From Actinobacteria bacterium HGW-Actinobacteria-2 (lineage in GTDB: Bacteria; Actinomycetota; Actinomycetes; Propionibacteriales; Propionibacteriaceae), in assembly GCA_002841335.1 (NCBI GenBank), contig PHEY01000010.1, positions 1 through 63,456 of the forward strand: a stretch of DNA of 63,456 nucleotides. The letters are read 5' to 3'. The position numbers and the translations under genes were made by a program. Under the pieces are notes generated by a model that saw only the letters and a list, made by a program, of their open reading frames with translations, was not told the DNA's origin and ran no database searches. Positions 1-63,456 of this stretch are shown here, one piece after another (positions within the stretch are counted from its first letter, which is position 1; each line of letters begins with the position of its first letter).

Positions 1-1170
1 GACATCTACCCCCTGCCCGCCACGAACACCCTGGACATCCCCCGACCTCCCGGTGCGCGTATGGCGGGTGGGCCGCTGACCTTCCGAGACTCCAACTGGT
101 GGCTGGACTACCCCACCAGCGCCGAGGTGATGCTGAAGCTGTGGGACCACTTCAGCCCCGCCCAACCCAAGGCGGACGGCATCGTCGCCATCGATCTGGT
201 CACCGTCCAAACGCTGCTGCGTGAGTTCGGCCCGATCAAGGTTCCCGAACACGACGAGCCGATCAGCGCTGACAACATGATCCCCACGCTGATCACCCTG
301 ATCGACGACGTCTACGGCCTGGACCACGCTCACCGCAAGGACATCCTGAAGTCACTGAGCGCCGAGCTGCTCCAGCGGATGCTGAACGTCACCCCGTCCC
401 AGGTACTGCCGACCGCGCAGCTGATGATCCAACTGGCCGATCAGAAGCACATTCAGTTCTACGTCCGCGACACCGTCGCCCAACAGGCGACCACCGACCT
501 GGGTTGGGCAGGCAGCATGGCACCCCCAACGGACGCCACCGATCTGCTCGCGGTGTCGAATGCCGTGGTCTGGCCTAGCAAGATGAACTTCGGGGTGCAC
601 AAGGCCATCGACTACCAGGTGCGTCTCGCCGAGACCGGCAGCGCCGACACCGTCCTGACGCTGGACTACCAGAAGGACGCCCGGCGGCTGCTGAAGATCC
701 AGCGAAAGTGGTTCGGCGACTACCTTCGGGTGTACCGCCCGGCCGGCACCACCCTCACCGGCTCCAGTTCCCACCGGACGCTGAAGCCGACGGCCAAGAT
801 GCCGAAGGAGGCCGAGATCCCGGCCAGCATCACGCCCGCCGAACTCAACACCACCACGATCATCAACGGCTTCACCGTGATGCCCGGCGAGAAGCGCACC
901 CAGACCTACAACACCACCGTGCCGTCGGCGATGGTGATCACCGGCGACACCGCGCACTACCGGCTGCTGATCGTCAAACAGTCCGACCTGGAAGACAGCC
1001 ACGCCACCGTGACGATCACCGCCCCGGCCGGCTGGAAGATCACCTCAGCCGGGGCGGCCGCCCGATACTCCGGCACCGCAGTGCCGCTTACACAGAGCGC
1101 GACCCAGGTCAGCCTGGACGCCACACTGACCAACGATCTGATCCTGGACGTCGCCCTGGCCAAGGCCTGA
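1..1170 (+). CDS. DUF4012-type protein, cut by the left edge
   Basis: The reading frame is open from base 1, so the gene starts before the window and only its C-terminal 389 residues are seen. The segment with NWWLDYPTSAEVMLKLW followed by a region on fixed-date-like 'DGIVAIDLVTVQTLL' sequence resembles the actinobacterial DUF4012 family, whose members are exported or membrane-anchored proteins of unknown function often found near envelope polysaccharide genes. The last 100 residues are rich in Thr and beta-strand-like sequence with no membrane segment. The next gene is convergent, with its stop 9 bases away. The family call rests on recall of the motif pattern; the biochemical role is unknown. 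Confidence 0.7.
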   Translation, partial: DIYPLPATNTLDIPRPPGARMAGGPLTFRDSNWWLDYPTSAEVMLKLWDHFSPAQPKADGIVAIDLVTVQTLLREFGPIKVPEHDEPISADNMIPTLITLIDDVYGLDHAHRKDILKSLSAELLQRMLNVTPSQVLPTAQLMIQLADQKHIQFYVRDTVAQQATTDLGWAGSMAPPTDATDLLAVSNAVVWPSKMNFGVHKAIDYQVRLAETGSADTVLTLDYQKDARRLLKIQRKWFGDYLRVYRPAGTTLTGSSSHRTLKPTAKMPKEAEIPASITPAELNTTTIINGFTVMPGEKRTQTYNTTVPSAMVITGDTAHYRLLIVKQSDLEDSHATVTITAPAGWKITSAGAAARYSGTAVPLTQSATQVSLDATLTNDLILDVALAKA

Positions 1171-1178
1171 GGCTCCGA

Positions 1179-2243
1179 CTAGGGCTTCACCAGGATTCGG
1201 ATCGGGTCACCGACCTTCTTCTCCAGCATCTCGATGCCGCGGTGGATCTCGCTCAGCGGCACGATCGCCGAGATCGACCCACTGAGGTCGAGACGTCCAC
1301 GACTCAGCAACTCGGCCAAGATCTGGATGTCCTGCACCTGGTAGCCCAGGTGGCCCTTGACCTGCTTGCGCAGCAGCGAGAACTCCATGAACGAACCGGC
1401 ATCGATGTGCTGTGCGCTCATGCCCACAGTGATCACCTGGCCGTTGCTGTCGAGGCTGGCCACCGCCTGGCGGGCGGTCGCGGTGATCCCCACCGCATCG
1501 AAGGCCACATCCAGCATGCGTCCACCGGTGGCTTCGGCGATCTTGTCGTGCAACTGCGGATCGTCGGAGCGGAAGGCGTAGTCCGCCCCCAGACGCAGGG
1601 CCCGCTCCAAGGCGGCGTCGTTGATGTCGATGGCGATGATCGGGACGCCGCCGGCCAGCTTGGTCAGCTGCACCAGATGAGTGCCCACGCCACCGACACC
1701 CCAGATGCCCACGGCATTACCCAGGTGCACCTTCGCGGTGCGCACGACCGCGGCAAACGGGGTCGAGACGGCATCAGCCAACAGCGCCGCCTGCTCCAGC
1801 GGGACGTTGTCCGGCACGCGGGTGCAGCCGATCGCTCCGGCGACCAGGTACTCCGCCCAGCCGCCGTCGAAGGCGAAGGCCATCAGATTCAGGTTGAGGC
1901 AAGCGGCGAAGTTGCCCCGCTGGCAGTTGCGGCACTTCAGGCACGCCTTACCCGCCGAGGGGATCACTTTGTCGCCGACCTGCCACTGGTTCACCCCGAC
2001 GCCGAGCTTCACGATCGTCCCGGCAACTTCGTGGCCTTGGGTGACCACCGGGAGCCGCGCGGGGAAGTTGCCGTCGATCAACGACAGGTCCGAATGACAG
2101 ATGCCGCAGTAGGCGACCTTGATCAACACCTCCCCCGGCCCGGGCTCGGGCACCGGGATCTGTTCGAGTTTGACCTCCTTGGTGGCGGCGTAGAAGCGTT
2201 CGGCCAACATGGTCGAACCGGGCTCAGGAGCGGCAGCGCTCAT
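1179..2243 (-). CDS. Zinc-dependent alcohol dehydrogenase (MDR family)
   Basis: A 354-residue medium-chain dehydrogenase/reductase that should oxidise primary alcohols, or reduce aldehydes, with NAD(P). Catalytic zinc ligands are visible as Cys46 (CGICHSD) and His71-Glu72 (GHE). The structural zinc lobe has four cysteines at 101, 104, 107 and 115. A Rossmann motif GIWGVGGVG lies near residue 180. The ATG at 2243 is chosen because AAGGAG stands 8 bases upstream; the frame stays open 13 codons further, but without such a site. The length is normal for propanol-preferring bacterial ADHs. It appears to be a single-gene unit. The substrate cannot be read from sequence. Confidence 0.92.
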   Translation of the reverse strand: MSAAAPEPGSTMLAERFYAATKEVKLEQIPVPEPGPGEVLIKVAYCGICHSDLSLIDGNFPARLPVVTQGHEVAGTIVKLGVGVNQWQVGDKVIPSAGKACLKCRNCQRGNFAACLNLNLMAFAFDGGWAEYLVAGAIGCTRVPDNVPLEQAALLADAVSTPFAAVVRTAKVHLGNAVGIWGVGGVGTHLVQLTKLAGGVPIIAIDINDAALERALRLGADYAFRSDDPQLHDKIAEATGGRMLDVAFDAVGITATARQAVASLDSNGQVITVGMSAQHIDAGSFMEFSLLRKQVKGHLGYQVQDIQILAELLSRGRLDLSGSISAIVPLSEIHRGIEMLEKKVGDPIRILVKP

Positions 2244-2427
2244 GACAGTTCTCCTTGTTAATTCATCAGATGTTGAATACATCTCACAAAGAGGCTACGC
2301 CCGCATCTCCGGGCCGCCGGACAAGGTCGGACATAGTCGAGGGACGCTCCGCGCTGCCCCGCGGAGCCCCGACTCTTCGCGCCGCCGGGAGCGACCAGCT
2401 CAACCGGCGACTCGACTGGCCAGCGGC

Positions 2428-2673
2428 CTAGGCGTCGACGGGGTCTTCCCACAGCCCGCCGGGCACGTCCTGACTGAGACCCAGTTCAGCGATGGCCGCG
2501 AGGAACTTCTGACGCAGCGCCGGGGTCGGCATGTGCCGTCCATTCAGCCAGCCCTGCGCCGTTGCTTTCGGTACACCGGCGGCCAAACCAAATTGGCGTA
2601 TCGACAAATGCTGTTGCCTCCGCGCCTCATCAACCTTGTGAGCGAATTCAGCCCAGGAACTCTGCTTCATCAT
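2428..2673 (-). CDS. Solo helix-turn-helix protein, paralogue of the neighbour's N-terminus
   Basis: An 81-residue protein consisting only of an XRE-like HTH (about residues 8-60) and a short tail ending GLWEDPVDA. It matches the first 80 residues of the 1223-residue STAND protein encoded just upstream on the same strand. Both contain AGVPKATAQGWL, GRH and PTPALR, and both end in ELGL, GLW and DA. Well over half the positions are identical by eye. A stand-alone copy of a large protein's HTH could compete for the same DNA site or act as its partner; that is inference. It has no effector domain, and the gene is complete rather than a truncated pseudogene. Confidence 0.75.
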   Translation of the reverse strand: MMKQSSWAEFAHKVDEARRQQHLSIRQFGLAAGVPKATAQGWLNGRHMPTPALRQKFLAAIAELGLSQDVPGGLWEDPVDA

Positions 2674-2855
2674 GCAACTCCAAACCCACAGGAACCCCTC
2701 AGCGGAATGCTATTGCGGGCATACGGCACCGGAGCGCGCGTTCTCACCCGAAATCGTATGGAGTCGTATGAACGTCATCCCGACCAGGCGATTGCAGGCC
2801 TCAGGAGCGATGAGATCGCCTACTCCCGGGCTTGTGGCGGCACCCAAGAGTCGGT

Positions 2856-5800
2856 TCAGCACACCTTCCGTGGGGGTAATCCGGGCAAGTAGTGACTCCA
2901 CTCCTCATCGGTCAACGGATCGCCCACTCGAGCACAGATGTCGGCGACGGCGTCAGCGACGGTCGCATCCCACACGCGCACCGCACCATCACTGCCGGAT
3001 ACCGCGAAATGCGTGGCGTCGATATAGCGGGTATCCCACGGCCGTCCCACATTGCTCGGAATTGCCAATTCCGCGGTGGTCGAAGATCCGGTCAGATCCC
3101 AACTCCAGATGATGTCGTCGCCACTGGTACCGATCAGCCGCTTTTCATCCGGACTGAACTCCACCGAATACATGTCCGCAGATGCGTCGTGCCAGGAGTG
3201 CGTCTGCCGCAGATTCGCCGGGTCACTGAAGTCCCATACGCTGGCTTCACCACCGGCGCTCCCCACCGCCACCCGTGCCGAATGCGGAGCCGGGTCCAGG
3301 GTGTAGGGAATCTCCGACAGAGCCACCGAACCCAGCTTCACCGGCGTGGCGTCCACACTCCATACCACCAACGACTTGTCGCCTTGCCCGACCAGCAGCT
3401 TGGTGCCGTCCCCGCTGAACACGGCCAACTGCGGGTCCGGAGCCACGACCTCGGCGAACTTCGTCAGCACGCCCTGCGGGGTAGCGCGGAACAAGACCAC
3501 CTTTCCGGCACGGTTCGACATCGCCGCCACCATCGAGGAATCCGGGCTCATCGCCGTGTAGATCACCGAGACCCCCAGACCGGTGTCGTATGCGGCCCCC
3601 GCGCCGGCGCCTTGATCACTCAACGGCCAGCTCAGCACCCGTCCCCTCAAGGTGGACCCCACCAGATAGGCGCCACTCGGCGCGACGCCGACACCACCGA
3701 CTTGAACATCACCCTCCGGAAGCGTGGCCGGCACCGGTTTGGGCATCGCTTGATTCACCGCTCCCAACCGCCACAGCGCGATGCCGTCACTGGCAGTGCC
3801 GGCAGCCAGCCACCGCGAACCGTCGGTGTACAGGTTGTAGGCCACCGACCCCGACTCACGCAGGACGGGGTTGTGCGCCGGCCACACCAACAGCGCCCCG
3901 TCCGCCCCCACGCCGACCACTTGACCGTTACCGGCGAAGCCCACGCCGGTTTGAATCGATGCCGTGGTCAGCCGACGCGTACGCTCGCCGGTCACGACAT
4001 CGAAGACGGCAACGGCCTGGTCGGAACTGGCCGCCCCCAGCCATGCCCCGTCACTGCTGTAGGTGACCGCGTTGACCCAGCTCTCAAACCCGGTCAGCGG
4101 GGCGAGCGCCACCACCTTGTCGTGCGCATCCAGCCGCCAGCGGGGAACCACCTGTCCGGTCACACCCGCGGCCAGCTCACGTCCATCTGGACGAAGGGCG
4201 AGACTCAGCGCCTGCACCGTCTGCCGGCCGGCCGCACCGGTCACCGCGCAAGGAATGCCCGCCAGGCGGTGCGCCGACGCGCCCTCGATTCGCCAGCGAT
4301 CGATCATCCCGGTGGCACCGCCGACGTAGAGGACCCCTGCTGTCGAGATCGCGACCGCCGACACCTTGGTCGGCTGGCCGGCGGTCAGCTCCAGCGTCAG
4401 CTTCACCCGCTGCTGAGGAGTCTGGGAAGCGTCCAGCCCGTACACCGTCACCCCACCGGACGCCTCACCGGCGACCAGCGTGGTCCCATCGGCGCTCAGG
4501 CTGATCGCGGTGGTCGCTTCGTCGGCGGGCAGTTCGGCGATCAGCCGAGGCTCAGCGGTGAAGTCCCACAACTGCCGGACGTTGACCCCACCGACCGCCA
4601 CCAACTGACGTCCGGCCACCTGGGCGATGCTGATCGCCCACACATTCCCACCGGCGGTATCGGCGACCACTTCCGTGCCGGACGCCGTAGTCAGCTGATC
4701 GCCTCGCCACCAGGTCAGCGTGCCGTGCCCGGCCCCGCGCACGACCAACTGGCCGTCAGGGCTGACCGCCACCACCGCATCAGCGTCCCCCAGCCGCCGC
4801 AGCGGAACGTCGGCGCCGGTCGCGTCCACGACGATCGAGCGGCCCTGCAGCGTGGAGGAGATCGAGTTCGACACCAAAGCGAGGTGCGCCAGCAAGCTCG
4901 GGGACTTCTCGCCGAGCAGTCGGGCCGACAGTGCCACCTGACGCGACTGCGCATCGTCACGGGATTGTTCGGCCTCGGTGCGGAAGCCCTCACCGCGGAA
5001 GAAGAACACCCCCGCCCCCACCGCGGTCAGGCTGGCCACCAACGCCAAAGCGACGGCAACGCGGCGCTGCCTCCGCAGCCGTGCGGTCACCGCCTGTTCC
5101 TGTTCGAGCGCGGAGGCGAAGTGCGCCTCACTCGCCGAGATGAACTCCCGTTCCAGAACGCCCACCAGCGCGGAATCGGCGATCTCCACCCCACCGGTGA
5201 CCTTCTCCACCGGGACGAGGGCGTGGGGGTCCCGATCCGAGTCGCGCCACAGCTCGGCCGCGCGCCGCAGCCGGGCGTTCGCGGTCAGCTCCGCACCATG
5301 GTCGTCGACCCACTGCTCCAGGCGCCGCCAGTGCCGCACCAACGCTTCGTGGCTGATTCGGACCTGCCCGTCGGCCACCGTCAACATCCGCGCCGCCACA
5401 AAAGGGCGAACGATTTCGCTGGTCACCGGATCCAACTCGCCCAAGGGAGCCGACAACCGCACCAGAGCATGCGGGGTGAGCGAAATCAGTCGCAGGAACA
5501 GCCATTGGGCCGCCCGCTGCTGGTCGGAGTCCAACTCGGCGAAAACCTGCTCGGCGAGCAGCTCGACAGCATCGGCGAGGCCACCGATCTTGCGGTAGTC
5601 GGCCACCGTCATCCGCTTACCGGACCCGGCCGCCCAGGTGATCAACAGTGCGTTCGACAGCAACGGGAGCGCCTCCGGCGCCACCTGCGCACGCGCCGAT
5701 CCCGGGGCCAACTCCTGAGTCAGGACGTTCACCAGCTCGTCATCCACGCTGACCCCGGCCAGCTGGGCCGGGCCGGTGATGACCTCGCGCAGTTCCGCTC

Positions 5801-6527
5801 GGGTCAACGGCGAGATCAGGAACGGACGCGACAACGCCTCGGTCAGCACCGAGACCAGCTGCGCGGCGGCGAACGCGTCCGAGCGCAGCACGACCACCAC
5901 CACACGCTCGGCGGCCAGCGCGGTCAGGCGGTCGACCGCCGCGTCGCGGGTGGCGTCATCGGCCAGCAGGAACGCCTCGAACTGGTCCCACACGACCACG
6001 TCGACGGCGTCCGCGTCGGCCGGATCCAGGCCCACTCGCAGTCCGGCCAGAACTCCCTCAGCGGCCTCACGTCCGGCCAGCCCGGCCGCGACCAGGGACG
6101 ACTTGCCCGAACCTGACGGGCCGACCACGACGACAATCCCATTCCCGTGCGCGGCGCGGATGTCCACGACGGCCTGGGCCAATCGTCGAGCTTCCTCGGA
6201 TCGACCGAAGTAGAAGTCGACATCCTCGACACCGAAGGGACGCGATCCGACATAAGGCGCATTCTCATCGCGGAGCCGCGGCTGGATGGCGTCCCATTCA
6301 TCGAGCCAGAGGCCTTCGGGGAGTTGGTCGGCGAGGCCAAGTTCGTTCAACAAGTGCATAAACCGGTCTCGAAGAGCCGGCGTGGGTGAATGCCGCCCAC
6401 TCAGCCAACCCTGCGCGGTGGCCTTGGGAACGCCGGCCAACCGGGCTACCGCACTGATGGAGAGATGCCGCCGAATTCGCGCAGCATTGACCTGCTGGGA
6501 AAAACTGATCCACGGACTCTGTCCCAT
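2856..6527 (-). CDS. HTH - STAND NTPase (nSTAND1-like) - WD40 protein
   Basis: A 1223-residue multidomain protein. Residues 8-66 are an XRE-like HTH. A P-loop NTPase follows, with Walker A GPSGSGKSS at 136-144 and a Walker B-like strand VVVWDQFEAF at 177-186, typical of the nSTAND1 class. A winged-helix-like region containing ISHEALVRHW lies near 391-400. One hydrophobic segment at 489-510 is a likely membrane anchor. From about residue 570 to the end are WD40-like beta-propeller repeats (LWDF, VWDF, WSWDL, VRVWDA). STAND proteins are signal-sensing switches, and in bacteria some act in conflict or immunity systems. Here the propeller would be the sensor. GAGAGGG precedes the ATG. No toxic effector domain is recognisable. 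Confidence 0.85.
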   Translation of the reverse strand: MGQSPWISFSQQVNAARIRRHLSISAVARLAGVPKATAQGWLSGRHSPTPALRDRFMHLLNELGLADQLPEGLWLDEWDAIQPRLRDENAPYVGSRPFGVEDVDFYFGRSEEARRLAQAVVDIRAAHGNGIVVVVGPSGSGKSSLVAAGLAGREAAEGVLAGLRVGLDPADADAVDVVVWDQFEAFLLADDATRDAAVDRLTALAAERVVVVVLRSDAFAAAQLVSVLTEALSRPFLISPLTRAELREVITGPAQLAGVSVDDELVNVLTQELAPGSARAQVAPEALPLLSNALLITWAAGSGKRMTVADYRKIGGLADAVELLAEQVFAELDSDQQRAAQWLFLRLISLTPHALVRLSAPLGELDPVTSEIVRPFVAARMLTVADGQVRISHEALVRHWRRLEQWVDDHGAELTANARLRRAAELWRDSDRDPHALVPVEKVTGGVEIADSALVGVLEREFISASEAHFASALEQEQAVTARLRRQRRVAVALALVASLTAVGAGVFFFRGEGFRTEAEQSRDDAQSRQVALSARLLGEKSPSLLAHLALVSNSISSTLQGRSIVVDATGADVPLRRLGDADAVVAVSPDGQLVVRGAGHGTLTWWRGDQLTTASGTEVVADTAGGNVWAISIAQVAGRQLVAVGGVNVRQLWDFTAEPRLIAELPADEATTAISLSADGTTLVAGEASGGVTVYGLDASQTPQQRVKLTLELTAGQPTKVSAVAISTAGVLYVGGATGMIDRWRIEGASAHRLAGIPCAVTGAAGRQTVQALSLALRPDGRELAAGVTGQVVPRWRLDAHDKVVALAPLTGFESWVNAVTYSSDGAWLGAASSDQAVAVFDVVTGERTRRLTTASIQTGVGFAGNGQVVGVGADGALLVWPAHNPVLRESGSVAYNLYTDGSRWLAAGTASDGIALWRLGAVNQAMPKPVPATLPEGDVQVGGVGVAPSGAYLVGSTLRGRVLSWPLSDQGAGAGAAYDTGLGVSVIYTAMSPDSSMVAAMSNRAGKVVLFRATPQGVLTKFAEVVAPDPQLAVFSGDGTKLLVGQGDKSLVVWSVDATPVKLGSVALSEIPYTLDPAPHSARVAVGSAGGEASVWDFSDPANLRQTHSWHDASADMYSVEFSPDEKRLIGTSGDDIIWSWDLTGSSTTAELAIPSNVGRPWDTRYIDATHFAVSGSDGAVRVWDATVADAVADICARVGDPLTDEEWSHYLPGLPPRKVC

Positions 6528-6537
6528 AGAAATCCCT

Positions 6538-6556
6538 CTCGCGATGCCTACGCGAG
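6538..6556 (-). promoter_or_regulatory. Inverted repeat in the leader of the STAND gene
   Basis: Perfect half-sites CTCGCG and CGCGAG, separated by seven bases, lie 11 bases upstream of the STAND gene start and next to its ribosome binding site. This could be an operator for the HTH of the product itself or a small leader hairpin. I do not find a copy in front of the solo HTH gene. Confidence 0.4.
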
Positions 6557-6574
6557 CGACATCCTAGGGACGAG

Positions 6575-8527
6575 TCATGATGAGAACTGCTGTGCCCACC
6601 AGGTGAGTATGAACTCGAAACGAGCGACACGGTGTCGCGGCGTTCCCGAGCGGGAAAGCTCATGGCCTTCCCCTGGGAACACAAGCAATTTCGTCTCCAC
6701 CCCGCGCAATTTGAGTTCGGTGTAGTACCGCTCAGCCACCGACAACGGGCAACGCAGATCCCTTTCGGAGTGGATCAACATTGTCGGTGTTTGCACCCGA
6801 TGCACCTGGTACAACGGCGACCGCTGATCGATCTCGGCCAGGCTGCCCTGATACTCGAACGGGAAGAACCAGCCGATATCGGCCGCACCGATCATCGACC
6901 GGCCATCCAGGTAGCCGCGTTCGACGATGGCGGCTGTGAACCGCGGCGTCTGCGCGATCAGCCAGGCGGTCAGATAGCCACCATAGGAGCCGCCCATCAC
7001 ACCCACGCGGGTCCCGTCCAGGGACGGATCGGCGGTCAGGCAGTGGTCGAGGAAGGCCAGGACGTCGACCACATCGACGTCACCGAGGGCACCCTTCACC
7101 GCACGGCCGTGGTCGTAGCCGTAGCCGGCCGACCCGCGGGGATTGCACATCACCACCGCATAGCCGGCCGTCGCCAGCACCTGCGCCTCGTCGAAGAAGT
7201 TGGCCGAGTAGGCGGCGAACGGGCCGCCGTGAATCATCAGCACCACCGGATGCGGCCCCTCACCGCGGGGACGAAGCAGCCAGCCATGCACTGGCGTCCC
7301 GTCCTCGGCGGTGGCGAGTTGCTCTTGCGGGACGATCGCCTCCGCGGCCAGACGGCCGCCGAAATCGGTCAAGGTGTGGTGCGGGGCGTCCAGGCTGATC
7401 AGTTCGCCAGGCGAGGTGGGCGTGGCCAGGACGGCGACTCGCTTGGCCCCGGCGGCGGCCACCGACAGCGCCGACCCGGGCAACGCCCACCGCTGCGCTT
7501 CGCCGGCGGCGGTCACCTTGATCACCTGGCAGTTGCCGCGCACCTGGTCCAGCGCCAGCACACCGTCACCATCGGCCACCACGGCACCCTCGATGCAGAC
7601 CGTCGCCGGGTTGGTCAGCATTCGCGCTTGTCCGCCAGCAGTCGGAACGACACAGACCGCAGCATTGACGCCGGCCACGTCCAATCCTCGCGAGCCGAGC
7701 TCGATGCCCACGAAGTAGACCTGGTCGGCGACCACCGCCGGGGAACCCAAGGCGCTGGGTCCGGTGGCGGAGTCGGTGAGTCGACGCGGCTCCTCCACCC
7801 CGGGCGTGTAGGCGTAGAGATCGCAGCGCAGATCACGGTCACGGCCCTCGTGGCGCGACACCGAGGTGATGATGCTTCCGCCGCCCCAGGCCAGGCCGGA
7901 ATGGGTGAAGTCGCCGGCGCTCACCTGAGTGGCGACCGGCACCAGCGGGACGCTCCGTCCCTCGCGCGCAGCCCGACCGATGGGTGCCACCGGGGGCTCG
8001 CTGCCCGGATCGGGGACGTCAACGACGAAGACGTGCCGGCGCTGGTCGGCCACGTAGCCCACCCCGTCGTATTGGAACTGGAGCTGGTCGATCAGCCGGG
8101 GATCCTCGTGGTTGGCATCAACCCCGGCCACGGTGCCGTAGCGCCCGTCCTCGGCGACCGCGGCAATGAAGGCGATCTGCCGCGAGTCGGGGCTGAAGCG
8201 GAACTCACCCACCCCCAAATGCTGGTCGGTAATGATCATCGGCTCGCCACCATCGGCGGCCATGACAGCGAGCTGGGTCGGCTGACCTGGGGCGCCACGC
8301 AGGAAGGCCAACAGACGTCCGTCGGGGGAGAAAGCGGGCGCGGTATCGCAGAAACCACGGGTGATTCGCCGGGCCGGCTGCTCGTCAAAGCGAATGAGCC
8401 ACAGTTGGCCGACGTAGGCGTCGGCATCGAGGTCTGGCCGGGTCGCCGCAAACACCGCTCGATCTCCGGTGGGATGCACCGTCGGCGTCGACAGAGTATT
8501 CAGTGCATTGAGTTCTCCGGGGCGCAT
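6575..8527 (-). CDS. S9-family prolyl oligopeptidase-like peptidase
   Basis: A 650-residue protein with an N-terminal beta-propeller (PD40/DPP-like repeats such as FSPDGRLLAF and FSPDSRQIAF) and a C-terminal alpha/beta hydrolase peptidase domain from about residue 410. The nucleophile is Ser514 in GGSYGG. Asp590 (SERDLRC) and His622 (GEGHEL) complete the likely triad. Family members cleave short peptides, often after proline, or remove N-terminal dipeptides. No signal peptide is seen, so the enzyme is probably cytoplasmic. It lies 47 bases upstream of the STAND gene on the same strand and could be cotranscribed with it. Length and motifs are normal for an acylaminoacyl-peptidase-like member. 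Confidence 0.9.
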   Translation of the reverse strand: MRPGELNALNTLSTPTVHPTGDRAVFAATRPDLDADAYVGQLWLIRFDEQPARRITRGFCDTAPAFSPDGRLLAFLRGAPGQPTQLAVMAADGGEPMIITDQHLGVGEFRFSPDSRQIAFIAAVAEDGRYGTVAGVDANHEDPRLIDQLQFQYDGVGYVADQRRHVFVVDVPDPGSEPPVAPIGRAAREGRSVPLVPVATQVSAGDFTHSGLAWGGGSIITSVSRHEGRDRDLRCDLYAYTPGVEEPRRLTDSATGPSALGSPAVVADQVYFVGIELGSRGLDVAGVNAAVCVVPTAGGQARMLTNPATVCIEGAVVADGDGVLALDQVRGNCQVIKVTAAGEAQRWALPGSALSVAAAGAKRVAVLATPTSPGELISLDAPHHTLTDFGGRLAAEAIVPQEQLATAEDGTPVHGWLLRPRGEGPHPVVLMIHGGPFAAYSANFFDEAQVLATAGYAVVMCNPRGSAGYGYDHGRAVKGALGDVDVVDVLAFLDHCLTADPSLDGTRVGVMGGSYGGYLTAWLIAQTPRFTAAIVERGYLDGRSMIGAADIGWFFPFEYQGSLAEIDQRSPLYQVHRVQTPTMLIHSERDLRCPLSVAERYYTELKLRGVETKLLVFPGEGHELSRSGTPRHRVARFEFILTWWAQQFSS

Positions 8528-8602
8528 CCGCTGAGCATATCCGCCCGCCAGGCCCTCCGCACAACGAGATCCGGACGAAGATGTACGGACTTGCTACGGA
8601 TT

Positions 8603-8944
8603 TCAGCTATTGAAAAGTTCCAACTGATAGCCGTCGGGATCAACCAGCCGAATTCCGATCCGGCCCGGACCTGTCGGACCCAGTTCACCCACCAGATGCG
8701 CATCCATCCCGGCATCGAGGAATTCGTCCACCAGGGATTTGAGGTCGCCGGCCCGAATTGCCAGTGCCGCAGTCGAGGGGATCGGCTCACCGACGACGAA
8801 CTCCAGCCAGAACCAGTTCAGCGACACCGTGGCCAAACCTGCGGCGGACCGACCGAGGCGAAAACCGAGCCGCTGATAGAAGGCCGCGCTGGCAGCTGGA
8901 TCCCGCACCGGCAGGATCATTCCCGACACTCCACTGACCTTCAC
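8603..8944 (-). CDS. VOC (glyoxalase/bleomycin resistance) family protein
   Basis: A single VOC domain of about 113 residues, containing VRDPAASAAFYQRLGF near the start and DPDGYQLELFNS at the end, as in glyoxalase/dioxygenase-fold proteins that usually bind a metal and act as dimers. The frame is open back to 9079, but homology begins just after the GTG at 8944 (VKVSGVSGMILPVRD), so that start is preferred. An ATG at 8920 is an alternative. No good ribosome binding site precedes either. It is upstream of the S9 peptidase on the same strand. The substrate is unknown; antibiotic resistance should not be assumed. Confidence 0.75.
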   Translation of the reverse strand: MKVSGVSGMILPVRDPAASAAFYQRLGFRLGRSAAGLATVSLNWFWLEFVVGEPIPSTAALAIRAGDLKSLVDEFLDAGMDAHLVGELGPTGPGRIGIRLVDPDGYQLELFNS

Positions 8945-9063
8945 CCGGTGAGGGTACGACCGTCCCTCCCCGCGCCGCGCGGCGTCGCCGCAATTGTGCG
9001 GCGGCACCCGGCCCACCCCCTCAGCGAGGGCGCTCAGTAGGATTACGTGGCCATCTCGGGCTT

Positions 9064-9083
9064 GTGAGTGAGTGCTCACTCAC
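9064..9083. promoter_or_regulatory. Operator of the TetR repressor of the ABC exporter operon
   Basis: GTGAGTGAGTGCTCACTCAC is an inverted repeat with nine-base half-sites around a TG centre. It abuts the likely -10 box TATACT (9084-9089), whose start point falls on the GTG at 9097. Bound repressor would block RNA polymerase. The position argues for autoregulation by the adjacent TetR protein. Confidence 0.75.
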
Positions 9084-9096
9084 TATACTGATTCCC

Positions 9097-9690
9097 GTGA
9101 GCCGTGCGAAACCGATGACGCCCGACGTGCGCCGACAGGCGATCGTCGCAGCAACCCTGCCCCTGCTCCTGGAGCAAGGCCCCGAGATCAGCACCAGCCA
9201 GATCGCCCAGGCGGCCGGGGTTGCCGAGGGCACGATCTTCCGCGCCTTCGACACCAAGGCCGACCTCATCCACGCCACCATTCACGCCGCCCTCGAACCG
9301 GTGGAGGCGCTGGCCGCGATCGAGGCGCTGAACCCCGCCGACACACTCGCCGAGCGCGTGATCGCGGTGTTCACCATCCTGAGTGCTCAGATCACCCGCA
9401 CCCGCACGCTGTTCGTCCATCTGGCTGGGGCCGGGTTCGGCCCGCACCGCCCACACCACCCCGGCCCCGATCCCAGCAAAGTCGACGGACGCCTGCGCAT
9501 GCTCCAGGCGACCACCGCCACCCTGACGCCCTACGCCGACGAACTACGCGTCCCGGTTGCCACCGCAGCCCAGCTGCTCAACGCCCTCGCCTTCGCCGCG
9601 AGCTTCGGCGCCACCACCGACGATCCCCCACCCACACCAGAAACACTGGCGAGCACCGTGCTGTACGGCATCGCCCAAGGAGAGAAATGA
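9097..9690 (+). CDS. TetR-family transcriptional repressor
   Basis: A protein of 197 residues with an N-terminal TetR HTH (ISTSQIAQAAGVAEGTIFRAFDTKADLI, given here only as a landmark spanning roughly residues 29-56) and a ligand-binding C-terminus. The GTG at 9097 is chosen because it lies 7 bases after a TATACT -10 box, giving a leaderless transcript; an in-frame ATG at 9115 is possible. A 20-bp palindrome overlaps the promoter. The stop overlaps the start of the following ABC gene (ATGA), so the repressor and both exporter halves form one operon. The inducer is probably an exported compound, which is inference. Confidence 0.88.
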   Translation: MSRAKPMTPDVRRQAIVAATLPLLLEQGPEISTSQIAQAAGVAEGTIFRAFDTKADLIHATIHAALEPVEALAAIEALNPADTLAERVIAVFTILSAQITRTRTLFVHLAGAGFGPHRPHHPGPDPSKVDGRLRMLQATTATLTPYADELRVPVATAAQLLNALAFAASFGATTDDPPPTPETLASTVLYGIAQGEK

Positions 9691-11417
9691 TCCGCCTACT
9701 CCGGCGCTACCTGCGTCCCTACGCCGGCTACCTGGCAGCCGTCCTCGGCCTGCAACTGGCACAGGCGATGGCTGCCCTGTTCCTGCCCAGCCTCAACGCG
9801 TCGATCATCGACAACGGTGTGGCCACCGGCAACACCGGCTACATCTGGGCCATCGGTGGGGTGATGCTGGTGGTCTCGCTGGTGCAGATCGCCGCCCAGA
9901 TCGGCGCCACCTGGTTCGGCTCCCGCTCGGCTATGGCCTTCGGACGCGACCTGCGCCAGGCCATCTTCGACCGCGCGTTGTCGTTCTCGGCCCGGGAGAT
10001 GAACTCCTTCGGCGCCCCCACCTTGATCACTCGCAACACCAACGACGTCCAGCAGCTGCAGATGCTGGTGCAGATGACCGCAACCATGATCATCTCCGCC
10101 CCGCTGATGATGGTCGGCGGCGTGGTGATGGCGCTGCGCGAGGATGTCGGCCTGAGCTGGCTGATCGTCGTCGCCGCCGGCACCCTCGGTGGTGTGATCG
10201 GCATTCTGGTCACCCAGACCCTGCCGCTGTTCAAGGCGATGCAGGTGCGCATCGACACCCTCAACCGGGTGATGCGCGAGTACCTGTCGGGCCTGCGGGT
10301 GATTCGCGCATTCGTCCGCGAACCAACCGAGACCCAGCGATTCGACCAGGCCAATCACGCACTGGCCGACACCGCCACCCGGATCGGTCGCCGGATGATG
10401 ACGATGTTCCCGGTGGTGTTCTTCGTGATGAACATCTCCAGCGTCGCGGTGGTCTGGTTCGGCGCCTTCCGGATCGCCTCCGGTGATCTGCAGGTCGGCC
10501 AGCTGACCGCCTATCTGGCCTACCTCACTCAGATCCTGATGAGCGTGATGATGTCCACGATGATCCTGATGATGGCTCCCCGGGCCGCCGTCGGCGCTGA
10601 GCGGATCAACCAGGTGCTGGGCACCGACAGCTCAGTGATGCCCCCGGTCAACCCGATCACCGACCTGACCATCCACGGCGAAGTGAGCTTCGACCACGTC
10701 AGCTTCACCTACCCCGGCGCGGCCCACCCGGTGCTGCAGGACGTCAGCTTCACCGCTCGTCCGGGCACCACCACGGCGATCATCGGCTCCACCGGTGCCG
10801 GCAAGACCACCTTGATCAGCCTGCTGCCGCGCCTGTTCGACGCCACCGCCGGAGTGGTCCGCGTCGACAACGTGGACGTCCGCGAGCTCGATCCCGATCT
10901 GCTCTGGGGACGGATCGGCCTGGTGCCGCAGCGTCCCTATCTCTTCAGTGGCACGGTGGCGTCCAACCTGCGCCTGGGTAACCCGGACGCCAGCGACGAC
11001 GAGCTGTGGCACGCCCTGGAGGTCGCCCAGGCCAAAGGCTTCGTCGAGCGCATGCCCGAGGGCCTGGACTCCCCGATCAGTCAGGGCGGCACCAACGTGT
11101 CCGGCGGCCAGCGACAACGTCTGGCGATCGCCCGGGCGCTGGTGCGCAAACCGGAGATCTACATCTTCGACGACGCCTTCTCCGCCCTCGACGTGGCCAC
11201 CGATGCCGCACTGCGCGAGCGGTTGGCCGGCGAGACCACCCAGGCCGCGGTGATCGTGGTGGCCCAGCGGGTCTCCACCATCCGCGAAGCCGACCAGATC
11301 GTCGTCCTCGACGACGGCGCGATCGTGGGCATCGGCACCCACGACGAACTCCTCGACACCTGTCAGACCTATGCCGAAATCGTTGACAGCCAGTTCAAGG
11401 CGGAGGCCGCGGCATGA
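9687..11417 (+). CDS. ABC exporter half-transporter A (TMD-NBD)
   Basis: A 576-residue type IV ABC exporter subunit. The first 310 residues form a six-helix membrane domain. The nucleotide-binding domain has Walker A GSTGAGKTT near residue 367, the signature VSGGQ near 471 and Walker B IYIFDD near 491. The Walker B ends in DD rather than DE, so the usual catalytic glutamate is replaced by aspartate (FDDAFSALD). That pattern marks the degenerate site of heterodimeric exporters such as TM287/288. The gene overlaps its neighbours on both sides by ATGA. It should pair with the next gene product to export drugs, lipids or peptides. Confidence 0.92.
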   Translation: MIRLLRRYLRPYAGYLAAVLGLQLAQAMAALFLPSLNASIIDNGVATGNTGYIWAIGGVMLVVSLVQIAAQIGATWFGSRSAMAFGRDLRQAIFDRALSFSAREMNSFGAPTLITRNTNDVQQLQMLVQMTATMIISAPLMMVGGVVMALREDVGLSWLIVVAAGTLGGVIGILVTQTLPLFKAMQVRIDTLNRVMREYLSGLRVIRAFVREPTETQRFDQANHALADTATRIGRRMMTMFPVVFFVMNISSVAVVWFGAFRIASGDLQVGQLTAYLAYLTQILMSVMMSTMILMMAPRAAVGAERINQVLGTDSSVMPPVNPITDLTIHGEVSFDHVSFTYPGAAHPVLQDVSFTARPGTTTAIIGSTGAGKTTLISLLPRLFDATAGVVRVDNVDVRELDPDLLWGRIGLVPQRPYLFSGTVASNLRLGNPDASDDELWHALEVAQAKGFVERMPEGLDSPISQGGTNVSGGQRQRLAIARALVRKPEIYIFDDAFSALDVATDAALRERLAGETTQAAVIVVAQRVSTIREADQIVVLDDGAIVGIGTHDELLDTCQTYAEIVDSQFKAEAAA

Positions 11418-13333
11418 GTAACCCCACCCAGACCCCTGAGATCACCGCCGACGTGCCCGTCGCCGAGGTTGCCGAGCCGAAGAAGGCCAACGAACGACCC
11501 AAGTACGGCCCCCAGCGCGGACCGGGGCCGATGGGTCACGGCCAGGGCACCGGCGAGAAGGCGGTCAACTTCGTTCCGTCACTGAAGCGCCTGCTGGGCC
11601 ACTTGCGTCCCGAGCTGCCCTGGATCATCACCGTGTTGGTGATGGTGATCGTGTCCACCACGCTGATGTCGGTCGGCCCGGCCGTGCTGGGCCAGGCGAC
11701 CAACATCATCTACGACGCGGTCGTGGTCAACAAGGTGGGCATCGACTTCACCGCCTTGAGCAACACCGTCCTGCTGGCCCTGGGGCTGTACGTGGCCGCC
11801 GGTCTGCTGTCGTGGACCAGTGGCCTGATCATCAACTCGATCGTGCAGCGCTCGGTCTACCGGCTGCGCGCTCAGGTGAGCGACAAGCTCGGACGGCTGC
11901 CGCTGCGCTACTTCGACGGCCAGCCCCGTGGCGAGCTGCTCAGCCGCGTGACCAACGACGTGGACAACATCTCCCAGTCGTTGCAGCAGACGCTGGCGCA
12001 GATCCTGACCAACCTGTTCACCTTGATCACCGTGGTGATCATGATGTTCTACGTCTCCTGGGTGCTGGCGCTGGTGGCGCTGATCACCATCCCGATCGTG
12101 ATGATGCTGGCGATGGCGATCGGTAAGCGCTCGCAGAAGCTGTTCGCCAAGACGTGGAAGGCCACCGGCGAACTCAACGGCCAGATCGAAGAGGCCTACA
12201 CCGGCCACGAACTGGTGACCGTGTTCGGGCGGCGCCGCGAGATCGGTGAGCAGTTCCGCGCCAAGAATGAGGAACTGTTCGCAGCCGCCTTCGGCGCCCA
12301 GTTCATCTCGGGCATCATCATGCCGGTCATGTTCTTCGTCGGGAACCTGAACTACGTGGTGATTGCCGTTGTCGGAGGCCTGATGGTCACCGGCGGCACG
12401 CTCACCATCGGCGCGGTGCAGGCGTTCATCCAGTACAGCCGGATGTTCACCCAGCCGATCACCTCCCTGGCGTCGATGGCCAACCTGCTGCAGTCGGGCG
12501 TGGCTTCGGCCGAGCGCGTCTTCGAGGTGCTGGACGCCACCGAGGAGACCGAGGATGCCGACGGCGTCCTGGGCACGGTGCTGGGCCGGGTGGAGTTCGA
12601 CAACATCGCGTTCTCCTACACCCCCGACAAGCCGCTGATCACCGATTTGAGCCTGGTCGCCGAGCCCGGCTCGACAGTGGCGATCGTGGGCCCCACGGGT
12701 GCGGGCAAGACCACTTTGGTGAACCTGATCCTGCGGTTCTACGAGGTGCAGTCCGGCCGGATCACCCTCGACGGGGTGGACATCACCAGCATCCCGCGAC
12801 GCGCATTGCGCGGAAAGATCGGGATGGTGCTGCAGGACACCTGGCTGTTCGGCGGATCGATTCGCGACAACATCGCCTACGGCCGCCAGGACGCCACCGA
12901 GGACGAGATTCTCGCCGCAGCCAAGGCCACCTATGTCGACCGCTTCGTCCATTCGCTTCCCGATGGCTACGACACGGTGATCAACGAGGAGGCGTCGAAC
13001 CTGTCGGCCGGCGAGAAGCAGCTGATCACCATCGCCCGGGCGTTCCTGGCCGATCCGGCGATTCTGATCCTCGACGAGGCCACCAGCTCGGTCGACACCC
13101 GTACCGAGGTGCTCGTCCAGCAGGCCATGAAGAAGCTGCGGACTGATCGCACCAGCTTCGTGATCGCCCACCGGTTGAGCACGATCCGAGACGCCGACAC
13201 CATCTTGGTGATGGAGAACGGCGCAATCGTCGAGCAGGGCTCGCACGATGAACTGCTGGCCACCGAGGGCGCCTACTACCGGCTCTACCAGGCCCAGTTC
13301 GCCGCCGCCCTGGTGGACGACGACGCCGCCTGA
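11414..13333 (+). CDS. ABC exporter half-transporter B (TMD-NBD)
   Basis: A 639-residue partner subunit with about 55 extra N-terminal residues rich in Pro, Gly and Lys before the membrane domain. The NBD carries Walker A GPTGAGKTT near residue 426, signature LSAGEKQ near 530 and Walker B ILILDEATSSVD near 551. This half keeps the DE catalytic glutamate missing from the partner, so the pair has one canonical and one degenerate ATP site. The signature motif is LSAGE instead of LSGGQ, which is common in this half. Translation is coupled to the previous gene through a four-base overlap. A long hairpin follows the stop. Confidence 0.92.
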   Translation: MSNPTQTPEITADVPVAEVAEPKKANERPKYGPQRGPGPMGHGQGTGEKAVNFVPSLKRLLGHLRPELPWIITVLVMVIVSTTLMSVGPAVLGQATNIIYDAVVVNKVGIDFTALSNTVLLALGLYVAAGLLSWTSGLIINSIVQRSVYRLRAQVSDKLGRLPLRYFDGQPRGELLSRVTNDVDNISQSLQQTLAQILTNLFTLITVVIMMFYVSWVLALVALITIPIVMMLAMAIGKRSQKLFAKTWKATGELNGQIEEAYTGHELVTVFGRRREIGEQFRAKNEELFAAAFGAQFISGIIMPVMFFVGNLNYVVIAVVGGLMVTGGTLTIGAVQAFIQYSRMFTQPITSLASMANLLQSGVASAERVFEVLDATEETEDADGVLGTVLGRVEFDNIAFSYTPDKPLITDLSLVAEPGSTVAIVGPTGAGKTTLVNLILRFYEVQSGRITLDGVDITSIPRRALRGKIGMVLQDTWLFGGSIRDNIAYGRQDATEDEILAAAKATYVDRFVHSLPDGYDTVINEEASNLSAGEKQLITIARAFLADPAILILDEATSSVDTRTEVLVQQAMKKLRTDRTSFVIAHRLSTIRDADTILVMENGAIVEQGSHDELLATEGAYYRLYQAQFAAALVDDDAA

Positions 13334-13350
13334 GCAACATCGGGGACACC

Positions 13351-13407
13351 GGGGACGGTTCCTGCTCTCCCTGGTTCAGGGTGGGTGGGACAGCAGGAAC
13401 CGTCCCC
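13351..13407. repeat. 16-bp perfect inverted repeat after the exporter operon
   Basis: GGGGACGGTTCCTGCT at 13351-13366 is matched by its exact reverse complement at 13392-13407, with a 25-base loop. It lies 17 bases after the exporter stop and could end transcription, but there is no T-run and the arms look like a dispersed palindromic element. Confidence 0.65.
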
Positions 13408-13449
13408 GCGTCCCACCCGCGCCGCAGAGGCCGGAGCTAGGCTGCGGCC

Positions 13450-14535
13450 ATGGAGCGCACCTGGCGAATCGGTGAAGTGGCCGATCGCACCGGGCTGAGC
13501 CGACGCACGCTGCGGCACTACGACGACCTCGGCCTGTTGGTGCCGTCGGCTCGCAGTTGGAGCGACTATCGGCTCTACGACGCCGCTGATCTGCTGCGGC
13601 TGTTGCAGATTCAGAACTTGAAGGCACTCGGGCTCAGCCTGAGTGAGATCGCCGAGGCGTTGAGCGACTCCACCCTGGACGCCACCGCCACTTTGCGCGG
13701 CCATCTGGAGGTGCTGACCGAGCGGATCGCCGTCGAGCAGCGCCTGGCCGATCGGCTCCGCGCCCTGGCCGATGCCGCCGATCGCAGTTGGGACGAGGTG
13801 CTGGAGGCCATCGCCATGACCCGACTCAGTTCCCACGCCAATCCCGTCGCACGGCTGCGCGCGGCCCTGATACCGGACGGACGCAGCACCGAAGAACTGT
13901 TCTCCGCACTGGAGATCGAGGACGACCCCGGCGTCCAGGAGGGGCTGGTCTGGGCTTTGGCCGGACGGCCGGGCGCCGCAACCATGGCCCGGTCCCAACT
14001 CACCACCGCCGAGCCACGGCTTCGCCCCCTGCTGATTCGGCTGTTGCGCAAGGCCGCAGACCGTGACGCAGTGCCGCTGCTGGTGGACCTGCTCGACGAC
14101 GCCGATCCGGCCACGGTCCTCGCGGCAGTGGCCGCCCTGCGACAACTGCCCGATCCACGCGCCGCGGCACCGCTGGCCGGCCTGCTCGGTGGCGGGGTGG
14201 TCACCGACGCCGACCTCAGCGACGCCCTGGTGGACATCGGCCCGGACGCAGCGGCGGCGGTGCTGCCGCGGCTCGACTCGGCCAGCGCGGACGTCCGGCT
14301 GGCTGCGGTGGAGACGCTCGGCGCCATCGCAGCAACCCACCAGCTGGAGCCCGAGACGGCTTCGACCTCGCTGGCCGGCCTCGACCGGGCCGCCGACGAT
14401 CCCGTCCTGGCGGTGCGGCGGGCCGCGTTGGTGGCCCTGGCCGAGTTCGACGCGGACGGATACGCCCGCATTGCCGCCCGGCAGACCGATGCCGAGGTAG
14501 GCAACCTCGCCCAGCGACTTCTGCAATTGCGCTGA
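13450..14535 (+). CDS. MerR-family regulator with C-terminal HEAT repeats
   Basis: A protein of 361 residues. The N-terminal MerR winged helix (RIGEVADRTGLSRRTLRHYD) is followed by a dimerisation helix at about 85-115 and then roughly 220 residues of alpha-helical HEAT/PBS-lyase-type repeats (for example AVPLLVDLLDDADPATVLAA) up to the end. The HEAT part probably binds a protein or a large ligand in place of the small effector domain usual for MerR. A TAGGCT box at 13438-13443 is followed after six bases by the ATG, so the message is probably leaderless. No clear target gene adjoins; the next gene encodes an unrelated secreted esterase. Confidence 0.85.
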   Translation: MERTWRIGEVADRTGLSRRTLRHYDDLGLLVPSARSWSDYRLYDAADLLRLLQIQNLKALGLSLSEIAEALSDSTLDATATLRGHLEVLTERIAVEQRLADRLRALADAADRSWDEVLEAIAMTRLSSHANPVARLRAALIPDGRSTEELFSALEIEDDPGVQEGLVWALAGRPGAATMARSQLTTAEPRLRPLLIRLLRKAADRDAVPLLVDLLDDADPATVLAAVAALRQLPDPRAAAPLAGLLGGGVVTDADLSDALVDIGPDAAAAVLPRLDSASADVRLAAVETLGAIAATHQLEPETASTSLAGLDRAADDPVLAVRRAALVALAEFDADGYARIAARQTDAEVGNLAQRLLQLR

Positions 14536-14567
14536 TTGACACCGCCGACGCCCCCGCGGATCATCGA

Positions 14568-15500
14568 ATGGTGCAGTTACTCACAGGATCACGCCTGGTG
14601 GCGGTGACCGTCGCCGTGGCGTTGGCTCTGGTTGCCGCACCGGCCACCCCGTCCGCTCGAGCCGAGGTCACACCGCAGGGACTTGGCGGAATGGCGTTCT
14701 ACGAGGCGGTCGTCCCGTCGGCGAGTTTGGGCCAGGTGAACGTCCGGATCGCGGTCCCCCCGGGCACGGCACCGAGCGGCGGCTGGCCGGTGCTCTACCT
14801 GCTGCACGGGTCGAGCAACAGCGCCAATGGCAACCGCTACGTGTGGGAGGGGCAGTTCCCCGACCTGTTTCCCCTGGCCGCCCGCGACGGGGTGATGCTG
14901 GTGATGCCCGAGGGCGGCAAGGCCGGCTATTACTCCAACTGGAAGTCCGGTCCGACCTGGGAGACCTTCCACGTGAGCGAACTCCCGTCCTACCTGAGGA
15001 CCCACTTCCCGGTGAACTCCTCCCGGCAGGCGATCGCCGGCTACTCCATGGGCGGCTTCGGCGCACTCAGCTACGCCGCCCGCCATCCCGGACGGTATCG
15101 CGCGGTGGTGGCCCTCAGCCCGGTGGCCGATCCGCTGCGCAACCCGAGCATCGTGTTGAACGACCTGCGTGCCGCGGGCGCATCGAAGTACAACCTGTGG
15201 GGGAACTCGAAGACCAAATCCGGTAAAGCCACCTGGAAGTCGCACGACCCGTACTACCGGGCCAAGGGGCTGCGCGGGACTTATCTATATCTGTACGCCG
15301 GCAAGAATGGCGGGACGCTGGAGGACGCACTGCGCGCGCAGACCATCAAGGTGGTCAAGAAGCTGAAGTCACTGGGCACCAAGAAGCTCTCGATCAGGCT
15401 CAGCCACCACACCGGCACCAACGGCACCCACAACTACCGGTACTGGGCGCCCAAACTCGCCGCCGCATGGCCCGGGGTTGCCGCCGCGCTCCACCGCTGA
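14568..15500 (+). CDS. Secreted esterase, alpha/beta hydrolase fold
   Basis: A 310-residue protein with a Sec signal peptide (hydrophobic stretch about 9-25, ending PSARA) and an esterase D/tributyrin-esterase-like domain. The nucleophile elbow is GYSMGGFG, and an oxyanion-region LLHGSS lies near residue 85. The C-terminal third is unusually lysine-rich (NSKTKSGKATWKSHD), like other secreted proteins further along the window. It probably hydrolyses acyl or acetyl esters outside the cell, perhaps on polysaccharides or lipids. ATG 14568 is used; GTG at the second codon is equally possible, and no ribosome binding site is clear. Confidence 0.85.
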   Translation: MVQLLTGSRLVAVTVAVALALVAAPATPSARAEVTPQGLGGMAFYEAVVPSASLGQVNVRIAVPPGTAPSGGWPVLYLLHGSSNSANGNRYVWEGQFPDLFPLAARDGVMLVMPEGGKAGYYSNWKSGPTWETFHVSELPSYLRTHFPVNSSRQAIAGYSMGGFGALSYAARHPGRYRAVVALSPVADPLRNPSIVLNDLRAAGASKYNLWGNSKTKSGKATWKSHDPYYRAKGLRGTYLYLYAGKNGGTLEDALRAQTIKVVKKLKSLGTKKLSIRLSHHTGTNGTHNYRYWAPKLAAAWPGVAAALHR

Positions 15501-15512
15501 GAGCGACGGACG

Positions 15513-16100
15513 TCAGCGCGTCGCCGCACGGGTGGTGCCCGAGCCGCGGATCAGCTCAGTGATCGCCACCACGGCGGCGACCAGATCGTCACGGGTGGCC
15601 GCCTGCTCCCCCGGCTTCAGGTCGACCAGAATCTCCCCGCCCGGTTCGATCTGCGCCCGCTTCACCGCCTTCACCGTGTCTGCGCCTTGCCGCCGCAGCG
15701 CGACATTCAGCTCGTGCGGGCTGATCCCCATCCGGGCCAGGGCTCGTTCATCGACGTGTCCGTCGACGACCAGGCTGGACGACTTGCCCAACAGGAGGCG
15801 CCGCATCCGCGGACCGCTCTCGGCGATCCGGTCGAGGATCGCGTTGAAGCCGATCAGCACCGCCGCCCCGAGCAACCCACCCAGCAGTGAGTTGTCCGGA
15901 CCGATGATCGCGTTCTGCACCACATTGCTCAACAACAGCACGACCACCAGGTCGAGCGAGTTCATCTGCGCCATCAATCGCTTGCCCGCCACCCGGATCA
16001 GGATCGCGATCGCCAGGTACACCACCACCGTGCGCGCCAGCTTCTCCCAGACCGAGATATCGATGGCCAGGTAGGGCAGAAGCCAATCAGGAAGATTCAT
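15513..16100 (-). CDS. DUF421 (YetF-like) membrane protein
   Basis: A 195-residue protein with three membrane segments in the first 90 residues and a cytoplasmic C-terminal domain containing SSLVVDGHVDERALARMGIS, the pattern of the DUF421/YetF family. The family's function is not established; members are linked to envelope and spore physiology in Firmicutes. The start MNLPDW at 16100 is chosen over the longer frame because it gives the short periplasmic N-terminus usual for the family. The gene is convergent with the secreted esterase gene (12 bases apart) and lies downstream of the BlaI-like gene on the same strand. Confidence 0.85.
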   Translation of the reverse strand: MNLPDWLLPYLAIDISVWEKLARTVVVYLAIAILIRVAGKRLMAQMNSLDLVVVLLLSNVVQNAIIGPDNSLLGGLLGAAVLIGFNAILDRIAESGPRMRRLLLGKSSSLVVDGHVDERALARMGISPHELNVALRRQGADTVKAVKRAQIEPGGEILVDLKPGEQAATRDDLVAAVVAITELIRGSGTTRAATR

Positions 16101-16180
16101 GGGCGAACGGTAGCGGTCCCACACCCCTCAGCGGCAGGGTCTGACGGGGGTCAGGCGTACCGACCTGTAAGACGGTCAGG

Positions 16181-16504
16181 TCAGCGAAATGCCCGGTTCA
16201 CGGTGTCCAGTACCTCGATGCGCGCAGCCGGTTCGAGGGCCTGCAATGTGGCGATCACCGAGGCCGACAACTCCGCGGTCTGGGACCGGGCCGGACGGTA
16301 CAGCCAGGCCCGTCCTTCGAGATGTCGCGTAGCCAAACCCTTTTTCGCTAGGCGATCCAGAACGGTCATCACGGTGGTGTAGGCGAGGTCGCGTTGCCGG
16401 GCCAACTCGTCGTGGACCTCACGTACGGACACTGCGTCCGGGCGCGACCACAGGATGCCCATGACCGCGTGCTCAAGCTCTCCCGGGACTGCCATGGCGA
16501 ACAT
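16181..16504 (-). CDS. BlaI/MecI/CopY-family transcriptional repressor
   Basis: A 107-residue winged-helix repressor with the family pattern GELEHAVMGILW near the N-terminus and AYTTVMTVLDRLAKKGL in the recognition region, followed by a short C-terminal dimerisation helix. ATG 16504 is used; ATG 16495 is an equal alternative. The gene is divergent from cydA with only 49 bases between the two starts, and a dyad lies there. Unlike mecI/blaI systems, no BlaR1/MecR1-like sensor protease is adjacent, which is common in actinobacteria. Control of the bd oxidase operon is inferred from the arrangement. Confidence 0.85.
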   Translation of the reverse strand: MFAMAVPGELEHAVMGILWSRPDAVSVREVHDELARQRDLAYTTVMTVLDRLAKKGLATRHLEGRAWLYRPARSQTAELSASVIATLQALEPAARIEVLDTVNRAFR

Positions 16505-16523
16505 GCTAAAGCAAAGATTGCAG

Positions 16524-16541
16524 ACTACGACAGCCAGTAGT
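16524..16541. promoter_or_regulatory. Candidate BlaI-type operator between blaI-like gene and cydA
   Basis: ACTAC (16524-16528) and GTAGT (16537-16541) form a dyad with eight bases between them, lying between the divergent starts. The ACTAC/GTAGT core resembles the TAC/GTA half-sites known for BlaI-type repressors. It is close enough to both starts to control both genes. Confidence 0.55.
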
Positions 16542-16553
16542 AGATTGCGCGCC

Positions 16554-18071
16554 ATGAGCGCGGAAACCCTTGCCAGATGGCAGTTCGGTATTACCACCGT
16601 GTACCACTTCCTGTTCGTGCCCATCACCATCGCCCTCTCGATGCTGGTGGCCATCCTTCAGACGCTGTGGTACCGGTCAGGGGAGGAGAAGTTCCTCCAG
16701 CTGACCAAATTCTACGGAAAGTTGTTCCTGATCAACTTCGCTATGGGCGTTGTGACGGGCATCGTGCAGGAGTTCCAGTTCGGTCTGAACTGGTCTGAGT
16801 ACTCCCGCTTCGTCGGCGACATCTTCGGCGCACCGCTGGCCATGGAGGCACTGATCGCCTTCTTCCTCGAGTCGGTGTTCCTGGGCATGTGGATCTTCGG
16901 TTGGGATCGTCTCCCCAAGAAGGTGCACCTGACCTCGATTTGGCTGGGCGCCAGCGGCACCCTGATCTCGGCGATCTTCATCCTGGCGGCAAACTCCTGG
17001 ATGCAGAACCCGACCGGTTCCGACTTCAACGCTGAGAACCTGCGGGCCCAGACCGACGGCCTGGCCGGCATCGTCGGCGTCGTGCTGAACCCGGTCAACC
17101 TGGCCACCCTGCCCCACGTGATCTCCGGTGCGTGGCTCACCGCCGGCGGCGTGATTCTGGGTGTGGCCGGCTGGAGCCTGGTGAAGGCCGTCAAGGCTGG
17201 TTCGGCCGATGTCGACACCTGGCGCTGGGCCACCAAGTTCGGCGCCTGGGTCATGATCGTGGCCGGCGTTGCAGTGGTCATCACCGGTGACTTCCAGGGC
17301 AAGGCCGTCACCTCCGAGCAGCCGATCAAGATGGCTGCCGCCGAGGGTCTGTGCAAGTCCGAAAAGGCGGCCGGCTTCTCGCTGGTCTACTTCGGTGGCG
17401 ACTGCACCAAGGCCGACACCGTTGGCCTGATCACCGTCCCGGGCGTGTTCTCGTTCCTGGGTAAGGGCGATGTCAACTCCGAGATGCAGGGCCTGCGGGA
17501 CCTGACCAAGACCGCCTACGACACCGGCTACGTCCGCGACGAGGCCGGCTCGACCAAGCTGCAGAAGTCTCAGGCTGGTGCGGTGAAGGAGTTCTTCCAG
17601 AAGAACTACAAGGCCGACGAGGCTCTGACTGAACTGGCCCCGAGCATCGGTGTCACCTTCTGGAGCTTCCGGATCATGATGCTGTTCGGCTTCATCGCCA
17701 TCGCGATCGGCGCCTGGGCCCTGCTGGCCACCAGCAAGGGCAAGAACCCGAAGGGTGGTTCGCTGTGGACCGCAGCCATGATCGCTGCGCCGCTGCTGCC
17801 GCTGTTCGCGAACAGCTTCGGCTGGATCTTCGCCGAGATGGGTCGTCAGCCGTTCATTGTGTACGGCGTGCTGCCCACCGCTGCGGCAGTCTCCCCGGGC
17901 GTCAGCGCCCTGGAGGTTGGCCTCACCATGGTGCTGTTCACCCTGATCTACGGCGCCCTCGCGGTGGTCGAAGTCGGGCTGCTGCTGCACTTCATCAAGA
18001 AGGGACTGCCGGAAGTCGAGGAACCCAAGGTTCTCACCGACGACGACGCTCCCCTGAGCTTCGCGTACTGA
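16554..18071 (+). CDS. cydA: Cytochrome bd ubiquinol/menaquinol oxidase subunit I
   Basis: A 505-residue integral membrane subunit of cytochrome bd, which oxidises menaquinol and reduces O2 to water with high affinity. His near residue 18 (QFGITTVYHF) is the expected haem ligand. HVISGAW near 185 carries the second haem histidine, and the methionine ligand is likely in FWSFRIMMLFG. The conserved C-terminal quinol-site motif reads FGWIFAEMGRQPF, with Phe where most homologues have Trp (GRQPW). ATG 16554 gives the standard N-terminus MSAETLARWQF. It is the first gene of cydA-cydB-cydDC, with a BlaI-like repressor divergent from it. Confidence 0.97.
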   Translation: MSAETLARWQFGITTVYHFLFVPITIALSMLVAILQTLWYRSGEEKFLQLTKFYGKLFLINFAMGVVTGIVQEFQFGLNWSEYSRFVGDIFGAPLAMEALIAFFLESVFLGMWIFGWDRLPKKVHLTSIWLGASGTLISAIFILAANSWMQNPTGSDFNAENLRAQTDGLAGIVGVVLNPVNLATLPHVISGAWLTAGGVILGVAGWSLVKAVKAGSADVDTWRWATKFGAWVMIVAGVAVVITGDFQGKAVTSEQPIKMAAAEGLCKSEKAAGFSLVYFGGDCTKADTVGLITVPGVFSFLGKGDVNSEMQGLRDLTKTAYDTGYVRDEAGSTKLQKSQAGAVKEFFQKNYKADEALTELAPSIGVTFWSFRIMMLFGFIAIAIGAWALLATSKGKNPKGGSLWTAAMIAAPLLPLFANSFGWIFAEMGRQPFIVYGVLPTAAAVSPGVSALEVGLTMVLFTLIYGALAVVEVGLLLHFIKKGLPEVEEPKVLTDDDAPLSFAY

Positions 18072-18082
18072 GAGGCTGAAAC

Positions 18083-19225
18083 ATGGACTACGTAACTCTC
18101 CAGATCCTCTGGTTGATTCTGGTCGCCGTTCTGTGGATCGGCTACCTCGTCCTCGAAGGCTTCGACTACGGCGTTGCCATGCTTGTTCCTTTCCTCGGCA
18201 AGACCGAGAAGGAGAAGCGCGTCATGGTGAACACCATCGGCCCGGTCTGGGACGGTAACGAGGTCTGGCTGCTCACCGCTGGTGGCGCCACCTTCGCGGC
18301 CTTCCCGGCTTGGTACGCCACCCTGTTCTCCGGTGCCTACCTGCCCCTGTTCCTGGTGCTGGTCGGTCTGATCATCCGCGGTGTCTCCTTCGAGTACCGC
18401 GCGAAGCACCCGGAGACCAAGTGGCGTAACACCTTCGACTGGATGGCGGCCATCGGCTCGTTCATCGTGCCGCTGGTGTTCGGCGTGGCTTTCGCCAACT
18501 TCATCATCGGTCTGCCGGTTGCCCTGGCGACCACGGCTCAGAACCCCTACCTGATGGCTCCGGCCGCAGCGGCTCTGTACGTGATCACCCCGGCTCCTTA
18601 CTTCTGGCAGCTGTTCAGCCCGTTCGCCCTGCTGGGTGGCATCGTGCTGGTCGTCGCGTTCTTGTTCCACGGGGCGGTCTACCTGACCCTGAAGACCAAG
18701 GCCGGCGAGCTTCACGATCGCGTCCGGAAGTTCGCTTCCACCATCGGCCTGGTGGCCATCGTTGGTGGCGCGGCGTACCTGCTGTGGCAGAACCTGGTCT
18801 ACCCGGCTCAGGGCGCGCTCACCAAGGCCGCTCTCGGCGTCGACCTGGCTCCGACTCTGCAGTTGATCGGTTGGATCATGACTGTGGTCGCGGCTCTCGG
18901 CCTGATCGCAGCCTGGTGGTTCGTTGGGCACGGTCGTGAAGGCATCGCCTTCATCTCCACCTCGGTGGCGATCCTGGCGGTTGCCGTGATCACCTTCTCG
19001 ACGATGGTTCCCGGTATGGGCTTCGTCAACGCCGCTGGTGATCGCACCTCCGCTCCGCTCAACATCCTGAACGGGTCCTCCTCTCCGGAGACCCTGACCT
19101 TGATGACGATCGTCGCGGTGATCTTCGTGCCGATCGTGCTTGCCTACTCCGCGTGGACCTACTGGGTGTTCCGTCAGCGCCTCGGCGTTGAGAACATGCC
19201 AGAAGAGGTAGCGCTGGCGAGCTGA
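18083..19225 (+). CDS. cydB: Cytochrome bd oxidase subunit II
   Basis: A 380-residue subunit with about nine membrane helices, beginning with LQILWLILVAVLWIGYLVLEGFDYG, the usual CydB first helix (longer than quoted motifs; key residues Trp, Gly and EGFDYG near 31). GNEVWLLTAGGATFAAFP lies near residue 60. It pairs with CydA to form the oxidase and binds no haem itself. It starts 11 bases after cydA with a plausible GAGAGG site, and its stop overlaps the next start, so the complex and its assembly factor are made together. Confidence 0.97.
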   Translation: MDYVTLQILWLILVAVLWIGYLVLEGFDYGVAMLVPFLGKTEKEKRVMVNTIGPVWDGNEVWLLTAGGATFAAFPAWYATLFSGAYLPLFLVLVGLIIRGVSFEYRAKHPETKWRNTFDWMAAIGSFIVPLVFGVAFANFIIGLPVALATTAQNPYLMAPAAAALYVITPAPYFWQLFSPFALLGGIVLVVAFLFHGAVYLTLKTKAGELHDRVRKFASTIGLVAIVGGAAYLLWQNLVYPAQGALTKAALGVDLAPTLQLIGWIMTVVAALGLIAAWWFVGHGREGIAFISTSVAILAVAVITFSTMVPGMGFVNAAGDRTSAPLNILNGSSSPETLTLMTIVAVIFVPIVLAYSAWTYWVFRQRLGVENMPEEVALAS

Positions 19226-22200
19226 TGATGGCGGGTCCTATTGACCCCCGTCTACTCCGTCGGGCCTCGGCGACCAGGGGTTTTCTGGTCGCCGGGGTCG
19301 CGGTGGGAAGCACAACAGCCATCCTGACTCTCGGTCAGGCATGGCTGTTGTCGCGTTCTGTGGCGGGAATATTGACTGATGGAGCCTCCGCTTTGAGCGG
19401 GCTCCCCCTAGCAGCGCTGCTGCTCCTGGCTGTGTTCACCGGTAAGGCCGTTCTCAACTGGCTGCACCAGTGGATCGCCCAACGCACCTCGGCTGCGGTG
19501 AAGTCGCAGCTGCGGCGCGACATCATCGGTGCGCGGCTGGCGCACCCCATCGACTCCCCGGCGAGCACCGGCGGCCTGATCACTCTGGTCACCCAGGGCC
19601 TGGACGCCCTCGACGGCTACTTCAGCAAGTACCTGCCGCAGTTGATGCTGGCGGTCACCGTCCCGGTGATCATCGGAGTGTCGATTCTGACCGCCGACTT
19701 CTGGTCGGCCGTCATCGTGGCGGTCACCATGCCGCTGATCCCGATCTTCATGGCCCTGGTCGGCTGGACGACCGAGACCATCACCAAGAAGCGCTGGGCG
19801 GTGCAGACCCGACTGGCGCACCACTTCGCCGACCTGGTCACCGGCCTGCCCACCCTCCAGGTGTTCGGGCGGGCGAAGGCTCAGGCCCGCGGCTTGAAGC
19901 GGACCGAAGCCGCCCACGTCCGCGAGACCATGGCGACGCTACGAATCTCGTTCCTGTCGGCCATGGTGCTGGAACTGCTGTCCACCCTCAGCGTGGCGGT
20001 GATCGCGGTCACCATCGGCTTCCGCGTGGTCTTCGGCGAGATGGACCTGGCCACGGCGCTGTTCGTGCTGATCCTGGCCCCCGAGGCCTACCTGCCGATC
20101 CGTCAGGTGGGCGTGCACTACCACGACTCCGCCGACGGGGTCGCGGCCGCCGAGGCCGCTTTCGGACTGATCGACGCCCACGAACCCGAACCGGTCAAGA
20201 GCGTCCGTGGTGCGGCCAAGCTGGTCTTCGGCAAGGCGCCCGCGGTCGAGGCCGCGGTTGTCGAGGTTCCCGAGGAGCCGGTGGCTGCTGCTGCGGTGGC
20301 GCCGCCGTCCCCGACGGCCCTGCTGAGCGTGCGGGGCCTCACCCACACCTATCCCGGAGCGAGCGCGCCCGCGCTGGCCCCGATCGACTTCGACATCGCC
20401 CCGGGCGAGATCGTGGCGATCGCCGGCGGCAGCGGCGGTGGCAAGACCACCCTGCTCAACTCCCTGCTGGGCTTCCTGAACCCGACCGGCGGGCAGCGGT
20501 TCTCCGCGGGGGAACCGATCACCGACTGGACCGCCTGGCGCCGCCACGCCGCCTTCGTCGGTCAGTTTCCCGGCCTGGTCAACGGCGATGTCGCCACCAA
20601 CGTCCGACTGGGCAGCCCGGAGGCGACCGATGAGGAACTGCTGGCTGCACTGGCTGCCGCCGGCGCTCCTGAGCTGAGGCTCGACCACATCATCGGCGAC
20701 AACGCCGAAGGCGTGTCCGCGGGCGAGCGGCGACGGATCGCCACCGCCCGGGCGCTGCTGCGGATCAACCGCGATGGTGGCCGGCTGCTGATCCTGGACG
20801 AGCCGACCGCCGGCCTGGACGCCGACGCCGAAGCGGTGCTGCTGGCCAGCCTGCGGACCGCCAAGGTGGCCGTCCTGGTGGTCAGCCACCGTCCGGCCGT
20901 GTTGAAGGCCGCCGATCGGGTGATCACCATCGAGGCGCCCGCCGTGGCCGTCGAGGAGCCGATCATCGAGTCGACCGACAAGGTCGAGTCGACCGACGCG
21001 ACGTCGAGCTCCACCAACGAGGCGACCGATGAGATCGGCGAGGTCAGCGACGACGGACGTCCGCTGCTGACTCGCCTGTTGGATGCCGTGCCGAACTCGC
21101 GCAAGTGGCTGGCGCTGTCAGTGTTCCTGGCGTTCAGCGCCACTGGAGCCTCGGTCGCGCTGATGTCGACCTCGGCCTGGTTGTTGGCGTTCGCCGCGTT
21201 GCTGGTTCCGCCGCTGTTCCTGCAGGTGCCCTCCACCGCCGTGCGCTTCTTCGCCATCTCGCGCAGCGCCACCCGCTACGCCGAACGCCTGGCCGGGCAC
21301 AACGTGGCCATGCGCGTGCAGTCGGCGCTACGCCTGGAGACCTACACCCGTCTGGCCCGCACCACCTTGATCGGACGTCGCCGCGGCGATCTGCTCACTC
21401 GAGTGATCGCCGACGTCGAAGCCGTCCAGGACCTGATCGTGCGAGTGTGGATTCCGTTCATCGCCTCCACCGCGGTGATCGTGCTGACCGCGATCGGACT
21501 GGCGTTCATTTCGGTGCCCGCCGCCCTGGTCATCTTGGCCAGCGCTGCGCTGGCCGGGTTGCTGCTGCCGTGGCTGGCTCAGCGCGCTTCGGCCAAGGCC
21601 GATGCCGCCGCCGTGCCGCTGCGCGGGCGCCTGGGCGACGCCGTCCACGAGATCGCCGGCGCCGCACCGGACCTGGTCGCCTATGGCGCCGATCGCGCCT
21701 ACTCGGCGCGCTTGCTGGACATCGACGAGGAGTTGCGCACCAACGAGGCCCGCACCACCTGGGTGCGTGGCGTCGCCTCCGGCGCGCAGGTGTTGGCCGC
21801 CGGTGCGGCGGTCGTCGGAGCGCTGCTGGTCGCGGCGCCCCAAGCGGTTGCCGGACAGCTGTCGCCGAGCATGGTCACCTGGATGCGCGAGGTCGTGTTC
21901 ATCAACCAGCCGGTGCCGCCGGTGTACGCCATGGAGGCCACGCTGCTGGCCGTGCTGGTGTTGACCCCGCTGGCCCTCCACGAGGCCCTCAGCACGCTGA
22001 TTCAGGCCGCCCAGACCCACACCCGGGCCAAGGCTGCCCTGGCTCGGGTCGAGGCCGTCCTGGACGCCGAGCCGGTCGGTGCCGGTGACCTGCCGGCGCT
22101 GGGCGAGCCGGTTGATGATCCGGGCGTGAGCCTGCGCGGCCTGTCCGCCGGGTGGCCCGATCAGGCGCCGGTGGTCACCGGGCTGGATCTGCAGCTGGCC

Positions 22201-22695
22201 CGCGGCGAGCGAGTGGCGTTGGTGGGGCCGTCCGGCGTGGGTAAGACCACGGTGGCCGCCACGGTGCTGGGACTCATCCCGGCCGTGGGCGGCGAGGCCG
22301 AGGTGCGCGGACGGGTCGGCTACCTGGCTCAGGACGCGCACATCTTCACCACCTCGATCGCTGAGAACGTGAAGATCGGCAACCGGGACGCCTCCGCGGC
22401 CGATGTCCGGGCTGCCCTCGACCGGGCTGGGCTGCGGTTGCCGTCCGACCGGTTCGTGGGCGAGACCGGCGCACAGCTGTCCGGCGGCGAAGCCCGTCGC
22501 GTGGCGCTGGCCCGGCTGCTCGTCGGCGAGTTCCAGGTGCTGATCCTGGACGAGCCGACCGAGCATCTGGACATCCTGACCGCCACTGCACTGATGGATG
22601 ACATCTGGCAGACCACGTCTGATTCGGCCGTGCTGGTGATCACGCACGATCCTGCCGTGATCACCCGCTGCGATCGCGTCGTGACCCTGGCCTGA
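19225..22695 (+). CDS. cydDC: Fused CydDC ABC transporter for bd oxidase assembly
   Basis: A 1156-residue protein with two consecutive TMD-NBD units, equal to CydD followed by CydC. The first Walker A is GGSGGGKTT near residue 400 and the second GPSGVGKTT near 1001. Signature motifs read VSAGERRR and LSGGEARR. A linker of about 60 residues rich in Glu, Ser and Thr joins the halves near 575-615. In E. coli the separate CydD and CydC form a heterodimeric exporter of reduced thiols or haem needed to mature cytochrome bd; fusion into one chain is common in actinobacteria. The ATG overlaps the cydB stop (TGATG). Confidence 0.95.
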   Translation: MMAGPIDPRLLRRASATRGFLVAGVAVGSTTAILTLGQAWLLSRSVAGILTDGASALSGLPLAALLLLAVFTGKAVLNWLHQWIAQRTSAAVKSQLRRDIIGARLAHPIDSPASTGGLITLVTQGLDALDGYFSKYLPQLMLAVTVPVIIGVSILTADFWSAVIVAVTMPLIPIFMALVGWTTETITKKRWAVQTRLAHHFADLVTGLPTLQVFGRAKAQARGLKRTEAAHVRETMATLRISFLSAMVLELLSTLSVAVIAVTIGFRVVFGEMDLATALFVLILAPEAYLPIRQVGVHYHDSADGVAAAEAAFGLIDAHEPEPVKSVRGAAKLVFGKAPAVEAAVVEVPEEPVAAAAVAPPSPTALLSVRGLTHTYPGASAPALAPIDFDIAPGEIVAIAGGSGGGKTTLLNSLLGFLNPTGGQRFSAGEPITDWTAWRRHAAFVGQFPGLVNGDVATNVRLGSPEATDEELLAALAAAGAPELRLDHIIGDNAEGVSAGERRRIATARALLRINRDGGRLLILDEPTAGLDADAEAVLLASLRTAKVAVLVVSHRPAVLKAADRVITIEAPAVAVEEPIIESTDKVESTDATSSSTNEATDEIGEVSDDGRPLLTRLLDAVPNSRKWLALSVFLAFSATGASVALMSTSAWLLAFAALLVPPLFLQVPSTAVRFFAISRSATRYAERLAGHNVAMRVQSALRLETYTRLARTTLIGRRRGDLLTRVIADVEAVQDLIVRVWIPFIASTAVIVLTAIGLAFISVPAALVILASAALAGLLLPWLAQRASAKADAAAVPLRGRLGDAVHEIAGAAPDLVAYGADRAYSARLLDIDEELRTNEARTTWVRGVASGAQVLAAGAAVVGALLVAAPQAVAGQLSPSMVTWMREVVFINQPVPPVYAMEATLLAVLVLTPLALHEALSTLIQAAQTHTRAKAALARVEAVLDAEPVGAGDLPALGEPVDDPGVSLRGLSAGWPDQAPVVTGLDLQLARGERVALVGPSGVGKTTVAATVLGLIPAVGGEAEVRGRVGYLAQDAHIFTTSIAENVKIGNRDASAADVRAALDRAGLRLPSDRFVGETGAQLSGGEARRVALARLLVGEFQVLILDEPTEHLDILTATALMDDIWQTTSDSAVLVITHDPAVITRCDRVVTLA

Positions 22696-22722
22696 GCGCC
22701 CAAGCGGTTGGGCCTCGGGTCG

Positions 22723-22783
22723 GGCCGTGTCGAAGCCTGGGCGAGGTTTCGACACGGCCGCCGCACTGCGTGCTCAACCAGCG
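22723..22783. repeat. Hairpin and REP-like half-element after cydDC
   Basis: GGCCGTGTCGAA (22723-22734) pairs with TTCGACACGGCC (22748-22759), a 12-bp stem 27 bases after the cydDC stop that may act as its terminator. The right arm begins GGTTTCGACACGG (22745), and TGCTCAACCAGCG follows at 22771. The same pair of words at nearly the same spacing occurs at 45515-45550, so this is also half of a dispersed palindromic element. Confidence 0.6.
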
Positions 22784-22798
22784 CGGCAGGTTGCCAGC

Positions 22799-22954
22799 GT
22801 CACCGCCGAGTTACCGGGGTTATCAGCCAGCCTTGCGGAGTCGGCAGCGACGCGCGCCGAGTTGTCGGGGTTATGAGCCGGATTGAGGGGTCGAAAACCC
22901 CGGCAACTCGGCGGTGACGCCCTCTTGCGTGCCAACCGGGCCCGCATAACCCGG
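22799..22954. repeat. Cluster of four related 19-21 bp units, two direct and two inverted
   Basis: The gap between cydDC and the next gene (22696-22993) holds no gene. Units GTCACCGCCGAGTTACCGGGG + TTAT (22799) and GCCGAGTTGTCGGGG + TTAT (22856) are direct. Their reverse complements appear at 22898-22918 (20 of 21 bases matching the first unit) and 22936-22954. A GGGGT/ACCCC mini-hairpin sits just before the third unit. Units can pair to form long RNA or cruciform stems. Confidence 0.6.
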
Positions 22955-22993
22955 GTAACTCGGCAGTGGCTGGCCAGCCAGGCCTCAGGGAGC

Positions 22994-23569
22994 TCAACCG
23001 GGGGTCTGGTGATCTGGTTGCTGTGGCGACGGCGGAGTAAAGAGCCGCCCCAGCCCCGGGCCGAGATTGGGGCCGTCGGGGTCGAACTGGCGCAGCACCA
23101 GGGAGCCGAGGTACGCGGCGTAGGCCAGTCGCGCCCGCTCGGACGCGACGGCATCCTCAGCCCCGCCCTGGCGAAGAAGTTCCTCGATGAAGGCCATCCG
23201 GCGGCGGTGAACCCGTGCCACCACCGGTCCGATCTGCGGGTCGTCGAGGGCGCTGATCAGCCGCCATTCCGCGGCGTCCTCCTCTGCGGTCGCGCCGAAC
23301 GCTGCCCCGATGAGTTGCTCCATCGCGGCTTCGGGTGGCAGGTCGGCCAGGGCGTCGATGGTACCGGCGGTGGCCACCTGCTCCCAGTGCGCCAGGACGG
23401 CGTCGATCAGCTCAGCGCGATCGGTGAAGTGCCAGTAGAAGCTGCCCCGAGTGGCCCCCAGCCGCGGCGCGAGGGCGTCGACAGCGATCTTGTCGAAGCC
23501 GACCTCCGCGCCCAGCGCGATCGCTGCTTGCACCCAGTCTTCACGCGTGAGTCGCTTCTTCGAGGCCAT
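22994..23569 (-). CDS. TetR-family transcriptional regulator
   Basis: A 191-residue regulator. The HTH is at about residues 25-50 (IAVDALAPRLGATRGSFYWHF), followed by an all-helical ligand-binding domain and a proline-rich tail (PPSPQQPDHQTPG). It is divergent from a small DUF3995-type gene, with 62 bases between the starts that contain two adjacent palindromes sharing the TACA...TGTA core. This is the classic arrangement of an autoregulated repressor that also controls its divergent neighbour. The ligand is unknown. Confidence 0.88.
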   Translation of the reverse strand: MASKKRLTREDWVQAAIALGAEVGFDKIAVDALAPRLGATRGSFYWHFTDRAELIDAVLAHWEQVATAGTIDALADLPPEAAMEQLIGAAFGATAEEDAAEWRLISALDDPQIGPVVARVHRRRMAFIEELLRQGGAEDAVASERARLAYAAYLGSLVLRQFDPDGPNLGPGLGRLFTPPSPQQPDHQTPG

Positions 23570-23580
23570 GTTGCGAGCTT

Positions 23581-23620
23581 ACCGTACAGGTGTGTACGGT
23601 AACCATACAGTTCTGTATGG
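23581..23620. promoter_or_regulatory. Two tandem TetR operators
   Basis: ACCGTACAGGTGTGTACGGT (23581-23600) and CCATACAGTTCTGTATGG (23603-23620) are both inverted repeats with TACA and TGTA cores four bases apart. Their centres are 21 bp apart, two DNA turns, so two dimers would sit on the same face of the helix. They lie between the divergent TetR and DUF3995-like genes. Confidence 0.8.
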
Positions 23621-23631
23621 AAGGCGCATCG

Positions 23632-24162
23632 ATGACCACCGCTCGTCCGAATCCAGCCCAGGGGCCCGCCGCGTTGCGCGTGCTCAGCCCCGCACCCCAG
23701 GACGCCACCACGCTGCGCCGACTTCGGCCGATCGCCGTGCTGACCGCCGCCACCTTGGGGGCGATCGGCGCCGTCCACGCCGCCTGGGCCGCCGGGAGCA
23801 CCTGGCCCTATGACGATCCCAGCACGCTCACCCGGAGCGTGCTGGGTGTCCCTGAGGCCGGCGACTTCCCGCCACCCGGGCTCACCTTGGCCGTCACCGG
23901 AGCCCTCACGGTCGCCGCCGGCGCCGCCCTGGCACGCACGTCTCGATCGGAGCGGGTGCGCCGAACCGCCCGCCTGCTCACCCTGCCGGCAGCCGGAGTG
24001 CTCGCCCTTCGCGGGGTCGGCGGTTTCGCCCAATCGCTGCTGGCGCCCAACGCCGCGACACCGGAGTTCACCCACAACGACCTGCGCATCTACTCCCCGC
24101 TCTGTCTGGCACTGGCCGCCGGCCTGGCCGCACTCGAGAAGTCCACCAAGGAGACCGCATGA
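23632..24162 (+). CDS. DUF3995-like membrane protein
   Basis: A 176-residue protein with about four hydrophobic helices (IAVLTAATLGAIGAVHAAWA, LTLAVTGALTVAAGAALA, LLTLPAAGVLALRGVGG and a C-terminal helix), resembling DUF3995 proteins of unknown function. The segment WAAGSTWPYDD between helices 1 and 2 is typical of that family. ATG 23632 follows the operator pair directly; a second ATG at 23617 lies inside the downstream operator and is less likely. Its stop overlaps the next start (ATGA). Regulation by the divergent TetR is strongly suggested. Confidence 0.75.
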   Translation: MTTARPNPAQGPAALRVLSPAPQDATTLRRLRPIAVLTAATLGAIGAVHAAWAAGSTWPYDDPSTLTRSVLGVPEAGDFPPPGLTLAVTGALTVAAGAALARTSRSERVRRTARLLTLPAAGVLALRGVGGFAQSLLAPNAATPEFTHNDLRIYSPLCLALAAGLAALEKSTKETA

Positions 24163-24563
24163 CCACCACCACTCGCCGCTGGCCCCTGTGGGCCAGCACT
24201 GGCGTCCTCGCCGTGACCGCCGCGATTCACATCTTCGCCGGCACGCCCGACTACCTGGCCGCCGTCGACCGCTCCGGGCTCACCGGCGAGGCTCACGGGC
24301 TGGCGATCGCCTTGTGGCACCTCACCTCGGTGCTGCTGGTACTGCTTCCCGCAGCTCTGGCCTGGGCCGGACGCAACAACAGTCCGGCCGGACGTCCACT
24401 GGTGGCGGCGGTCTGGGTGATCTGCCTGGCTTTCGTGGTGATCATGCTCGGCATCGACCTCGCCGCCGGCGCGGTCATCTCCCCGCTGGTGCAATGGACG
24501 CTATTCGTCCCCGGCCTGGTGTTGCTGCCGTTCGTCCGACTGGGACGGCCGCTCGCTGAGTGA
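24159..24563 (+). CDS. Small four-helix membrane protein, unknown
   Basis: A 134-residue protein with four predicted membrane helices and little else: VLAVTAAIHIFAG, ALWHLTSVLLVLLPAALAWA, VAAVWVICLAFVVIMLG and LFVPGLVLLPFV. I do not recognise a family with confidence. It overlaps the previous DUF3995-like gene by ATGA, so the two are one transcription unit under the TetR operators and may form a membrane complex. Its last 63 bases overlap the end of a convergent membrane-protein gene. Confidence 0.7.
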   Translation: MTTTTRRWPLWASTGVLAVTAAIHIFAGTPDYLAAVDRSGLTGEAHGLAIALWHLTSVLLVLLPAALAWAGRNNSPAGRPLVAAVWVICLAFVVIMLGIDLAAGAVISPLVQWTLFVPGLVLLPFVRLGRPLAE

Positions 24564-25418
24564 GGACGTCGACGGCGGGATGCCGTCATCCTCGCGCATT
24601 GCCCCCCACCACAAGGTGGCCGCCGCGTAGGACACTACCCCTACCCAGGCCGCCCACCAGCGCCACTCCTGTTGAGCAAGGCCGCCAGCCCACACCCACC
24701 AAGCGAAGACGGCAAGGATGCCTCCTGCCGAGAGGATCTGCCCCCACCGAGCCACCTGCGGCAACCAGTTCAGCGGTCGCATGGCGTTGAAGAACACCGA
24801 CACGGCGATTGACACCATGACGGCGACGGGCAGCGCCTTTCCCGACACCGGTGACCACAAGAGCGCCAGCATCGCCAGGATCACCCACAGGACGGCCACG
24901 ACCATGAGTGCGACGAACGCCCGACGTCGCGGCTGAAACTGCCGCGCATTCAGCGCTGCGAACAACCGGGACGACGAGGGTCGAAACTCCGGACTGCGCA
25001 AGAGTCCGATCCCAGCCCGCCCACACAGCAAACCGAGCAGCGGCCCAGCGATCCACGGCGCTATCCAGCCGCGTCGATGCGGAATCATTGCCTCGATCGC
25101 ACCTGAGTTGGCCAACACATATCCCCACGTTGCCAACAGCAACGCCCCAACGAACAGGAAGTAGATGCCGAGCCACCATCTCAGGCGCCGCGATCGCAGC
25201 ACCAACAGACTGCCGAACCCGATCGCTCCGAGCCCTGCGGCAGCGCCATAGCCGGTATACATCGGCAACAAGACCCCGCCGTCACCGACTCCTACTTCGA
25301 CCAGGACAGCGCTCAACGCGCCAACGCCGGCAACCACCCATCCGGTCGCTGAGCTCCGGGCGCGGCGACCGGGAGGGTGCGGCGTCTCCGCTGCCTGCTC
25401 CCGCTGCGCCACAACCAC
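24501..25418 (-). CDS. Multispanning membrane protein, unknown
   Basis: A 305-residue protein with about eight hydrophobic helices and a charged, Ser-rich C-terminal tail of 35 residues (SSLSERPSQSDERQQHQ). No enzyme motif is visible. The GTG at 25418 has GAGGG immediately upstream, while a GTG two codons later (25412) has better spacing to AGGGG, so the start is uncertain by two codons. Its 3' end overlaps the convergent four-helix gene by 63 bases; the overlap falls in the hydrophilic tail, so either stop could be as drawn. Expression is not shown by sequence alone. Confidence 0.6.
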   Translation of the reverse strand: MVVAQREQAAETPHPPGRRARSSATGWVVAGVGALSAVLVEVGVGDGGVLLPMYTGYGAAAGLGAIGFGSLLVLRSRRLRWWLGIYFLFVGALLLATWGYVLANSGAIEAMIPHRRGWIAPWIAGPLLGLLCGRAGIGLLRSPEFRPSSSRLFAALNARQFQPRRRAFVALMVVAVLWVILAMLALLWSPVSGKALPVAVMVSIAVSVFFNAMRPLNWLPQVARWGQILSAGGILAVFAWWVWAGGLAQQEWRWWAAWVGVVSYAAATLWWGAMREDDGIPPSTSSLSERPSQSDERQQHQAGDE

Positions 25419-25487
25419 CCCTCACGTTCCGCTGAACCAGACCCTACCCAGCCCAGCCGACGAAAGCGGCCCGCCCCTACGGCGCGC

Positions 25488-27365
25488 TCAGTCCTCGGCG
25501 AGCACCACGATCCGGTCGCCCTTGGCGAAGGTGATCGCCTCGCCCTTCTCCGGATTCACCCGGACGCCGTAGGCCTCGTTGCTGTGGTGCGCGTGCTCGG
25601 CGATCCGGTAGCCGAGCGCGGTCTCGCCGCGGCGGCGGGCCGCCTCCAGCACCGAGTAGAAGTTCACCGGCACACCCACCTGGACGTACTGCTCGGCCGG
25701 ACGCAGGTAGACCTCGCTGCCCTCGGACTCGAACAAGGTGGTGAACACATCGGCCAGCCCGCGGTTCTCCGAGATCTGCGACAGCATCAACGCCACCAGC
25801 TTGTCGCTGACGATCAGGTCATCAGCCCGGGCGACCTCGGCCAGTTCGCGGTTGGCGTCGTCGAGCATCTCGCTGACGATGTTCAGATCCAGGTCGTTGC
25901 GCTCGGCCAGATCGCGCAAATGCAGCAGGGTCACCAGGGTGCGGCTGTCGGCCTGCTCCGACTCGTAGTGCTCGGTGTCGGCCAACAAGATGATGTGGTC
26001 GAAGCTGCCCACGTTCAGCGCGTCCAGCACCGGACGCTTGGTCGGGTCGCCGTCCACGTGTGTCAGGGTGACGTTAGTCACCGCCGGCATCGCGGGAATC
26101 TCACCGGAGTTCACGATCACCACCTCTGAGCCGGGCGCCACATACTCGTCCAGCTCGCCGATCATCACCGGCAGCACCGTGTTCACGTTCAACACCAGGG
26201 TGCGCTCGGCGCGCTTGGCGTCCGCCGGCAGCTGGGTGAGCGCAGTGGTGTCGATCGACTCCGGCGCCTTCCCCAGGGTGATCTCGGAGTCGTCAGAGGC
26301 CACCACGACGATCTGGTCCTCGGCCCCGATGATCGTGTCGGCCGGCGGGTTGATCAGCGGTGCACCATCGACGACCAAGCCCATCACGGCGCACTTGTTG
26401 AACGCCACCTGGGCGTCGAAATAGGTCTTGCCGACCAGGGAGGGCTGCTGGGTGAAGTAGATCTCGTCACCGTCGAAGTCCAGGAACTCCTGGTAAACCA
26501 CCGAGAGGCCGGACTGGCGGCAGCTCTGCACGGTGATGCGTCCGATCACCTCCGGGCCGAGCACCCAGTGCACCTCATCGCGTCCGACCAGCTTGGCGAC
26601 CTCAAGGTTCTCCGGGTCACTGAGCTCGGCGACGACGTGGAGCTTGCCCTCGCCACGGTTGGGGTTGTTGGTCAGCGCGAGCGCAGTCTTGATCACGTCG
26701 GCGTCCGGATCGGCGGAGTCCTCCGGCGCGAGCAGGATGATGCTACGGGCAGCGAAAGGGCTGCCCAAGCCGAGTTCGGTGAGGTTCTTGGGGTCACCGT
26801 TGCGGCAGATCACCGAGGTGCGTCCGAGCTGGGGGCACTCGGCCTTGATCTCGTCGTCCATCTCGATCTTGTCCTTGGCGGCCACGATCACCACCGCGGA
26901 CTTGCCGCGAGACTCGTTGGCGACGGCCAGCTCACTGATGATGGAGTGCACCTTGCTGCTCCACCCGAGGATCAGCGTGTGGTCGCTCTCCAACACCCGG
27001 GAGCGGCCCTTGCGCAACTCGGCCACCTTGTCGTCGAAGGCGCCCGAGATGATGCCGATCAGGCTGGCCACGATGATCAGGCCGCCGATGGTGATGATCA
27101 ACATGAACACCCGGAAGCCCCAACCAGTGTCACCACCCATGGTGCCCGGGTCGAAGGTGCGCATCAGGCCGCCCCACCACAGGTCGAACAGGTCACCTTC
27201 GGCGGCATCGTCGGGGAAGGCGCGGAACAGGTAGGCCAGCGTCCCGACGACCACCACCAGGGCGATCGTGGCCAACGCCAACAGACCCATCAGGGCGATC
27301 GGCCCGCGCGACATCCAGTTGTCGAACCTGTACCGGAGTCGATCCCCCACTGTTGGCTTTTCCAT
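25488..27365 (-). CDS. CASTOR/POLLUX-type ion channel-like protein
   Basis: A 625-residue protein with two N-terminal membrane helices (about 26-50 and 85-110) around a short pore-like loop with DLWWGGLMRTFDPGTMG, followed by two RCK/TrkA-N-like Rossmann regions. The pattern LILGWSSKVHSIISEL, then RNGDP and NPNRGEGKLHVVAELSDPEN, matches the CASTOR/POLLUX family of cation channels, originally named for plant nuclear channels and widespread in actinobacteria. ATG 27365 is chosen because GAGGGGGA precedes it. The pore-region glycines may set ion choice, which cannot be predicted here. It is a single-gene unit, divergent from the glycosyltransferase gene. Confidence 0.88.
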   Translation of the reverse strand: MEKPTVGDRLRYRFDNWMSRGPIALMGLLALATIALVVVVGTLAYLFRAFPDDAAEGDLFDLWWGGLMRTFDPGTMGGDTGWGFRVFMLIITIGGLIIVASLIGIISGAFDDKVAELRKGRSRVLESDHTLILGWSSKVHSIISELAVANESRGKSAVVIVAAKDKIEMDDEIKAECPQLGRTSVICRNGDPKNLTELGLGSPFAARSIILLAPEDSADPDADVIKTALALTNNPNRGEGKLHVVAELSDPENLEVAKLVGRDEVHWVLGPEVIGRITVQSCRQSGLSVVYQEFLDFDGDEIYFTQQPSLVGKTYFDAQVAFNKCAVMGLVVDGAPLINPPADTIIGAEDQIVVVASDDSEITLGKAPESIDTTALTQLPADAKRAERTLVLNVNTVLPVMIGELDEYVAPGSEVVIVNSGEIPAMPAVTNVTLTHVDGDPTKRPVLDALNVGSFDHIILLADTEHYESEQADSRTLVTLLHLRDLAERNDLDLNIVSEMLDDANRELAEVARADDLIVSDKLVALMLSQISENRGLADVFTTLFESEGSEVYLRPAEQYVQVGVPVNFYSVLEAARRRGETALGYRIAEHAHHSNEAYGVRVNPEKGEAITFAKGDRIVVLAED

Positions 27366-27547
27366 TGCCGTCCCCCTCATTGCGTCCTTCGGCATTGCTC
27401 AGGCGGAGTTTAGCGAGCAACACCGGTCCCGCACCCGGTGATCAGGGTTCTGTGATTACCACCTCGACGACCGGCGTGACCGCCCGCCTCAGCCCGCGGT
27501 GTATCGGAGCACTACAGTGGATTCGGATCACATCACAGGAGAGTGCC

Positions 27548-28936
27548 ATCACCGACCAGATCGAGCGCACCGACGAACGCGCCGACACCAGCAGCGAGCC
27601 GCTCGGGCCGTTGACGATCGCCGAGTTCACCGACAACTACGGGCCCGCCCATTCCGGCTTGCTGTACGCGGTGCATTTTCTAGAGGCGCAGGTGTTGGCC
27701 GCCGGGCACAAGGTGCTCCTGGTCGCCCCCGAGGCGGACGGCCCCAACCCGCACGCCAAGAACCCCGATCGTCGCGAGATCCGGCTACCGAGCATGCCGA
27801 TTCCGGGCTTGGGCGTCCGGCTGAGCATGGGGCAGGACTTCGACTATCGGCTGGCCCAAATGGTCGCCAATCCGCCGGACGTGATCCACATCCATGGCCT
27901 GGGTCCGATCGGCCTGCTGGGCATGTGGGTCGCCGAGCGCACTGACACCCCGATGGTGGTCACCTGGCACACCGATCTGGAGGCCTACGCCGAGCATTAC
28001 TGGCACTTCGTCCCGCTGTTGAACGCGGCCTACAAGGTGCTGCTCTACAAGGGCAAACAGTCCTGGGCCGACTTGAAGAAGCAGCGCTTCAAGCGTCCCC
28101 GCAGAGGTGGAGCGCAAGTGGCGCTGCTCCAACTGGCCGCCAACATGCTCACCGATGCCGACCTGGTCACCACGCCGTCGGACAAGACCGCCAAGCGGGT
28201 GTTGGAGATCGCCCCGAACGCCATGGTGCGAGTCATTCCCAACGGCACGGACGCGCTGCCGGCGCTGCCGCCGATCAGCAAGGCGCGCGGCCCCCGGCTG
28301 ATCTACGTCGGCCGGATCTCGCTGGAGAAGGGCATCGGGTTGATGCTCGACGCGTTCGAGCTGGTCCGCGACCAGATCCCGAACGCGGAGTTGATGATCG
28401 TCGGCGAGTGGCGCAACACCCCCACCATGCTGCGCCGCAAACTGCAGCGCGCCGCCCGTCACGGCGGGGTCAAGCTGCCCGGCCAGATCCCGCGGGAGAA
28501 GCTCGGCGCCTACTACTCCTCCGCCGACGCGTTCGTGTTCGCGTCGCTGACCGACACCCAGGCGCTGGTACTACATGAGGCCGCCCACGCGGGCCTGCCG
28601 TTCGTGATGGTCGATCACGAACTTCGACTGGTCGTCGATCCGGGCGTGAATGCGATCCTGGCCCGCCCGAACGCGGTCTCCCTGGCCGGCGCGATGATCA
28701 GCATGATCAATGCGGTGGAGGATCCAGAGTTCGTCGAGCGCGCCCGGCGGCGCTCCCAGGAACTCGCCGCCAAGTGGACGATCGACAACCAGTCCCGGGA
28801 GTTCATCGACCTGTACGAGGCGCTGGCCGCCGGACGTCCGGTGGAGACCACCAGTGGTATCGAACCCGACTACGGCCGACGCGTCTTCCCCGGACGCCGA
28901 GTCAACGCCGTCTACGACCCGCCCTCGGCCGAGTAG
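27548..28936 (+). CDS. GT4-family glycosyltransferase, start uncertain
   Basis: A protein of about 462 residues with a GT-B fold. The N-domain starts FTDNYGPAHSGLLYAVHFLEAQVLAAGH, and the C-domain has IYVGRISLEKGIGLMLDAF and a donor-site region FASLTDTQALVLHEAAHAGLP, where GT4 enzymes normally show E-x7-E; here HEAAHAG fills the second part. It likely transfers a nucleotide-sugar unit to a lipid or envelope glycan. No ATG lies near the start of homology. AGGAG at 27537-27541 is followed six bases later by ATC (27548), the start used here. TTG 27611 and GTG 27452 are the conventional alternatives. Confidence 0.8.
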   Translation: MTDQIERTDERADTSSEPLGPLTIAEFTDNYGPAHSGLLYAVHFLEAQVLAAGHKVLLVAPEADGPNPHAKNPDRREIRLPSMPIPGLGVRLSMGQDFDYRLAQMVANPPDVIHIHGLGPIGLLGMWVAERTDTPMVVTWHTDLEAYAEHYWHFVPLLNAAYKVLLYKGKQSWADLKKQRFKRPRRGGAQVALLQLAANMLTDADLVTTPSDKTAKRVLEIAPNAMVRVIPNGTDALPALPPISKARGPRLIYVGRISLEKGIGLMLDAFELVRDQIPNAELMIVGEWRNTPTMLRRKLQRAARHGGVKLPGQIPREKLGAYYSSADAFVFASLTDTQALVLHEAAHAGLPFVMVDHELRLVVDPGVNAILARPNAVSLAGAMISMINAVEDPEFVERARRRSQELAAKWTIDNQSREFIDLYEALAAGRPVETTSGIEPDYGRRVFPGRRVNAVYDPPSAE

Positions 28937-28951
28937 GCGCTCTGGGGTTCC

Positions 28952-31177
28952 TTAGCGGGTCAGCGGGCGGAAGCCGCGCAGCCGCAGGCTGTTCAACACC
29001 ACGAACACACTGGAGAACGCCATCGCCGCCCCGGCGATCATCGGGTTGAGCAGGCCGAGGGCCGCCAACGGGATCGCGGCTACGTTGTAGCCAAACGCCC
29101 AGAACATGTTGGAGTTGATCACCCGCAGCGTCGCGCGCGACAGCCTCACGGCGTCCGCGGCCAGCAGCGGATCGGGCCGCATCAAGGTCAGATCGGAGGC
29201 CTGGATCGCAGCATCGCTGCCGCCACCCATCGCCACGCCGAGGTCGGCTTGGGCGAGCGCGGCCGAGTCATTGACGCCGTCGCCGACCATGGCGACCTTG
29301 CCTCCCTCGGCCTGAAGCTTGCGGATCACCGCCACCTTGTCGGCCGGCAGCACCTCTGCAATCACCTGCTCGATGCCCACTTCGGCGGCCACCGCGTTGG
29401 CGGTGGCCTGATTGTCACCGGTGAGCAGCACCGGACGCAGACCCAAGTCGCGCAGCGCCGCCACTGCGGCGGCGGCGGTCGGGCGGACCACGTCGGCGAT
29501 CGCAATCGTGCCCTGCAGTCGTCCGTCCCAAGCCACCGCGACGACGGTGGTCGGCTGAGAGGAATCGTGCAGCAGATCCCCCGGATCGGCCGATTTCAGG
29601 GTAGTTCGGCCATCGACGGGTGAATTCGTCTCAGCGGCCCAACTCAGTCGCCCCACCCGCACCGCGCGACCGTCCACCACGGCGGTGACGCCGGCACCCG
29701 GGGTGTCGATCACCCCGGAGGCAGTGAGTTCGCTGGCGGCGTGAGCGGCGATGGCTTTGGCCACCGGATGTCCCGACCCGGACTCGGCAGCCCCGGCGTA
29801 GGCCAGCAGTTCGGCTTCACTCACCCCGGGTTCAGGACGGACCGACACCACGCTCATCTGTCCAGCGGTCAGGGTGCCGGTCTTGTCGAAGACCACCACA
29901 TCGAGGTGGCGGGCGTGCTCCAACGCTTCGGCCCCTTTGACCAGGATGCCGAGCCGGGCGCCGCGACCGGTGCCCACCAGCAGCGCGGTGGGCGTGGCCA
30001 GGCCGAGGGCGCAGGGGCAGGCGATGATCACGACGGCGACCGCCGCAGCGGCGGCGAACGACACCGACTCACCCAGCAGCAGCCAGGCCACCAGCGTCAG
30101 CACCGACAAGGTGATCACCACCGGCACGAAGACCGCCGAGATCTTGTCGGCCAGCGCTTGGACGCTAGCTTTGCCCGCTTGGGCCTCGGTGACCAGCCGG
30201 GCGATCTGAGCCAACTCGGTGTCGGCGCCCACCCGGGTGGCCTGGACGACCAACCGTCCGGTGGTGTTGAGGCTGGCGCCGATCACGGCATCACCTACCC
30301 CGACATCCACCGGCATCGACTCACCGGTGACCAGAGCGTTGTCGACAGCGGAGACGCCCTCGACGACCACCCCGTCGGTGGCCACCTTTGCACCCGGCCG
30401 CACCACGAACAGCTGCCCCACGGCGAGTTGTTCGATCGGGACGGCCTGTTCGCGGCCGTCCACGAGCACGAGGGCTTCGGTCGCGCCCATCTTCAACAAG
30501 GATCGGACGGCCTCGCCGGCGGCATTCTTGGAGCGGGCCTCGAAGTAGCGGCCCAGCAGCAGGAAGAACACGATGCCGGCCACGGCCTCGAAGTACACCG
30601 CGGCTTCCCCGTGTCCGCGCATCAGTGCGAACTCGAAGGGGTGGGTGTAGTCCAGGTGTCCGGCCGAGGTGAACAGCAGCGCATAGACCGACCAGCCGAA
30701 CGCCGCGGTGGTGCCCAGGCTGACCAGGGTGTCCATGGTGGTCGAGCCGTGGCGGGCGTTGACCAGCGCGGAGCGATGGAACGGCCAGGCGGCGTAGCCG
30801 TACACCGGCAGCACCAGGGCGAGGCTGACCCATTGCCAGCCGGAGAACTGCCAAGCCGGCACCATCGACAGTGCGATCACCGGTACGCCGAAGACCGCCG
30901 CCCAGATCAGTCGGACGCGCAGCGCGGCGGCATGGTCAACCGGCACGGAGTCCGGCGTAGGAACGGCGGCGCCGTACCCGGCGTTCTCGACCGCCTGGAT
31001 CAGGTCGGCCACCGGAACGGCAGTGTCGAAGCTGACCAGCGCCCGCTCGGTCGCGTAGTTCACGCTGGCCTGGACGCCGTCCAGCTTGTTGAGCTTCTTC
31101 TCGATCCGGGCTGCACACGAGGCGCAGGTCATGCCGGTGATGTCGAGCTCAACCGACTCTCTTGTCGGCGTAGCCAT
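28952..31177 (-). CDS. copA: Copper-exporting P1B-type ATPase
   Basis: A 741-residue Cu(I) P-type ATPase. One N-terminal heavy-metal domain has GMTCASC at residues 15-21. Eight membrane helices follow, with the transport motif CPCALGLATP near residue 385, the phosphorylation site DKTGTLT near 430, TGES in the actuator and GDGVNDS in the hinge. It pumps copper out of the cytoplasm. It is the last gene of csoR-copZ-copA and starts two bases after the copZ stop, so translation is probably coupled. The CPC and single CxxC domain fit copper rather than zinc. Confidence 0.95.
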   Translation of the reverse strand: MATPTRESVELDITGMTCASCAARIEKKLNKLDGVQASVNYATERALVSFDTAVPVADLIQAVENAGYGAAVPTPDSVPVDHAAALRVRLIWAAVFGVPVIALSMVPAWQFSGWQWVSLALVLPVYGYAAWPFHRSALVNARHGSTTMDTLVSLGTTAAFGWSVYALLFTSAGHLDYTHPFEFALMRGHGEAAVYFEAVAGIVFFLLLGRYFEARSKNAAGEAVRSLLKMGATEALVLVDGREQAVPIEQLAVGQLFVVRPGAKVATDGVVVEGVSAVDNALVTGESMPVDVGVGDAVIGASLNTTGRLVVQATRVGADTELAQIARLVTEAQAGKASVQALADKISAVFVPVVITLSVLTLVAWLLLGESVSFAAAAAVAVVIIACPCALGLATPTALLVGTGRGARLGILVKGAEALEHARHLDVVVFDKTGTLTAGQMSVVSVRPEPGVSEAELLAYAGAAESGSGHPVAKAIAAHAASELTASGVIDTPGAGVTAVVDGRAVRVGRLSWAAETNSPVDGRTTLKSADPGDLLHDSSQPTTVVAVAWDGRLQGTIAIADVVRPTAAAAVAALRDLGLRPVLLTGDNQATANAVAAEVGIEQVIAEVLPADKVAVIRKLQAEGGKVAMVGDGVNDSAALAQADLGVAMGGGSDAAIQASDLTLMRPDPLLAADAVRLSRATLRVINSNMFWAFGYNVAAIPLAALGLLNPMIAGAAMAFSSVFVVLNSLRLRGFRPLTR

Positions 31178-31179
31178 GA

Positions 31180-31383
31180 TCAGGCGACGCTGTATTCCCC
31201 GGCCTCGGCGACGGCTTCGACGATGCGGTCGAAGTCGATCGGGGCCGCGGAGGTCACTTCGAGCTTGCCGTCTTCCAGGGTGACGGCGACGTCGGTGACA
31301 CCGGGAATGGCTGAGACTTCTTCCTTGACGTGCATCACGCAGTGGCCGCAGGTCATGCCGGTGACGGTGTAGGTGGCGATCAT
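31180..31383 (-). CDS. copZ: Copper chaperone, HMA domain
   Basis: A 67-residue heavy-metal-associated domain with GMTCGHC (Cys12 and Cys15 bind Cu(I)) and the ferredoxin-like beta-alpha-beta-beta-alpha-beta length of 67-70 residues. It should carry Cu(I) to CopA or to CsoR. ATG 31383 is chosen because GAAGGAA lies 8 bases upstream and it gives the standard N-terminus MIATYTVTGM. It is the middle gene of the copper operon. Confidence 0.94.
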   Translation of the reverse strand: MIATYTVTGMTCGHCVMHVKEEVSAIPGVTDVAVTLEDGKLEVTSAAPIDFDRIVEAVAEAGEYSVA

Positions 31384-31408
31384 GATGGGTTCCTTCTTGG
31401 TTTGGCGG

Positions 31409-31744
31409 TTAGGAGCGGACGAGTCGGGCGATGGCAGCGGAGGCTTCGGCGATCTTTTCGGCCGCCTCCTCGTCGCTTCCTCGCGCGGCGCGCACCACGC
31501 AGTGGCTGAGGTGCTCGTCCAGCATGGCCAGGGCGAGGGACTCCAACGCACTGGTCATGGCTGATACCTGGGTCAGGATGTCGATGCAGTAGACCTCGGA
31601 CTCGACCATGCGCTGCAGGCCACGGGCCTGTCCTTCGATGCGCTTCAGCCGGCGCATGTACTCCGGCTTATGGTCCAGGTAACCGTGGCCAACATCGTGA
31701 TGACAGCTCGGTGAATGTGACAGATGTGAACTGTGTTCTTCCAT
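31409..31744 (-). CDS. csoR: Copper-sensing transcriptional repressor
   Basis: A 111-residue all-helical repressor. The Cu(I) ligands are Cys53 (YCIDIL), His78 and Cys82 (DEHLSHC), which matches the family W-X-Y-Z pattern. The first 20 residues are His/Ser-rich (EEHSSHLSHSPSCHH) and may add metal affinity; this extension is longer than in M. tuberculosis CsoR. ATG 31744 is spaced 9 bases from GGGAGG; ATG 31753 abuts that site and is unlikely. A matching operator lies about 20 bases upstream, so the operon should be derepressed by copper. Confidence 0.94.
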   Translation of the reverse strand: MEEHSSHLSHSPSCHHDVGHGYLDHKPEYMRRLKRIEGQARGLQRMVESEVYCIDILTQVSAMTSALESLALAMLDEHLSHCVVRAARGSDEEAAEKIAEASAAIARLVRS

Positions 31745-31766
31745 CGCGGGCATCCTCCCTAGTCAG

Positions 31767-31784
31767 ATACCCCCCAAGGGTATA
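31767..31784. promoter_or_regulatory. CsoR operator
   Basis: GATACCCCCCAAGGGTATA contains the half-sites ATACCC (31768-31773) and GGGTAT (31778-31783). This is the G/C-rich, TAT-flanked dyad known for CsoR proteins. It lies upstream of csoR, where bound repressor would cover the promoter. Confidence 0.8.
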
Positions 31785-31801
31785 ACGCCTGTCAAGGTGG
31801 A

Positions 31802-32061
31802 TGTGGACGGGTTGTGCATAACCATCCCCAGCGCCCTCGCCATACACCCAAGAGCGCTGGTGGTGTCAAGCCGACGATCACCGTCGAAAATTCCTGAGAA
31901 TTTCCTTCAGTCCACATCCAGTGAACGGCGTATCACCTTGTCAACGCCATGTCCGGAGAAATCAGGATTGGCCGTCCACACCCCCGGCACCGCGTCATGC
32001 ACAGGGACCCTGCCGCAACAGTGAAGTTGTCCCCATTTTGTCCACAGGGGGGTGTGGATGG
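31802..32061. promoter_or_regulatory. Cluster of DnaA-box-like sites upstream of dnaB
   Basis: The 398-base gap between csoR and dnaB has no gene but many 9-mers matching the DnaA box. Minus strand: CCGTCCACA (31802-31810), TTATGCACA (31813-31821) and CCATCCACA (32053-32061). Plus strand: CCGTCCACA (31972-31980) and TTGTCCACA (32038-32046). Near matches: CAGTCCACA (31908), TCATGCACA (31995) and TTGTCCCCA (32027). An A/T-rich dyad AAATTC/GAATTT lies at 31888-31903. The sites could regulate dnaB, titrate DnaA or form part of an origin. Confidence 0.6.
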
Positions 32062-32182
32062 CGCCATTGAGGGGCGCGCGCCACAGGTCTACGGTTGGGC
32101 AACCGAGGAGTTCAAGAGTTTTGTCAGTGGCGCCGTCTAGCGTGCTCCTCGTTCCCCCAACACGGACGCGCCGGAGGTTTAG

Positions 32183-33544
32183 ATGTCACTCGCAGAAGTG
32201 ATGCCCTACGACGGCGACATGGAAGTCGGCGGCGTGGATCGCACCCCACCCCAAGACGTTGCGGCTGAGCAGAGTGTGCTCGGGGCGATGATGCTCTCCA
32301 AGGACGCCATCGGCGATGTCGCCGAGGTGCTGAAGGGGCGCGACTTCTACCGGCCCGCCCACGAGATCATCTTCGACTCGATCCTGGGTCTGTACGGGCG
32401 CGGCGAGCCGGCCGACGCGATCACCGTGGCCGACGAGTTGGCCAAGCGCGGCGAGTTGGGACGCGCCGGTGGCCATATCTATCTGCACGATCTGTTGGCC
32501 ACGGTCTCGATCGCCTCCAACGCGTCCTACTACGCCGAGATCGTCCACGAGAAGGCGATCCTGCGTCGGTTGGTCGAGGCGGCCATGAAGATCAGCCAGC
32601 TGGGCTATGCCGGCCAGGGCGATGTGGCCGGCATCGTCGACGCCGCCCAGCAGGCCGTCTACGAGGTGGCCGAGGGCAAGACCGGCGACGACTACGAGCC
32701 GTTGAGCGCGTTGATGGAGTCCACCTTGGACGAGATCGAGGCGCTGAGCGCAAACGGCGTGATGGCAGGGGTACCGACCGGCTTCCTCGATCTCGACGAG
32801 CTGACCAACGGTCTGCACGCGGGTCAGATGATCATCATCGCGGCCCGCCCCGGTATGGGTAAGTCGACGCTGGGGCTCGACTTCGCTCGGTCAGCTTCGA
32901 TTCAGCACGGCCTGTGCTCGGCCTTCTTCAGCTTGGAAATGACGAAGACCGAGATCGTGATGCGTCTGATCTCGGCCGAGGCGCAGGTGCCGCTGGGCGA
33001 CATCCGCAAGGGCCACATGAGCGACGAGAACTGGCGGCGGATCGCGAAGAAGACCGCCGATGTGTCAGCGGCACCGTTGTTCATCGACGACTCGCCGAAC
33101 CAGACGATGATGGAGATCCGGGCCAAGGCGCGGCGGTTGAAGCAGCGTCACGACCTGAAGCTGGTGATCGTCGACTACATGCAGCTGATGAGCTCAGGCA
33201 AACGCGTCGAGAGCCGCCAGCTGGAGGTGTCGGAGTTCTCTCGCCAGATGAAGTTGCTGGCCAAGGAGCTCGAGGTGCCGGTGATCGCACTCTCCCAGCT
33301 CAACCGTGGCCCCGAGCAGCGCACCGACAAGAAGCCGATGCTTTCCGACCTGCGTGAATCCGGCTCGCTGGAGCAGGACGCCGACATGGTGATCCTGTTG
33401 CACCGCGACGACATGTACAACAACGCCTCCGAGCGTGCCGGCGAAGCCGACCTGATCGTGGCCAAGCACCGTAACGGCCAGACCAAGACCGTCACCGTCG
33501 CCTTCCAGGGTCACTACAGCCGCTTCGTCGACATGCAGCACTGA
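32183..33544 (+). CDS. dnaB: Replicative DNA helicase
   Basis: A 453-residue hexameric 5'-3' helicase that unwinds the replication fork and recruits primase. The N-terminal helical domain begins PPQDVAAEQSVLGAMM. The RecA-like domain has Walker A ARPGMGKST near residue 225 and VDYMQLMS as Walker B near 330. SQLNRGPEQRTDKKPMLSDL contains the later sensor motifs. No intein is present, unlike many mycobacterial DnaB proteins. GGAGG precedes the ATG by 5 bases. The usual rpsF-ssb-rpsR-rplI neighbours are missing; instead a DnaA-box-rich gap separates it from the copper operon. Confidence 0.97.
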   Translation: MSLAEVMPYDGDMEVGGVDRTPPQDVAAEQSVLGAMMLSKDAIGDVAEVLKGRDFYRPAHEIIFDSILGLYGRGEPADAITVADELAKRGELGRAGGHIYLHDLLATVSIASNASYYAEIVHEKAILRRLVEAAMKISQLGYAGQGDVAGIVDAAQQAVYEVAEGKTGDDYEPLSALMESTLDEIEALSANGVMAGVPTGFLDLDELTNGLHAGQMIIIAARPGMGKSTLGLDFARSASIQHGLCSAFFSLEMTKTEIVMRLISAEAQVPLGDIRKGHMSDENWRRIAKKTADVSAAPLFIDDSPNQTMMEIRAKARRLKQRHDLKLVIVDYMQLMSSGKRVESRQLEVSEFSRQMKLLAKELEVPVIALSQLNRGPEQRTDKKPMLSDLRESGSLEQDADMVILLHRDDMYNNASERAGEADLIVAKHRNGQTKTVTVAFQGHYSRFVDMQH

Positions 33545-33619
33545 CGGCTACGGGCAGACCCTTCAACCCTGGGGTGGAGAAACGCCCTCAGTTCCTGATC
33601 CTGCGGCCAGGCACTTGTT

Positions 33620-33641
33620 CTAGTTGTTGCATAACAACTAG
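33620..33641. promoter_or_regulatory. Operator of the GntR/YtrA-like repressor
   Basis: Perfect half-sites CTAGTTGTT (33620-33628) and AACAACTAG (33633-33641) separated by four bases lie just upstream of the regulator's start. The location and symmetry indicate autoregulation of the two-gene operon. Confidence 0.75.
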
Positions 33642-33650
33642 AGTGGGGGC

Positions 33651-34004
33651 ATGCTCTTCCGGATCGACCCATCGGCGAACGAACCGCTGTTCGCACAGCT
33701 GGCCGCGCAGGTGCGCGCGGCGGTGGCGGACGGCTCGCTGCGCCACGGCGAGCGGCTGCCGGCCGCCCGCGATCTGGCGGGCTCTTTGGAGATCAACCTG
33801 CACACGGTGCTGCGGGCCTACCAAGACCTGCGCGACGAAGGGCTGATCGAACTACGACGCGGACGCGGGGCCGTCATCACCGCCCGCGCCGGCCAAGACC
33901 TGGCGGTACTCCGCCAGGCGCTCGCCGCGGTCGCGGCCGAGTCCCGGCGACTGGAGCTCGCCGATGAGACCACGATCGCCCTGCTGAAGGAGGCACTGCG
34001 ATGA
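33651..34004 (+). CDS. GntR-family regulator, YtrA type
   Basis: A 117-residue protein: a GntR winged helix (SLRHGERLPAARDLAGSLEIN and HTVLRAYQDL, residues about 30-70) plus a 40-residue helical tail instead of a ligand-binding domain. This size and shape define the YtrA subfamily, whose genes usually head operons for membrane proteins and respond to envelope stress. A perfect palindrome lies ten bases before the ATG. The stop overlaps the next start by ATGA, so the DUF1648 protein is the likely target. Confidence 0.9.
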   Translation: MLFRIDPSANEPLFAQLAAQVRAAVADGSLRHGERLPAARDLAGSLEINLHTVLRAYQDLRDEGLIELRRGRGAVITARAGQDLAVLRQALAAVAAESRRLELADETTIALLKEALR

Positions 34005-35002
34005 CCATCACCCTTCCCCCCGTTCCCCACCGCGGTCGACTCACCGTGCTCGCCCTGATCCTGCCGCTGGCGGTGCTCGTGGTCGCGCTCGGCGTCGCGA
34101 TCGCGTTGCTGCCCCAACTGCCGAACCCGGTCGCCACCCATTGGGGCCCCTCCGGTACCCCGGACGGCTTCGGCAGCCCGATCGAGACGCTGGTGATGCT
34201 CACCGTCATCGTGGTGGCGTTCTCCGTCGGCATGTGGGCGCTCGGCTTCTTCCTGGGTTCGAGCGCTTCCACTCGGCGGCTGTCGGTGTTCTTCGCGCTG
34301 TGGTTCGCGGCCGCCCTCAGCGGTCTCCTGGTCGGTTCGCTCGTCATGCAGCGCGGCCTCAGCGACGCGTCCCAGGCTCCCGGGATCGGGCTTCCGCTAG
34401 GCCTTTCGTTCGGATTCGCGACGGTGCTGGGCGCGCTCGCGGCCGCACTGATGCCCGGCGACGCCCACCAACCCACCACCACCCCCGTCCCTGCGGACGC
34501 CGAGCGGCTGCCGCTGGGACCCGGTGAGCAGGTCGCCTGGGTGCGCACTGTCGAACCACCGCACCTGACCTGGCTCATCGGCGGCGGCGCGGTCCTGGCG
34601 ATGGCGGCCATCGGCCTGGGACTCCTCGGTGCCACCACCGTCGGGTTCACCTTCGGCATCACGATGGCGTTGCTCACCCTCGCCTTCTCACTGTTCAGCC
34701 GGTGGACGGTCACCATCGACCGTGAGGGCCTGCGAGCCCACACCGTGCTGCCCCGGCCGCGCACCGTCGTTCCACTGGACGAGGTGGAGTCGGCCGAGGT
34801 CGCCGAGGTGCGTCCCCTGCCCGACTTCGGTGGCTGGGGCTACCGCATCGACAGCACCGGACGGGTCGGCATCGTGGTGCGCGCCGGCGAGGCGATCCTC
34901 ATTCATCGCACCGGTGGACGTCAGCTGCTGGTGACCGTGGACGACGCCACCACCGGCGCCGCCCTGCTCAACACGCTCGCCGATCGCGCCCGGATGCGCT
35001 GA
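34001..35002 (+). CDS. DUF1648-domain membrane protein
   Basis: A 333-residue membrane protein. The first domain has the DUF1648 landmark LPNPVATHWGPSGTPDGFGS after helix 1, followed by helices near 60-85, 95-115 and 130-150. A second half has two helices near 190-235 and a soluble C-terminus (residues about 240-333) rich in beta-strand sequence. The family has no assigned reaction, but it is often paired with YtrA-like regulators, as here. It is translationally coupled to the regulator. Confidence 0.85.
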   Translation: MTITLPPVPHRGRLTVLALILPLAVLVVALGVAIALLPQLPNPVATHWGPSGTPDGFGSPIETLVMLTVIVVAFSVGMWALGFFLGSSASTRRLSVFFALWFAAALSGLLVGSLVMQRGLSDASQAPGIGLPLGLSFGFATVLGALAAALMPGDAHQPTTTPVPADAERLPLGPGEQVAWVRTVEPPHLTWLIGGGAVLAMAAIGLGLLGATTVGFTFGITMALLTLAFSLFSRWTVTIDREGLRAHTVLPRPRTVVPLDEVESAEVAEVRPLPDFGGWGYRIDSTGRVGIVVRAGEAILIHRTGGRQLLVTVDDATTGAALLNTLADRARMR

Positions 35003-35215
35003 CACCTCCGAGCAGGATCGCCACGGGCATCGGCGCCTCGGGCAGGCAGCTTTGAGCGCGTCCATCTCGGCAACGTTCGGCCTTCGTCCGGAAACGCCGA
35101 CAGCTCTTGCCACGCCGACTCCGTCAACGCCAGCATGGGGCGGACGCCCGATCGTCCCTGCGGACGGCACGCCGCACGGGATGCCGCACCGGGCTCACGC
35201 AGAGGGGACTCACCG

Positions 35216-36775
35216 ATGTCTTCCACCCCCCGTCGGGGCCGTTTGGCTACCGCGATTGTCACTCTTCTGACCACTGTTGGCTTGCTCGTCGGCGCTGCGC
35301 CGACGCCCGCCCACGCAGCCGACACCGGCACATTGAGCGGAACGATCACCGACAGTCACGGACCGGTGGCCTACGCCACCGTGACCGCCTACGGCTCGAT
35401 CAACAATGGCACCTCGATTCTCACCGATGCCGACGGCACCTTCACCTTCAGTCTCGACTACGGCAGCTACCGAATCCTCGCCTCCGACCCCGCCCATCAC
35501 TTGATGAGCTGGATCGGTGGCACCGAGTACGGCAACGCGACCACCTACACCGTGAGCGCGACCCCCGTCACCGGGATCACCACCTCAATGGTTCGCCTCG
35601 CGACGATCAGTGGCACGATCCATCTTCCCGACGGCAGCCCGGCCTCCGGCGCCCAAGTGATCGCCTGGGCAAACGCCGGCACCAGCGGTGCCAGCAGCAC
35701 CACCGACGCGTCCGGGCACTACGACATCAGCGTGGGTCCCGGTTCCTTCCTGGTGCAGGCTCAAGTAGCCGGCAACTACCCGACCACCTTCTACAGCACC
35801 GACGGCAGCACCACGCAGCGGGGCCAGGGCACCACTTTCACCATCGGTGAGGACGCCAACCAGATCGTCGACATCACCTTGGCAACCGGCACCAGGTTCA
35901 CCGGCACGATCACCAGCGTTGGGTCCAAGCCCACCGGCAACGTGTCCGTGGTCGGCTGGCAGCAGGTCGGCAGCGGCTGGAACGCGGTCAGTCAAGGCAC
36001 CTACAACGCCAGCGACGGCACCTACGACCTGCTACTCGGTGCCGGCACCTACATCATCAGCTTCAACCAATCCGACGCCAGTCGATACACCGAGCAACGA
36101 GTAGTCGTCACCACCGGAGAGGCCGACCAGTCGCTCGATGCCGACTGTCTGCCGCTGTACGACACCGTCGCCACCCCCACCATCACCGGCACCGCTGCCG
36201 TGGGTTCCATCCTCATCGCCGACCCGGGTACCTGGAGTCCCGCCCCCGACAGCTTCGCCTATCAGTGGTTGCGCAACGGCACCGAGATTCCCGGCGCTGT
36301 GGCGTCCAACTACACGGTGAGCGCTGCAGATCAGGGCGCTCAGCTCGCGGTGATCGTGACCGCGATCAAGACCGGCTACTTCCACGACTACTACCAATCC
36401 AGCCCTACCGCCACGGTGCCCGTCGCGCCGACCCCCACGCCCACGCCGACCGCCACACCCACGCCCACGCCCACGCCAACCCCCACACCGACGCCAACCC
36501 CAGCGAAGAAGATCTCCGGCACCACCCCCAAGATCACCGGGTCGGCCAAGGTGGGCAAGTCGCTGAAGGTGAACCGCGGCACCTGGTCGCCGTCCGGACT
36601 GACCTACCGCTACCAGTGGTACCGCAATGGCAAGGCGATCAAGGCGGCCACCAAGTCCAGCTACAAGCTCACCAAGTCCGACAAGAGCAAGTACCTGACG
36701 GTCAAGGTCACCGCCAAGCGCACCGGCTACAAGACGTTGTCGCTGACGTCGAAGAAGACCACCAAGGTGCGCTGA
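35216..36775 (+). CDS. Secreted multidomain Ig-like/carboxypeptidase-regulatory-like protein
   Basis: A protein of 519 residues with a signal peptide (helix about 10-28, ending AHA). The first 310 residues form three or four carboxypeptidase-regulatory-like beta-sandwich modules (GTLSGTITDSHGPVAYATV; GTIHLPDGSPASGAQVIAW; RFTGTITSVGSKPTGNV). A repeat of about 80 residues (TPTITGTAAVGSILI...YQWLRNGTEI) follows. A linker of alternating Thr-Pro then leads to a second copy (PKITGSAKVGKSLKVNRGTW...YQWYRNGKAI). The second copy is very lysine-rich. ATG 35216 has AGAGGGGA upstream. It probably binds to the cell surface or a polymer. No catalytic motif is seen. Confidence 0.8.
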   Translation: MSSTPRRGRLATAIVTLLTTVGLLVGAAPTPAHAADTGTLSGTITDSHGPVAYATVTAYGSINNGTSILTDADGTFTFSLDYGSYRILASDPAHHLMSWIGGTEYGNATTYTVSATPVTGITTSMVRLATISGTIHLPDGSPASGAQVIAWANAGTSGASSTTDASGHYDISVGPGSFLVQAQVAGNYPTTFYSTDGSTTQRGQGTTFTIGEDANQIVDITLATGTRFTGTITSVGSKPTGNVSVVGWQQVGSGWNAVSQGTYNASDGTYDLLLGAGTYIISFNQSDASRYTEQRVVVTTGEADQSLDADCLPLYDTVATPTITGTAAVGSILIADPGTWSPAPDSFAYQWLRNGTEIPGAVASNYTVSAADQGAQLAVIVTAIKTGYFHDYYQSSPTATVPVAPTPTPTPTATPTPTPTPTPTPTPTPAKKISGTTPKITGSAKVGKSLKVNRGTWSPSGLTYRYQWYRNGKAIKAATKSSYKLTKSDKSKYLTVKVTAKRTGYKTLSLTSKKTTKVR

Positions 36776-36844
36776 GTTCGCGCTGCGCGTCCGACGGGCA
36801 TCCAGCAAGGCTCGTCGTGCGCGCAGCTGCCGGACAACCCCAAC

Positions 36845-36922
36845 TCGGCACGATCATGCCTATATCGGCTCTATCTGGCCCATCTTGATGCAAATCAGGA
36901 GCGAATCGGCACGATCATGCCT
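36845..36922. repeat. 17-bp direct repeat upstream of the MerR promoter
   Basis: TCGGCACGATCATGCCT occurs at 36845-36861 and again at 36906-36922, 61 bases apart. Each copy contains a near-palindrome GGCACGATCATGCC. The rest of 36776-36991 holds no gene. The repeat may bind a regulator or be a remnant of a duplicated palindromic element. Confidence 0.6.
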
Positions 36923-36954
36923 CCGGAGCTCTCGGAACCCGACGCCTCAACCCC

Positions 36955-36985
36955 TTGCGTTAGAGCGCACTCGAAGGCATAGCGT
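36955..36985 (+). promoter_or_regulatory. MerR-type promoter with 19-bp spacer and operator
   Basis: The -35 box TTGCGT (36955-36960) and -10 box TAGCGT (36980-36985) are 19 bp apart, the overlong spacer that MerR proteins correct by twisting DNA. Inside it lies the dyad TTAGAGCGCACTCGAA (36960-36975). The ATG of the MerR gene follows the -10 after six bases, so the transcript is leaderless. Confidence 0.75.
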
Positions 36986-36991
36986 CGCGGT

Positions 36992-37537
36992 ATGAGCGTT
37001 GAGCTGAGCACCATCGACGACCCGACGATCGCCACCGAGCCGGGCGCGTTGGGCGAGTTGATCGAGGAAGCCGTCCGTCGACTGGCGGCCGACCCGACCG
37101 CCGTCCCCACTGCGGAGGAGTTGCGCGCCGCGTCCACCATCCCCGAACTGCCGTACGCGCTCAGCATCGCCGAGACCGCGGAGTTCACCGGACTGAGCGC
37201 GCACACCCTGCGCTACTACGAGCGCATCGGCCTGCTGGACGTCCCCCGCGACCCCAGCGGCATCCGCGTCTTCGACGTGGCCAGCCTGCGTCGGGTGGTG
37301 TTCCTGGCGCGGATGCGCGCCTCGGGCATGCCGATCACCCAACTGCGCCGCTACGTCGAGCTCGTCGACGCCGACACCCTCGAATCACTGCCTGAGCGGC
37401 TGGCGATCATGCGCGAGCACCGCGAAGCCCTGCTTCGCCGCTTGGCCGAAACCCAGGTGGCCCTGGCCATCACCGACTACAAGATCGCCAGTTACGCCGC
37501 CGGCCCCACTCCTGACGACATTGAGGAACAGAAATGA
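36992..37537 (+). CDS. MerR-family regulator of the aldo/keto reductase operon
   Basis: A 181-residue regulator with about 55 residues ahead of the HTH, which is unusual; most MerR proteins begin with it. The winged helix is at about 57-90 (SIAETAEFTGLSAHTLRYYE) and is followed by the wing GIRVFDVASLRRV and a dimerisation helix ending near 160. No cysteine pair is present, so it is unlikely to be a metal or redox sensor of the SoxR type. The leaderless promoter has a 19-bp spacer. It is coupled to the reductase by an ATGA overlap. Confidence 0.9.
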   Translation: MSVELSTIDDPTIATEPGALGELIEEAVRRLAADPTAVPTAEELRAASTIPELPYALSIAETAEFTGLSAHTLRYYERIGLLDVPRDPSGIRVFDVASLRRVVFLARMRASGMPITQLRRYVELVDADTLESLPERLAIMREHREALLRRLAETQVALAITDYKIASYAAGPTPDDIEEQK

Positions 37538-38511
37538 CCATTCCCCGCCGCCGCATCGGCGACCTTGACGTGAGCACCCTCGGCTTGGGCTGCATGGGTA
37601 TGAGCCCGGTCTACGGCCGCATCGACGTCGACGAAGCCATCGCCACGATTCACCACGCCCTGGACATCGGTGTGAACCTGTTCGACACCGCCGACATGTA
37701 CGGCAACGGCGGCAACGAAAAGCTGGTCGGCAAGGCTTTGCGCGCCCGGCGCGACGAAGCCGTCATCGCCACCAAGTTCGGCATTCTGACCATGCCCGGT
37801 GTCGGTCTGCCGCGCGGGTTGGACGCCCGTCCCGAGCGGGTCGCGCGCTGCGTGGACGCCTCACTGTCCCGACTGGGCATCGAGGTCATCGACCTGTACT
37901 ACCTGCACCGGGTCGACCCGAAGGTGCCGGTGGAGGAGACCATCGGCGCGATGGCCGAGTTGGTCGCGGCCGGCAAGGTGCGCAACCTCGGCATCTCGGA
38001 GGCCACCGGCGATCAACTGCGCCGCGCCCACGCCGTCCACCCGATCGCTGCCCTGCAGAGCGAATGGTCGATCTTCACCCGCGATCTCGAAGCCGACACC
38101 CTCCCCGTCGCCCGGGAGCTGGGCGTGACCGTGGTCCCCTACAGCCCGTTGGGACGCGGGATGCTCACCGGCGACGCCGCGTCCACCCGCAAGCTGGGCA
38201 TCATCGACTTCCGCCGCACCCTGCCGCGCTGGCGCGGTGACAACCTCGACCACAACCTGGCGCTGGTCGAACGCATCCGCGAACTCGCCACTCAGCAGGA
38301 CGCCACCGCGGGCCAGATCGCGCTTGCCTGGCTGCTCAACCAAGGCGAGGACGTGGTACCGATTCCCGGCACCAAGCGCCGCCGCTGGCTGGAGGAGAAC
38401 GTGGCCGCGACCGAGGTCCACCTCGATGCCGCCACGGTCGTCGAGCTCAACGCGATGACTGCCGCCGGCACCCGCTATGCCGAAGGCACCGCGAGCGGCA
38501 TTCCGTCCTGA
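37534..38511 (+). CDS. Aldo/keto reductase
   Basis: A 325-residue NADPH-dependent (beta/alpha)8-barrel oxidoreductase of the AKR13-like type. The expected tetrad is visible as Asp in DTADMYGNG, Tyr in the same motif, Lys in VIATKFG, and His in YLHRVDP. The cofactor-binding end is IPGTKRRRWLEENV. The start overlaps the MerR gene, making a two-gene operon found widely, in which the regulator responds to a toxic aldehyde or drug. Substrate not defined. Confidence 0.93.
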   Translation: MTIPRRRIGDLDVSTLGLGCMGMSPVYGRIDVDEAIATIHHALDIGVNLFDTADMYGNGGNEKLVGKALRARRDEAVIATKFGILTMPGVGLPRGLDARPERVARCVDASLSRLGIEVIDLYYLHRVDPKVPVEETIGAMAELVAAGKVRNLGISEATGDQLRRAHAVHPIAALQSEWSIFTRDLEADTLPVARELGVTVVPYSPLGRGMLTGDAASTRKLGIIDFRRTLPRWRGDNLDHNLALVERIRELATQQDATAGQIALAWLLNQGEDVVPIPGTKRRRWLEENVAATEVHLDAATVVELNAMTAAGTRYAEGTASGIPS

Positions 38512-38514
38512 CCG

Positions 38515-39276
38515 CTACCAGCGGCCCATCGCCTGCAACACCTGCTCGGTGCCCCCGGGCAGATGCTCGTCGAGGACTGCCAGTCCGCGCTCGGTGCTGG
38601 CGCCGGGGTGGGCCACCCGGTGAATCACCTCGGCGGCGTCGATGCCCTCATCGCGCTGCAAAGCGATGGTGCCGGTGACGGTCTGCCAGACCATCTCCCG
38701 GCACAGATCACGGTCGAAGCCGTTGCGGTCGGCAACGGCGTCGGCCCAGGTCTGCATCGCGTGGGCGTAGAGGGCGGGGCCGTTGCTGGCCAAGGCGCAG
38801 TAGAAGTCGATCTCGTCGGCACCCACTTCGTAGACCGCACCGCACGCGGCCAGGGGTGCCAGGACGGACGTCCGCTGAGGCTCGGGGACGTCGCCGACCC
38901 AGGTCAGCAAGGTCACGCCCTGACCCGTGGACAGGTTCACGTTCGGATAGGTCTCGGCCCAGGTCGGGACGAACGCACCGAGGTCGGCGTTGGTGGTGCT
39001 GGCTACCACCAGCGGCCGGCGGCGGGCCACCACTTCGGCGTTCTCGCCCAACACCTGTCGCGCCGCAGCGGCGGTCATCCACAAGAAGACCACGTCGCAC
39101 CGCTCGAAGACGGCGGCGGCGGTGTCGGCCAGCTCCACCCCGGGAGCTTCGGCGATCACCTGCTGCGCAGCGGACGGCGTCCGGTTGTAGGCGATCACGT
39201 CCGGGACCTGCGCCCGGCTCAGCCCGCGCGCCAACGCGCCACCCAAACGTCCCAGCCCGATGATTCCGATAGCCAT
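38515..39276 (-). CDS. Rossmann-fold dehydrogenase, pyrroline-5-carboxylate reductase-like
   Basis: A 253-residue protein starting MAIGIIGLGRLGGALARGL, a dinucleotide-binding motif, followed by YNRTPS, which suggests NADP preference. The C-terminal helical part contains GNGPAL-like SNGPALYAHAM and MVWQTVTGTIAL and ends HPGASTERGLAVL, as in ProC-like and DUF2520-like dehydrogenases that dimerise through this region. A proC role is possible but not certain; the sequence is shorter and more divergent than typical ProC. ATG 39276 is placed eight bases after TAGACT on the minus strand. It is convergent with the aldo/keto reductase, three bases apart. Confidence 0.75.
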   Translation of the reverse strand: MAIGIIGLGRLGGALARGLSRAQVPDVIAYNRTPSAAQQVIAEAPGVELADTAAAVFERCDVVFLWMTAAAARQVLGENAEVVARRRPLVVASTTNADLGAFVPTWAETYPNVNLSTGQGVTLLTWVGDVPEPQRTSVLAPLAACGAVYEVGADEIDFYCALASNGPALYAHAMQTWADAVADRNGFDRDLCREMVWQTVTGTIALQRDEGIDAAEVIHRVAHPGASTERGLAVLDEHLPGGTEQVLQAMGRW

Positions 39277-39376
39277 GGGACCGGAGTCTAGGCTGACCAG
39301 CCCTGTGCCCGGCCGACGACCAGGGGCGATAAAGAAATCCCGCGCTCCTGCCCGCCGGGTCCGCCGGGGGTCGAGA

Positions 39377-41080
39377 ATGGCTGCCATGCGGACCCCTCGA
39401 TATCTCGCCGCAGTCGCCACTGCCACCGCGGTCGCCCTGCTGACCACGCCTTCTGCCCCCGCCTCGGCGGCCCCCGCCCGTCCGGACGGGCCCGGGTTCG
39501 GCAGGGTCCTACCGGCCAAGACCACCAAGATCTCCCTCAGCGTGGACGCCGCCGCCGGCCGGCACGCGATCAGCCCGCTGATCTACGGGGTGAACTACGC
39601 CGCCCAGACCAGCGGTTTGGACAAGCAGTTCACCGTCCCGATCGACCGGTGGGGTGGCAACTCCACGTCGCGCTACAACTACACCAACGACACCTACAAC
39701 ACCGGTCAGGACTGGTACTGGGAGAACATCGTCGCCGGCCCCGGCGATCGACTCACCGACTTCGTCAACACCGACCGCGCCCGCCGATCGGCCAGCCTGG
39801 TGACCGTGCCGATGATCGGCTGGGTAGCCAAGAACTCCCCCAGCGAGCATCCCTTCACCTGCGCCTTCCCCAAGTCAGCCTTCCCGAATCAGGACAGCTT
39901 CGATCCGTGGGACGACGGCTGCGGCAATGGCACCACCAACAACTACAACAATCAGCTGACCACCACTCCGCAGCGCACTTCGATCGAGGTCGACGCCTCC
40001 TTCGGCGGCTCGATGGTCTCCTGGTTGGTCTCCCGCTACGGCACCGCCGCCAACGGCGGGGTGGGCTTCTACTCCCTCGACAACGAGCCGGTGCTGTGGA
40101 ACTCCACCCACCGCGACGTCCACCCCGACCCGCTCACCGCCGACGAGCTGTGGACCAAGTCGCACGCCACCGCCGCGGCCATCAAGACCGCCGACCCGTC
40201 CGCGGCGGTGGTCGGCCCGGCCGACTGGGGCTGGTGCGCCTACTACTTCTCCGCTGCCGACGACTGCGGGCAATCCACCGCCGACCGGGACGCCCACGGC
40301 GGCCTGCCGCTGGGCGCGTGGTACCTGCAGCAGTTCGCCGCCGCGCAGCGCAGCGGCGGCACCCGGCTGCTGGACTACTTCGACGAACACTTCTACCCGC
40401 AAGCCAAGGGGGTGGCGCTGACCACGGCGGGCAGTTCGGCCACCCGGGCGCTGCGGCTTCGCTCGACCCGGGCACTGTGGGATCCCAGCTATGTCGACGA
40501 GTCCTGGATCAGCGACGCCAACGGACGCAAGCCGCTGGCCTGGATCCGCACCATGAAGGCCTGGACCGCCCAGTACTACCCGGGCACCAAAACCGCGATC
40601 ACCGAGTACAACTTCGGCGGCCTGGAGTCGATGAACGGCGCACTGACCCAGGCCGACGTCCTGGGCATCTTCGGACGCGAAGGTCTCGATCTGGCCACCT
40701 TGTGGGGGCCGGGGAAGGCGACCGAGCCCTGGGCCTACGCCTTCAAGATCTACCGCAACTACAACGGCCACGGCGCCACCTTCGGCGACACCTCGGTGAA
40801 GGCCACCACCGGCAACCAGGGCAAGCTGGCGATCTATGCCGCCACCAAGTCCAGCAGCGGTGCGCTGACGGTGATGATCATCAACAAGACCGGCTCGACG
40901 ATCAGCTCCACCCTCAGCCTGAAGCACTTCTCGCCGAAGTCGAAGGCCACGGTCTACCGCTACTCCTCGGCGAGCAAGACCAAGATCGTGAAGAAGTCGT
41001 CGCTGAAGGTGAAGTCCAAGAAGATCAAGACCAGCTACCCCGGCTCATCGATCACCTTGCTGGTCATCGGCAAGCGCTGA
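39377..41080 (+). CDS. Secreted glycoside hydrolase, GH44 type
   Basis: A 567-residue secreted enzyme with a signal peptide (about 8-33, ending SAAPA). The GH44 barrel is marked by LIYGVNYA, RWGGNSTSRYNY, the acid/base glutamate in YSLDNEPVLW (near residue 237) and the nucleophile in AITEYNFGG (near 409). GH44 enzymes cleave beta-1,4-glucans or xyloglucan. The C-terminal beta-sandwich ends in about 45 residues rich in Lys and Ser (SKTKIVKKSSLKVKSKK). ATG 39377 with GGGGG seven bases upstream is preferred; ATG 39386 is possible. Neighbouring genes also encode secreted proteins with lysine-rich segments. Confidence 0.9.
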   Translation: MAAMRTPRYLAAVATATAVALLTTPSAPASAAPARPDGPGFGRVLPAKTTKISLSVDAAAGRHAISPLIYGVNYAAQTSGLDKQFTVPIDRWGGNSTSRYNYTNDTYNTGQDWYWENIVAGPGDRLTDFVNTDRARRSASLVTVPMIGWVAKNSPSEHPFTCAFPKSAFPNQDSFDPWDDGCGNGTTNNYNNQLTTTPQRTSIEVDASFGGSMVSWLVSRYGTAANGGVGFYSLDNEPVLWNSTHRDVHPDPLTADELWTKSHATAAAIKTADPSAAVVGPADWGWCAYYFSAADDCGQSTADRDAHGGLPLGAWYLQQFAAAQRSGGTRLLDYFDEHFYPQAKGVALTTAGSSATRALRLRSTRALWDPSYVDESWISDANGRKPLAWIRTMKAWTAQYYPGTKTAITEYNFGGLESMNGALTQADVLGIFGREGLDLATLWGPGKATEPWAYAFKIYRNYNGHGATFGDTSVKATTGNQGKLAIYAATKSSSGALTVMIINKTGSTISSTLSLKHFSPKSKATVYRYSSASKTKIVKKSSLKVKSKKIKTSYPGSSITLLVIGKR

Positions 41081-41182
41081 GTTCGGCGAGGTCGTAGATG
41101 ACGGCGACTCACCTGAACGCGGTCACATCGAGGTGCATCACACCACCTCCCGAGCCCGGCCTCACCTGTACCTAGCCTGCAG

Positions 41183-41203
41183 GCCTGCCACGAGCTGGCA
41201 GGC
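41183..41203. terminator. Hairpin between the GH44 and GH25 genes
   Basis: GCCTGCCA and TGGCAGGC form an eight-bp stem with a five-base loop, about 100 bases after the GH44 stop. There is no T-run, so termination is possible but not shown. The rest of the gap has no gene. Confidence 0.45.
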
Positions 41204-41287
41204 TCCCCTCTGGTCGCAACGAGAGAACCGCGTACGATGAAACGAAATGCCGCGATCCGGCATCGTCGACTTCAGGGAGTCCGCCCC

Positions 41288-42580
41288 ATGAATCACGCCC
41301 GCTCAGCTGTTCGCCTGGCCGTCGCCACCGCCTCAATCGCCCTTGCGGTGAGCAGTTTGGGATGGGTGCCGGCCGCGTCCGCCAGTGCGACGGCGGCCCC
41401 GCAGATCGGTGCGATCGGCGCGCTGCCGATGGTGAAGAAGGTCAAGACCAAGATCACCAAGCAGCCGAAGTCGGCCACCATCGGACGCTACGGAACCCGC
41501 ACCAGCGCGACCTTCACCGTCAAGGCGAAGGGCACGAAGCTGCGCTACCGCTGGCAGTACCAGCTCACCGGCACCACCACCTGGACGTCGATCGCGCGCG
41601 CGACCAAGAAGTCCTACAAGGCCAAGGCCGCCGACTGGTCCGCCGGCGCGAAGTTCCGGGTGGTGGTGAAGGGCAAGAAGGGCACAGCCAAGTCGAAGGC
41701 TGCGACCCTCACCGTGCTCTACCCCACCAACACTCCGGCCGCCGACGCGATGGCCCAGTTCGGCCTGACCGGCATCACCCAGGGCATCGACCTGTCGGCT
41801 TGGCAGTACGGCATCTCGATGCCGTCGATCACGTCGTGGGTGGGCGGCGACGGCTTCGTGATGCTGCGCAACGGCAGCGGCTCGCGTCCGATCAACACCA
41901 GCTTCGTCAATCCGTGCACCAAGGCCAACACCACCACCGGCAGCACCCCGATCACCAAGGATTGCGCCTACGCTGGCCTGGCCGACGCCACCACCAATGC
42001 CGGACGCAGGCTGGGCCACTACTGGTTCAACGGCTGGATCGCCCCCATGGACTCCACTCCGGCCCAGTCCTTCGCCGGTGGCTACACCCCTGAACAATCC
42101 GCCACCCAGTTCGTCACCTGGCTGTTGTCGGACGGCAACTACACCACCGCCAGCACCGACCCGCTGGTGCTCGACATCGAGTCCGGCAGCGCGTGGACCA
42201 AGACGATCGACGGCAAGACCAAGACCCTGAAGCTGCGGGCGTGGACCTCGCCGGAAGCGCTGGCGTTCCTCAACACCGTGCGCCAACAGCTCACCAGCCA
42301 GGGCTACCACGCCAACCTGTACGTCTACATGGGTGCCAACAACGCTTCGTCGATGTCGAACGGCACCTACGTGTGGACTGACGTGGCCGCGATCACCCGG
42401 CTCTGGGTCGCCTCGTGGGGCACCGACAACGGCCGCATCCCCACCGCGTTGCCGAAGACCGGCCCGTGGCCGACCTGGTCGATCTGGCAGTACACCGACA
42501 ACGCTCGGGTGGCCGGCACCGGTGTGGGCGGCCTCGACGCCGACATCGCCCAGGCCGACGCCTGGACGCCGAAGAGCTAG
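41288..42580 (+). CDS. Secreted GH25 lysozyme-like protein with Ig-like domain
   Basis: A 430-residue protein with a signal peptide (helix 8-27, ending ASASA), a Lys-rich Ig-like domain (about 45-150, [14 protein letters not shown] to [12 protein letters not shown]) and a GH25 muramidase-like domain. The expected acidic residues are in GIDLSAWQ (near 168) and LVLDIESG (near 296). WVASWG and SIWQYTD complete the fold pattern. GH25 enzymes cut the glycan of peptidoglycan. ATG 41288 has AGGGAG eight bases upstream; an upstream ATG at 41237 would lengthen the signal peptide. Its stop overlaps the stop of the convergent gene inside CTAG. Confidence 0.85.
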
Positions 42581-42873
42581 GACGACGCCAGCCGGTCCTC
42601 GACCCGGCGCACCTTGGCGTCGATCTCACCGGTGTGACCTGGACGGATGTCCGCCTTCAGCACCAGGCTGACTCGTCCGGCGTGAGCACCGACGGCTTCG
42701 GTCGCGCGCTTGACCACGTCCATCACCTCGTCCCACTCCCCTTCGATGGTGGTGAACATCGAGTCGGTGCGGTTCGGCAATCCCGACTCGCGCACGATGC
42801 GCACGGCGTCGGCGACCGCGTCGGCGACGGATTCGGAAGCGCCCAGCGGGGCGACGGAGAAAGCAACGAGCAT
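42577..42873 (-). CDS. MTH1187/YqgV-family thiamine-binding-type protein
   Basis: A 98-residue ferredoxin-like alpha/beta protein beginning [11 protein letters not shown] and containing [20 protein letters not shown], the pattern of the MTH1187 (UPF0045) family. Members form tetramers and bind thiamine or related small molecules; their role is not well defined. ATG 42873 gives the family's normal N-terminus. The stop codon (TAG on the minus strand) shares CTAG with the convergent lysozyme-like gene. Confidence 0.85.
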
Positions 42874-42959
42874 CCATAAAGAATGCCTGCCGATTGCTCC
42901 CAAGGACAGCCGCTGGTTGAATCGCAACCCGGGGGCGTTCGCAATTGAGGGGATTCAGC

Positions 42960-44303
42960 GTGCGGTTGATCGCAGTGGTGCGTGCATTATTGGCAGCGAT
43001 TCTGCTTGCCACCACACTAAACGCGGTCACCGGGTCGCCGGCGCACGCGGTGGCCAAAGCCAAGGTGTCCACGGTGTCACCGAAGACCGGGTCGACCAAG
43101 GGTGGCACCACTGTCACCATCACCGGCAGCGGATTCACCAAGGTCAAGAAGGTCACCGTCGGCGGCGTCAAGGCCACCAAGGTGAAGGTGCTGTCGAGTA
43201 AGAAGCTGCGGTTCCGCACCCCGGCACACGCCGCCGGGAAGGTGACCATCACCATCACCACCGCCAAGGGCAAGATCACCAAGAGATCCGCCTTCACCTA
43301 CAAGACCCCCGCCAAGACCGTCATCCCGCCTGCGACACCGCCGGCAACCCCGCCTGTCGCGCCCCCGGTCAACACCCTGCCGGCGTCCGGCCCGATCACC
43401 GCGACCAGCGGGCAGAAGATCACCGGCCTGCACATCACCAGCACCAGCGGACCGTGCGTGAAGGTCGCCCCCGGCGCCACCGACGTCACGATCACCGGCA
43501 ACGAGATCGGCCCCTGCGGCAGTGGGGTGGACGACGTCGGCGTCCTCGTCCAAGCCCGGGCCAGCCGGGTGACGATCAGCAACAACGCCATCCATAACGT
43601 CGCCTCGGGCGCGTTGATGGCCGATGCCTACAACCCGCTGGTGTTCAGCTACAACACCGTGTGGGACGTACGCGGCCCGTTCCCGCGCGGCCAGATGGTG
43701 CAGTTCGCTGGAGTGAGCGGTGATGCGGGGCAGTCGAAGATCATCGGAAACGTCTCCGACAAGCAGCGGTCCACCATCGCCACCACTTATGAGGATCACA
43801 TCAATCTCTACAAGACCTCGGGCAGTCAGGCGCACCCGATCCTGATCGCCTGCAACAAGCTCCGCGGCAGCGCCACGGCGAACGACAAGACCACCGGCGA
43901 GGACACGTCCAACGGCTCCGGCATCATGGTGGGCGACAACGGTGGCGCCTGGGCTGAGATTCGCAACAACGTGGTCGTCTACACCCCCAACACCGGCATC
44001 GGCATTGCTGGCGGCGATCACCTGACCGTCGCCGACAACCTGATCTACAACCGCGGAACCGCAGCGGGAAGCATGACCCAGGAGGCTGTGACGGTCTTTC
44101 CGTTCCTGGGCTACCAGCCCACCAATGTCGTGGTCACCGGCAACCGCGGCACCTCGCGCGCGTGGAAGCACGGCAGCACCGGTCAGGTCGTGGACAGCTA
44201 TTGGGCCGACCCGTCGGTCACGGGGGTGACGCTCTCGGGCAACAACTTCAATGACGGCAGCCTCACCGCCGACATCTGGAACACCGCACCCGCCTGTCCC
44301 TAG
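42960..44303 (+). CDS. Secreted IPT/TIG plus right-handed beta-helix protein
   Basis: A protein of 447 residues with a signal peptide (ending AHA near residue 30), one IPT/TIG domain (VSTVSPKTGSTKGGTTVTITG to FTYKT, about 34-115, very rich in Lys), a Pro-rich linker (PPATPPATPPVAPP) and a parallel beta-helix of about 300 residues. The helix has repeated N-rich turns (ITGNEIG, ISNNAIH, IRNNVVV, VADNLIYN, VVTGNRG) as in pectate-lyase-like carbohydrate enzymes. GTG 42960 is preferred because GAGGGGA lies six bases upstream; TTG 42945 is in frame. No catalytic residues can be assigned. Confidence 0.8.
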   Translation: MRLIAVVRALLAAILLATTLNAVTGSPAHAVAKAKVSTVSPKTGSTKGGTTVTITGSGFTKVKKVTVGGVKATKVKVLSSKKLRFRTPAHAAGKVTITITTAKGKITKRSAFTYKTPAKTVIPPATPPATPPVAPPVNTLPASGPITATSGQKITGLHITSTSGPCVKVAPGATDVTITGNEIGPCGSGVDDVGVLVQARASRVTISNNAIHNVASGALMADAYNPLVFSYNTVWDVRGPFPRGQMVQFAGVSGDAGQSKIIGNVSDKQRSTIATTYEDHINLYKTSGSQAHPILIACNKLRGSATANDKTTGEDTSNGSGIMVGDNGGAWAEIRNNVVVYTPNTGIGIAGGDHLTVADNLIYNRGTAAGSMTQEAVTVFPFLGYQPTNVVVTGNRGTSRAWKHGSTGQVVDSYWADPSVTGVTLSGNNFNDGSLTADIWNTAPACP

Positions 44304-44434
44304 GGCCGAGCCGCTGAGGCAATTCGCCAGGTGAGCAATTGTCGTAGACCGGTCTCACCCACTGCGACCGGCGCCGCACGGGGCAGGCAAGCGGCGCTAG
44401 CGTGGCGGTGAAGTCACCACAGGAGGAAATGCCG

Positions 44435-44995
44435 ATGTCACTGCTCGCTACCAAGATCAAGCCCTTCACCGCGACTGCCTACCGGGGCGGGGAGTTCGTC
44501 GAGATCAGCGAGGCGGACACCGTTGGCCAGTGGTCGATCTTCTTCTTCTACCCGGCGGACTTCACCTTCGTCTGCCCGACCGAACTCGGCGATCTGCAGG
44601 ACCACTACGCCGAACTCCGCTCGATCGGCGTCGAGGTGTACGCGGTCAGCGCCGACACCCATTTCGTCCACAAGGCCTGGCACGACACGTCCGAGCAGGT
44701 CGGACGTCTCGAGTTCGCCATGATCGGCGACCCCACCGGCGCCGTGATCGAGAACTTCGACATCATGCGACCTTCTGGAATGGCGGACCGGGGCACTTTC
44801 CTGGTTGATCCCGACGGCATTGTTCAGTTGGTCGAGATCACCGCCGAAGGCGTCGGACGCAATGCCGCTGAGCTGGTCCGCAAGGTCCGCGCGACCCAGT
44901 ACGTCCGTGAGAACCCCGGTCAGGTCTGCCCGGCGAAGTGGGTCACCGGGGCGGCCACCCTGGCGCCTTCGATCGATCTGGTCGGCGCAATCTGA
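44435..44995 (+). CDS. ahpC: Peroxiredoxin, alkyl hydroperoxide reductase C
   Basis: A 186-residue typical 2-Cys peroxiredoxin that reduces H2O2 and organic peroxides. The peroxidatic Cys47 is in FVCPTEL and the resolving Cys165 in GQVCPAKW. AGGAGGAAAT precedes the ATG. No ahpD or ahpF gene adjoins, so electrons come from a reductase encoded elsewhere. No OxyR gene or clear OxyR-type site is seen in the upstream gap. The gene is a single unit, followed at once by a perfect palindrome. Confidence 0.95.
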   Translation: MSLLATKIKPFTATAYRGGEFVEISEADTVGQWSIFFFYPADFTFVCPTELGDLQDHYAELRSIGVEVYAVSADTHFVHKAWHDTSEQVGRLEFAMIGDPTGAVIENFDIMRPSGMADRGTFLVDPDGIVQLVEITAEGVGRNAAELVRKVRATQYVRENPGQVCPAKWVTGAATLAPSIDLVGAI

Positions 44996-44996
44996 C

Positions 44997-45010
44997 AATA
45001 GGGCCCTATT
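44997..45010. promoter_or_regulatory. 14-bp perfect palindrome between ahpC and the cupin gene
   Basis: AATAGGGCCCTATT is a perfect palindrome one base after the ahpC stop. A further half-site AAATAGGGCC lies at 45018-45027, ending directly at the GTG of the next gene. These could be operator half-sites for the cupin gene promoter or a terminator stem for ahpC. Confidence 0.55.
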
Positions 45011-45027
45011 CGGGTAGAAATAGGGCC

Positions 45028-45507
45028 GTGAAACGCTCCCTGATTGCAGCCGCGATCACCGCAGCACTGCTCGTTCTCGGCTTCCTCGGTTTCGAGACCG
45101 CTCGATTCGTGGCGGCCAGCCCCGACCTGTCGACCGATGCGGCCGTCAAGCCGCTGGAAGTCGTCCAGGTCGAGCCCAGCTGGATCAAGTCGGGAAGCCC
45201 GATCTTCAGCCAGGTGGAGATCGCCCGGTCTCCCGACGGGCGAACGGTCAATGGATTGTGGGCTTGCCAAGGCCCGACGACCTTCGAGTGGCAGTTCAAC
45301 GCCGATGAGGTGGTTTACGTCCTGGAGGGCGAAGTACAGGTGAACTACCAGGGCAAAGACTTCGCCCTGCATCCTGGCGACACGGCCGCGTTCCACGGCG
45401 GCACTCGGTCGACCTGGACGGTGCCGAGCTACGTGAAGAAGGCTTACACGCTGCACAACCCCGGCCCGCTGGGTCGGTTCTGGCGCGACACCTTCCCGGC
45501 TCGCTGA
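45028..45507 (+). CDS. Membrane-anchored cupin-domain protein
   Basis: A 159-residue protein with an N-terminal hydrophobic segment (about 7-25) and a cupin barrel: DEVVYVLEGEVQVNYQGKDFALHPGDTAAF, which is the cupin_3/EutQ-like pattern with EG and HPGD (His-Pro-Gly-Asp). Whether it binds a metal is unclear because the usual HxH of motif 1 is replaced. GTG 45028 is probably the first base of a leaderless message. It is next to ahpC but has its own promoter region. The substrate is unknown. Confidence 0.8.
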   Translation: MKRSLIAAAITAALLVLGFLGFETARFVAASPDLSTDAAVKPLEVVQVEPSWIKSGSPIFSQVEIARSPDGRTVNGLWACQGPTTFEWQFNADEVVYVLEGEVQVNYQGKDFALHPGDTAAFHGGTRSTWTVPSYVKKAYTLHNPGPLGRFWRDTFPAR

Positions 45508-45513
45508 TCGAGC

Positions 45514-45642
45514 GGGTTTCGACAACCCGGGCACCGACACGCTCAACCAGCCACGCCCGGGCTTGGACAGGCTCACCCAGTCACCGGCGACCCCACCCGA
45601 CCCCCGCTGGTTGAGCAGCGCAACAGTCGTGTATCGAAACCC
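45514..45642. repeat. Nested inverted repeat, REP-like element
   Basis: GGGTTTCGA (45514-45522) is the reverse complement of TCGAAACCC (45634-45642), and inside it GCTCAACCAG (45541-45550) matches CTGGTTGAGC (45607-45616). The left half matches the element after cydDC (22745-22783). The region between the cupin and lipoprotein genes, 45508-45726, holds no gene. Confidence 0.7.
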
Positions 45643-45726
45643 TGGTCTGAGCCCGTCGAAATCGCTATCGCCGTTTGGGCCGGGCTGCGATCATTGAGCC
45701 AACACTCTCCCCCCGACAGAAGTTCA

Positions 45727-46626
45727 ATGCCCGATATCCCGTTTGCCACCCGCCCGATGACCCGCCGCGTCCTGCTGGGCGCGGTGTCCGTGGGCGCGAT
45801 CGCCGCCTGGACCGGCTGCGCCCCGTCCGTCCCGACGCCGTCCGGTCTTCGGCGAAGCCCGAGTCCGGACGCACCCCTGCCCGCACCCACCGCCTCTGCG
45901 GCCCCCGGGCCGTTCGCCTCCGGCACCCTGACCTCCACAGCCACCGGGTCGGACCATCAGTGGCTGATCGCCTACCCGCCCGGAGCCAAGCAGGGTGACC
46001 GCCTCCCGGTCGTGGTGATGCTGCACGGCTACGGCGACAACATCTCCACGATCCAGCTCCACCAGTACTCGCAGGCGCTGGCCCAGATCGTCGCCAACGG
46101 CGGCACGCCCTTCGCGATCGCCGCCATCAACGGCGACAACCGGTTCTGGCAGAAGACCGGCACCCAGGACGCCGGTGCCCTGATCGCCGCCGAGTTCGTG
46201 CCGTTCCTGAAGACCCTGGGCCTGAACACCAAGCGGATGGCCTTGTCAGGCTGGTCGATGGGCGGCTGGGGAACCCTGCGACTGGCCTGCGACGAACTCC
46301 ACGGAAAACTGCGCGCGGTGGCAGCGGTGAGCACACCGTGCTACGCCACCTTTGCCGAGCTTCCCGGCCAGGGCTGGATGACGCCGGCCGACTTCGCCGC
46401 CGCCAACTTCTACACCCGGCCCGAGCGGCTCGCCGACCTGCCGATCTACCTGGCCTGCGGCGAATCGGACGGGTTCTTCCGCGGCAACGTCGCCTTCGCC
46501 GACATCCTGGCCAACACCGCCGGCGTCCACACTCCCGTGGTGAACTTCGGCCCCGGTGGGCACAGCCACGAGTATTGGCAATCCGTGGGGCCGTCGCAGC
46601 TTCGCTTCCTCAGTCAACACCTGTGA
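45727..46626 (+). CDS. Lipoprotein esterase, alpha/beta hydrolase fold
   Basis: A 299-residue exported protein. The N-terminus has a twin-arginine-like MTRRVLLG, a hydrophobic stretch and a lipobox WTGC, so it is likely a Tat-routed lipoprotein. A Pro/Ser-rich spacer follows. The hydrolase domain has VVVMLHGYGD, nucleophile elbow GWSMGGWG, and a late His in GGHSHEYW, as in esterase D-like and PHB-depolymerase-like enzymes. ATG 45727 is used; ATG 45757 (directly MTRRVLLG) is plausible and would suit the signal better. The substrate is unknown. Confidence 0.8.
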   Translation: MPDIPFATRPMTRRVLLGAVSVGAIAAWTGCAPSVPTPSGLRRSPSPDAPLPAPTASAAPGPFASGTLTSTATGSDHQWLIAYPPGAKQGDRLPVVVMLHGYGDNISTIQLHQYSQALAQIVANGGTPFAIAAINGDNRFWQKTGTQDAGALIAAEFVPFLKTLGLNTKRMALSGWSMGGWGTLRLACDELHGKLRAVAAVSTPCYATFAELPGQGWMTPADFAAANFYTRPERLADLPIYLACGESDGFFRGNVAFADILANTAGVHTPVVNFGPGGHSHEYWQSVGPSQLRFLSQHL

Positions 46627-46648
46627 CGATGCCGCTCTGGCCCGCATA

Positions 46649-47272
46649 ATGGCCAACGTGACGGAAACGGCCGACTCGGCGAAGCGCTTCGACCAGACGA
46701 TGCTGTCCTTGGAGCGACGCTTCTTTCCCGACGCGCGCGAATGGGTGGTGACTCGTGCCAGTGGCGACACGGTCGAGGTTGCGATCGGGACCGGACTGAA
46801 CCTGCCTTACTACGGCGCCGACGTCCGGCTGACTGGGGTGGATCTGAGCCCGGCGATGCTGGCCGTGGCCGTCGAGCGCGCTGCCCAGCGCGGACGGAAG
46901 CTGCACGCGGTGGTCGGCGATGCCGCGCAGCTGCCGTTCGCCGATGCCAGCTTCGACTCGCTGGTGTGCACCTTCGCGCTGTGCGAGGTGCCGGACGTCG
47001 GTGTCGCCCTGACCGAGTTCGCCCGGGTACTGCGTCCCGGAGGACGACTGCTGCTGGCCGACCATGTGGTGGCCACCACAGCCATCGTCCGTCTCGGTCA
47101 ACGCCTGCTGGAGGCGATCACGATTCCGGCGAGCGGGGAGCACTACACCCGACGCCCCGCGGCCCAGCTGCCGGCCGATTTCACGGTGGTGGACTCCCAC
47201 CGCCGCACGAAGGGGGCGGTGGAGTACGTAGAGGCACGCACGCGCCCCGCCAGTGTCATCGGCGGCCAGTAA
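46649..47272 (+). CDS. Class I SAM-dependent methyltransferase
   Basis: A 207-residue Rossmann methyltransferase of the UbiE/Methyltransf_11 type. The SAM-binding motif I is VEVAIGTGLNLPYY, and GVDLSPAML, DAAQLPFADASFD and VLRPGGRLLLADH mark the later motifs. A -10-like CATAAT at 46645-46650 overlaps the ATG, so a transcript from it would start near the GTG at 46658 (VTETADSAK), giving a protein three residues shorter. It is 22 bases after the lipoprotein gene and could also be read from there. The acceptor is unknown. Confidence 0.85.
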   Translation: MANVTETADSAKRFDQTMLSLERRFFPDAREWVVTRASGDTVEVAIGTGLNLPYYGADVRLTGVDLSPAMLAVAVERAAQRGRKLHAVVGDAAQLPFADASFDSLVCTFALCEVPDVGVALTEFARVLRPGGRLLLADHVVATTAIVRLGQRLLEAITIPASGEHYTRRPAAQLPADFTVVDSHRRTKGAVEYVEARTRPASVIGGQ

Positions 47273-47303
47273 CGTCATTGCCACCATCACGAGGAGGACG
47301 CCC

Positions 47304-47852
47304 GTGAGTACCCTGGCCAACCGACCGAAACTGGCCCTGCTGGTGATCGACTTCCAGAACGGCGTCGTGGCCGACGTGTTCGAGCGCGACAAAGTTGCGG
47401 CCACCATCAAAGACCTGGTGGACCGGGCGCGTGCCACCGGCACTCCGGTGATCTGGGTCCAGGACGTCGACGGCGGCCGCGACGAGGGCAGCGAGGCCTG
47501 GGAGATCATCCCCGAGCTGAATCCGCTGCCGACCGAGCCGCGAGTGCAGAAGCGCTACGGAGACGCCTTCGAAGCCACCGACCTGGAAGAGCGGCTCGCC
47601 GCAGCCCGGGTGGGCAAGCTATTCGTCGCCGGCGCCCAGACCGACGCCTGCATCCGCTCCACCCTGCACGGAGCGGTGACCCGCGGTTACGACACCATCC
47701 TGGTCGCCGACGCCCACACCACCGAGGACCTCACCGAGTGGGGCAACCCCAGCCCGGCGGCCGTGATCGCCCACACCAATCTGTACTGGCAGTACCACTC
47801 GGCGCCCGACCGCGAAGTGGGCACGCTGAACGCCGCCGACGTCACCTTCTAG
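47304..47852 (+). CDS. Isochorismatase-family cysteine hydrolase
   Basis: A 182-residue cysteine hydrolase with the catalytic triad Asp16 (VIDFQNG), Lys83 (VQKRYGDAF) and Cys116 (AQTDACIRST). Family members hydrolyse nicotinamide, isochorismate, N-carbamoyl compounds or phenazine precursors; the reaction here is not known. GTG 47304 has GAGGAGG six bases upstream. It follows the methyltransferase by 31 bases in the same direction. A convergent Nif11-like gene lies 19 bases after the stop. Confidence 0.88.
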   Translation: MSTLANRPKLALLVIDFQNGVVADVFERDKVAATIKDLVDRARATGTPVIWVQDVDGGRDEGSEAWEIIPELNPLPTEPRVQKRYGDAFEATDLEERLAAARVGKLFVAGAQTDACIRSTLHGAVTRGYDTILVADAHTTEDLTEWGNPSPAAVIAHTNLYWQYHSAPDREVGTLNAADVTF

Positions 47853-47871
47853 CGCCTGGCGGCTCCCCGTC

Positions 47872-48093
47872 CTAGGTCCACCAAATGGTGCGAGAACGCG
47901 GGTTGCCGGAGGACTCGAAAACGTCGCCGGCCTCCTTGAGCACCGCCAACAGTTCGGCGTCGGTGAAGTCGTAGCCATCGGCAGTGGCCGCGGCAACGAA
48001 GTCCTCCATCCCTTCGATCAGGTTGTACTTGGTGCGAAACACCTTGTCTTCGCCCCCTGCGATCAGAAATCGCTCCACCTCTGCTCGTGCCAT
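47872..48093 (-). CDS. Nif11-like small protein
   Basis: A 73-residue protein. Residues 4-50 fit the Nif11 domain: FLIAGGEDKVFRTKYN, then FVAAATADGYDFTDAELLAV. The domain appears in leader regions of ribosomally made peptides and in small proteins of unknown function. After the domain, the tail ends SSGNPRSRTIWWT, a short segment with two tryptophans. GGGAGA precedes the ATG. No peptide-modifying enzyme, protease or transporter gene adjoins, so a peptide precursor role is not supported by context. Standalone regulatory or binding roles remain possible. Confidence 0.7.
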   Translation of the reverse strand: MARAEVERFLIAGGEDKVFRTKYNLIEGMEDFVAAATADGYDFTDAELLAVLKEAGDVFESSGNPRSRTIWWT

Positions 48094-48271
48094 GAATGTC
48101 TCCCGTCATCGTCACGCCCCTTGGCGATGCGGTGAGCCTAGGAAGCAGTCCGGGCGCGATTGCGGCGATCCCAGGGCCGAAACCAAGAAGAAACATGCCG
48201 CGTCGCGACTCTCGTCGACGCCGCCGCCGGCCGATGGCTCAACTAGGCTGGAAGCAGCCAAGGAGGATGAC

Positions 48272-48676
48272 ATGCAGCACGCTCACCGTCTGATCGCGGC
48301 CGCCGCGCTCGCTTCGCTGTTGACCGGCTGCGCTGCGGAAGGAAACACCGTGACCCCGACGCCATCACCATCGCGCCCGCCGTTCCAGACGATGCCGCCG
48401 CTGACCCCGTCCGGCTCGCCGATGACGCCCTCGCCGACGCAACTGACGGCCATCACCACCGACCTCGCCGCCCGCGGCGTCACCGAGACCTTCACCGTGG
48501 TGAAGTCGTTGTCGATCACCTGGCGCGACGGCTCACTGGGCTGCCCCGAGCCGGGGAAGGTGTACACCCAGGCGTTGGTGCCTGGCGCACAGATCGTGGT
48601 TGCAGTGGGCGCCACCGAGTACGACTACCGCTTCGGACGCGGTGACGCCCCCCTGCTGTGTCAGAAAGCCAAGTGA
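48272..48676 (+). CDS. Small secreted lipoprotein, unknown
   Basis: A 134-residue protein with a short signal peptide and lipobox LLTGC at about 16-20, a Thr/Pro/Ser-rich spacer, and an unknown domain of about 80 residues with two cysteines (SLGCPEPGKV and PLLCQKAK) that could form a disulphide. The pattern WRDGSLGCPEPG...QALVPG occurs in other actinobacterial lipoproteins. AGGAGGATGAC precedes the ATG. Nothing else of its role can be read. Confidence 0.75.
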   Translation: MQHAHRLIAAAALASLLTGCAAEGNTVTPTPSPSRPPFQTMPPLTPSGSPMTPSPTQLTAITTDLAARGVTETFTVVKSLSITWRDGSLGCPEPGKVYTQALVPGAQIVVAVGATEYDYRFGRGDAPLLCQKAK

Positions 48677-48685
48677 GGCTCCTGC

Positions 48686-51600
48686 TCAGCGGAAGCTGAG
48701 CAGGAGGGCCTCCTTGGCTCCGGACTTGTTGTCGATCGCCACCACCATTACGCCCTTGGGCTTCTGAGCCGCCGCAGCCGCGACGTCCATGGTGATCGGC
48801 AGGGTCGCCGTTCCGTTGCGCGGCACCACGGTGTAGCCACCGTTGGAGATCGCCGGCTTCCACGGATCGTAGGTCGCCACGCCCGGCATCTCGTCGCCGG
48901 CCTTCGCATCCTCGACGGTGAAGCTGGCCACGCTGTAGGTGAACCCACCCGCAGCCTCGGTCAGGCCCAGGTCCGACGCCACCACCGGGATGAGGATCGT
49001 GCTGGAGTCGGTCGGTGCGGAGGGCAGGAAGCCCGTAGAGAAGAGATCCTCGGTCGCAGCATCGTAGACGAACCCTTCCATGACGCCGTTGAAGTCGCCG
49101 GAACGAATGGCACCGGAGTCAGCGGCGAACAGGATCATGTCGGTTTGGCCGTCGTTGTTGTTGTCGATGGCCACGTCGAACTCGTCGGACGCAGCATTCG
49201 ACCAGCGGTCGTGGTTGTTGATCGCGAACACCAACAGCTTGTCGTTGCCGAAGTCGAACGACTGCACGCCCGCGGCGGCCAGGTCGTAACCGGACCCACC
49301 GAACTTCGACGACACGTCGGCACCATCGGTGAGACCGAGGGTGTAGACGTCGGCGCCGGCGTCAACGGCCCCGAAGTAGTTGCTCAACCGCAAGGTCGCG
49401 CTCTTCGAGGTCGGTGCACCCACCGTGCCGATTGTCGCCGCAGGATCCACCCGCAGGCTGCCGGTCACCTTCGCCTGTGCCCGCGGCACCAGCAGGTACG
49501 GCACCCGCAACGTCCCGGCGGTTGAGGTGACCACGACATCGCCCGACACTTGGTAGAAGTCACCGGCCGCGGACGATCCGATGTTGCGAGCGTCCACACC
49601 GAGGACCAGGCCGATCGTCGCCGACTTGCCGGCGCCGACCTTGACCTTGGTGGTGCTGAGCTTCACCGTGGCCGGACGCGAGCCGGCACCGGCCTGAGTG
49701 CTCAGGGTGTAGGTGACCGCGCTGGTGCCGGTGTTGGTGATGGTGAGGGTCTTGGTGCCCAGGTAGGCGATGTTCGGCTCGGTGAAGCCGAAGCTCAGCG
49801 TGCCCTCACCAACCTTGCCCGACTTGGTGCGGTACTGGTCACCGGTCACGATCGTGGTGTTGGTCACCGCCTGCGCCGGATCGACCAGGCCCGCGCCGCT
49901 GTCGATCACCGTGGAGCCATCCACCTTCTCCGGGTCAGAGGTGTTGACCAGTGAGGTCGCAACCTGGCTCGCCGTCCAGTTCGGATGAGCCTGGACGGCC
50001 AAGGCCGCCACGCCGGCCACATGCGGTGCGGCCATCGAGGTGCCCGACAAGATCGCAGCACCACTGCCCGTACCGATTCCTGCCGAGGCGATCGACACCC
50101 CCGGGGCGGCCAGCGACGGGCTCAGGCCCGAGTCGCCGTTCACCGGACCGCGCGAGGAGAAGTCGGCCACCTGGCGGAACGCCGGGTTGTCGAGCTGCGT
50201 CTCCGCCAGGGTCACGTCCACTCCAGCAAGGCCGATCACCTTGGCCGAGTCCGCCGCAGCAGCCCCCAGGAAGGGGATGGTGACGGTGTAGGCCACGCCA
50301 TCATCAGGGTTGCTGGTGATCTCGCCTTCGAATGGCGGCAGCCCATCAGAGCTGTTGATCATCAGTACAGCGGCAGCACCGGCCTGCTGGCCGAAGATCG
50401 CCTTCGCCACCCGTGCGCAGGTGCCTCGCTTCACGATCGCCAACTGGTGACCGCCCGAGACGATCCCCGCATCGGCGAAGGCCTTAGCCGAGCAACCCAG
50501 CGACTCGTTCACCCCCGCTGTGGCCGGATCATCAGCGATGACCACAGCCTTCACAGACCCCAGTCCCGCCAGGGACCCGTCGTTGGCGTTGATCACGTCC
50601 AGCGACGTGCCCCCTCCGGAGAGGGTCGCGCCGGGGAAGGTTCCGACGCTGTCGACCGCGGCCACCGAGATCACACCCTGACCGGCGGCAGGCGATCCGG
50701 TGATGTAGGGACTCGTCCCCGCATTGCCGGAGGAGGCCACCACCACGATGCCGGCCGCGACCGCGTTGGATGCAGCCACCGCATCCGGATCAGTGGAACG
50801 GCCGAAAGGACCGCCCAAGGACATGTTGATCACGTCCATGCCGTTGGCCACGGCCCAGTCGATCGCCTGAGCAGTGACATCGGTGGATCCCTCGCACCCG
50901 AAGACCCGCAGCGCGTACAGGTCGGCCTGCGGGGCGACGCCCGGACCCACCTTGAAGGCGGTCGCCTTGACATCGGCATCGGTGTAGGGGCCGGTGTAGG
51001 TCTTGCCGGCGGAGGTCACGCCGCTGCCAGCAGCGGTACCCGCAACGTGGGTGCCGTGGCCTTCACAGTCGAGCGGGTTCGCATCCGGGACCGGGGTCGT
51101 CTTGCCGGGGGTGGCGGCGTCGTAGTCGTCGCCGGCGAAGTCGTAGCCGCCCTTGATTCGCGGCGCGTTCGCCCCGAACAGCGCCGGATCGGCCGCGCTG
51201 GTGGACGACGCTTTCGCGCTCGTGTAGGCCTCGGCCGTCCCCGGACCGCCGAAGTCGGCGTGGGTGTAGTCGATGCCGGTGTCGATGATGGCCACCTTCA
51301 CACCGGTACCGGTCTTGCCACTGCTGGTCCAGGTGGCCGGTGCACCGATGTAGGGCACCGAGGTGGTGTTGTCGAGGGTCTTGGGAGTCAGCGTCCGAAC
51401 GCCGATGACGCCCGGCAGCTTCGCCAGGGAGTCGGCCTTGGAGGCCTGAATGCGCACCCGGATGCCGTTGTAGGCCGACTGCAGCTGGGCATCGACCTTG
51501 CCGCCCTTGGCCTTGATGTCATCGGTGATGGCGCTCTGGGCTTTGCGGAGGGTGGCCCGCACGCTGTCGCGCTCGGCCTTCGACAGCCGATGGTCGGCCT

Positions 51601-51826
51601 TGGCCTGAACGACGGCGACCGGATCGCCACTGAGTTGGACCATCACGTTGATCTTGCCGTCACGCTGCATGGCGCGAGGCTTCACGGTGGTACCGATCGA
51701 GCCCTTACTGGGGGACTTGGCGAAATCGTCGGAACGATCCGAACCAGGACCTGCAAGGGCGGGGGTGGGTGTCGCGAGGGCGACACTGAGGGCTGCGAGG
51801 GGGACCAGGATGGTCTTCAGCTTCAC
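48686..51826 (-). CDS. Secreted subtilisin-family serine protease
   Basis: A 1046-residue S8 protease. After a signal peptide (ending PALA) comes an inhibitor-I9-type propeptide (about 40-130). The catalytic Asp is in IIDTGIDYTHAD near residue 181, His in GHGTHVAGT near 259 and Ser in SGTSMAAPHVAG near 594. A PA domain is inserted between His and Ser (TCARVAKAIFGQQAGAAAVLMIN). The C-terminal 430 residues are beta-sandwich domains with no cell-wall sorting signal. It is likely a secreted endoprotease. GTG 51826 is used, preceded by AAAGG; the frame is open to 51868. It stops nine bases from the convergent lipoprotein gene. Confidence 0.93.
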   Translation of the reverse strand: MKLKTILVPLAALSVALATPTPALAGPGSDRSDDFAKSPSKGSIGTTVKPRAMQRDGKINVMVQLSGDPVAVVQAKADHRLSKAERDSVRATLRKAQSAITDDIKAKGGKVDAQLQSAYNGIRVRIQASKADSLAKLPGVIGVRTLTPKTLDNTTSVPYIGAPATWTSSGKTGTGVKVAIIDTGIDYTHADFGGPGTAEAYTSAKASSTSAADPALFGANAPRIKGGYDFAGDDYDAATPGKTTPVPDANPLDCEGHGTHVAGTAAGSGVTSAGKTYTGPYTDADVKATAFKVGPGVAPQADLYALRVFGCEGSTDVTAQAIDWAVANGMDVINMSLGGPFGRSTDPDAVAASNAVAAGIVVVASSGNAGTSPYITGSPAAGQGVISVAAVDSVGTFPGATLSGGGTSLDVINANDGSLAGLGSVKAVVIADDPATAGVNESLGCSAKAFADAGIVSGGHQLAIVKRGTCARVAKAIFGQQAGAAAVLMINSSDGLPPFEGEITSNPDDGVAYTVTIPFLGAAAADSAKVIGLAGVDVTLAETQLDNPAFRQVADFSSRGPVNGDSGLSPSLAAPGVSIASAGIGTGSGAAILSGTSMAAPHVAGVAALAVQAHPNWTASQVATSLVNTSDPEKVDGSTVIDSGAGLVDPAQAVTNTTIVTGDQYRTKSGKVGEGTLSFGFTEPNIAYLGTKTLTITNTGTSAVTYTLSTQAGAGSRPATVKLSTTKVKVGAGKSATIGLVLGVDARNIGSSAAGDFYQVSGDVVVTSTAGTLRVPYLLVPRAQAKVTGSLRVDPAATIGTVGAPTSKSATLRLSNYFGAVDAGADVYTLGLTDGADVSSKFGGSGYDLAAAGVQSFDFGNDKLLVFAINNHDRWSNAASDEFDVAIDNNNDGQTDMILFAADSGAIRSGDFNGVMEGFVYDAATEDLFSTGFLPSAPTDSSTILIPVVASDLGLTEAAGGFTYSVASFTVEDAKAGDEMPGVATYDPWKPAISNGGYTVVPRNGTATLPITMDVAAAAAQKPKGVMVVAIDNKSGAKEALLLSFR

Positions 51827-52003
51827 AGTGAACGACCTTTCTGCGGATAGCGGCGCAGGATGTGTCAACTGACCAGGCCACGCTATTTGTCACCCGTATG
51901 GGGGTCAAGGGCTACCGGGTTACGAACGGGCTTCATTGATGAATCTGTGAAGACTTCGACCCATTGACCGCCGAAATCCGCACGTCAGGGGCACGCTGGG
52001 GGT

Positions 52004-53380
52004 ATGGACGTCGATCTCACCTTCCTGGGCGGTGCCGGCACGGTGACCGGCTCGAAGTTCCTGCTGCACTCCGGCTCGACGCGGGTTCTGGTCGACGCCG
52101 GGGTCTTCCAAGGAGAGAAGCAGTACCGCCTGCTCAACTGGGAGCCCTTCCCGGTACCTCCTGCTGAGTTGTCCGCCGTGCTGATCACCCACGCCCACAC
52201 CGACCACGTGGGCTACCTCCCGGTACTGGTGCGCGACGGATTCGCCGGGGAGGTGCTGGCCACCGAGGCGACCGCAGAGCTGGCGGCCATCGTCCTGCGC
52301 GATGCCGCCTTCCTGGCCGAGCGCGATGCCGCACACGCCGCCGAAGGCGGCTACTCCAAGCACCAGCCACCCTTGCCGCTGTTCACCATCGGAGATGTCG
52401 AGCAAGCCCTGAAGCTGTTCCGGGTCGTGGATTTCGACACCGACTACGACCTCGACGACGGCTGGAGCGCGCGCTGGACTCGGGCGGGTCACATCCTCGG
52501 CTCGGCAAGCATCCGGGTGCAGACTCCGTCGGGATCGGTGCTGTTCTCCGGCGACCTCGGTCGCAGCATCCATCCCGTCCTGCGCGCCCGGGAGACCCCG
52601 CCGGGCGCCGACGTCGTCCTGATCGAGTCGACCTACGGCGACCGGGAGCACTTCGAGCCGGACGGCGCCGCGCACGAGCCCTTGGCGGACGTGATCCGAC
52701 GCACGGCTCGGCGTGGTGGCTCGGTGCTGGTTCCCGCGTTCGCGGTGGACCGCACCGAGGTCGTCCTCAAGACCATCACCGAGCTGATGAAGGACGGACG
52801 CATCCCCACCCTGCCGGTGTATGTGAACTCCCCCATGGCACTGGCGGCCCTGCGGGTCTACCGCGACCCCCGGTTCGCCGACGAGCTGCGCCCCGACCTG
52901 GACGCTGACACCTTCGTCGACCTGCCCCAGTTGCACGAGGTGCGCACCACAGAGGACTCGATCAAGCTCAACAACCCGAAGGTGCCCTCGATCATCATCT
53001 CCTCCTCCGGCATGGCCACCGGGGGTCGGGTGCTGCACCACCTGGAACACCTCCTGCCCGACGACCGCAATGCTGTGGTGCTCACCGGCTACCAAGCCGT
53101 CGGCACGCGCGGACGGTCACTGGCCGACGGCGCCCGGCACCTGAAGATGCACGGACGCGACGTGCCCGTGCGCGCCGAGGTCCTCACCGACGAAGAGTTC
53201 AGCGTGCACGCCGATGCCTCCGAACTGGTCGACTGGCTCGACGCGCTATCGCCGGCGCCTCGGCAGGTCTACTGCGTCCATGGTGATCCGGACTCGGCCG
53301 CCGCCCTGGCACGGACGCTGACCGCCTGCGGCCGAGCCGCACAGGTCGCCGCGTACGGAACGAGTGTCAGTCTCGGTTGA
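52004..53380 (+). CDS. MBL-fold beta-CASP ribonuclease-like hydrolase
   Basis: A 458-residue metallo-beta-lactamase-fold protein with the zinc motif THAHTDHVGYLP near residue 62, GHILGSASI near 165, and FSGDLGR. A beta-CASP domain and the C-terminal RMMBL part follow, with SSSGMATGGRVLHHL and EEFSVHADASELVDWL. This layout matches CPSF73-like and YSH1-type RNA-processing enzymes in bacteria. It lacks the RNase J C-terminal domain. It probably cleaves RNA, but activity is inferred. ATG 52004 has no strong ribosome binding site. Its 3' end overlaps the convergent phosphatase by 14 bases. Confidence 0.88.
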   Translation: MDVDLTFLGGAGTVTGSKFLLHSGSTRVLVDAGVFQGEKQYRLLNWEPFPVPPAELSAVLITHAHTDHVGYLPVLVRDGFAGEVLATEATAELAAIVLRDAAFLAERDAAHAAEGGYSKHQPPLPLFTIGDVEQALKLFRVVDFDTDYDLDDGWSARWTRAGHILGSASIRVQTPSGSVLFSGDLGRSIHPVLRARETPPGADVVLIESTYGDREHFEPDGAAHEPLADVIRRTARRGGSVLVPAFAVDRTEVVLKTITELMKDGRIPTLPVYVNSPMALAALRVYRDPRFADELRPDLDADTFVDLPQLHEVRTTEDSIKLNNPKVPSIIISSSGMATGGRVLHHLEHLLPDDRNAVVLTGYQAVGTRGRSLADGARHLKMHGRDVPVRAEVLTDEEFSVHADASELVDWLDALSPAPRQVYCVHGDPDSAAALARTLTACGRAAQVAAYGTSVSLG

Positions 53381-54359
53381 GCGCCCGACGCGAGGTCATC
53401 GCCCGGTAGTCGTCCCTGCTGATCAGCAACGGGTTCGGGCCCCGGTTGGCCAGCCACTCGGTCACCGTGGCCGGCCAGACCATCGGCACCGGTTGGAACA
53501 GCTCGGTGATCATCACCGGGAGCATCCAGTCGCCGGTCTCCACCTGCTGAGCGGGCCCGACAACCAGCGCCCGTCCGGTCAGCCCGACGGAGGTGACGAA
53601 GAGGACCTCGTCGAGTTGGCCCAGCTCGGGCGGGTCGAGGTCGACGGTGAGCCCAACGGCCACCTCGCCGGCCTCGGCCAGCACCTTGCCGAGCGTCTCG
53701 GGGTCGTCCGGCCCCAGGCGGACCGCCCAGCGCGAGTTGGGGCTGACCTGCGACCGGATGGCGCGGATCACCTCGACCGCGTCCAGATCGTGCGACTGGC
53801 GCCACCGCACCAGCACGCGCCGCAGGTTGGCCCGGGTCTTGGGATCGGCACCGGACCGCTGCAGGTACCAGGTCAGCGCATCGCCGGCGTAGTCAATGAC
53901 CGCGATCGGGCGGGCCGTCCGGATCCGATCCAATGCGTCACGCAACCCGAACCCGCGGTGGATCAGGATCGCCAGCACAGCGGACGGCGCGCGGTTCACT
54001 CCCATGTGGCAGTGGACCAGGATCTTGTGATCAGGGCTGGCGGCCAGCACCTCGTCGACCCACTCGATGAGCGAAGTGAACCACTCCGCGGGGATGACCT
54101 GGCCCGCGTCATCGACGTCGTGATGCAGGTAGGTCAGCTGCGGCGCCCAGGTGTGAACCAGCACTTCGTCGCTCCATTCCGAGCGAAGGTCGACGATGTG
54201 GGTGATCCCGGCGGCGATCAGTTCGTCCAACTGACTGCGAGCCGTCGCGAAGTGCGGTGAGAGGTCACCGCCGACGGCGATGCGCTCGGTTACGAAGTCG
54301 GCGTTCGCCGCAGTCAACTCCGGCAGCGTCGCCGTCGCTGTCTGGGGATCGCCTGGCAC
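53367..54359 (-). CDS. Dual-specificity/tyrosine phosphatase-like protein with extra domain
   Basis: A protein of 330 residues from the GTG used here. The first 200 residues form a cysteine phosphatase with the active-site loop HCHMGVNR (CX5R, Cys near residue 117) and WSDEVLVHTW upstream, where a general-acid Asp may lie (HHDVDDAGQ). The last 130 residues form an unknown domain. Homology begins near TATATLPELTAAN, and GTG 54359 is the nearest upstream start; the frame is open to 54506, but those residues look non-coding. The target may be a phosphorylated protein or phosphoinositide-like lipid, not resolved. Confidence 0.8.
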   Translation of the reverse strand: MPGDPQTATATLPELTAANADFVTERIAVGGDLSPHFATARSQLDELIAAGITHIVDLRSEWSDEVLVHTWAPQLTYLHHDVDDAGQVIPAEWFTSLIEWVDEVLAASPDHKILVHCHMGVNRAPSAVLAILIHRGFGLRDALDRIRTARPIAVIDYAGDALTWYLQRSGADPKTRANLRRVLVRWRQSHDLDAVEVIRAIRSQVSPNSRWAVRLGPDDPETLGKVLAEAGEVAVGLTVDLDPPELGQLDEVLFVTSVGLTGRALVVGPAQQVETGDWMLPVMITELFQPVPMVWPATVTEWLANRGPNPLLISRDDYRAMTSRRALNRD

Positions 54360-54719
54360 CCCTCCATGATGCCCTGTCCGAGGGCCCGGTCGGGACAAGC
54401 CGGCGCAATTCTGGACGCCGGGCAGGCCCCGCGTGGCGAGCCACGCAAATCGGTTAACAACATAATGAGTTGCTGCAAATGATGCGGGTGCCGCCATTTG
54501 AATCACCCGTCACCCGCATTGGGGACACTCATCGCATTTTCAATCAGGCCATTCCGGGAACAACGCGAGTCATTGCGCCCGCTTTATCGGCCCTGCTCGC
54601 GAGTCGGCGCCGACCCCCTCGAGGCCGACGGAGAACCCTCCCCATCACCGCTCCCACCGGCTAGCCTGAGATCCGAGGACGCAACGATCGGCGTTCACCG
54701 CACACCAAGGAGCAGTGAC
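54360..54719. other. Gene-free region upstream of the phosphatase and DUF1508 genes
   Basis: About 360 bases with no supported gene. It has a locally A/T-rich patch (GGTTAACAACATAATGAG near 54452) and an inverted repeat ATGCGGGTG (54482-54490)/CACCCGCAT (54511-54519). It probably holds promoters for the two flanking divergent genes. The downstream DUF1508 gene's site AAGGAG lies at its right end. Confidence 0.5.
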
Positions 54720-54899
54720 ATGGCAGCGAAATTCGAGCTCTACAAGGACGCCAAAGGCGAGTACCGCTGGCGTTTGAAGGCATCCAACGGCCAGACCATC
54801 GCCACTGGCGGCGAGGGCTACAGCAGCGCGAGCAGCGCTAAGGCCGGCATCGATTCGGTCAAGCGCAACGCCGCGGATGCCGAGATCGAAGAGGTCTGA
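54720..54899 (+). CDS. DUF1508 (YegP-like) small protein
   Basis: A 59-residue protein, a single DUF1508 domain: KFELYKDAKGEYRWRLKASNGQTIATGGEGYSS is the conserved beta-sheet core, followed by KAGIDSVKRNA. Family members such as YegP are small beta-structured proteins of unknown function, often induced by stress. AAGGAG lies seven bases before the ATG. A strong hairpin ends the unit 17 bases after the stop. Confidence 0.92.
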   Translation: MAAKFELYKDAKGEYRWRLKASNGQTIATGGEGYSSASSAKAGIDSVKRNAADAEIEEV

Positions 54900-54916
54900 G
54901 CACCCACTCACAGCGA

Positions 54917-54945
54917 GGGCCGGGGCGTTGGTTGCGCCCCGGCCC
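54917..54945 (+). terminator. Terminator after the DUF1508 gene
   Basis: GGGCCGGGGCG (54917-54927) pairs with CGCCCCGGCCC (54935-54945) in an 11-bp G/C stem with a seven-base loop, followed by TTGACTT. This is a strong factor-independent terminator candidate. Confidence 0.75.
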
Positions 54946-55038
54946 TTGACTTGCCCCGCGCAATACCACGCCGCCGCTACGTGCTATTGCTCACTCACAC
55001 CCCCGTTGTGAGAGCGGGTTTCGCGGTATTATTCAGAT

Positions 55039-55275
55039 GTTCTTGGGGTGGTGCCGACTATGGGACCGAGTAACGTCACCGGGGGGGCGACGAGACTGGA
55101 ACCAACCAAACCAAGATCACTGGAGAGCGAGAGGCCATCGCCGGGGGGCATGGTGGCAAGCACTCAGCCGGACTCCGGCGTAACTCTCCGAGACAGTGCC
55201 GCAGGGCAGCCATGGCCTTGCTAAGACACTTTGGGCGACCAGGCGAGTTACCTCGACTGGTCGCCCATTGTCGTT
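55039..55275 (+). ncRNA. Candidate structured RNA with its own promoter and terminator
   Basis: A gap of 399 bases between the DUF1508 and NUDIX genes has no long gene but is built like an RNA gene. A promoter TTGTGA (55006-55011), 15-base spacer, TATTAT (55027-55032) predicts a start near 55039. TCTTGG (55041-55046) pairs with CCAAGA (55111-55116). CACTG+GAGAG (55118-55127) pairs with CTCTC (55184-55188) and CAGTG (55194-55198), enclosing the hairpin GCCGG-ACT-CCGGC (55167-55179). The 3' end is a 10-bp hairpin GGGCGACCAG (55233-55242)/CTGGTCGCCC (55257-55266), with an inner CGAG/CTCG stem, followed by ATTGTCGTTGTT. I could not match it to tmRNA, RNase P RNA, SRP RNA or common riboswitches. 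Confidence 0.6.
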
Positions 55276-55298
55276 GTTGCTGGGCCTAGGCTCCTGCT

Positions 55299-55775
55299 GT
55301 GGCCACTCCAGACTTCATTCGCGAACTGCGCAGCTTGATCGGCACTCGGCCCTTGTGGCTGACCGGCGCCACCGCGGTGGTGACACGCGAGTCGGACGAC
55401 GGCACCGAGATCCTCCTGGTTCGACGCTCCGACAATGGCGAATGGTCCCCGGTCTCGGGCATCGTCGACCCGGGTGAACACCCGGCAGTGACGGCGGTGC
55501 GCGAAGTCAGCGAGGAGGCCGGCGTCACCGCCAAGGTGGAACAGCTGGTGTGGGTGACCGTGACCGACATGATCACCTATGCCAATGGCGACCAAACCCG
55601 CTATCTCGACCACATCTTTCGCTGCCGTTGGACCGGCGGGGAGCCGCACCCTGCCGACGGCGAGGCCACCGAAGCCGCATTCTTCGGACTCGATCGCCTC
55701 CCCCCGCTGCGCGCCGACTACGCCGAACGCGTGCAGGCGGCGCTCACCCCGGCCGCAACGACCCGGCTGGACTGA
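55299..55775 (+). CDS. NUDIX hydrolase
   Basis: A 158-residue NUDIX enzyme with the complete box at residues 54-76: Gly54, then Glu60, Arg68-Glu69 and Glu72-Glu73 in REVSEEAG, matching GX5EX7REUXEEXGU. It hydrolyses a nucleoside diphosphate linked to another group; substrate unknown. GTG 55299 lies six bases after TAGGCT (55287-55292), a leaderless start. The promoter is immediately downstream of the candidate RNA's terminator, so the gene appears independent of that RNA. Confidence 0.93.
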   Translation: MATPDFIRELRSLIGTRPLWLTGATAVVTRESDDGTEILLVRRSDNGEWSPVSGIVDPGEHPAVTAVREVSEEAGVTAKVEQLVWVTVTDMITYANGDQTRYLDHIFRCRWTGGEPHPADGEATEAAFFGLDRLPPLRADYAERVQAALTPAATTRLD

Positions 55776-55909
55776 CCTAGACACACCCCTCGACGGCCCC
55801 GAAATCAATGGACCACTATCCCCCAAATGGGTGACTAAACCCGTCTTTGGCGAATGTTGTTCCGCATAGGGATTTCCTCACGAAACCGCCCCGGCCATCT
55901 TCCCGAGGT

Positions 55910-55933
55910 CTAGCATCGAACTACTGATGCTAG
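55910..55933 (+). promoter_or_regulatory. Hairpin beside the ribosome binding site of the deaminase-like gene
   Basis: CTAGCATC (55910-55917) and GATGCTAG (55926-55933) are perfect half-sites around eight bases. The right arm runs straight into the ribosome binding site AGGAGGGGG. It could be an operator or a translation-controlling hairpin. Confidence 0.55.
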
Positions 55934-55942
55934 GAGGGGGAC

Positions 55943-56905
55943 ATGCGGTCATACGCCGAATTGCATGTACACATCGAGGGCGCACTGGAGCCAGCGTTGG
56001 CTTTTGCTCTCGCCAAAAAGAACAACGTTGAGCTTCCGTTCGCCAACCCAGACGAGCTCACCAAGAAGCTCAGCTTCACCCAGCTCCAGGACTACCTGGA
56101 TCTCTACTACGCCAACATGGCGGTGCTGAAGACCGAAGAGGACTTCGCCCAACTGACCAACGCCTACTTGGCCAAGGCCAAGGCATGCGGGATCACCCGG
56201 GCCGAAGTCTCCTGCGATCTCGCCGCCCATCTTGCCCGCGGAGTTCCTGCCGAGGTGGTTCTCGGCGGTATCTCCGGTGCCCTGGCCAGGTCCGAGAAGG
56301 ACTACGGGATCAGCACCGGACTCATCCTCAACTTCGGTCAGCACCTGACCAGCGAAGAGGCCGAGGCCGCCTATGACCAGGCGATGGCCACCGGCACCGA
56401 GCTGATCGCCGTGGGCGTCTGCCTCACCAAGGCCGAAGCCTCAGCGGCACCGTTCACCGGGCTGTTCGGTAAGGCTCGCAGTGCCGGTCTGCACACCGTG
56501 GCGCATGTCGGCGGCGAAGCCGGCGTCGATACGGTCTGGGACTGCCTGCACGCCCTGAAGGTCGGACGAATCGGCTCCTGCGGGGTCGAAGATCGCGACC
56601 TGATGTACTACCTGGCCGACTACAGCATTCCGCTGACCTACTGCCCGTTGGCCAATGCCGCCATTCATCCCGACACGCACTCGGTGCACCCGCTGCCCCT
56701 GCTGTTGGAAGAAGGCGTGGTGGTCACCATCAACTCCGAGTCGCCCGCCTACTTCGGCGGCTACCTGGACGCGAACCTGGCCGCGGTCACTGCGGACTTC
56801 AACCTGACCGAGGACCAACTCGATCAGCTGGCCCGCAATAGCTTCGCCGGCGCATTCCTCGCCGAGAGCAAGAAGGCTCAACTGTCCGGCCTGGTGCCGG
56901 CCTGA
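55943..56905 (+). CDS. Adenine/adenosine deaminase-like protein with altered active site
   Basis: A 320-residue barrel protein clearly related to adenine deaminase: ELHVHIEGALEP at 6-17 keeps the HxH zinc motif (His8, His10), and PAYFGGYLDANLA at 268-280 matches the family. However, several catalytic motifs differ. HAGEEG reads HVGGEAG (188-194), RIDHG reads RIGSCG (209-214) so the catalytic histidine is lost, and NSDDPAYF reads NSESPAYF (264-271) so the zinc-binding aspartate is gone. It may have another reaction, bind a nucleobase, or be an inactive regulator. AGGAGGGGG stands before the ATG, with a perfect hairpin just upstream. Confidence 0.85.
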   Translation: MRSYAELHVHIEGALEPALAFALAKKNNVELPFANPDELTKKLSFTQLQDYLDLYYANMAVLKTEEDFAQLTNAYLAKAKACGITRAEVSCDLAAHLARGVPAEVVLGGISGALARSEKDYGISTGLILNFGQHLTSEEAEAAYDQAMATGTELIAVGVCLTKAEASAAPFTGLFGKARSAGLHTVAHVGGEAGVDTVWDCLHALKVGRIGSCGVEDRDLMYYLADYSIPLTYCPLANAAIHPDTHSVHPLPLLLEEGVVVTINSESPAYFGGYLDANLAAVTADFNLTEDQLDQLARNSFAGAFLAESKKAQLSGLVPA

Positions 56906-56914
56906 GTAGACGTC

Positions 56915-56948
56915 GAATCGCCCGCGGTTGACCGCCCGCGGGCGGTTC
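56915..56948 (+). terminator. Terminator-like hairpin after the deaminase-like gene
   Basis: CGCCCGCGG (56919-56927) pairs with CCGCGGGCG (56936-56944), and flanking GAA/TTC extends the stem. It begins 10 bases after the stop. There is no clear T-run. Confidence 0.6.
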
Positions 56949-57057
56949 GGCATGCCCGTCAGCGTCCGCCCGAACTCTGGTACGCGGTGGTGCCTGCGAG
57001 GGTGGGATTTGCCGGTTTCGCCGCGGCCCCCAACCGCCGAGGAGCACAATCGGATCC

Positions 57058-57585
57058 ATGGCGCGTTTCACTGGAAGTTCCCACTTCGAGTGCTCGGTGT
57101 GCCATCGCAGGCACGAGAATGTGGCCAAGCTCCTCGGCCCCCGCGCGCCGGACGACTGGGCTCTGGCCGGCCCCGGCGAACGCCTCGAAGCCGAGCTCAC
57201 CCCCGACATCTGCATCCTGCCGATCAACGGAATCACCCGGCACTTCATCCGCGGACACCTGCAGCTCCCGGTCGACGAGCGCGAGTTCGGCCCGTTCGTC
57301 TGGTCGGTGTGGGTCGAGCTCGACGAGCGGGCGATGACAGAGGTCGCGCGCGTCTGGGACGACCCGAACCGGGCAGCAGTTCCACCACTTCACGGGCGCC
57401 TGGCCAATGAACTGCCCTACGAACAACCCACCCGGGGCTTGCCAGTGACCGTCCACACCCGCGATCTTGGTCAGGTGCCATTAGTGATGCTCTCGCCAGG
57501 AACCCACCACTCCATCGCCGATGAACAGCGTGAAGGGATCGCCGTTCATCGCGCCGCCGAGTTGGCTGGGCGGGTGGAGCGCTAG
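57058..57585 (+). CDS. DUF2199 protein
   Basis: A 175-residue protein matching DUF2199: ECSVCHRRHE with Cys12 and Cys15 near the N-terminus, APDDWALAGPGER, ELTPDICILPING and FIRGHLQLPV. The first cysteines may hold a metal. The family function is unknown. It overlaps the next start by one base (TAGTG), so it is cotranscribed and probably coupled with the DinB-type gene. Confidence 0.88.
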   Translation: MARFTGSSHFECSVCHRRHENVAKLLGPRAPDDWALAGPGERLEAELTPDICILPINGITRHFIRGHLQLPVDEREFGPFVWSVWVELDERAMTEVARVWDDPNRAAVPPLHGRLANELPYEQPTRGLPVTVHTRDLGQVPLVMLSPGTHHSIADEQREGIAVHRAAELAGRVER

Positions 57586-58280
57586 TGAGCGACTTCTTCC
57601 AGCTCTTCCAGCCAGGGTTGCGACACCAGAACGAACAGCGCGACTTGGACAAGATCCTGGTCGTCGAGGAGGATGCCGGCGGCTCGGGTCCCAAGCCGCT
57701 CGACCTTGATTCCGGCACGGTCACCCTGCGGCATCCGGCCACCGGCGCGGCCAGTGACCCGGAGGTCCCCGCACCCGATGACAAGGACTGGACCTGGGTG
57801 CTGGAGCGACCCTGCCCCGAATGCGGCTACGACGCCAGCACCATCGAGGTCACCGCACTGCCCGCACTGGTCGCCGAGGCCGCCGCACCGTGGGCCACGG
57901 TGTTGGCCCGCCCCGATGTGCGCGTCCGGCCGGCAGCGACGGTGTGGTCGCCGCTGGAGTACGCCTGCCACGTCCGCGATGTGCTGCTGATCTTCGCTGA
58001 GCGGGCCGTGCTAATCCGCACCACCGACGATCCGGTCTTCGCCAACTGGGATCAAGACGCCACTGCCCTGGCGGAGCGGTACTGGGAGGCGGATCCGGAC
58101 GAGGTGGCCGACCAGCTCGCGACCGCCGCCACTGTCAACGCGGCTGCCTGGGCGTCAGCCGCGGACGCTGATTGGCAACGTCCCGGACGGCGCAGCAACG
58201 GCTCGACGTTCACCCTCGACACTCTGGGTCGCTACTTCCTGCACGACCTGCGCCACCACCTGCGCGACGTCGGCGCCTGA
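57585..58280 (+). CDS. DUF6191-like plus DinB-family protein (fusion)
   Basis: A protein of 231 residues in two parts. Residues 1-52 (MSDFFQLFQPGLRHQNEQ, then LDKILVVEEDAGGSGPKPLDLDSG) resemble DUF6191, a small actinobacterial protein normally about 60-70 residues on its own. From about 65 (DKDWTWVLERPCPECGYDAS) it is a DinB/mycothiol-dependent-type four-helix protein with PLEYACHVRDVLLIF and a late HDLRHHLRDV that could bind a metal. DinB proteins of this group usually start at the WTWVLERP segment, so the N-terminal part is an added domain. GTG 57585 overlaps the DUF2199 stop. The reaction is unknown. Confidence 0.75.
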   Translation: MSDFFQLFQPGLRHQNEQRDLDKILVVEEDAGGSGPKPLDLDSGTVTLRHPATGAASDPEVPAPDDKDWTWVLERPCPECGYDASTIEVTALPALVAEAAAPWATVLARPDVRVRPAATVWSPLEYACHVRDVLLIFAERAVLIRTTDDPVFANWDQDATALAERYWEADPDEVADQLATAATVNAAAWASAADADWQRPGRRSNGSTFTLDTLGRYFLHDLRHHLRDVGA

Positions 58281-58334
58281 GTCGTCAACTCCGGGTCGTC
58301 AGCTCCGGGTCGTCAGTTCCGGGTCGTCAGTTCC
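58281..58334. repeat. Tandem 14-bp repeat across the patatin stop codon
   Basis: Units of GTCGTCARYTCCGG repeat almost four times (58281, 58295, 58309, 58323 partial). The array starts at the DinB gene stop and runs into the end of the patatin gene, so the patatin stop codon is itself part of a unit and recurs in the following units. Confidence 0.85.
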
Positions 58335-59302
58335 TTCAGCTCGGCCGGTGCCGGCGCGGGGACCGGATCGAACGCGTCCAGGGCCTCCTCGGTCAACCGA
58401 CGCCCGAGTTCGATCATCTCCTCCGCGCGGTGGAACTCCATCGCCTTGGCCGCATCGCCTGGCACCGTCACCAAGACGTCCGGGGTCAGCGCAGCGAGAC
58501 GGAACCGGGTGATCATCGCCGCCATCGCGTCCAGGCTCAACATGCTCACGTCGGCGATCCCGAGTCCGGCCGGCGGCGGCTCCCACGCCGGCCCTTGCGG
58601 TTCGGCGTCCTCGCTCTTGCCGAAGCGGGCCACGATCGAGGCGATCAAGTCGTTGCTCCACAACTCGCTGGCACCCTTGAGGAAGTGGTCCATCCATTCC
58701 GCCGACGGTCGAGCCGCCGAGGACTCCTTGGTCGGTGACAGCACGGTGGTGTGGTCCTTGGGGCCGGACAGGCTGATCGCCATCGTGAAGTCGGCATCGC
58801 TGCCGATCACCGGCTCCATCGGGACGGGGTTCAGCACCCCGCCGTCGACCAACAGGCGTCCGTTGACCATGATCGGGGTGATCAGCGCCGGGATGCCCAC
58901 CGATGCCCGGATCGCGACCGACAGCGGGCCGGAGGTGAACCACACCTCGCGGCGGGCACCCAGGTCGGTGGCCACCGCCGTGTAGGGGATCGGCAGGTCT
59001 TCGATCTGCACCCCGCCGAGCATCTCGTCGACGCGACCGAGCACCCGATCGAGCTTCAGCAGACCCGGTCCGTTGATCACCGGATCGATCAGCCGCCGAA
59101 CGTCGCGCGCGGTCAGCCCGACGACCCAGTCGGTGTACTCCTGCAAGGTGCCGGTGGCGTGCAGACCGGCCACCAACGCGCCCATCGAACTGCCAGCGAT
59201 CGTGGTCACTTCGTATCCACGTTCGGCCAAGACCTGCAATGCCCCGATGTGGGCATACCCTCGGGCTCCACCCGACCCCAGTACCAGTGCGACTCTCTTC
59301 AC
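58313..59302 (-). CDS. Patatin-like phospholipase
   Basis: A 329-residue patatin-domain lipase. The oxyanion loop is GSGGARG at 9-15 and the nucleophile Ser39 is in GSSMG (37-41). The catalytic Asp is in VDGGVLNPVP near 152. It lacks a signal peptide, so it acts on lipids inside the cell or at the membrane. The C-terminal 90 residues extend beyond the core. Its last codons and stop lie inside a 14-bp tandem repeat that could vary the C-terminal length. It is convergent with the DinB-type gene. Confidence 0.92.
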   Translation of the reverse strand: MKRVALVLGSGGARGYAHIGALQVLAERGYEVTTIAGSSMGALVAGLHATGTLQEYTDWVVGLTARDVRRLIDPVINGPGLLKLDRVLGRVDEMLGGVQIEDLPIPYTAVATDLGARREVWFTSGPLSVAIRASVGIPALITPIMVNGRLLVDGGVLNPVPMEPVIGSDADFTMAISLSGPKDHTTVLSPTKESSAARPSAEWMDHFLKGASELWSNDLIASIVARFGKSEDAEPQGPAWEPPPAGLGIADVSMLSLDAMAAMITRFRLAALTPDVLVTVPGDAAKAMEFHRAEEMIELGRRLTEEALDAFDPVPAPAPAELKELTTRN

Positions 59303-59349
59303 GCCTCAATACTGCCTCGCCACCAAGGCCGACGGGTATCGTGGCGCGC

Positions 59350-60270
59350 ATGAGTCAGCCACCGGTGGCCGCCGCCTGCTACCGCCACCCGGATCGCCCC
59401 ACCTACATCGCCTGCCAACGCTGCGGACGTCCGATCTGCGGGGATTGCATGATCAGCGCAGCCGTCGGCTTCCAGTGCCCCGACTGTGTCCGGCAGGGCG
59501 CTCGGGAGACGCGGCAGAACCAGTTGCCCTTCGGCGGCCTCCAGGTGGCCAACAGTGCACTCACCTCGATCGTCCTGATCGCGTTGAACGTCGCGGTCTG
59601 GGTGGTCATCATGCTCACCGGCGGGCAGGGCAGCCGCTGGGTCCAGTGGCTCGCCTTGTCCGGGCACGGCTACTGCGGATCGCTCAGCGACCCCAGCTCC
59701 TACTACCCCCAGGCCGGGGCTGCGGCCTGCGCTCGGCTCACCGACGGCACCTGGCTGCCCGGCGCGCTGGACGGCGCCTGGTGGCAGGTTCTCACCAGCG
59801 GCTTCACCCACGTCCAACCGATGCACATCGGACTGAACATGTTGGCCCTGTGGTTCCTGGGCCCCCCGCTGGAGCGCATCCTCGGCCGCGGCAGGTTCCT
59901 GGCGCTGTACCTGTTGTCGCTGTTGGCCGGGTCGGCCGCGGTGCTGTGGCTGCTGCCCACGGCCCAATCCACGCTGGGTGCGTCCGGTGCGGTCTTCGGG
60001 CTGCTCGGCGCCTTGCTGGTGCTCACCGTCAAGACCAAGGGTGACCTGAACAACGTCCTGATCTGGCTGGGGATCAACCTGGTCGCGACCTTCCTGGTTC
60101 CCGGCATCTCCTGGCAGGCCCACGTCGGCGGACTGATCGGTGGCCTGATCGCCTCGGCGATCATCATGTTCGCCCCCCGCCAGAATCGGACGGCCCACCA
60201 AGTGGCCGGCCTGGCCGCGCTCGGGTTGGCCATCGCGGGGCTCCTGGTCGGGCGCCTGTTCGTCAGCTGA
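59350..60270 (+). CDS. Rhomboid intramembrane serine protease with zinc finger
   Basis: A protein of 306 residues. The first 50 residues form a B-box-like zinc region with Cys10, His13, Cys22, Cys25, Cys30, Cys33, Cys43 and Cys46. The membrane domain has about seven helices, with the catalytic Ser in GASGAVFG (near 213) and His in HVGGLIGG (near 258). It cleaves membrane proteins within the bilayer. ATG 59350 lies seven bases after TATCGT, a leaderless start. Its stop codon shares the palindrome TCAGCTGA with the stop of the convergent TerC gene. Confidence 0.93.
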   Translation: MSQPPVAAACYRHPDRPTYIACQRCGRPICGDCMISAAVGFQCPDCVRQGARETRQNQLPFGGLQVANSALTSIVLIALNVAVWVVIMLTGGQGSRWVQWLALSGHGYCGSLSDPSSYYPQAGAAACARLTDGTWLPGALDGAWWQVLTSGFTHVQPMHIGLNMLALWFLGPPLERILGRGRFLALYLLSLLAGSAAVLWLLPTAQSTLGASGAVFGLLGALLVLTVKTKGDLNNVLIWLGINLVATFLVPGISWQAHVGGLIGGLIASAIIMFAPRQNRTAHQVAGLAALGLAIAGLLVGRLFVS

Positions 60271-61231
60271 CCGGTTGTCGCCGGGTGGCGATCAGGCTGG
60301 TGGTGATCACCACCGCAAGGATGGCCACGATCACTCCCAGCGAGGCCAACGTCGGCACCGTCGGCACCCACGCCCAGATACCGTGCGCCCAGTGGAGCAC
60401 CAGCTTCACCCCGATGAAGGCCAGGATCGCAGCCAGTCCGTAGCCCAGGTGCACCAGGGCGCCCAGTGCTCCGGCCAGGACGAAGTACAGCGCGCGCAGG
60501 CCGAGCAGTGCGAACGCATTGGTGGCGAAGACCAGGAAGGGATCGCCGGTGATGCCGTAGACCGCCGGCACCGAGTCGACCGCGAACACCACGTCCGTGC
60601 CCAGGATGGCCACCGTGGCCAGGGCCAGCGGGGTGATCGCGCGACGTCCGTCGGCGACCACGCTCATTCGGCTGCCGTGATAGCCGTCGGTCACCGGGAA
60701 GAACCGGCGCACCAGCTTCACCAGCCGCAACTGAGCGGGATCGATGGCGTGGTCGCCGGGGGTGGCGGCGTCCCGATAGACCTTCACCGCCGTGGCCAGC
60801 AGGATCGCGCCGAAAAGCAGAAACGTCCAGGAGAAGTTCGCCAGCATCGCCGCACCCAGGGCGATGAAGACCCCGCGCAGGACGAGCGCGCCGGCCACGC
60901 CGATCAGCAGGACGCGCTGCTGCAACTCCTTGGGCACCGCGAAGGCGCTCAGCAGCAGCATGAACACGAACAGGTTGTCGACGCTCAGTGACTTCTCCAC
61001 CAGGTAGCCGGCGTAATACTCCAGCCCGATCTGGGATCCGTAGGTGAGCCACACCCAGGCGCCGAAGGCCACCGGGAGCGCAATGTAGAAGGTCGACCAG
61101 CCGATGGCCTCCTTCATCGAGACCTCGTGCGGCTTGCGGGTGATGATGAAGTCGAGCATGAACAAGACGAGCACCGCCGCCAGGGTGATACCCCACAGCA
61201 GCGGCGTACCGATTCCCAGTTGACCGGTCAT
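60263..61231 (-). CDS. TerC-family integral membrane metal exporter
   Basis: A 322-residue protein with about nine helices. The family motifs are SLSVDNLFVFMLLLSAFAVP near residue 82 and VVFAVDSVPAVYGIT near 212. Asp residues in these motifs are the likely metal ligands. TerC/Alx proteins export Mn2+ in several bacteria. The 5' leader carries a yybP-ykoY-type riboswitch, which fits manganese control. The old 'tellurium resistance' name should not be read as its main role. The stop overlaps that of the convergent rhomboid gene. Confidence 0.92.
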   Translation of the reverse strand: MTGQLGIGTPLLWGITLAAVLVLFMLDFIITRKPHEVSMKEAIGWSTFYIALPVAFGAWVWLTYGSQIGLEYYAGYLVEKSLSVDNLFVFMLLLSAFAVPKELQQRVLLIGVAGALVLRGVFIALGAAMLANFSWTFLLFGAILLATAVKVYRDAATPGDHAIDPAQLRLVKLVRRFFPVTDGYHGSRMSVVADGRRAITPLALATVAILGTDVVFAVDSVPAVYGITGDPFLVFATNAFALLGLRALYFVLAGALGALVHLGYGLAAILAFIGVKLVLHWAHGIWAWVPTVPTLASLGVIVAILAVVITTSLIATRRQPVS

Positions 61232-61254
61232 TGGATGGGTCCTCTCACAGTGAA

Positions 61255-61350
61255 TGCTGTGAGGTCTCCTTCACCGCTCGGCGGTGCGTTCGCGAGAACC
61301 AGGTGGCTCGTATTGACCGCGAACAGCTTGGGAAGTACTCCCCTCAGCAC
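61255..61350 (-). ncRNA. yybP-ykoY-type manganese riboswitch
   Basis: On the minus strand the leader of the TerC gene holds GGGGAGTAC (61335-61343), then GGTCAATACG and then AAGGAGACC (near 61263), the conserved loops of the yybP-ykoY aptamer, which docks two stems around Mn2+. A -10-like TAGGCT lies about 30 bases upstream. Downstream, CTCACAG/CTGTGAG forms a hairpin whose right arm merges with GAGAGG before the ATG, so translation control is likely. Confidence 0.8.
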
Positions 61351-61410
61351 CGAGACTACTGATCAGTCGGCCGGGGAGCCTAGCCGGTGGCGGCAATTGC
61401 GCATCTGCCC

Positions 61411-61574
61411 TGCCACCTCGTGGTGGTTATCAACCCGCTGAAGCGGCGGCTCCCCTACTGATGTCACCTGGTGGTGGTTATGGCGGGCCAACGACCCACC
61501 CATATCGACCATCAGGTGGCACCTCGATGGGCAGCCCCGGTTCATGGGTGCCATTACCACCACCATGTGCCACC
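61411..61574. repeat. Cluster of 20-bp units ending in GGTTAT, direct and inverted
   Basis: The 401-base gap between the TerC and pdxT genes holds the riboswitch and this repeat, no gene. TGCCACCTCGTGGTGGTTAT (61411-61430) and TGTCACCTGGTGGTGGTTAT (61462-61481) match at 18 of 20 bases. A reverse-complement copy lies at 61553-61572, and a related inverted word CCATCAGGTGGCACC starts near 61509. The plan resembles the cluster at 22799-22954. Confidence 0.6.
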
Positions 61575-61632
61575 AAAGTCGCGCGGCTCGCCCAACTGAC
61601 GGCTGGAGTCCCCCTGGCCGCCGGAAGCCGGA

Positions 61633-62241
61633 TCAGCCGGCGTTCGACAGTCGACCGAAACCGGCCTCGGCCAGCAGGCGCTGATGGAAGCGTGGCTCGC
61701 CGGTGACCTCCGGGTGGAAGGCCAGTCCGGTGATGGCGCCGGAACGAACACCGACGATCGCTTCGCCGCGGCGGGCGATTACCTCCACCTCCGGGCCCAC
61801 CTCGACCACCTGCGGCGCCCGGATGAAGGCCACCTTCACCGGGCCGTCGGCGGTTTCCAAGCCGACCTCGGCCGAGTCGACCTGGGAGCCGAAGGCATTG
61901 CGGCGCACGGTCGCGTCCAGGACGCCGAGCGATCGCTGCCCCGGTGCCGGGTCGAGCACTGTGCGGGCCAGCAGAATCAGCCCGGCGCAGGTGCCCAGCG
62001 TGGGCAGGCCATCACTGATCACCTGCTTCAGCGGTTCGAACAGCTCGAACGTGCGCAGCAAGCGGTCCATCACCGACGACTCGCCGCCCGGCAGGACGAT
62101 CGCGTCCAGGCGCACCCCGTCCGCACCCAGCAGGTCGGAGGGGGTACGCACCCAGCAGGTGTTCACCCCGAGGTCCTGGAGCAACTCGATGTGCTCGCTG
62201 ACGCCTCCTTGGAGGCCGAGCACACCGACCAGCGCACTCAC
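61633..62241 (-). CDS. pdxT: Glutaminase subunit of PLP synthase
   Basis: A 202-residue class I glutamine amidotransferase that feeds ammonia to PdxS for pyridoxal 5'-phosphate synthesis. The triad is Cys85 (GTCAGLILLA), His176 and Glu178 (AFHPEV). The oxyanion strand is LPGGESS. It starts at GTG 62241, four bases after the pdxS stop, so the two subunits are translated together. Length and motifs are normal. The downstream gap has a repeat cluster. Confidence 0.95.
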   Translation of the reverse strand: MSALVGVLGLQGGVSEHIELLQDLGVNTCWVRTPSDLLGADGVRLDAIVLPGGESSVMDRLLRTFELFEPLKQVISDGLPTLGTCAGLILLARTVLDPAPGQRSLGVLDATVRRNAFGSQVDSAEVGLETADGPVKVAFIRAPQVVEVGPEVEVIARRGEAIVGVRSGAITGLAFHPEVTGEPRFHQRLLAEAGFGRLSNAG

Positions 62242-62245
62242 TGAC

Positions 62246-63142
62246 TCACCAGCCGCGCTCGGCCAGGCGATGCGGTGCCGGGACGTCGGCCACGTTGATG
62301 CCCACCATCGCTTCGCCGAGCCCGCGGGAGGTCTCGGCGATCACGGCGGCGTCGGTGTAGGCCGCGGTGGCCTTCACGATCGCGGCGGCGCGCTTGGCCG
62401 GATCGCCGGACTTGAAGATGCCCGAGCCGACGAACACCCCCTCGGCACCCAGCTGCATCAGCAGCGCAGCATCGGCCGGGGTGGCCACGCCGCCTGCGGT
62501 GAACAGCACCACCGGCAGCTTGCCGGTCTCGGCCACTTCACGGACCAGTTCGTAGGGCGCGGCCAGTTCCTTGGCGGCCACGTACAGCTGATCGGGGTTG
62601 GCGGTAAAGGTGGCCTGCAGCGCGGCGATCTCGCTGCGGATCGTGCGAATGTGCTTGACCGCCTCGGACACGTCACCGGTGCCGGCCTCGCCCTTGGAAC
62701 GGATCATCGCCGCGCCTTCGGTGATCCGCCGCAGGGCCTCGCCCAGGTTGGTCGCGCCACAGACGAAGGGGACGGTGAAGGCGTGCTTGTCGATGTGATT
62801 GACGTAGTCGGCCGGCGACAACACCTCGGACTCGTCGATGTAGTCGACCCTGAGGGCTTGCAGCACCTGCGCTTCGACGAAGTGTCCGATTCGAGCCTTG
62901 GCCATCACCGGGATCGACACCGCGGAGATGATGCCTTCGATCAGGTCGGGGTCGCTCATCCGAGCCACACCGCCCTGGGAGCGGATATCGGCTGGCACCC
63001 GCTCCAACGCCATCACCGCTACCGCGCCGGCATCCTCGGCGATCCGCGCCTGTTCGGGGGTGACCACGTCCATGATCACGCCGCCTTTGAGCATGTCCGC
63101 GAGGCCACGTTTGACCGCGCGAGTTCCCGTCTGAGTCGTCAT
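62246..63142 (-). CDS. pdxS: PLP synthase, synthase subunit
   Basis: A 298-residue (beta/alpha)8-barrel enzyme that combines ribose 5-phosphate, glyceraldehyde 3-phosphate and ammonia to make PLP. Lys82 in MAKARIGH forms the first Schiff base. A second key lysine lies in the later [10 protein letters not shown] region. It assembles with PdxT as a 24-subunit complex. ATG 63142 (MTTQTG) has GCAGGA eight bases upstream; ATG 63151 abuts it. It is the first gene of pdxST, divergent from a MocR-type regulator with a dyad between them. Confidence 0.96.
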
Positions 63143-63204
63143 GAGCTTCATCCTGCGCGGCTTACTGGCCTGAAACCAGAGCCAGAACTAGGCGACTGTC
63201 TACA

Positions 63205-63220
63205 GTCCAGTATTCTGGAC
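63205..63220. promoter_or_regulatory. Dyad between pdxS and the PdxR-like gene
   Basis: GTCCAG (63205-63210) and CTGGAC (63215-63220) are perfect half-sites around TATT. The TATTCT -10 box of the regulator (63211-63216) lies inside it. Position between divergent genes suggests an operator for the MocR-type regulator. Confidence 0.6.
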
Positions 63221-63222
63221 GG

Positions 63223-63456
63223 GTGCGCCGCACTCCCGAGATCACCCTGCCGCTGCGCGTCGACCGCGCCCGTGGACCGCTGCCTGAGCAGCTGTCCGGG
63301 CAACTGCGCGACCTGATCGCTCGCCAGGTACTCGCCCCCGGCGACCCGCTGCCGGCCAGCCGTCCGCTGGCCACACATCTGGGCATCTCCCGCGGCTCTG
63401 TGGTCGCCGCCTACGACCAGCTGCTGGCCGAGGGCTACCTCTCCGCGACCGCTGGC
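63223..63456 (+). CDS. GntR/MocR-type regulator, PdxR-like, cut by the right edge
   Basis: Only the first 78 residues are present. They form a GntR winged helix (GPLPEQLSGQLRDLIARQVL, PASRPLATHLGISRGSVVAAYDQLLAEGYL), as in MocR proteins, whose second domain is aminotransferase-like. GTG 63223 lies six bases after TATTCT, so the transcript is leaderless. Divergent placement from pdxST points to PdxR, which activates pdxST when PLP is low. The PLP-binding domain lies beyond the window, so the PdxR name is inference. Confidence 0.8.
   Translation, partial: MRRTPEITLPLRVDRARGPLPEQLSGQLRDLIARQVLAPGDPLPASRPLATHLGISRGSVVAAYDQLLAEGYLSATAG

Follow-up and report, generated by a model that had tools for sequence, protein, structure and literature searches.

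A noncoding RNA gene very probably lies between the DUF1508 and NUDIX genes of the window, which is the whole stretch of 63,456 nt that was analysed (contig 12 of a 2.92-Mb genome). Its product, of about 235 nt, is predicted to fold into three domains and lies outside Rfam. The gene spans positions 55039 to about 55275 of the + strand, is intergenic, and occurs in single copy. We consider a real noncoding RNA gene the most likely reading because its stems show compensation, its identity between relatives is above that of fourfold sites, and no reading frame is common to the four genomes that carry it. The preliminary description had proposed a structured RNA of about 235 nt with a gene of its own and had stated that it was not a NUDIX leader. 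Our analysis supports an independent gene of this kind that is probably not a NUDIX leader, and it found no Rfam match.

Genomes are designated by G numbers, G000 being the window's own genome, and the host genus was taken as Propionicimonas-like. The RNA is certain in 4 of 30 genus genomes (G000, G004, G007, and G008), so it is present in close relatives, and in each of the four it lies between DUF1508 and NUDIX.

Predicted fold and its conservation

The minimum free energy (MFE) of positions 55035 to 55275 was -114 kcal/mol, with a z score of -4.81, and 0 of 200 dinucleotide shuffles equaled it. The 229-nt transcript of G000 had a z score of -4.57. This value dropped to -2.35 when the terminator hairpin was removed, with 2 of 200 shuffles equaling it. 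Therefore, a good part of the fold stability comes from the terminator. Without that hairpin, the z scores of the other carriers were -2.75 (G004), -1.69 (G008), and -1.12 (G007).

Both the MFE and the centroid prediction gave three domains in series followed by the terminator, with the 5' end within domain 1. All of the stems named in the preliminary description were present: TCTTGG/CCAAGA, CACTG/CAGTG with GAGAG/CTCTC inside it, GCCGG/CCGGC, and the 3' hairpin. The length predicted there, near 235 nt, also fits. The T-rich tail that had been assigned to the 3' hairpin is a weaker point: the tail TTGTCGTTGTTG is mildly T-rich, and a consensus scan of 54700 to 55500 detected no T-tailed hairpin. 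The fold is least certain in domain 2, because its MFE structure in G000 and G004 pairs the inner part otherwise and lacks the GCCGG/CCGGC hairpin. On its + strand, the 63-kb window has three runs of at least six G, two of them within the RNA, and 10 such runs of C.

Table. Features of the DUF1508-NUDIX interval, in window positions
Feature	Positions	Strand	Basis or remark
DUF1508 gene, 59 aa	54720-54899	+	PF07411, E 1.6e-23; upstream of the RNA
GC-rich hairpin, 12-bp arms, 3' of DUF1508; likely DUF1508 terminator	54916-54946	+	sequence inspection
Upstream element TACGTGCTATTGCTCAC, 32 nt 5' of the -10 box; may be an operator or activator site	54978-54994	+	four-genome pattern
-10-like box TATTAT, 6-7 nt before P1	55027-55032	+	read by eye
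Domain 1: P1, internal loop, S2, apical hairpin	55039-55118	+	alignments, pair counts
P1 arms, TCTTGG with CCAAGA	55041-55046, 55111-55116	+	
Domain 1 internal loop GGTGGTGCCGACTA	55047-55060	+	conserved
G-run of the domain 1 apical hairpin	55081-55087	+	
Domain 2, closed by CACTG/CAGTG and GAGAG/CTCTC	55118-55198	+	sequence inspection
Domain 2 closing stem, CACTG with CAGTG (GAGAG/CTCTC within)	55118-55122, 55194-55198	+	
Domain 2 G-run	55143-55148	+	
Domain 2 inner hairpin, GCCGG with CCGGC (55167-55179)	55167-55171, 55175-55179	+	
Hairpin P3, GCAGGGC/GCCTTGC	55201-55221	+	outer 5 pairs also form in G004, G007, G008
Terminator-like hairpin	55232-55267	+	inverted self-match, 89%
NUDIX -10 box TAGGCT	55287-55292	+	6 nt before GTG; same box in relatives without the RNA there
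NUDIX gene, 158 aa, GTG start that appears leaderless	55299-55775	+	PF00293, E 4.2e-20

The preliminary description had called for a test of covariation in homologous loci, and compensatory change was found. The four carriers fall into two close pairs. One pair has TTCTTGG/CCAAGA as P1, and the other has CCTTTTGG/CCAAAAGG (or CCAGAAGG). We counted pairs in a MAFFT alignment of the four carriers (A7), with 500 shuffles as a control. In the P1/S2/apical structure, 89.7% of 68 cells were paired, compared with 25.8 to 51.5% when the partners were slid by 1 to 3 columns. Three pairs (5 cells) had changed on both sides. The control was mixed: the A7 value was reached by 10 of the 500 shuffles for percentage paired, 2 for the cell count, and 7 for the covariation score, but by 94 for how many pairs had changed on both sides and by 435 for the number of further pair types. 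After manual setting of the S2 register, changes on both sides were found in 2 of 8 pairs of P1, 2 of 3 of S2, 1 of 16 of the terminator, and 0 of 5 of P3, in a count whose hand-made helices lean towards the structure. The domain 2 inner hairpin has one compensatory pair of five, between G000 and G004 only. Across the four carriers, the outer five pairs of P3 were paired in 20 of 20 cells with no double change, and the terminator hairpin in 62 of 64 cells with one. Because there are only four sequences in two close pairs, the covariation rests on few events.

Identity of the RNA between G000 and G004 was 82% over 228 columns, above that of fourfold sites in NUDIX (54 of 83, 65%) and in DUF1508 (19 of 27, 70%). 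Between G000 and G008 it was 55.5% over 229 columns (37 of them gap columns), compared with 35 of 75 (47%) and 12 of 24 (50%) fourfold sites. Clear constraint between G000 and G008 is therefore limited to domain 1. The internal loop GGGGWGGYGCCGACTA (RNA consensus GGGGWGGYGCCGACUA) and a domain 1 run of at least six G are kept in all four carriers. A Shine-Dalgarno-like GGGGAGG in domain 1 was considered as a conserved ribosome-binding element and rejected; it occurs in G004, G007, and G008, is changed in G000, and is absent from G022.

The chance that the RNA instead encodes a short protein, as a coding or dual-function RNA, is very slight. G000 has a + strand frame of 58 codons that starts at GTG 55048 (or GTG 55051 or ATG 55060), is preceded by a purine-rich stretch, and stops at 55222. 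Its peptide VPT..G..NVTGG resembles APTSE.GSDVTGG in G008, and G000 and G004 have a common frame on the - strand, of 45 and 47 codons. However, the + frame breaks after 26 codons in G004, for which the alignment shows an insertion of one base. In G007 and G008, the corresponding stretch runs for 23 codons without a stop, and neither of them has the - strand frame. The peptide resemblance is explained by the conserved bases. No start-to-stop frame of at least 20 codons was common to all four carriers.

It is also improbable that the interval has no RNA function and consists of chance inverted repeats in a promoter-rich NUDIX spacer. The small sample, the modest z scores without the terminator, and the narrow distribution would agree with that reading, but it is opposed by the compensatory changes in anchored stems and by conservation above fourfold sites.

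Promoter side, upstream element, and relation to NUDIX

Of the promoter-like boxes proposed in the preliminary description, the TATTAT box can be read by eye. Its counterparts in the other carriers are TAGTAT (G004) and TAAAAT (G007 and G008), so TANNNT occurs in all four. However, there is no good -35 box, and the consensus scan of 54700 to 55500 found no + strand sigma-70 promoter, its sole match being on the - strand. Because that scan finds neither the TATTAT box nor the hairpin at 55232 to 55267, both were judged by conservation and not by consensus.

An upstream element, TACGTG-N-TA-N-T-N-C-(N)-CAC, about 32 to 33 nt above the box, is kept while much of the surrounding DNA varies. The pattern TACGTGNTANTNCN{0,1}CAC had exactly one match in each of G000, G004, G007, and G008 and none in the other 26 genus genomes; it was derived from the same four carriers, so only its absence elsewhere counts as a result. 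The reversed pattern, used as a control, had one match in the 30 genus genomes. At the equivalent place, G022 has TACGTG and then CAC in a different form, and in two further relatives, G015 and G028, a palindrome (GGTAGTTNTACC) lies about as far from a candidate -10 box. The upstream elements of the carriers, G022, and G015/G028 look like regulator sites. In G000, an imperfect inverted repeat, GCAATACCACG...CGTGCTATTGC, lies at window positions 54962 to 54992 and has the element as one of its arms. In G007 and G008, the element lies instead within GTGGTANTACCAC.

Domain 1 could also be imagined to sense a ligand and control terminator read-through into NUDIX, which would make the RNA a cis-acting NUDIX leader. 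From the end of the terminator hairpin to the NUDIX start there are 31 nt, G004, G007, and G008 have the same order, and the conserved internal-loop bases look like those of an aptamer. However, NUDIX keeps its own TAGGCT box. This box immediately precedes the NUDIX start in G000 and in six relatives without the RNA (G016, G001, G027, G025, G012, and G005), and near forms (TAAGCT, TAGGGT, and TAAGGT) occur in G026, G018, G010, and G021; G013 has no box. No Shine-Dalgarno sequence, as a leadered transcript would use, was seen before the NUDIX GTG in the window, and no riboswitch family of Rfam matches. Because NUDIX has its own box and no Shine-Dalgarno sequence, we regard the leader reading as unlikely. 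The same -10 box argues against cotranscription, and riboswitch or T-box features gave no Rfam aptamer match.

Known RNA families and a proposed function

An Rfam search of 801 bases (54700 to 55500) at E ≤ 10 gave 11 matches, all far below gathering scores, and the whole window gave none at the gathering threshold. Six related loci searched at E ≤ 1 gave three matches, all below gathering scores, as were the Rfam matches over the hairpin at 54916 to 54946. Thus, the comparison with Rfam that had been suggested at the outset returned no family match. ARAGORN found no tRNA or tmRNA in the window; the preliminary description had been unable to match the RNA to tmRNA, RNase P RNA, or SRP RNA, and neither ARAGORN nor Rfam gave a match to these.

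A 6S/Ms1-like or raiA-motif RNA had also been put forward as possible, and our analysis did not support this suggestion. None of these was among the 11 Rfam matches, the predicted fold is not an end-closed rod, and no HAD-hydrolase gene is adjacent. Models of 6S RNA and of the raiA motif are both in Rfam. A 6S-type covariance model had no match in 54700 to 55500 at E ≤ 10, and the raiA motif was not among the Rfam matches at E ≤ 10. The raiA motif RNA is structured, about 200 nt long, and found partly in Actinobacteria. The window RNA is likewise a structured RNA of about 200 nt, but it has no match at E ≤ 10 and has different neighbors. The 6C/B11 small RNA of Actinobacteria has two hairpins with C-rich loops. 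Like it, the window RNA is small and structured and has homopolymer runs in two domains, but the runs are of G and not C, and the RNA is longer. The 6C RNA (RF01066) was not among the Rfam matches, and the loops of the window RNA carry G-runs.

An RNA of the 6S/Ms1 type would bind RNA polymerase as a decoy or store, here in a genus that would have lost the usual Ms1 place; this is improbable. The length and the RNA's own promoter fit. Ms1 and 6S genes resemble the window gene in being stand-alone, intergenic, 200 to 300 nt long, and fast-evolving, with a place kept by their neighbors. PMC9130861 describes Ms1 genes as sometimes too dissimilar for sequence search and as marked by HAD hydrolase/oxidoreductase neighbors, and its Ms1 table names, for Propionibacteriaceae, only Auraticoccus, Friedmanniella, and Microlunatus. 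In the own genome, the sole HAD-IB match lies in a 405-aa frame and scores below the cutoff, so no Ms1-type neighbor is evident. However, the flanks are DUF1508 and NUDIX, and the HAD hydrolase/oxidoreductase neighbors of Ms1 are absent, the nearest genes being DUF1508, NUDIX, and adenosine deaminase, which follows NUDIX. There was no 6S-like match at E ≤ 10, and the RNA is without any Rfam match. The predicted fold has three serial domains; with domain 1 taking up the 5' end and the terminator hairpin forming the 3' end, the model would leave no closing rod with a central bubble.

Our preferred reading is that a lineage-specific RNA gene, with a promoter and a dedicated upstream element, makes a three-domain, trans-acting regulatory small RNA; we give this whole statement about an even chance. 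The TANNNT promoter, preceded by its dedicated element, would make an RNA of about 230 to 265 nt, and we infer both the transcription and the transcript ends. The transcript would fold into three domains, end at the strong hairpin, and most likely act in trans as a regulatory small RNA. Its stems may present the conserved internal loop and the domain 1 G-run loop to a C-rich RNA or a protein partner, and the upstream element may let one transcription factor switch the RNA on or off. A trans-acting small RNA fits because the RNA is stand-alone, apparently regulated, and structured and has two conserved loops.

Sites complementary to the conserved loop numbered 46 in the four genomes (four being the RNA gene itself), compared with 85 for the reversed control, so there was no enrichment. 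We fetched 30 of the 46 as loci and found no credible conserved target; among these 30, two groups of sites at matching positions in both clades were antisense to coding frames. Pairing of the G-run loops with 6C RNA was rejected. The 6C model matched in 0 of 30 genus genomes, a weak test given that it responds in 1 of 14 control genomes and there below its cutoff.

Distribution and positional counterparts

A blastn search of 60 genomes, including the own one, gave one real homologue, in G004, at 81% identity. A match in G016 (30 bases, E 2.7e-4) was discarded because its locus reads as a long coding-like region. NUDIX orthologues at E ≤ 1e-20 were found in 18 of 30 genus genomes, counting the own genome. 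The spacers before NUDIX were read in these 18, the remaining 12 having no match at that threshold, and this DNA revealed the RNA in G007 and G008. DUF1508 orthologues at E ≤ 1e-10 were likewise found in 18 of 30 genomes, with DUF1508 directly before the RNA-bearing spacer in G000, G004, G007, G008, and G022. Eleven other genomes carry NUDIX (apart from the carriers, G022, G015, and G028). In nine of these, a major facilitator superfamily (MFS) transporter gene lies shortly before NUDIX, identified by Pfam in G016 and by tblastn in eight, with the match ending 34 to 150 nt before NUDIX. This gene lies too close to NUDIX for the RNA to fit in between. In G021 and G013, this place is occupied by other sequence.

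We built two models: R2, from domain 1 of the four carriers with the structure given, and R1, from five sequences with an RNAalifold structure lacking P1. The window domain 1 scores 92 bits with R2, of which it is itself a part. In 391 order genomes, R2 matched the four training genomes and G067, where the match (E 0.016) lies antisense inside a 708-aa frame and was put down to chance; in 394 class genomes, it matched only G000 at E ≤ 0.001. Because of their strict filters and a sequence-heavy model, the R2 searches may miss diverged copies. In 198 family genomes, R1 matched its five training genomes and G173, which was rejected because the sequence (E 0.035) looks coding. Plasmids and phages that were searched gave no match. 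A mobile-element origin was rejected: three exact 18-base motif matches in viral contigs look coding, and one of them had E 0.043 with R2.

R2 had no match beyond chance in G022, G015, and G028. Because R2 does not recover them, their relation to the window RNA is one of place and layout only. In G022, a P1-like CAGCGC/GCGCTG encloses a six-G run, the second domain is closed, and both a third hairpin and a terminator are present; the z score of this region is -2.72, or -0.65 without the terminator. By these features, G022, and perhaps G015 and G028, is a positional counterpart too diverged to prove, and G022 may hold a diverged copy. Between DUF1508 and the spacer, G015 has a GNAT acetyltransferase gene (PF00583) in reverse orientation, and G028 reads likewise.

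Before NUDIX, about 470 nt of intergenic DNA in G028 (L024:1008-1475) and G015 (L025:1009-1475) folds strongly, with z scores of -6.0 and -5.0. It contains several G-runs, the upstream palindrome, and a terminator-like hairpin and does not match the window RNA model. This spacer is possibly a second unclassified RNA gene.

In a NUDIX tree of 22 rows, the five RNA-bearing rows and the two long-spacer rows were split by a branch, with 15 rows uncounted. The split is compatible with a single origin of the RNA, in a tree whose deep forks are weak. A broader idea is that the RNA represents a new structural class that displays G-runs, as a mirror of 6C/B11, and catches C-rich RNAs or a dedicated protein under its own transcription factor, with the spacers of G015/G028 (about 470 nt) and G022 (210 nt) as diverged members; we think this improbable.

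The RNA is new to Rfam and certain only in part of the Propionicimonas-like genus. A literature search by title found no such gene named for Propionibacteriaceae and no paper on DUF1508 together with a small RNA. For this family, it is an additional small RNA gene that is unclassified and well delimited, and its promoter, upstream element, and conserved loops can be tested. The very different RNA-like spacers at one place in sister species would be a useful case for the speed of small-RNA origin and divergence.

Between NUDIX and adenosine deaminase, G022 (L023:1236-1498) has four direct copies of a repeat of about 46 bases (CCTGAAC..NGGGACAGGTACTTCGGTTC). Two more copies are inverted, and the repeat is REP-like.
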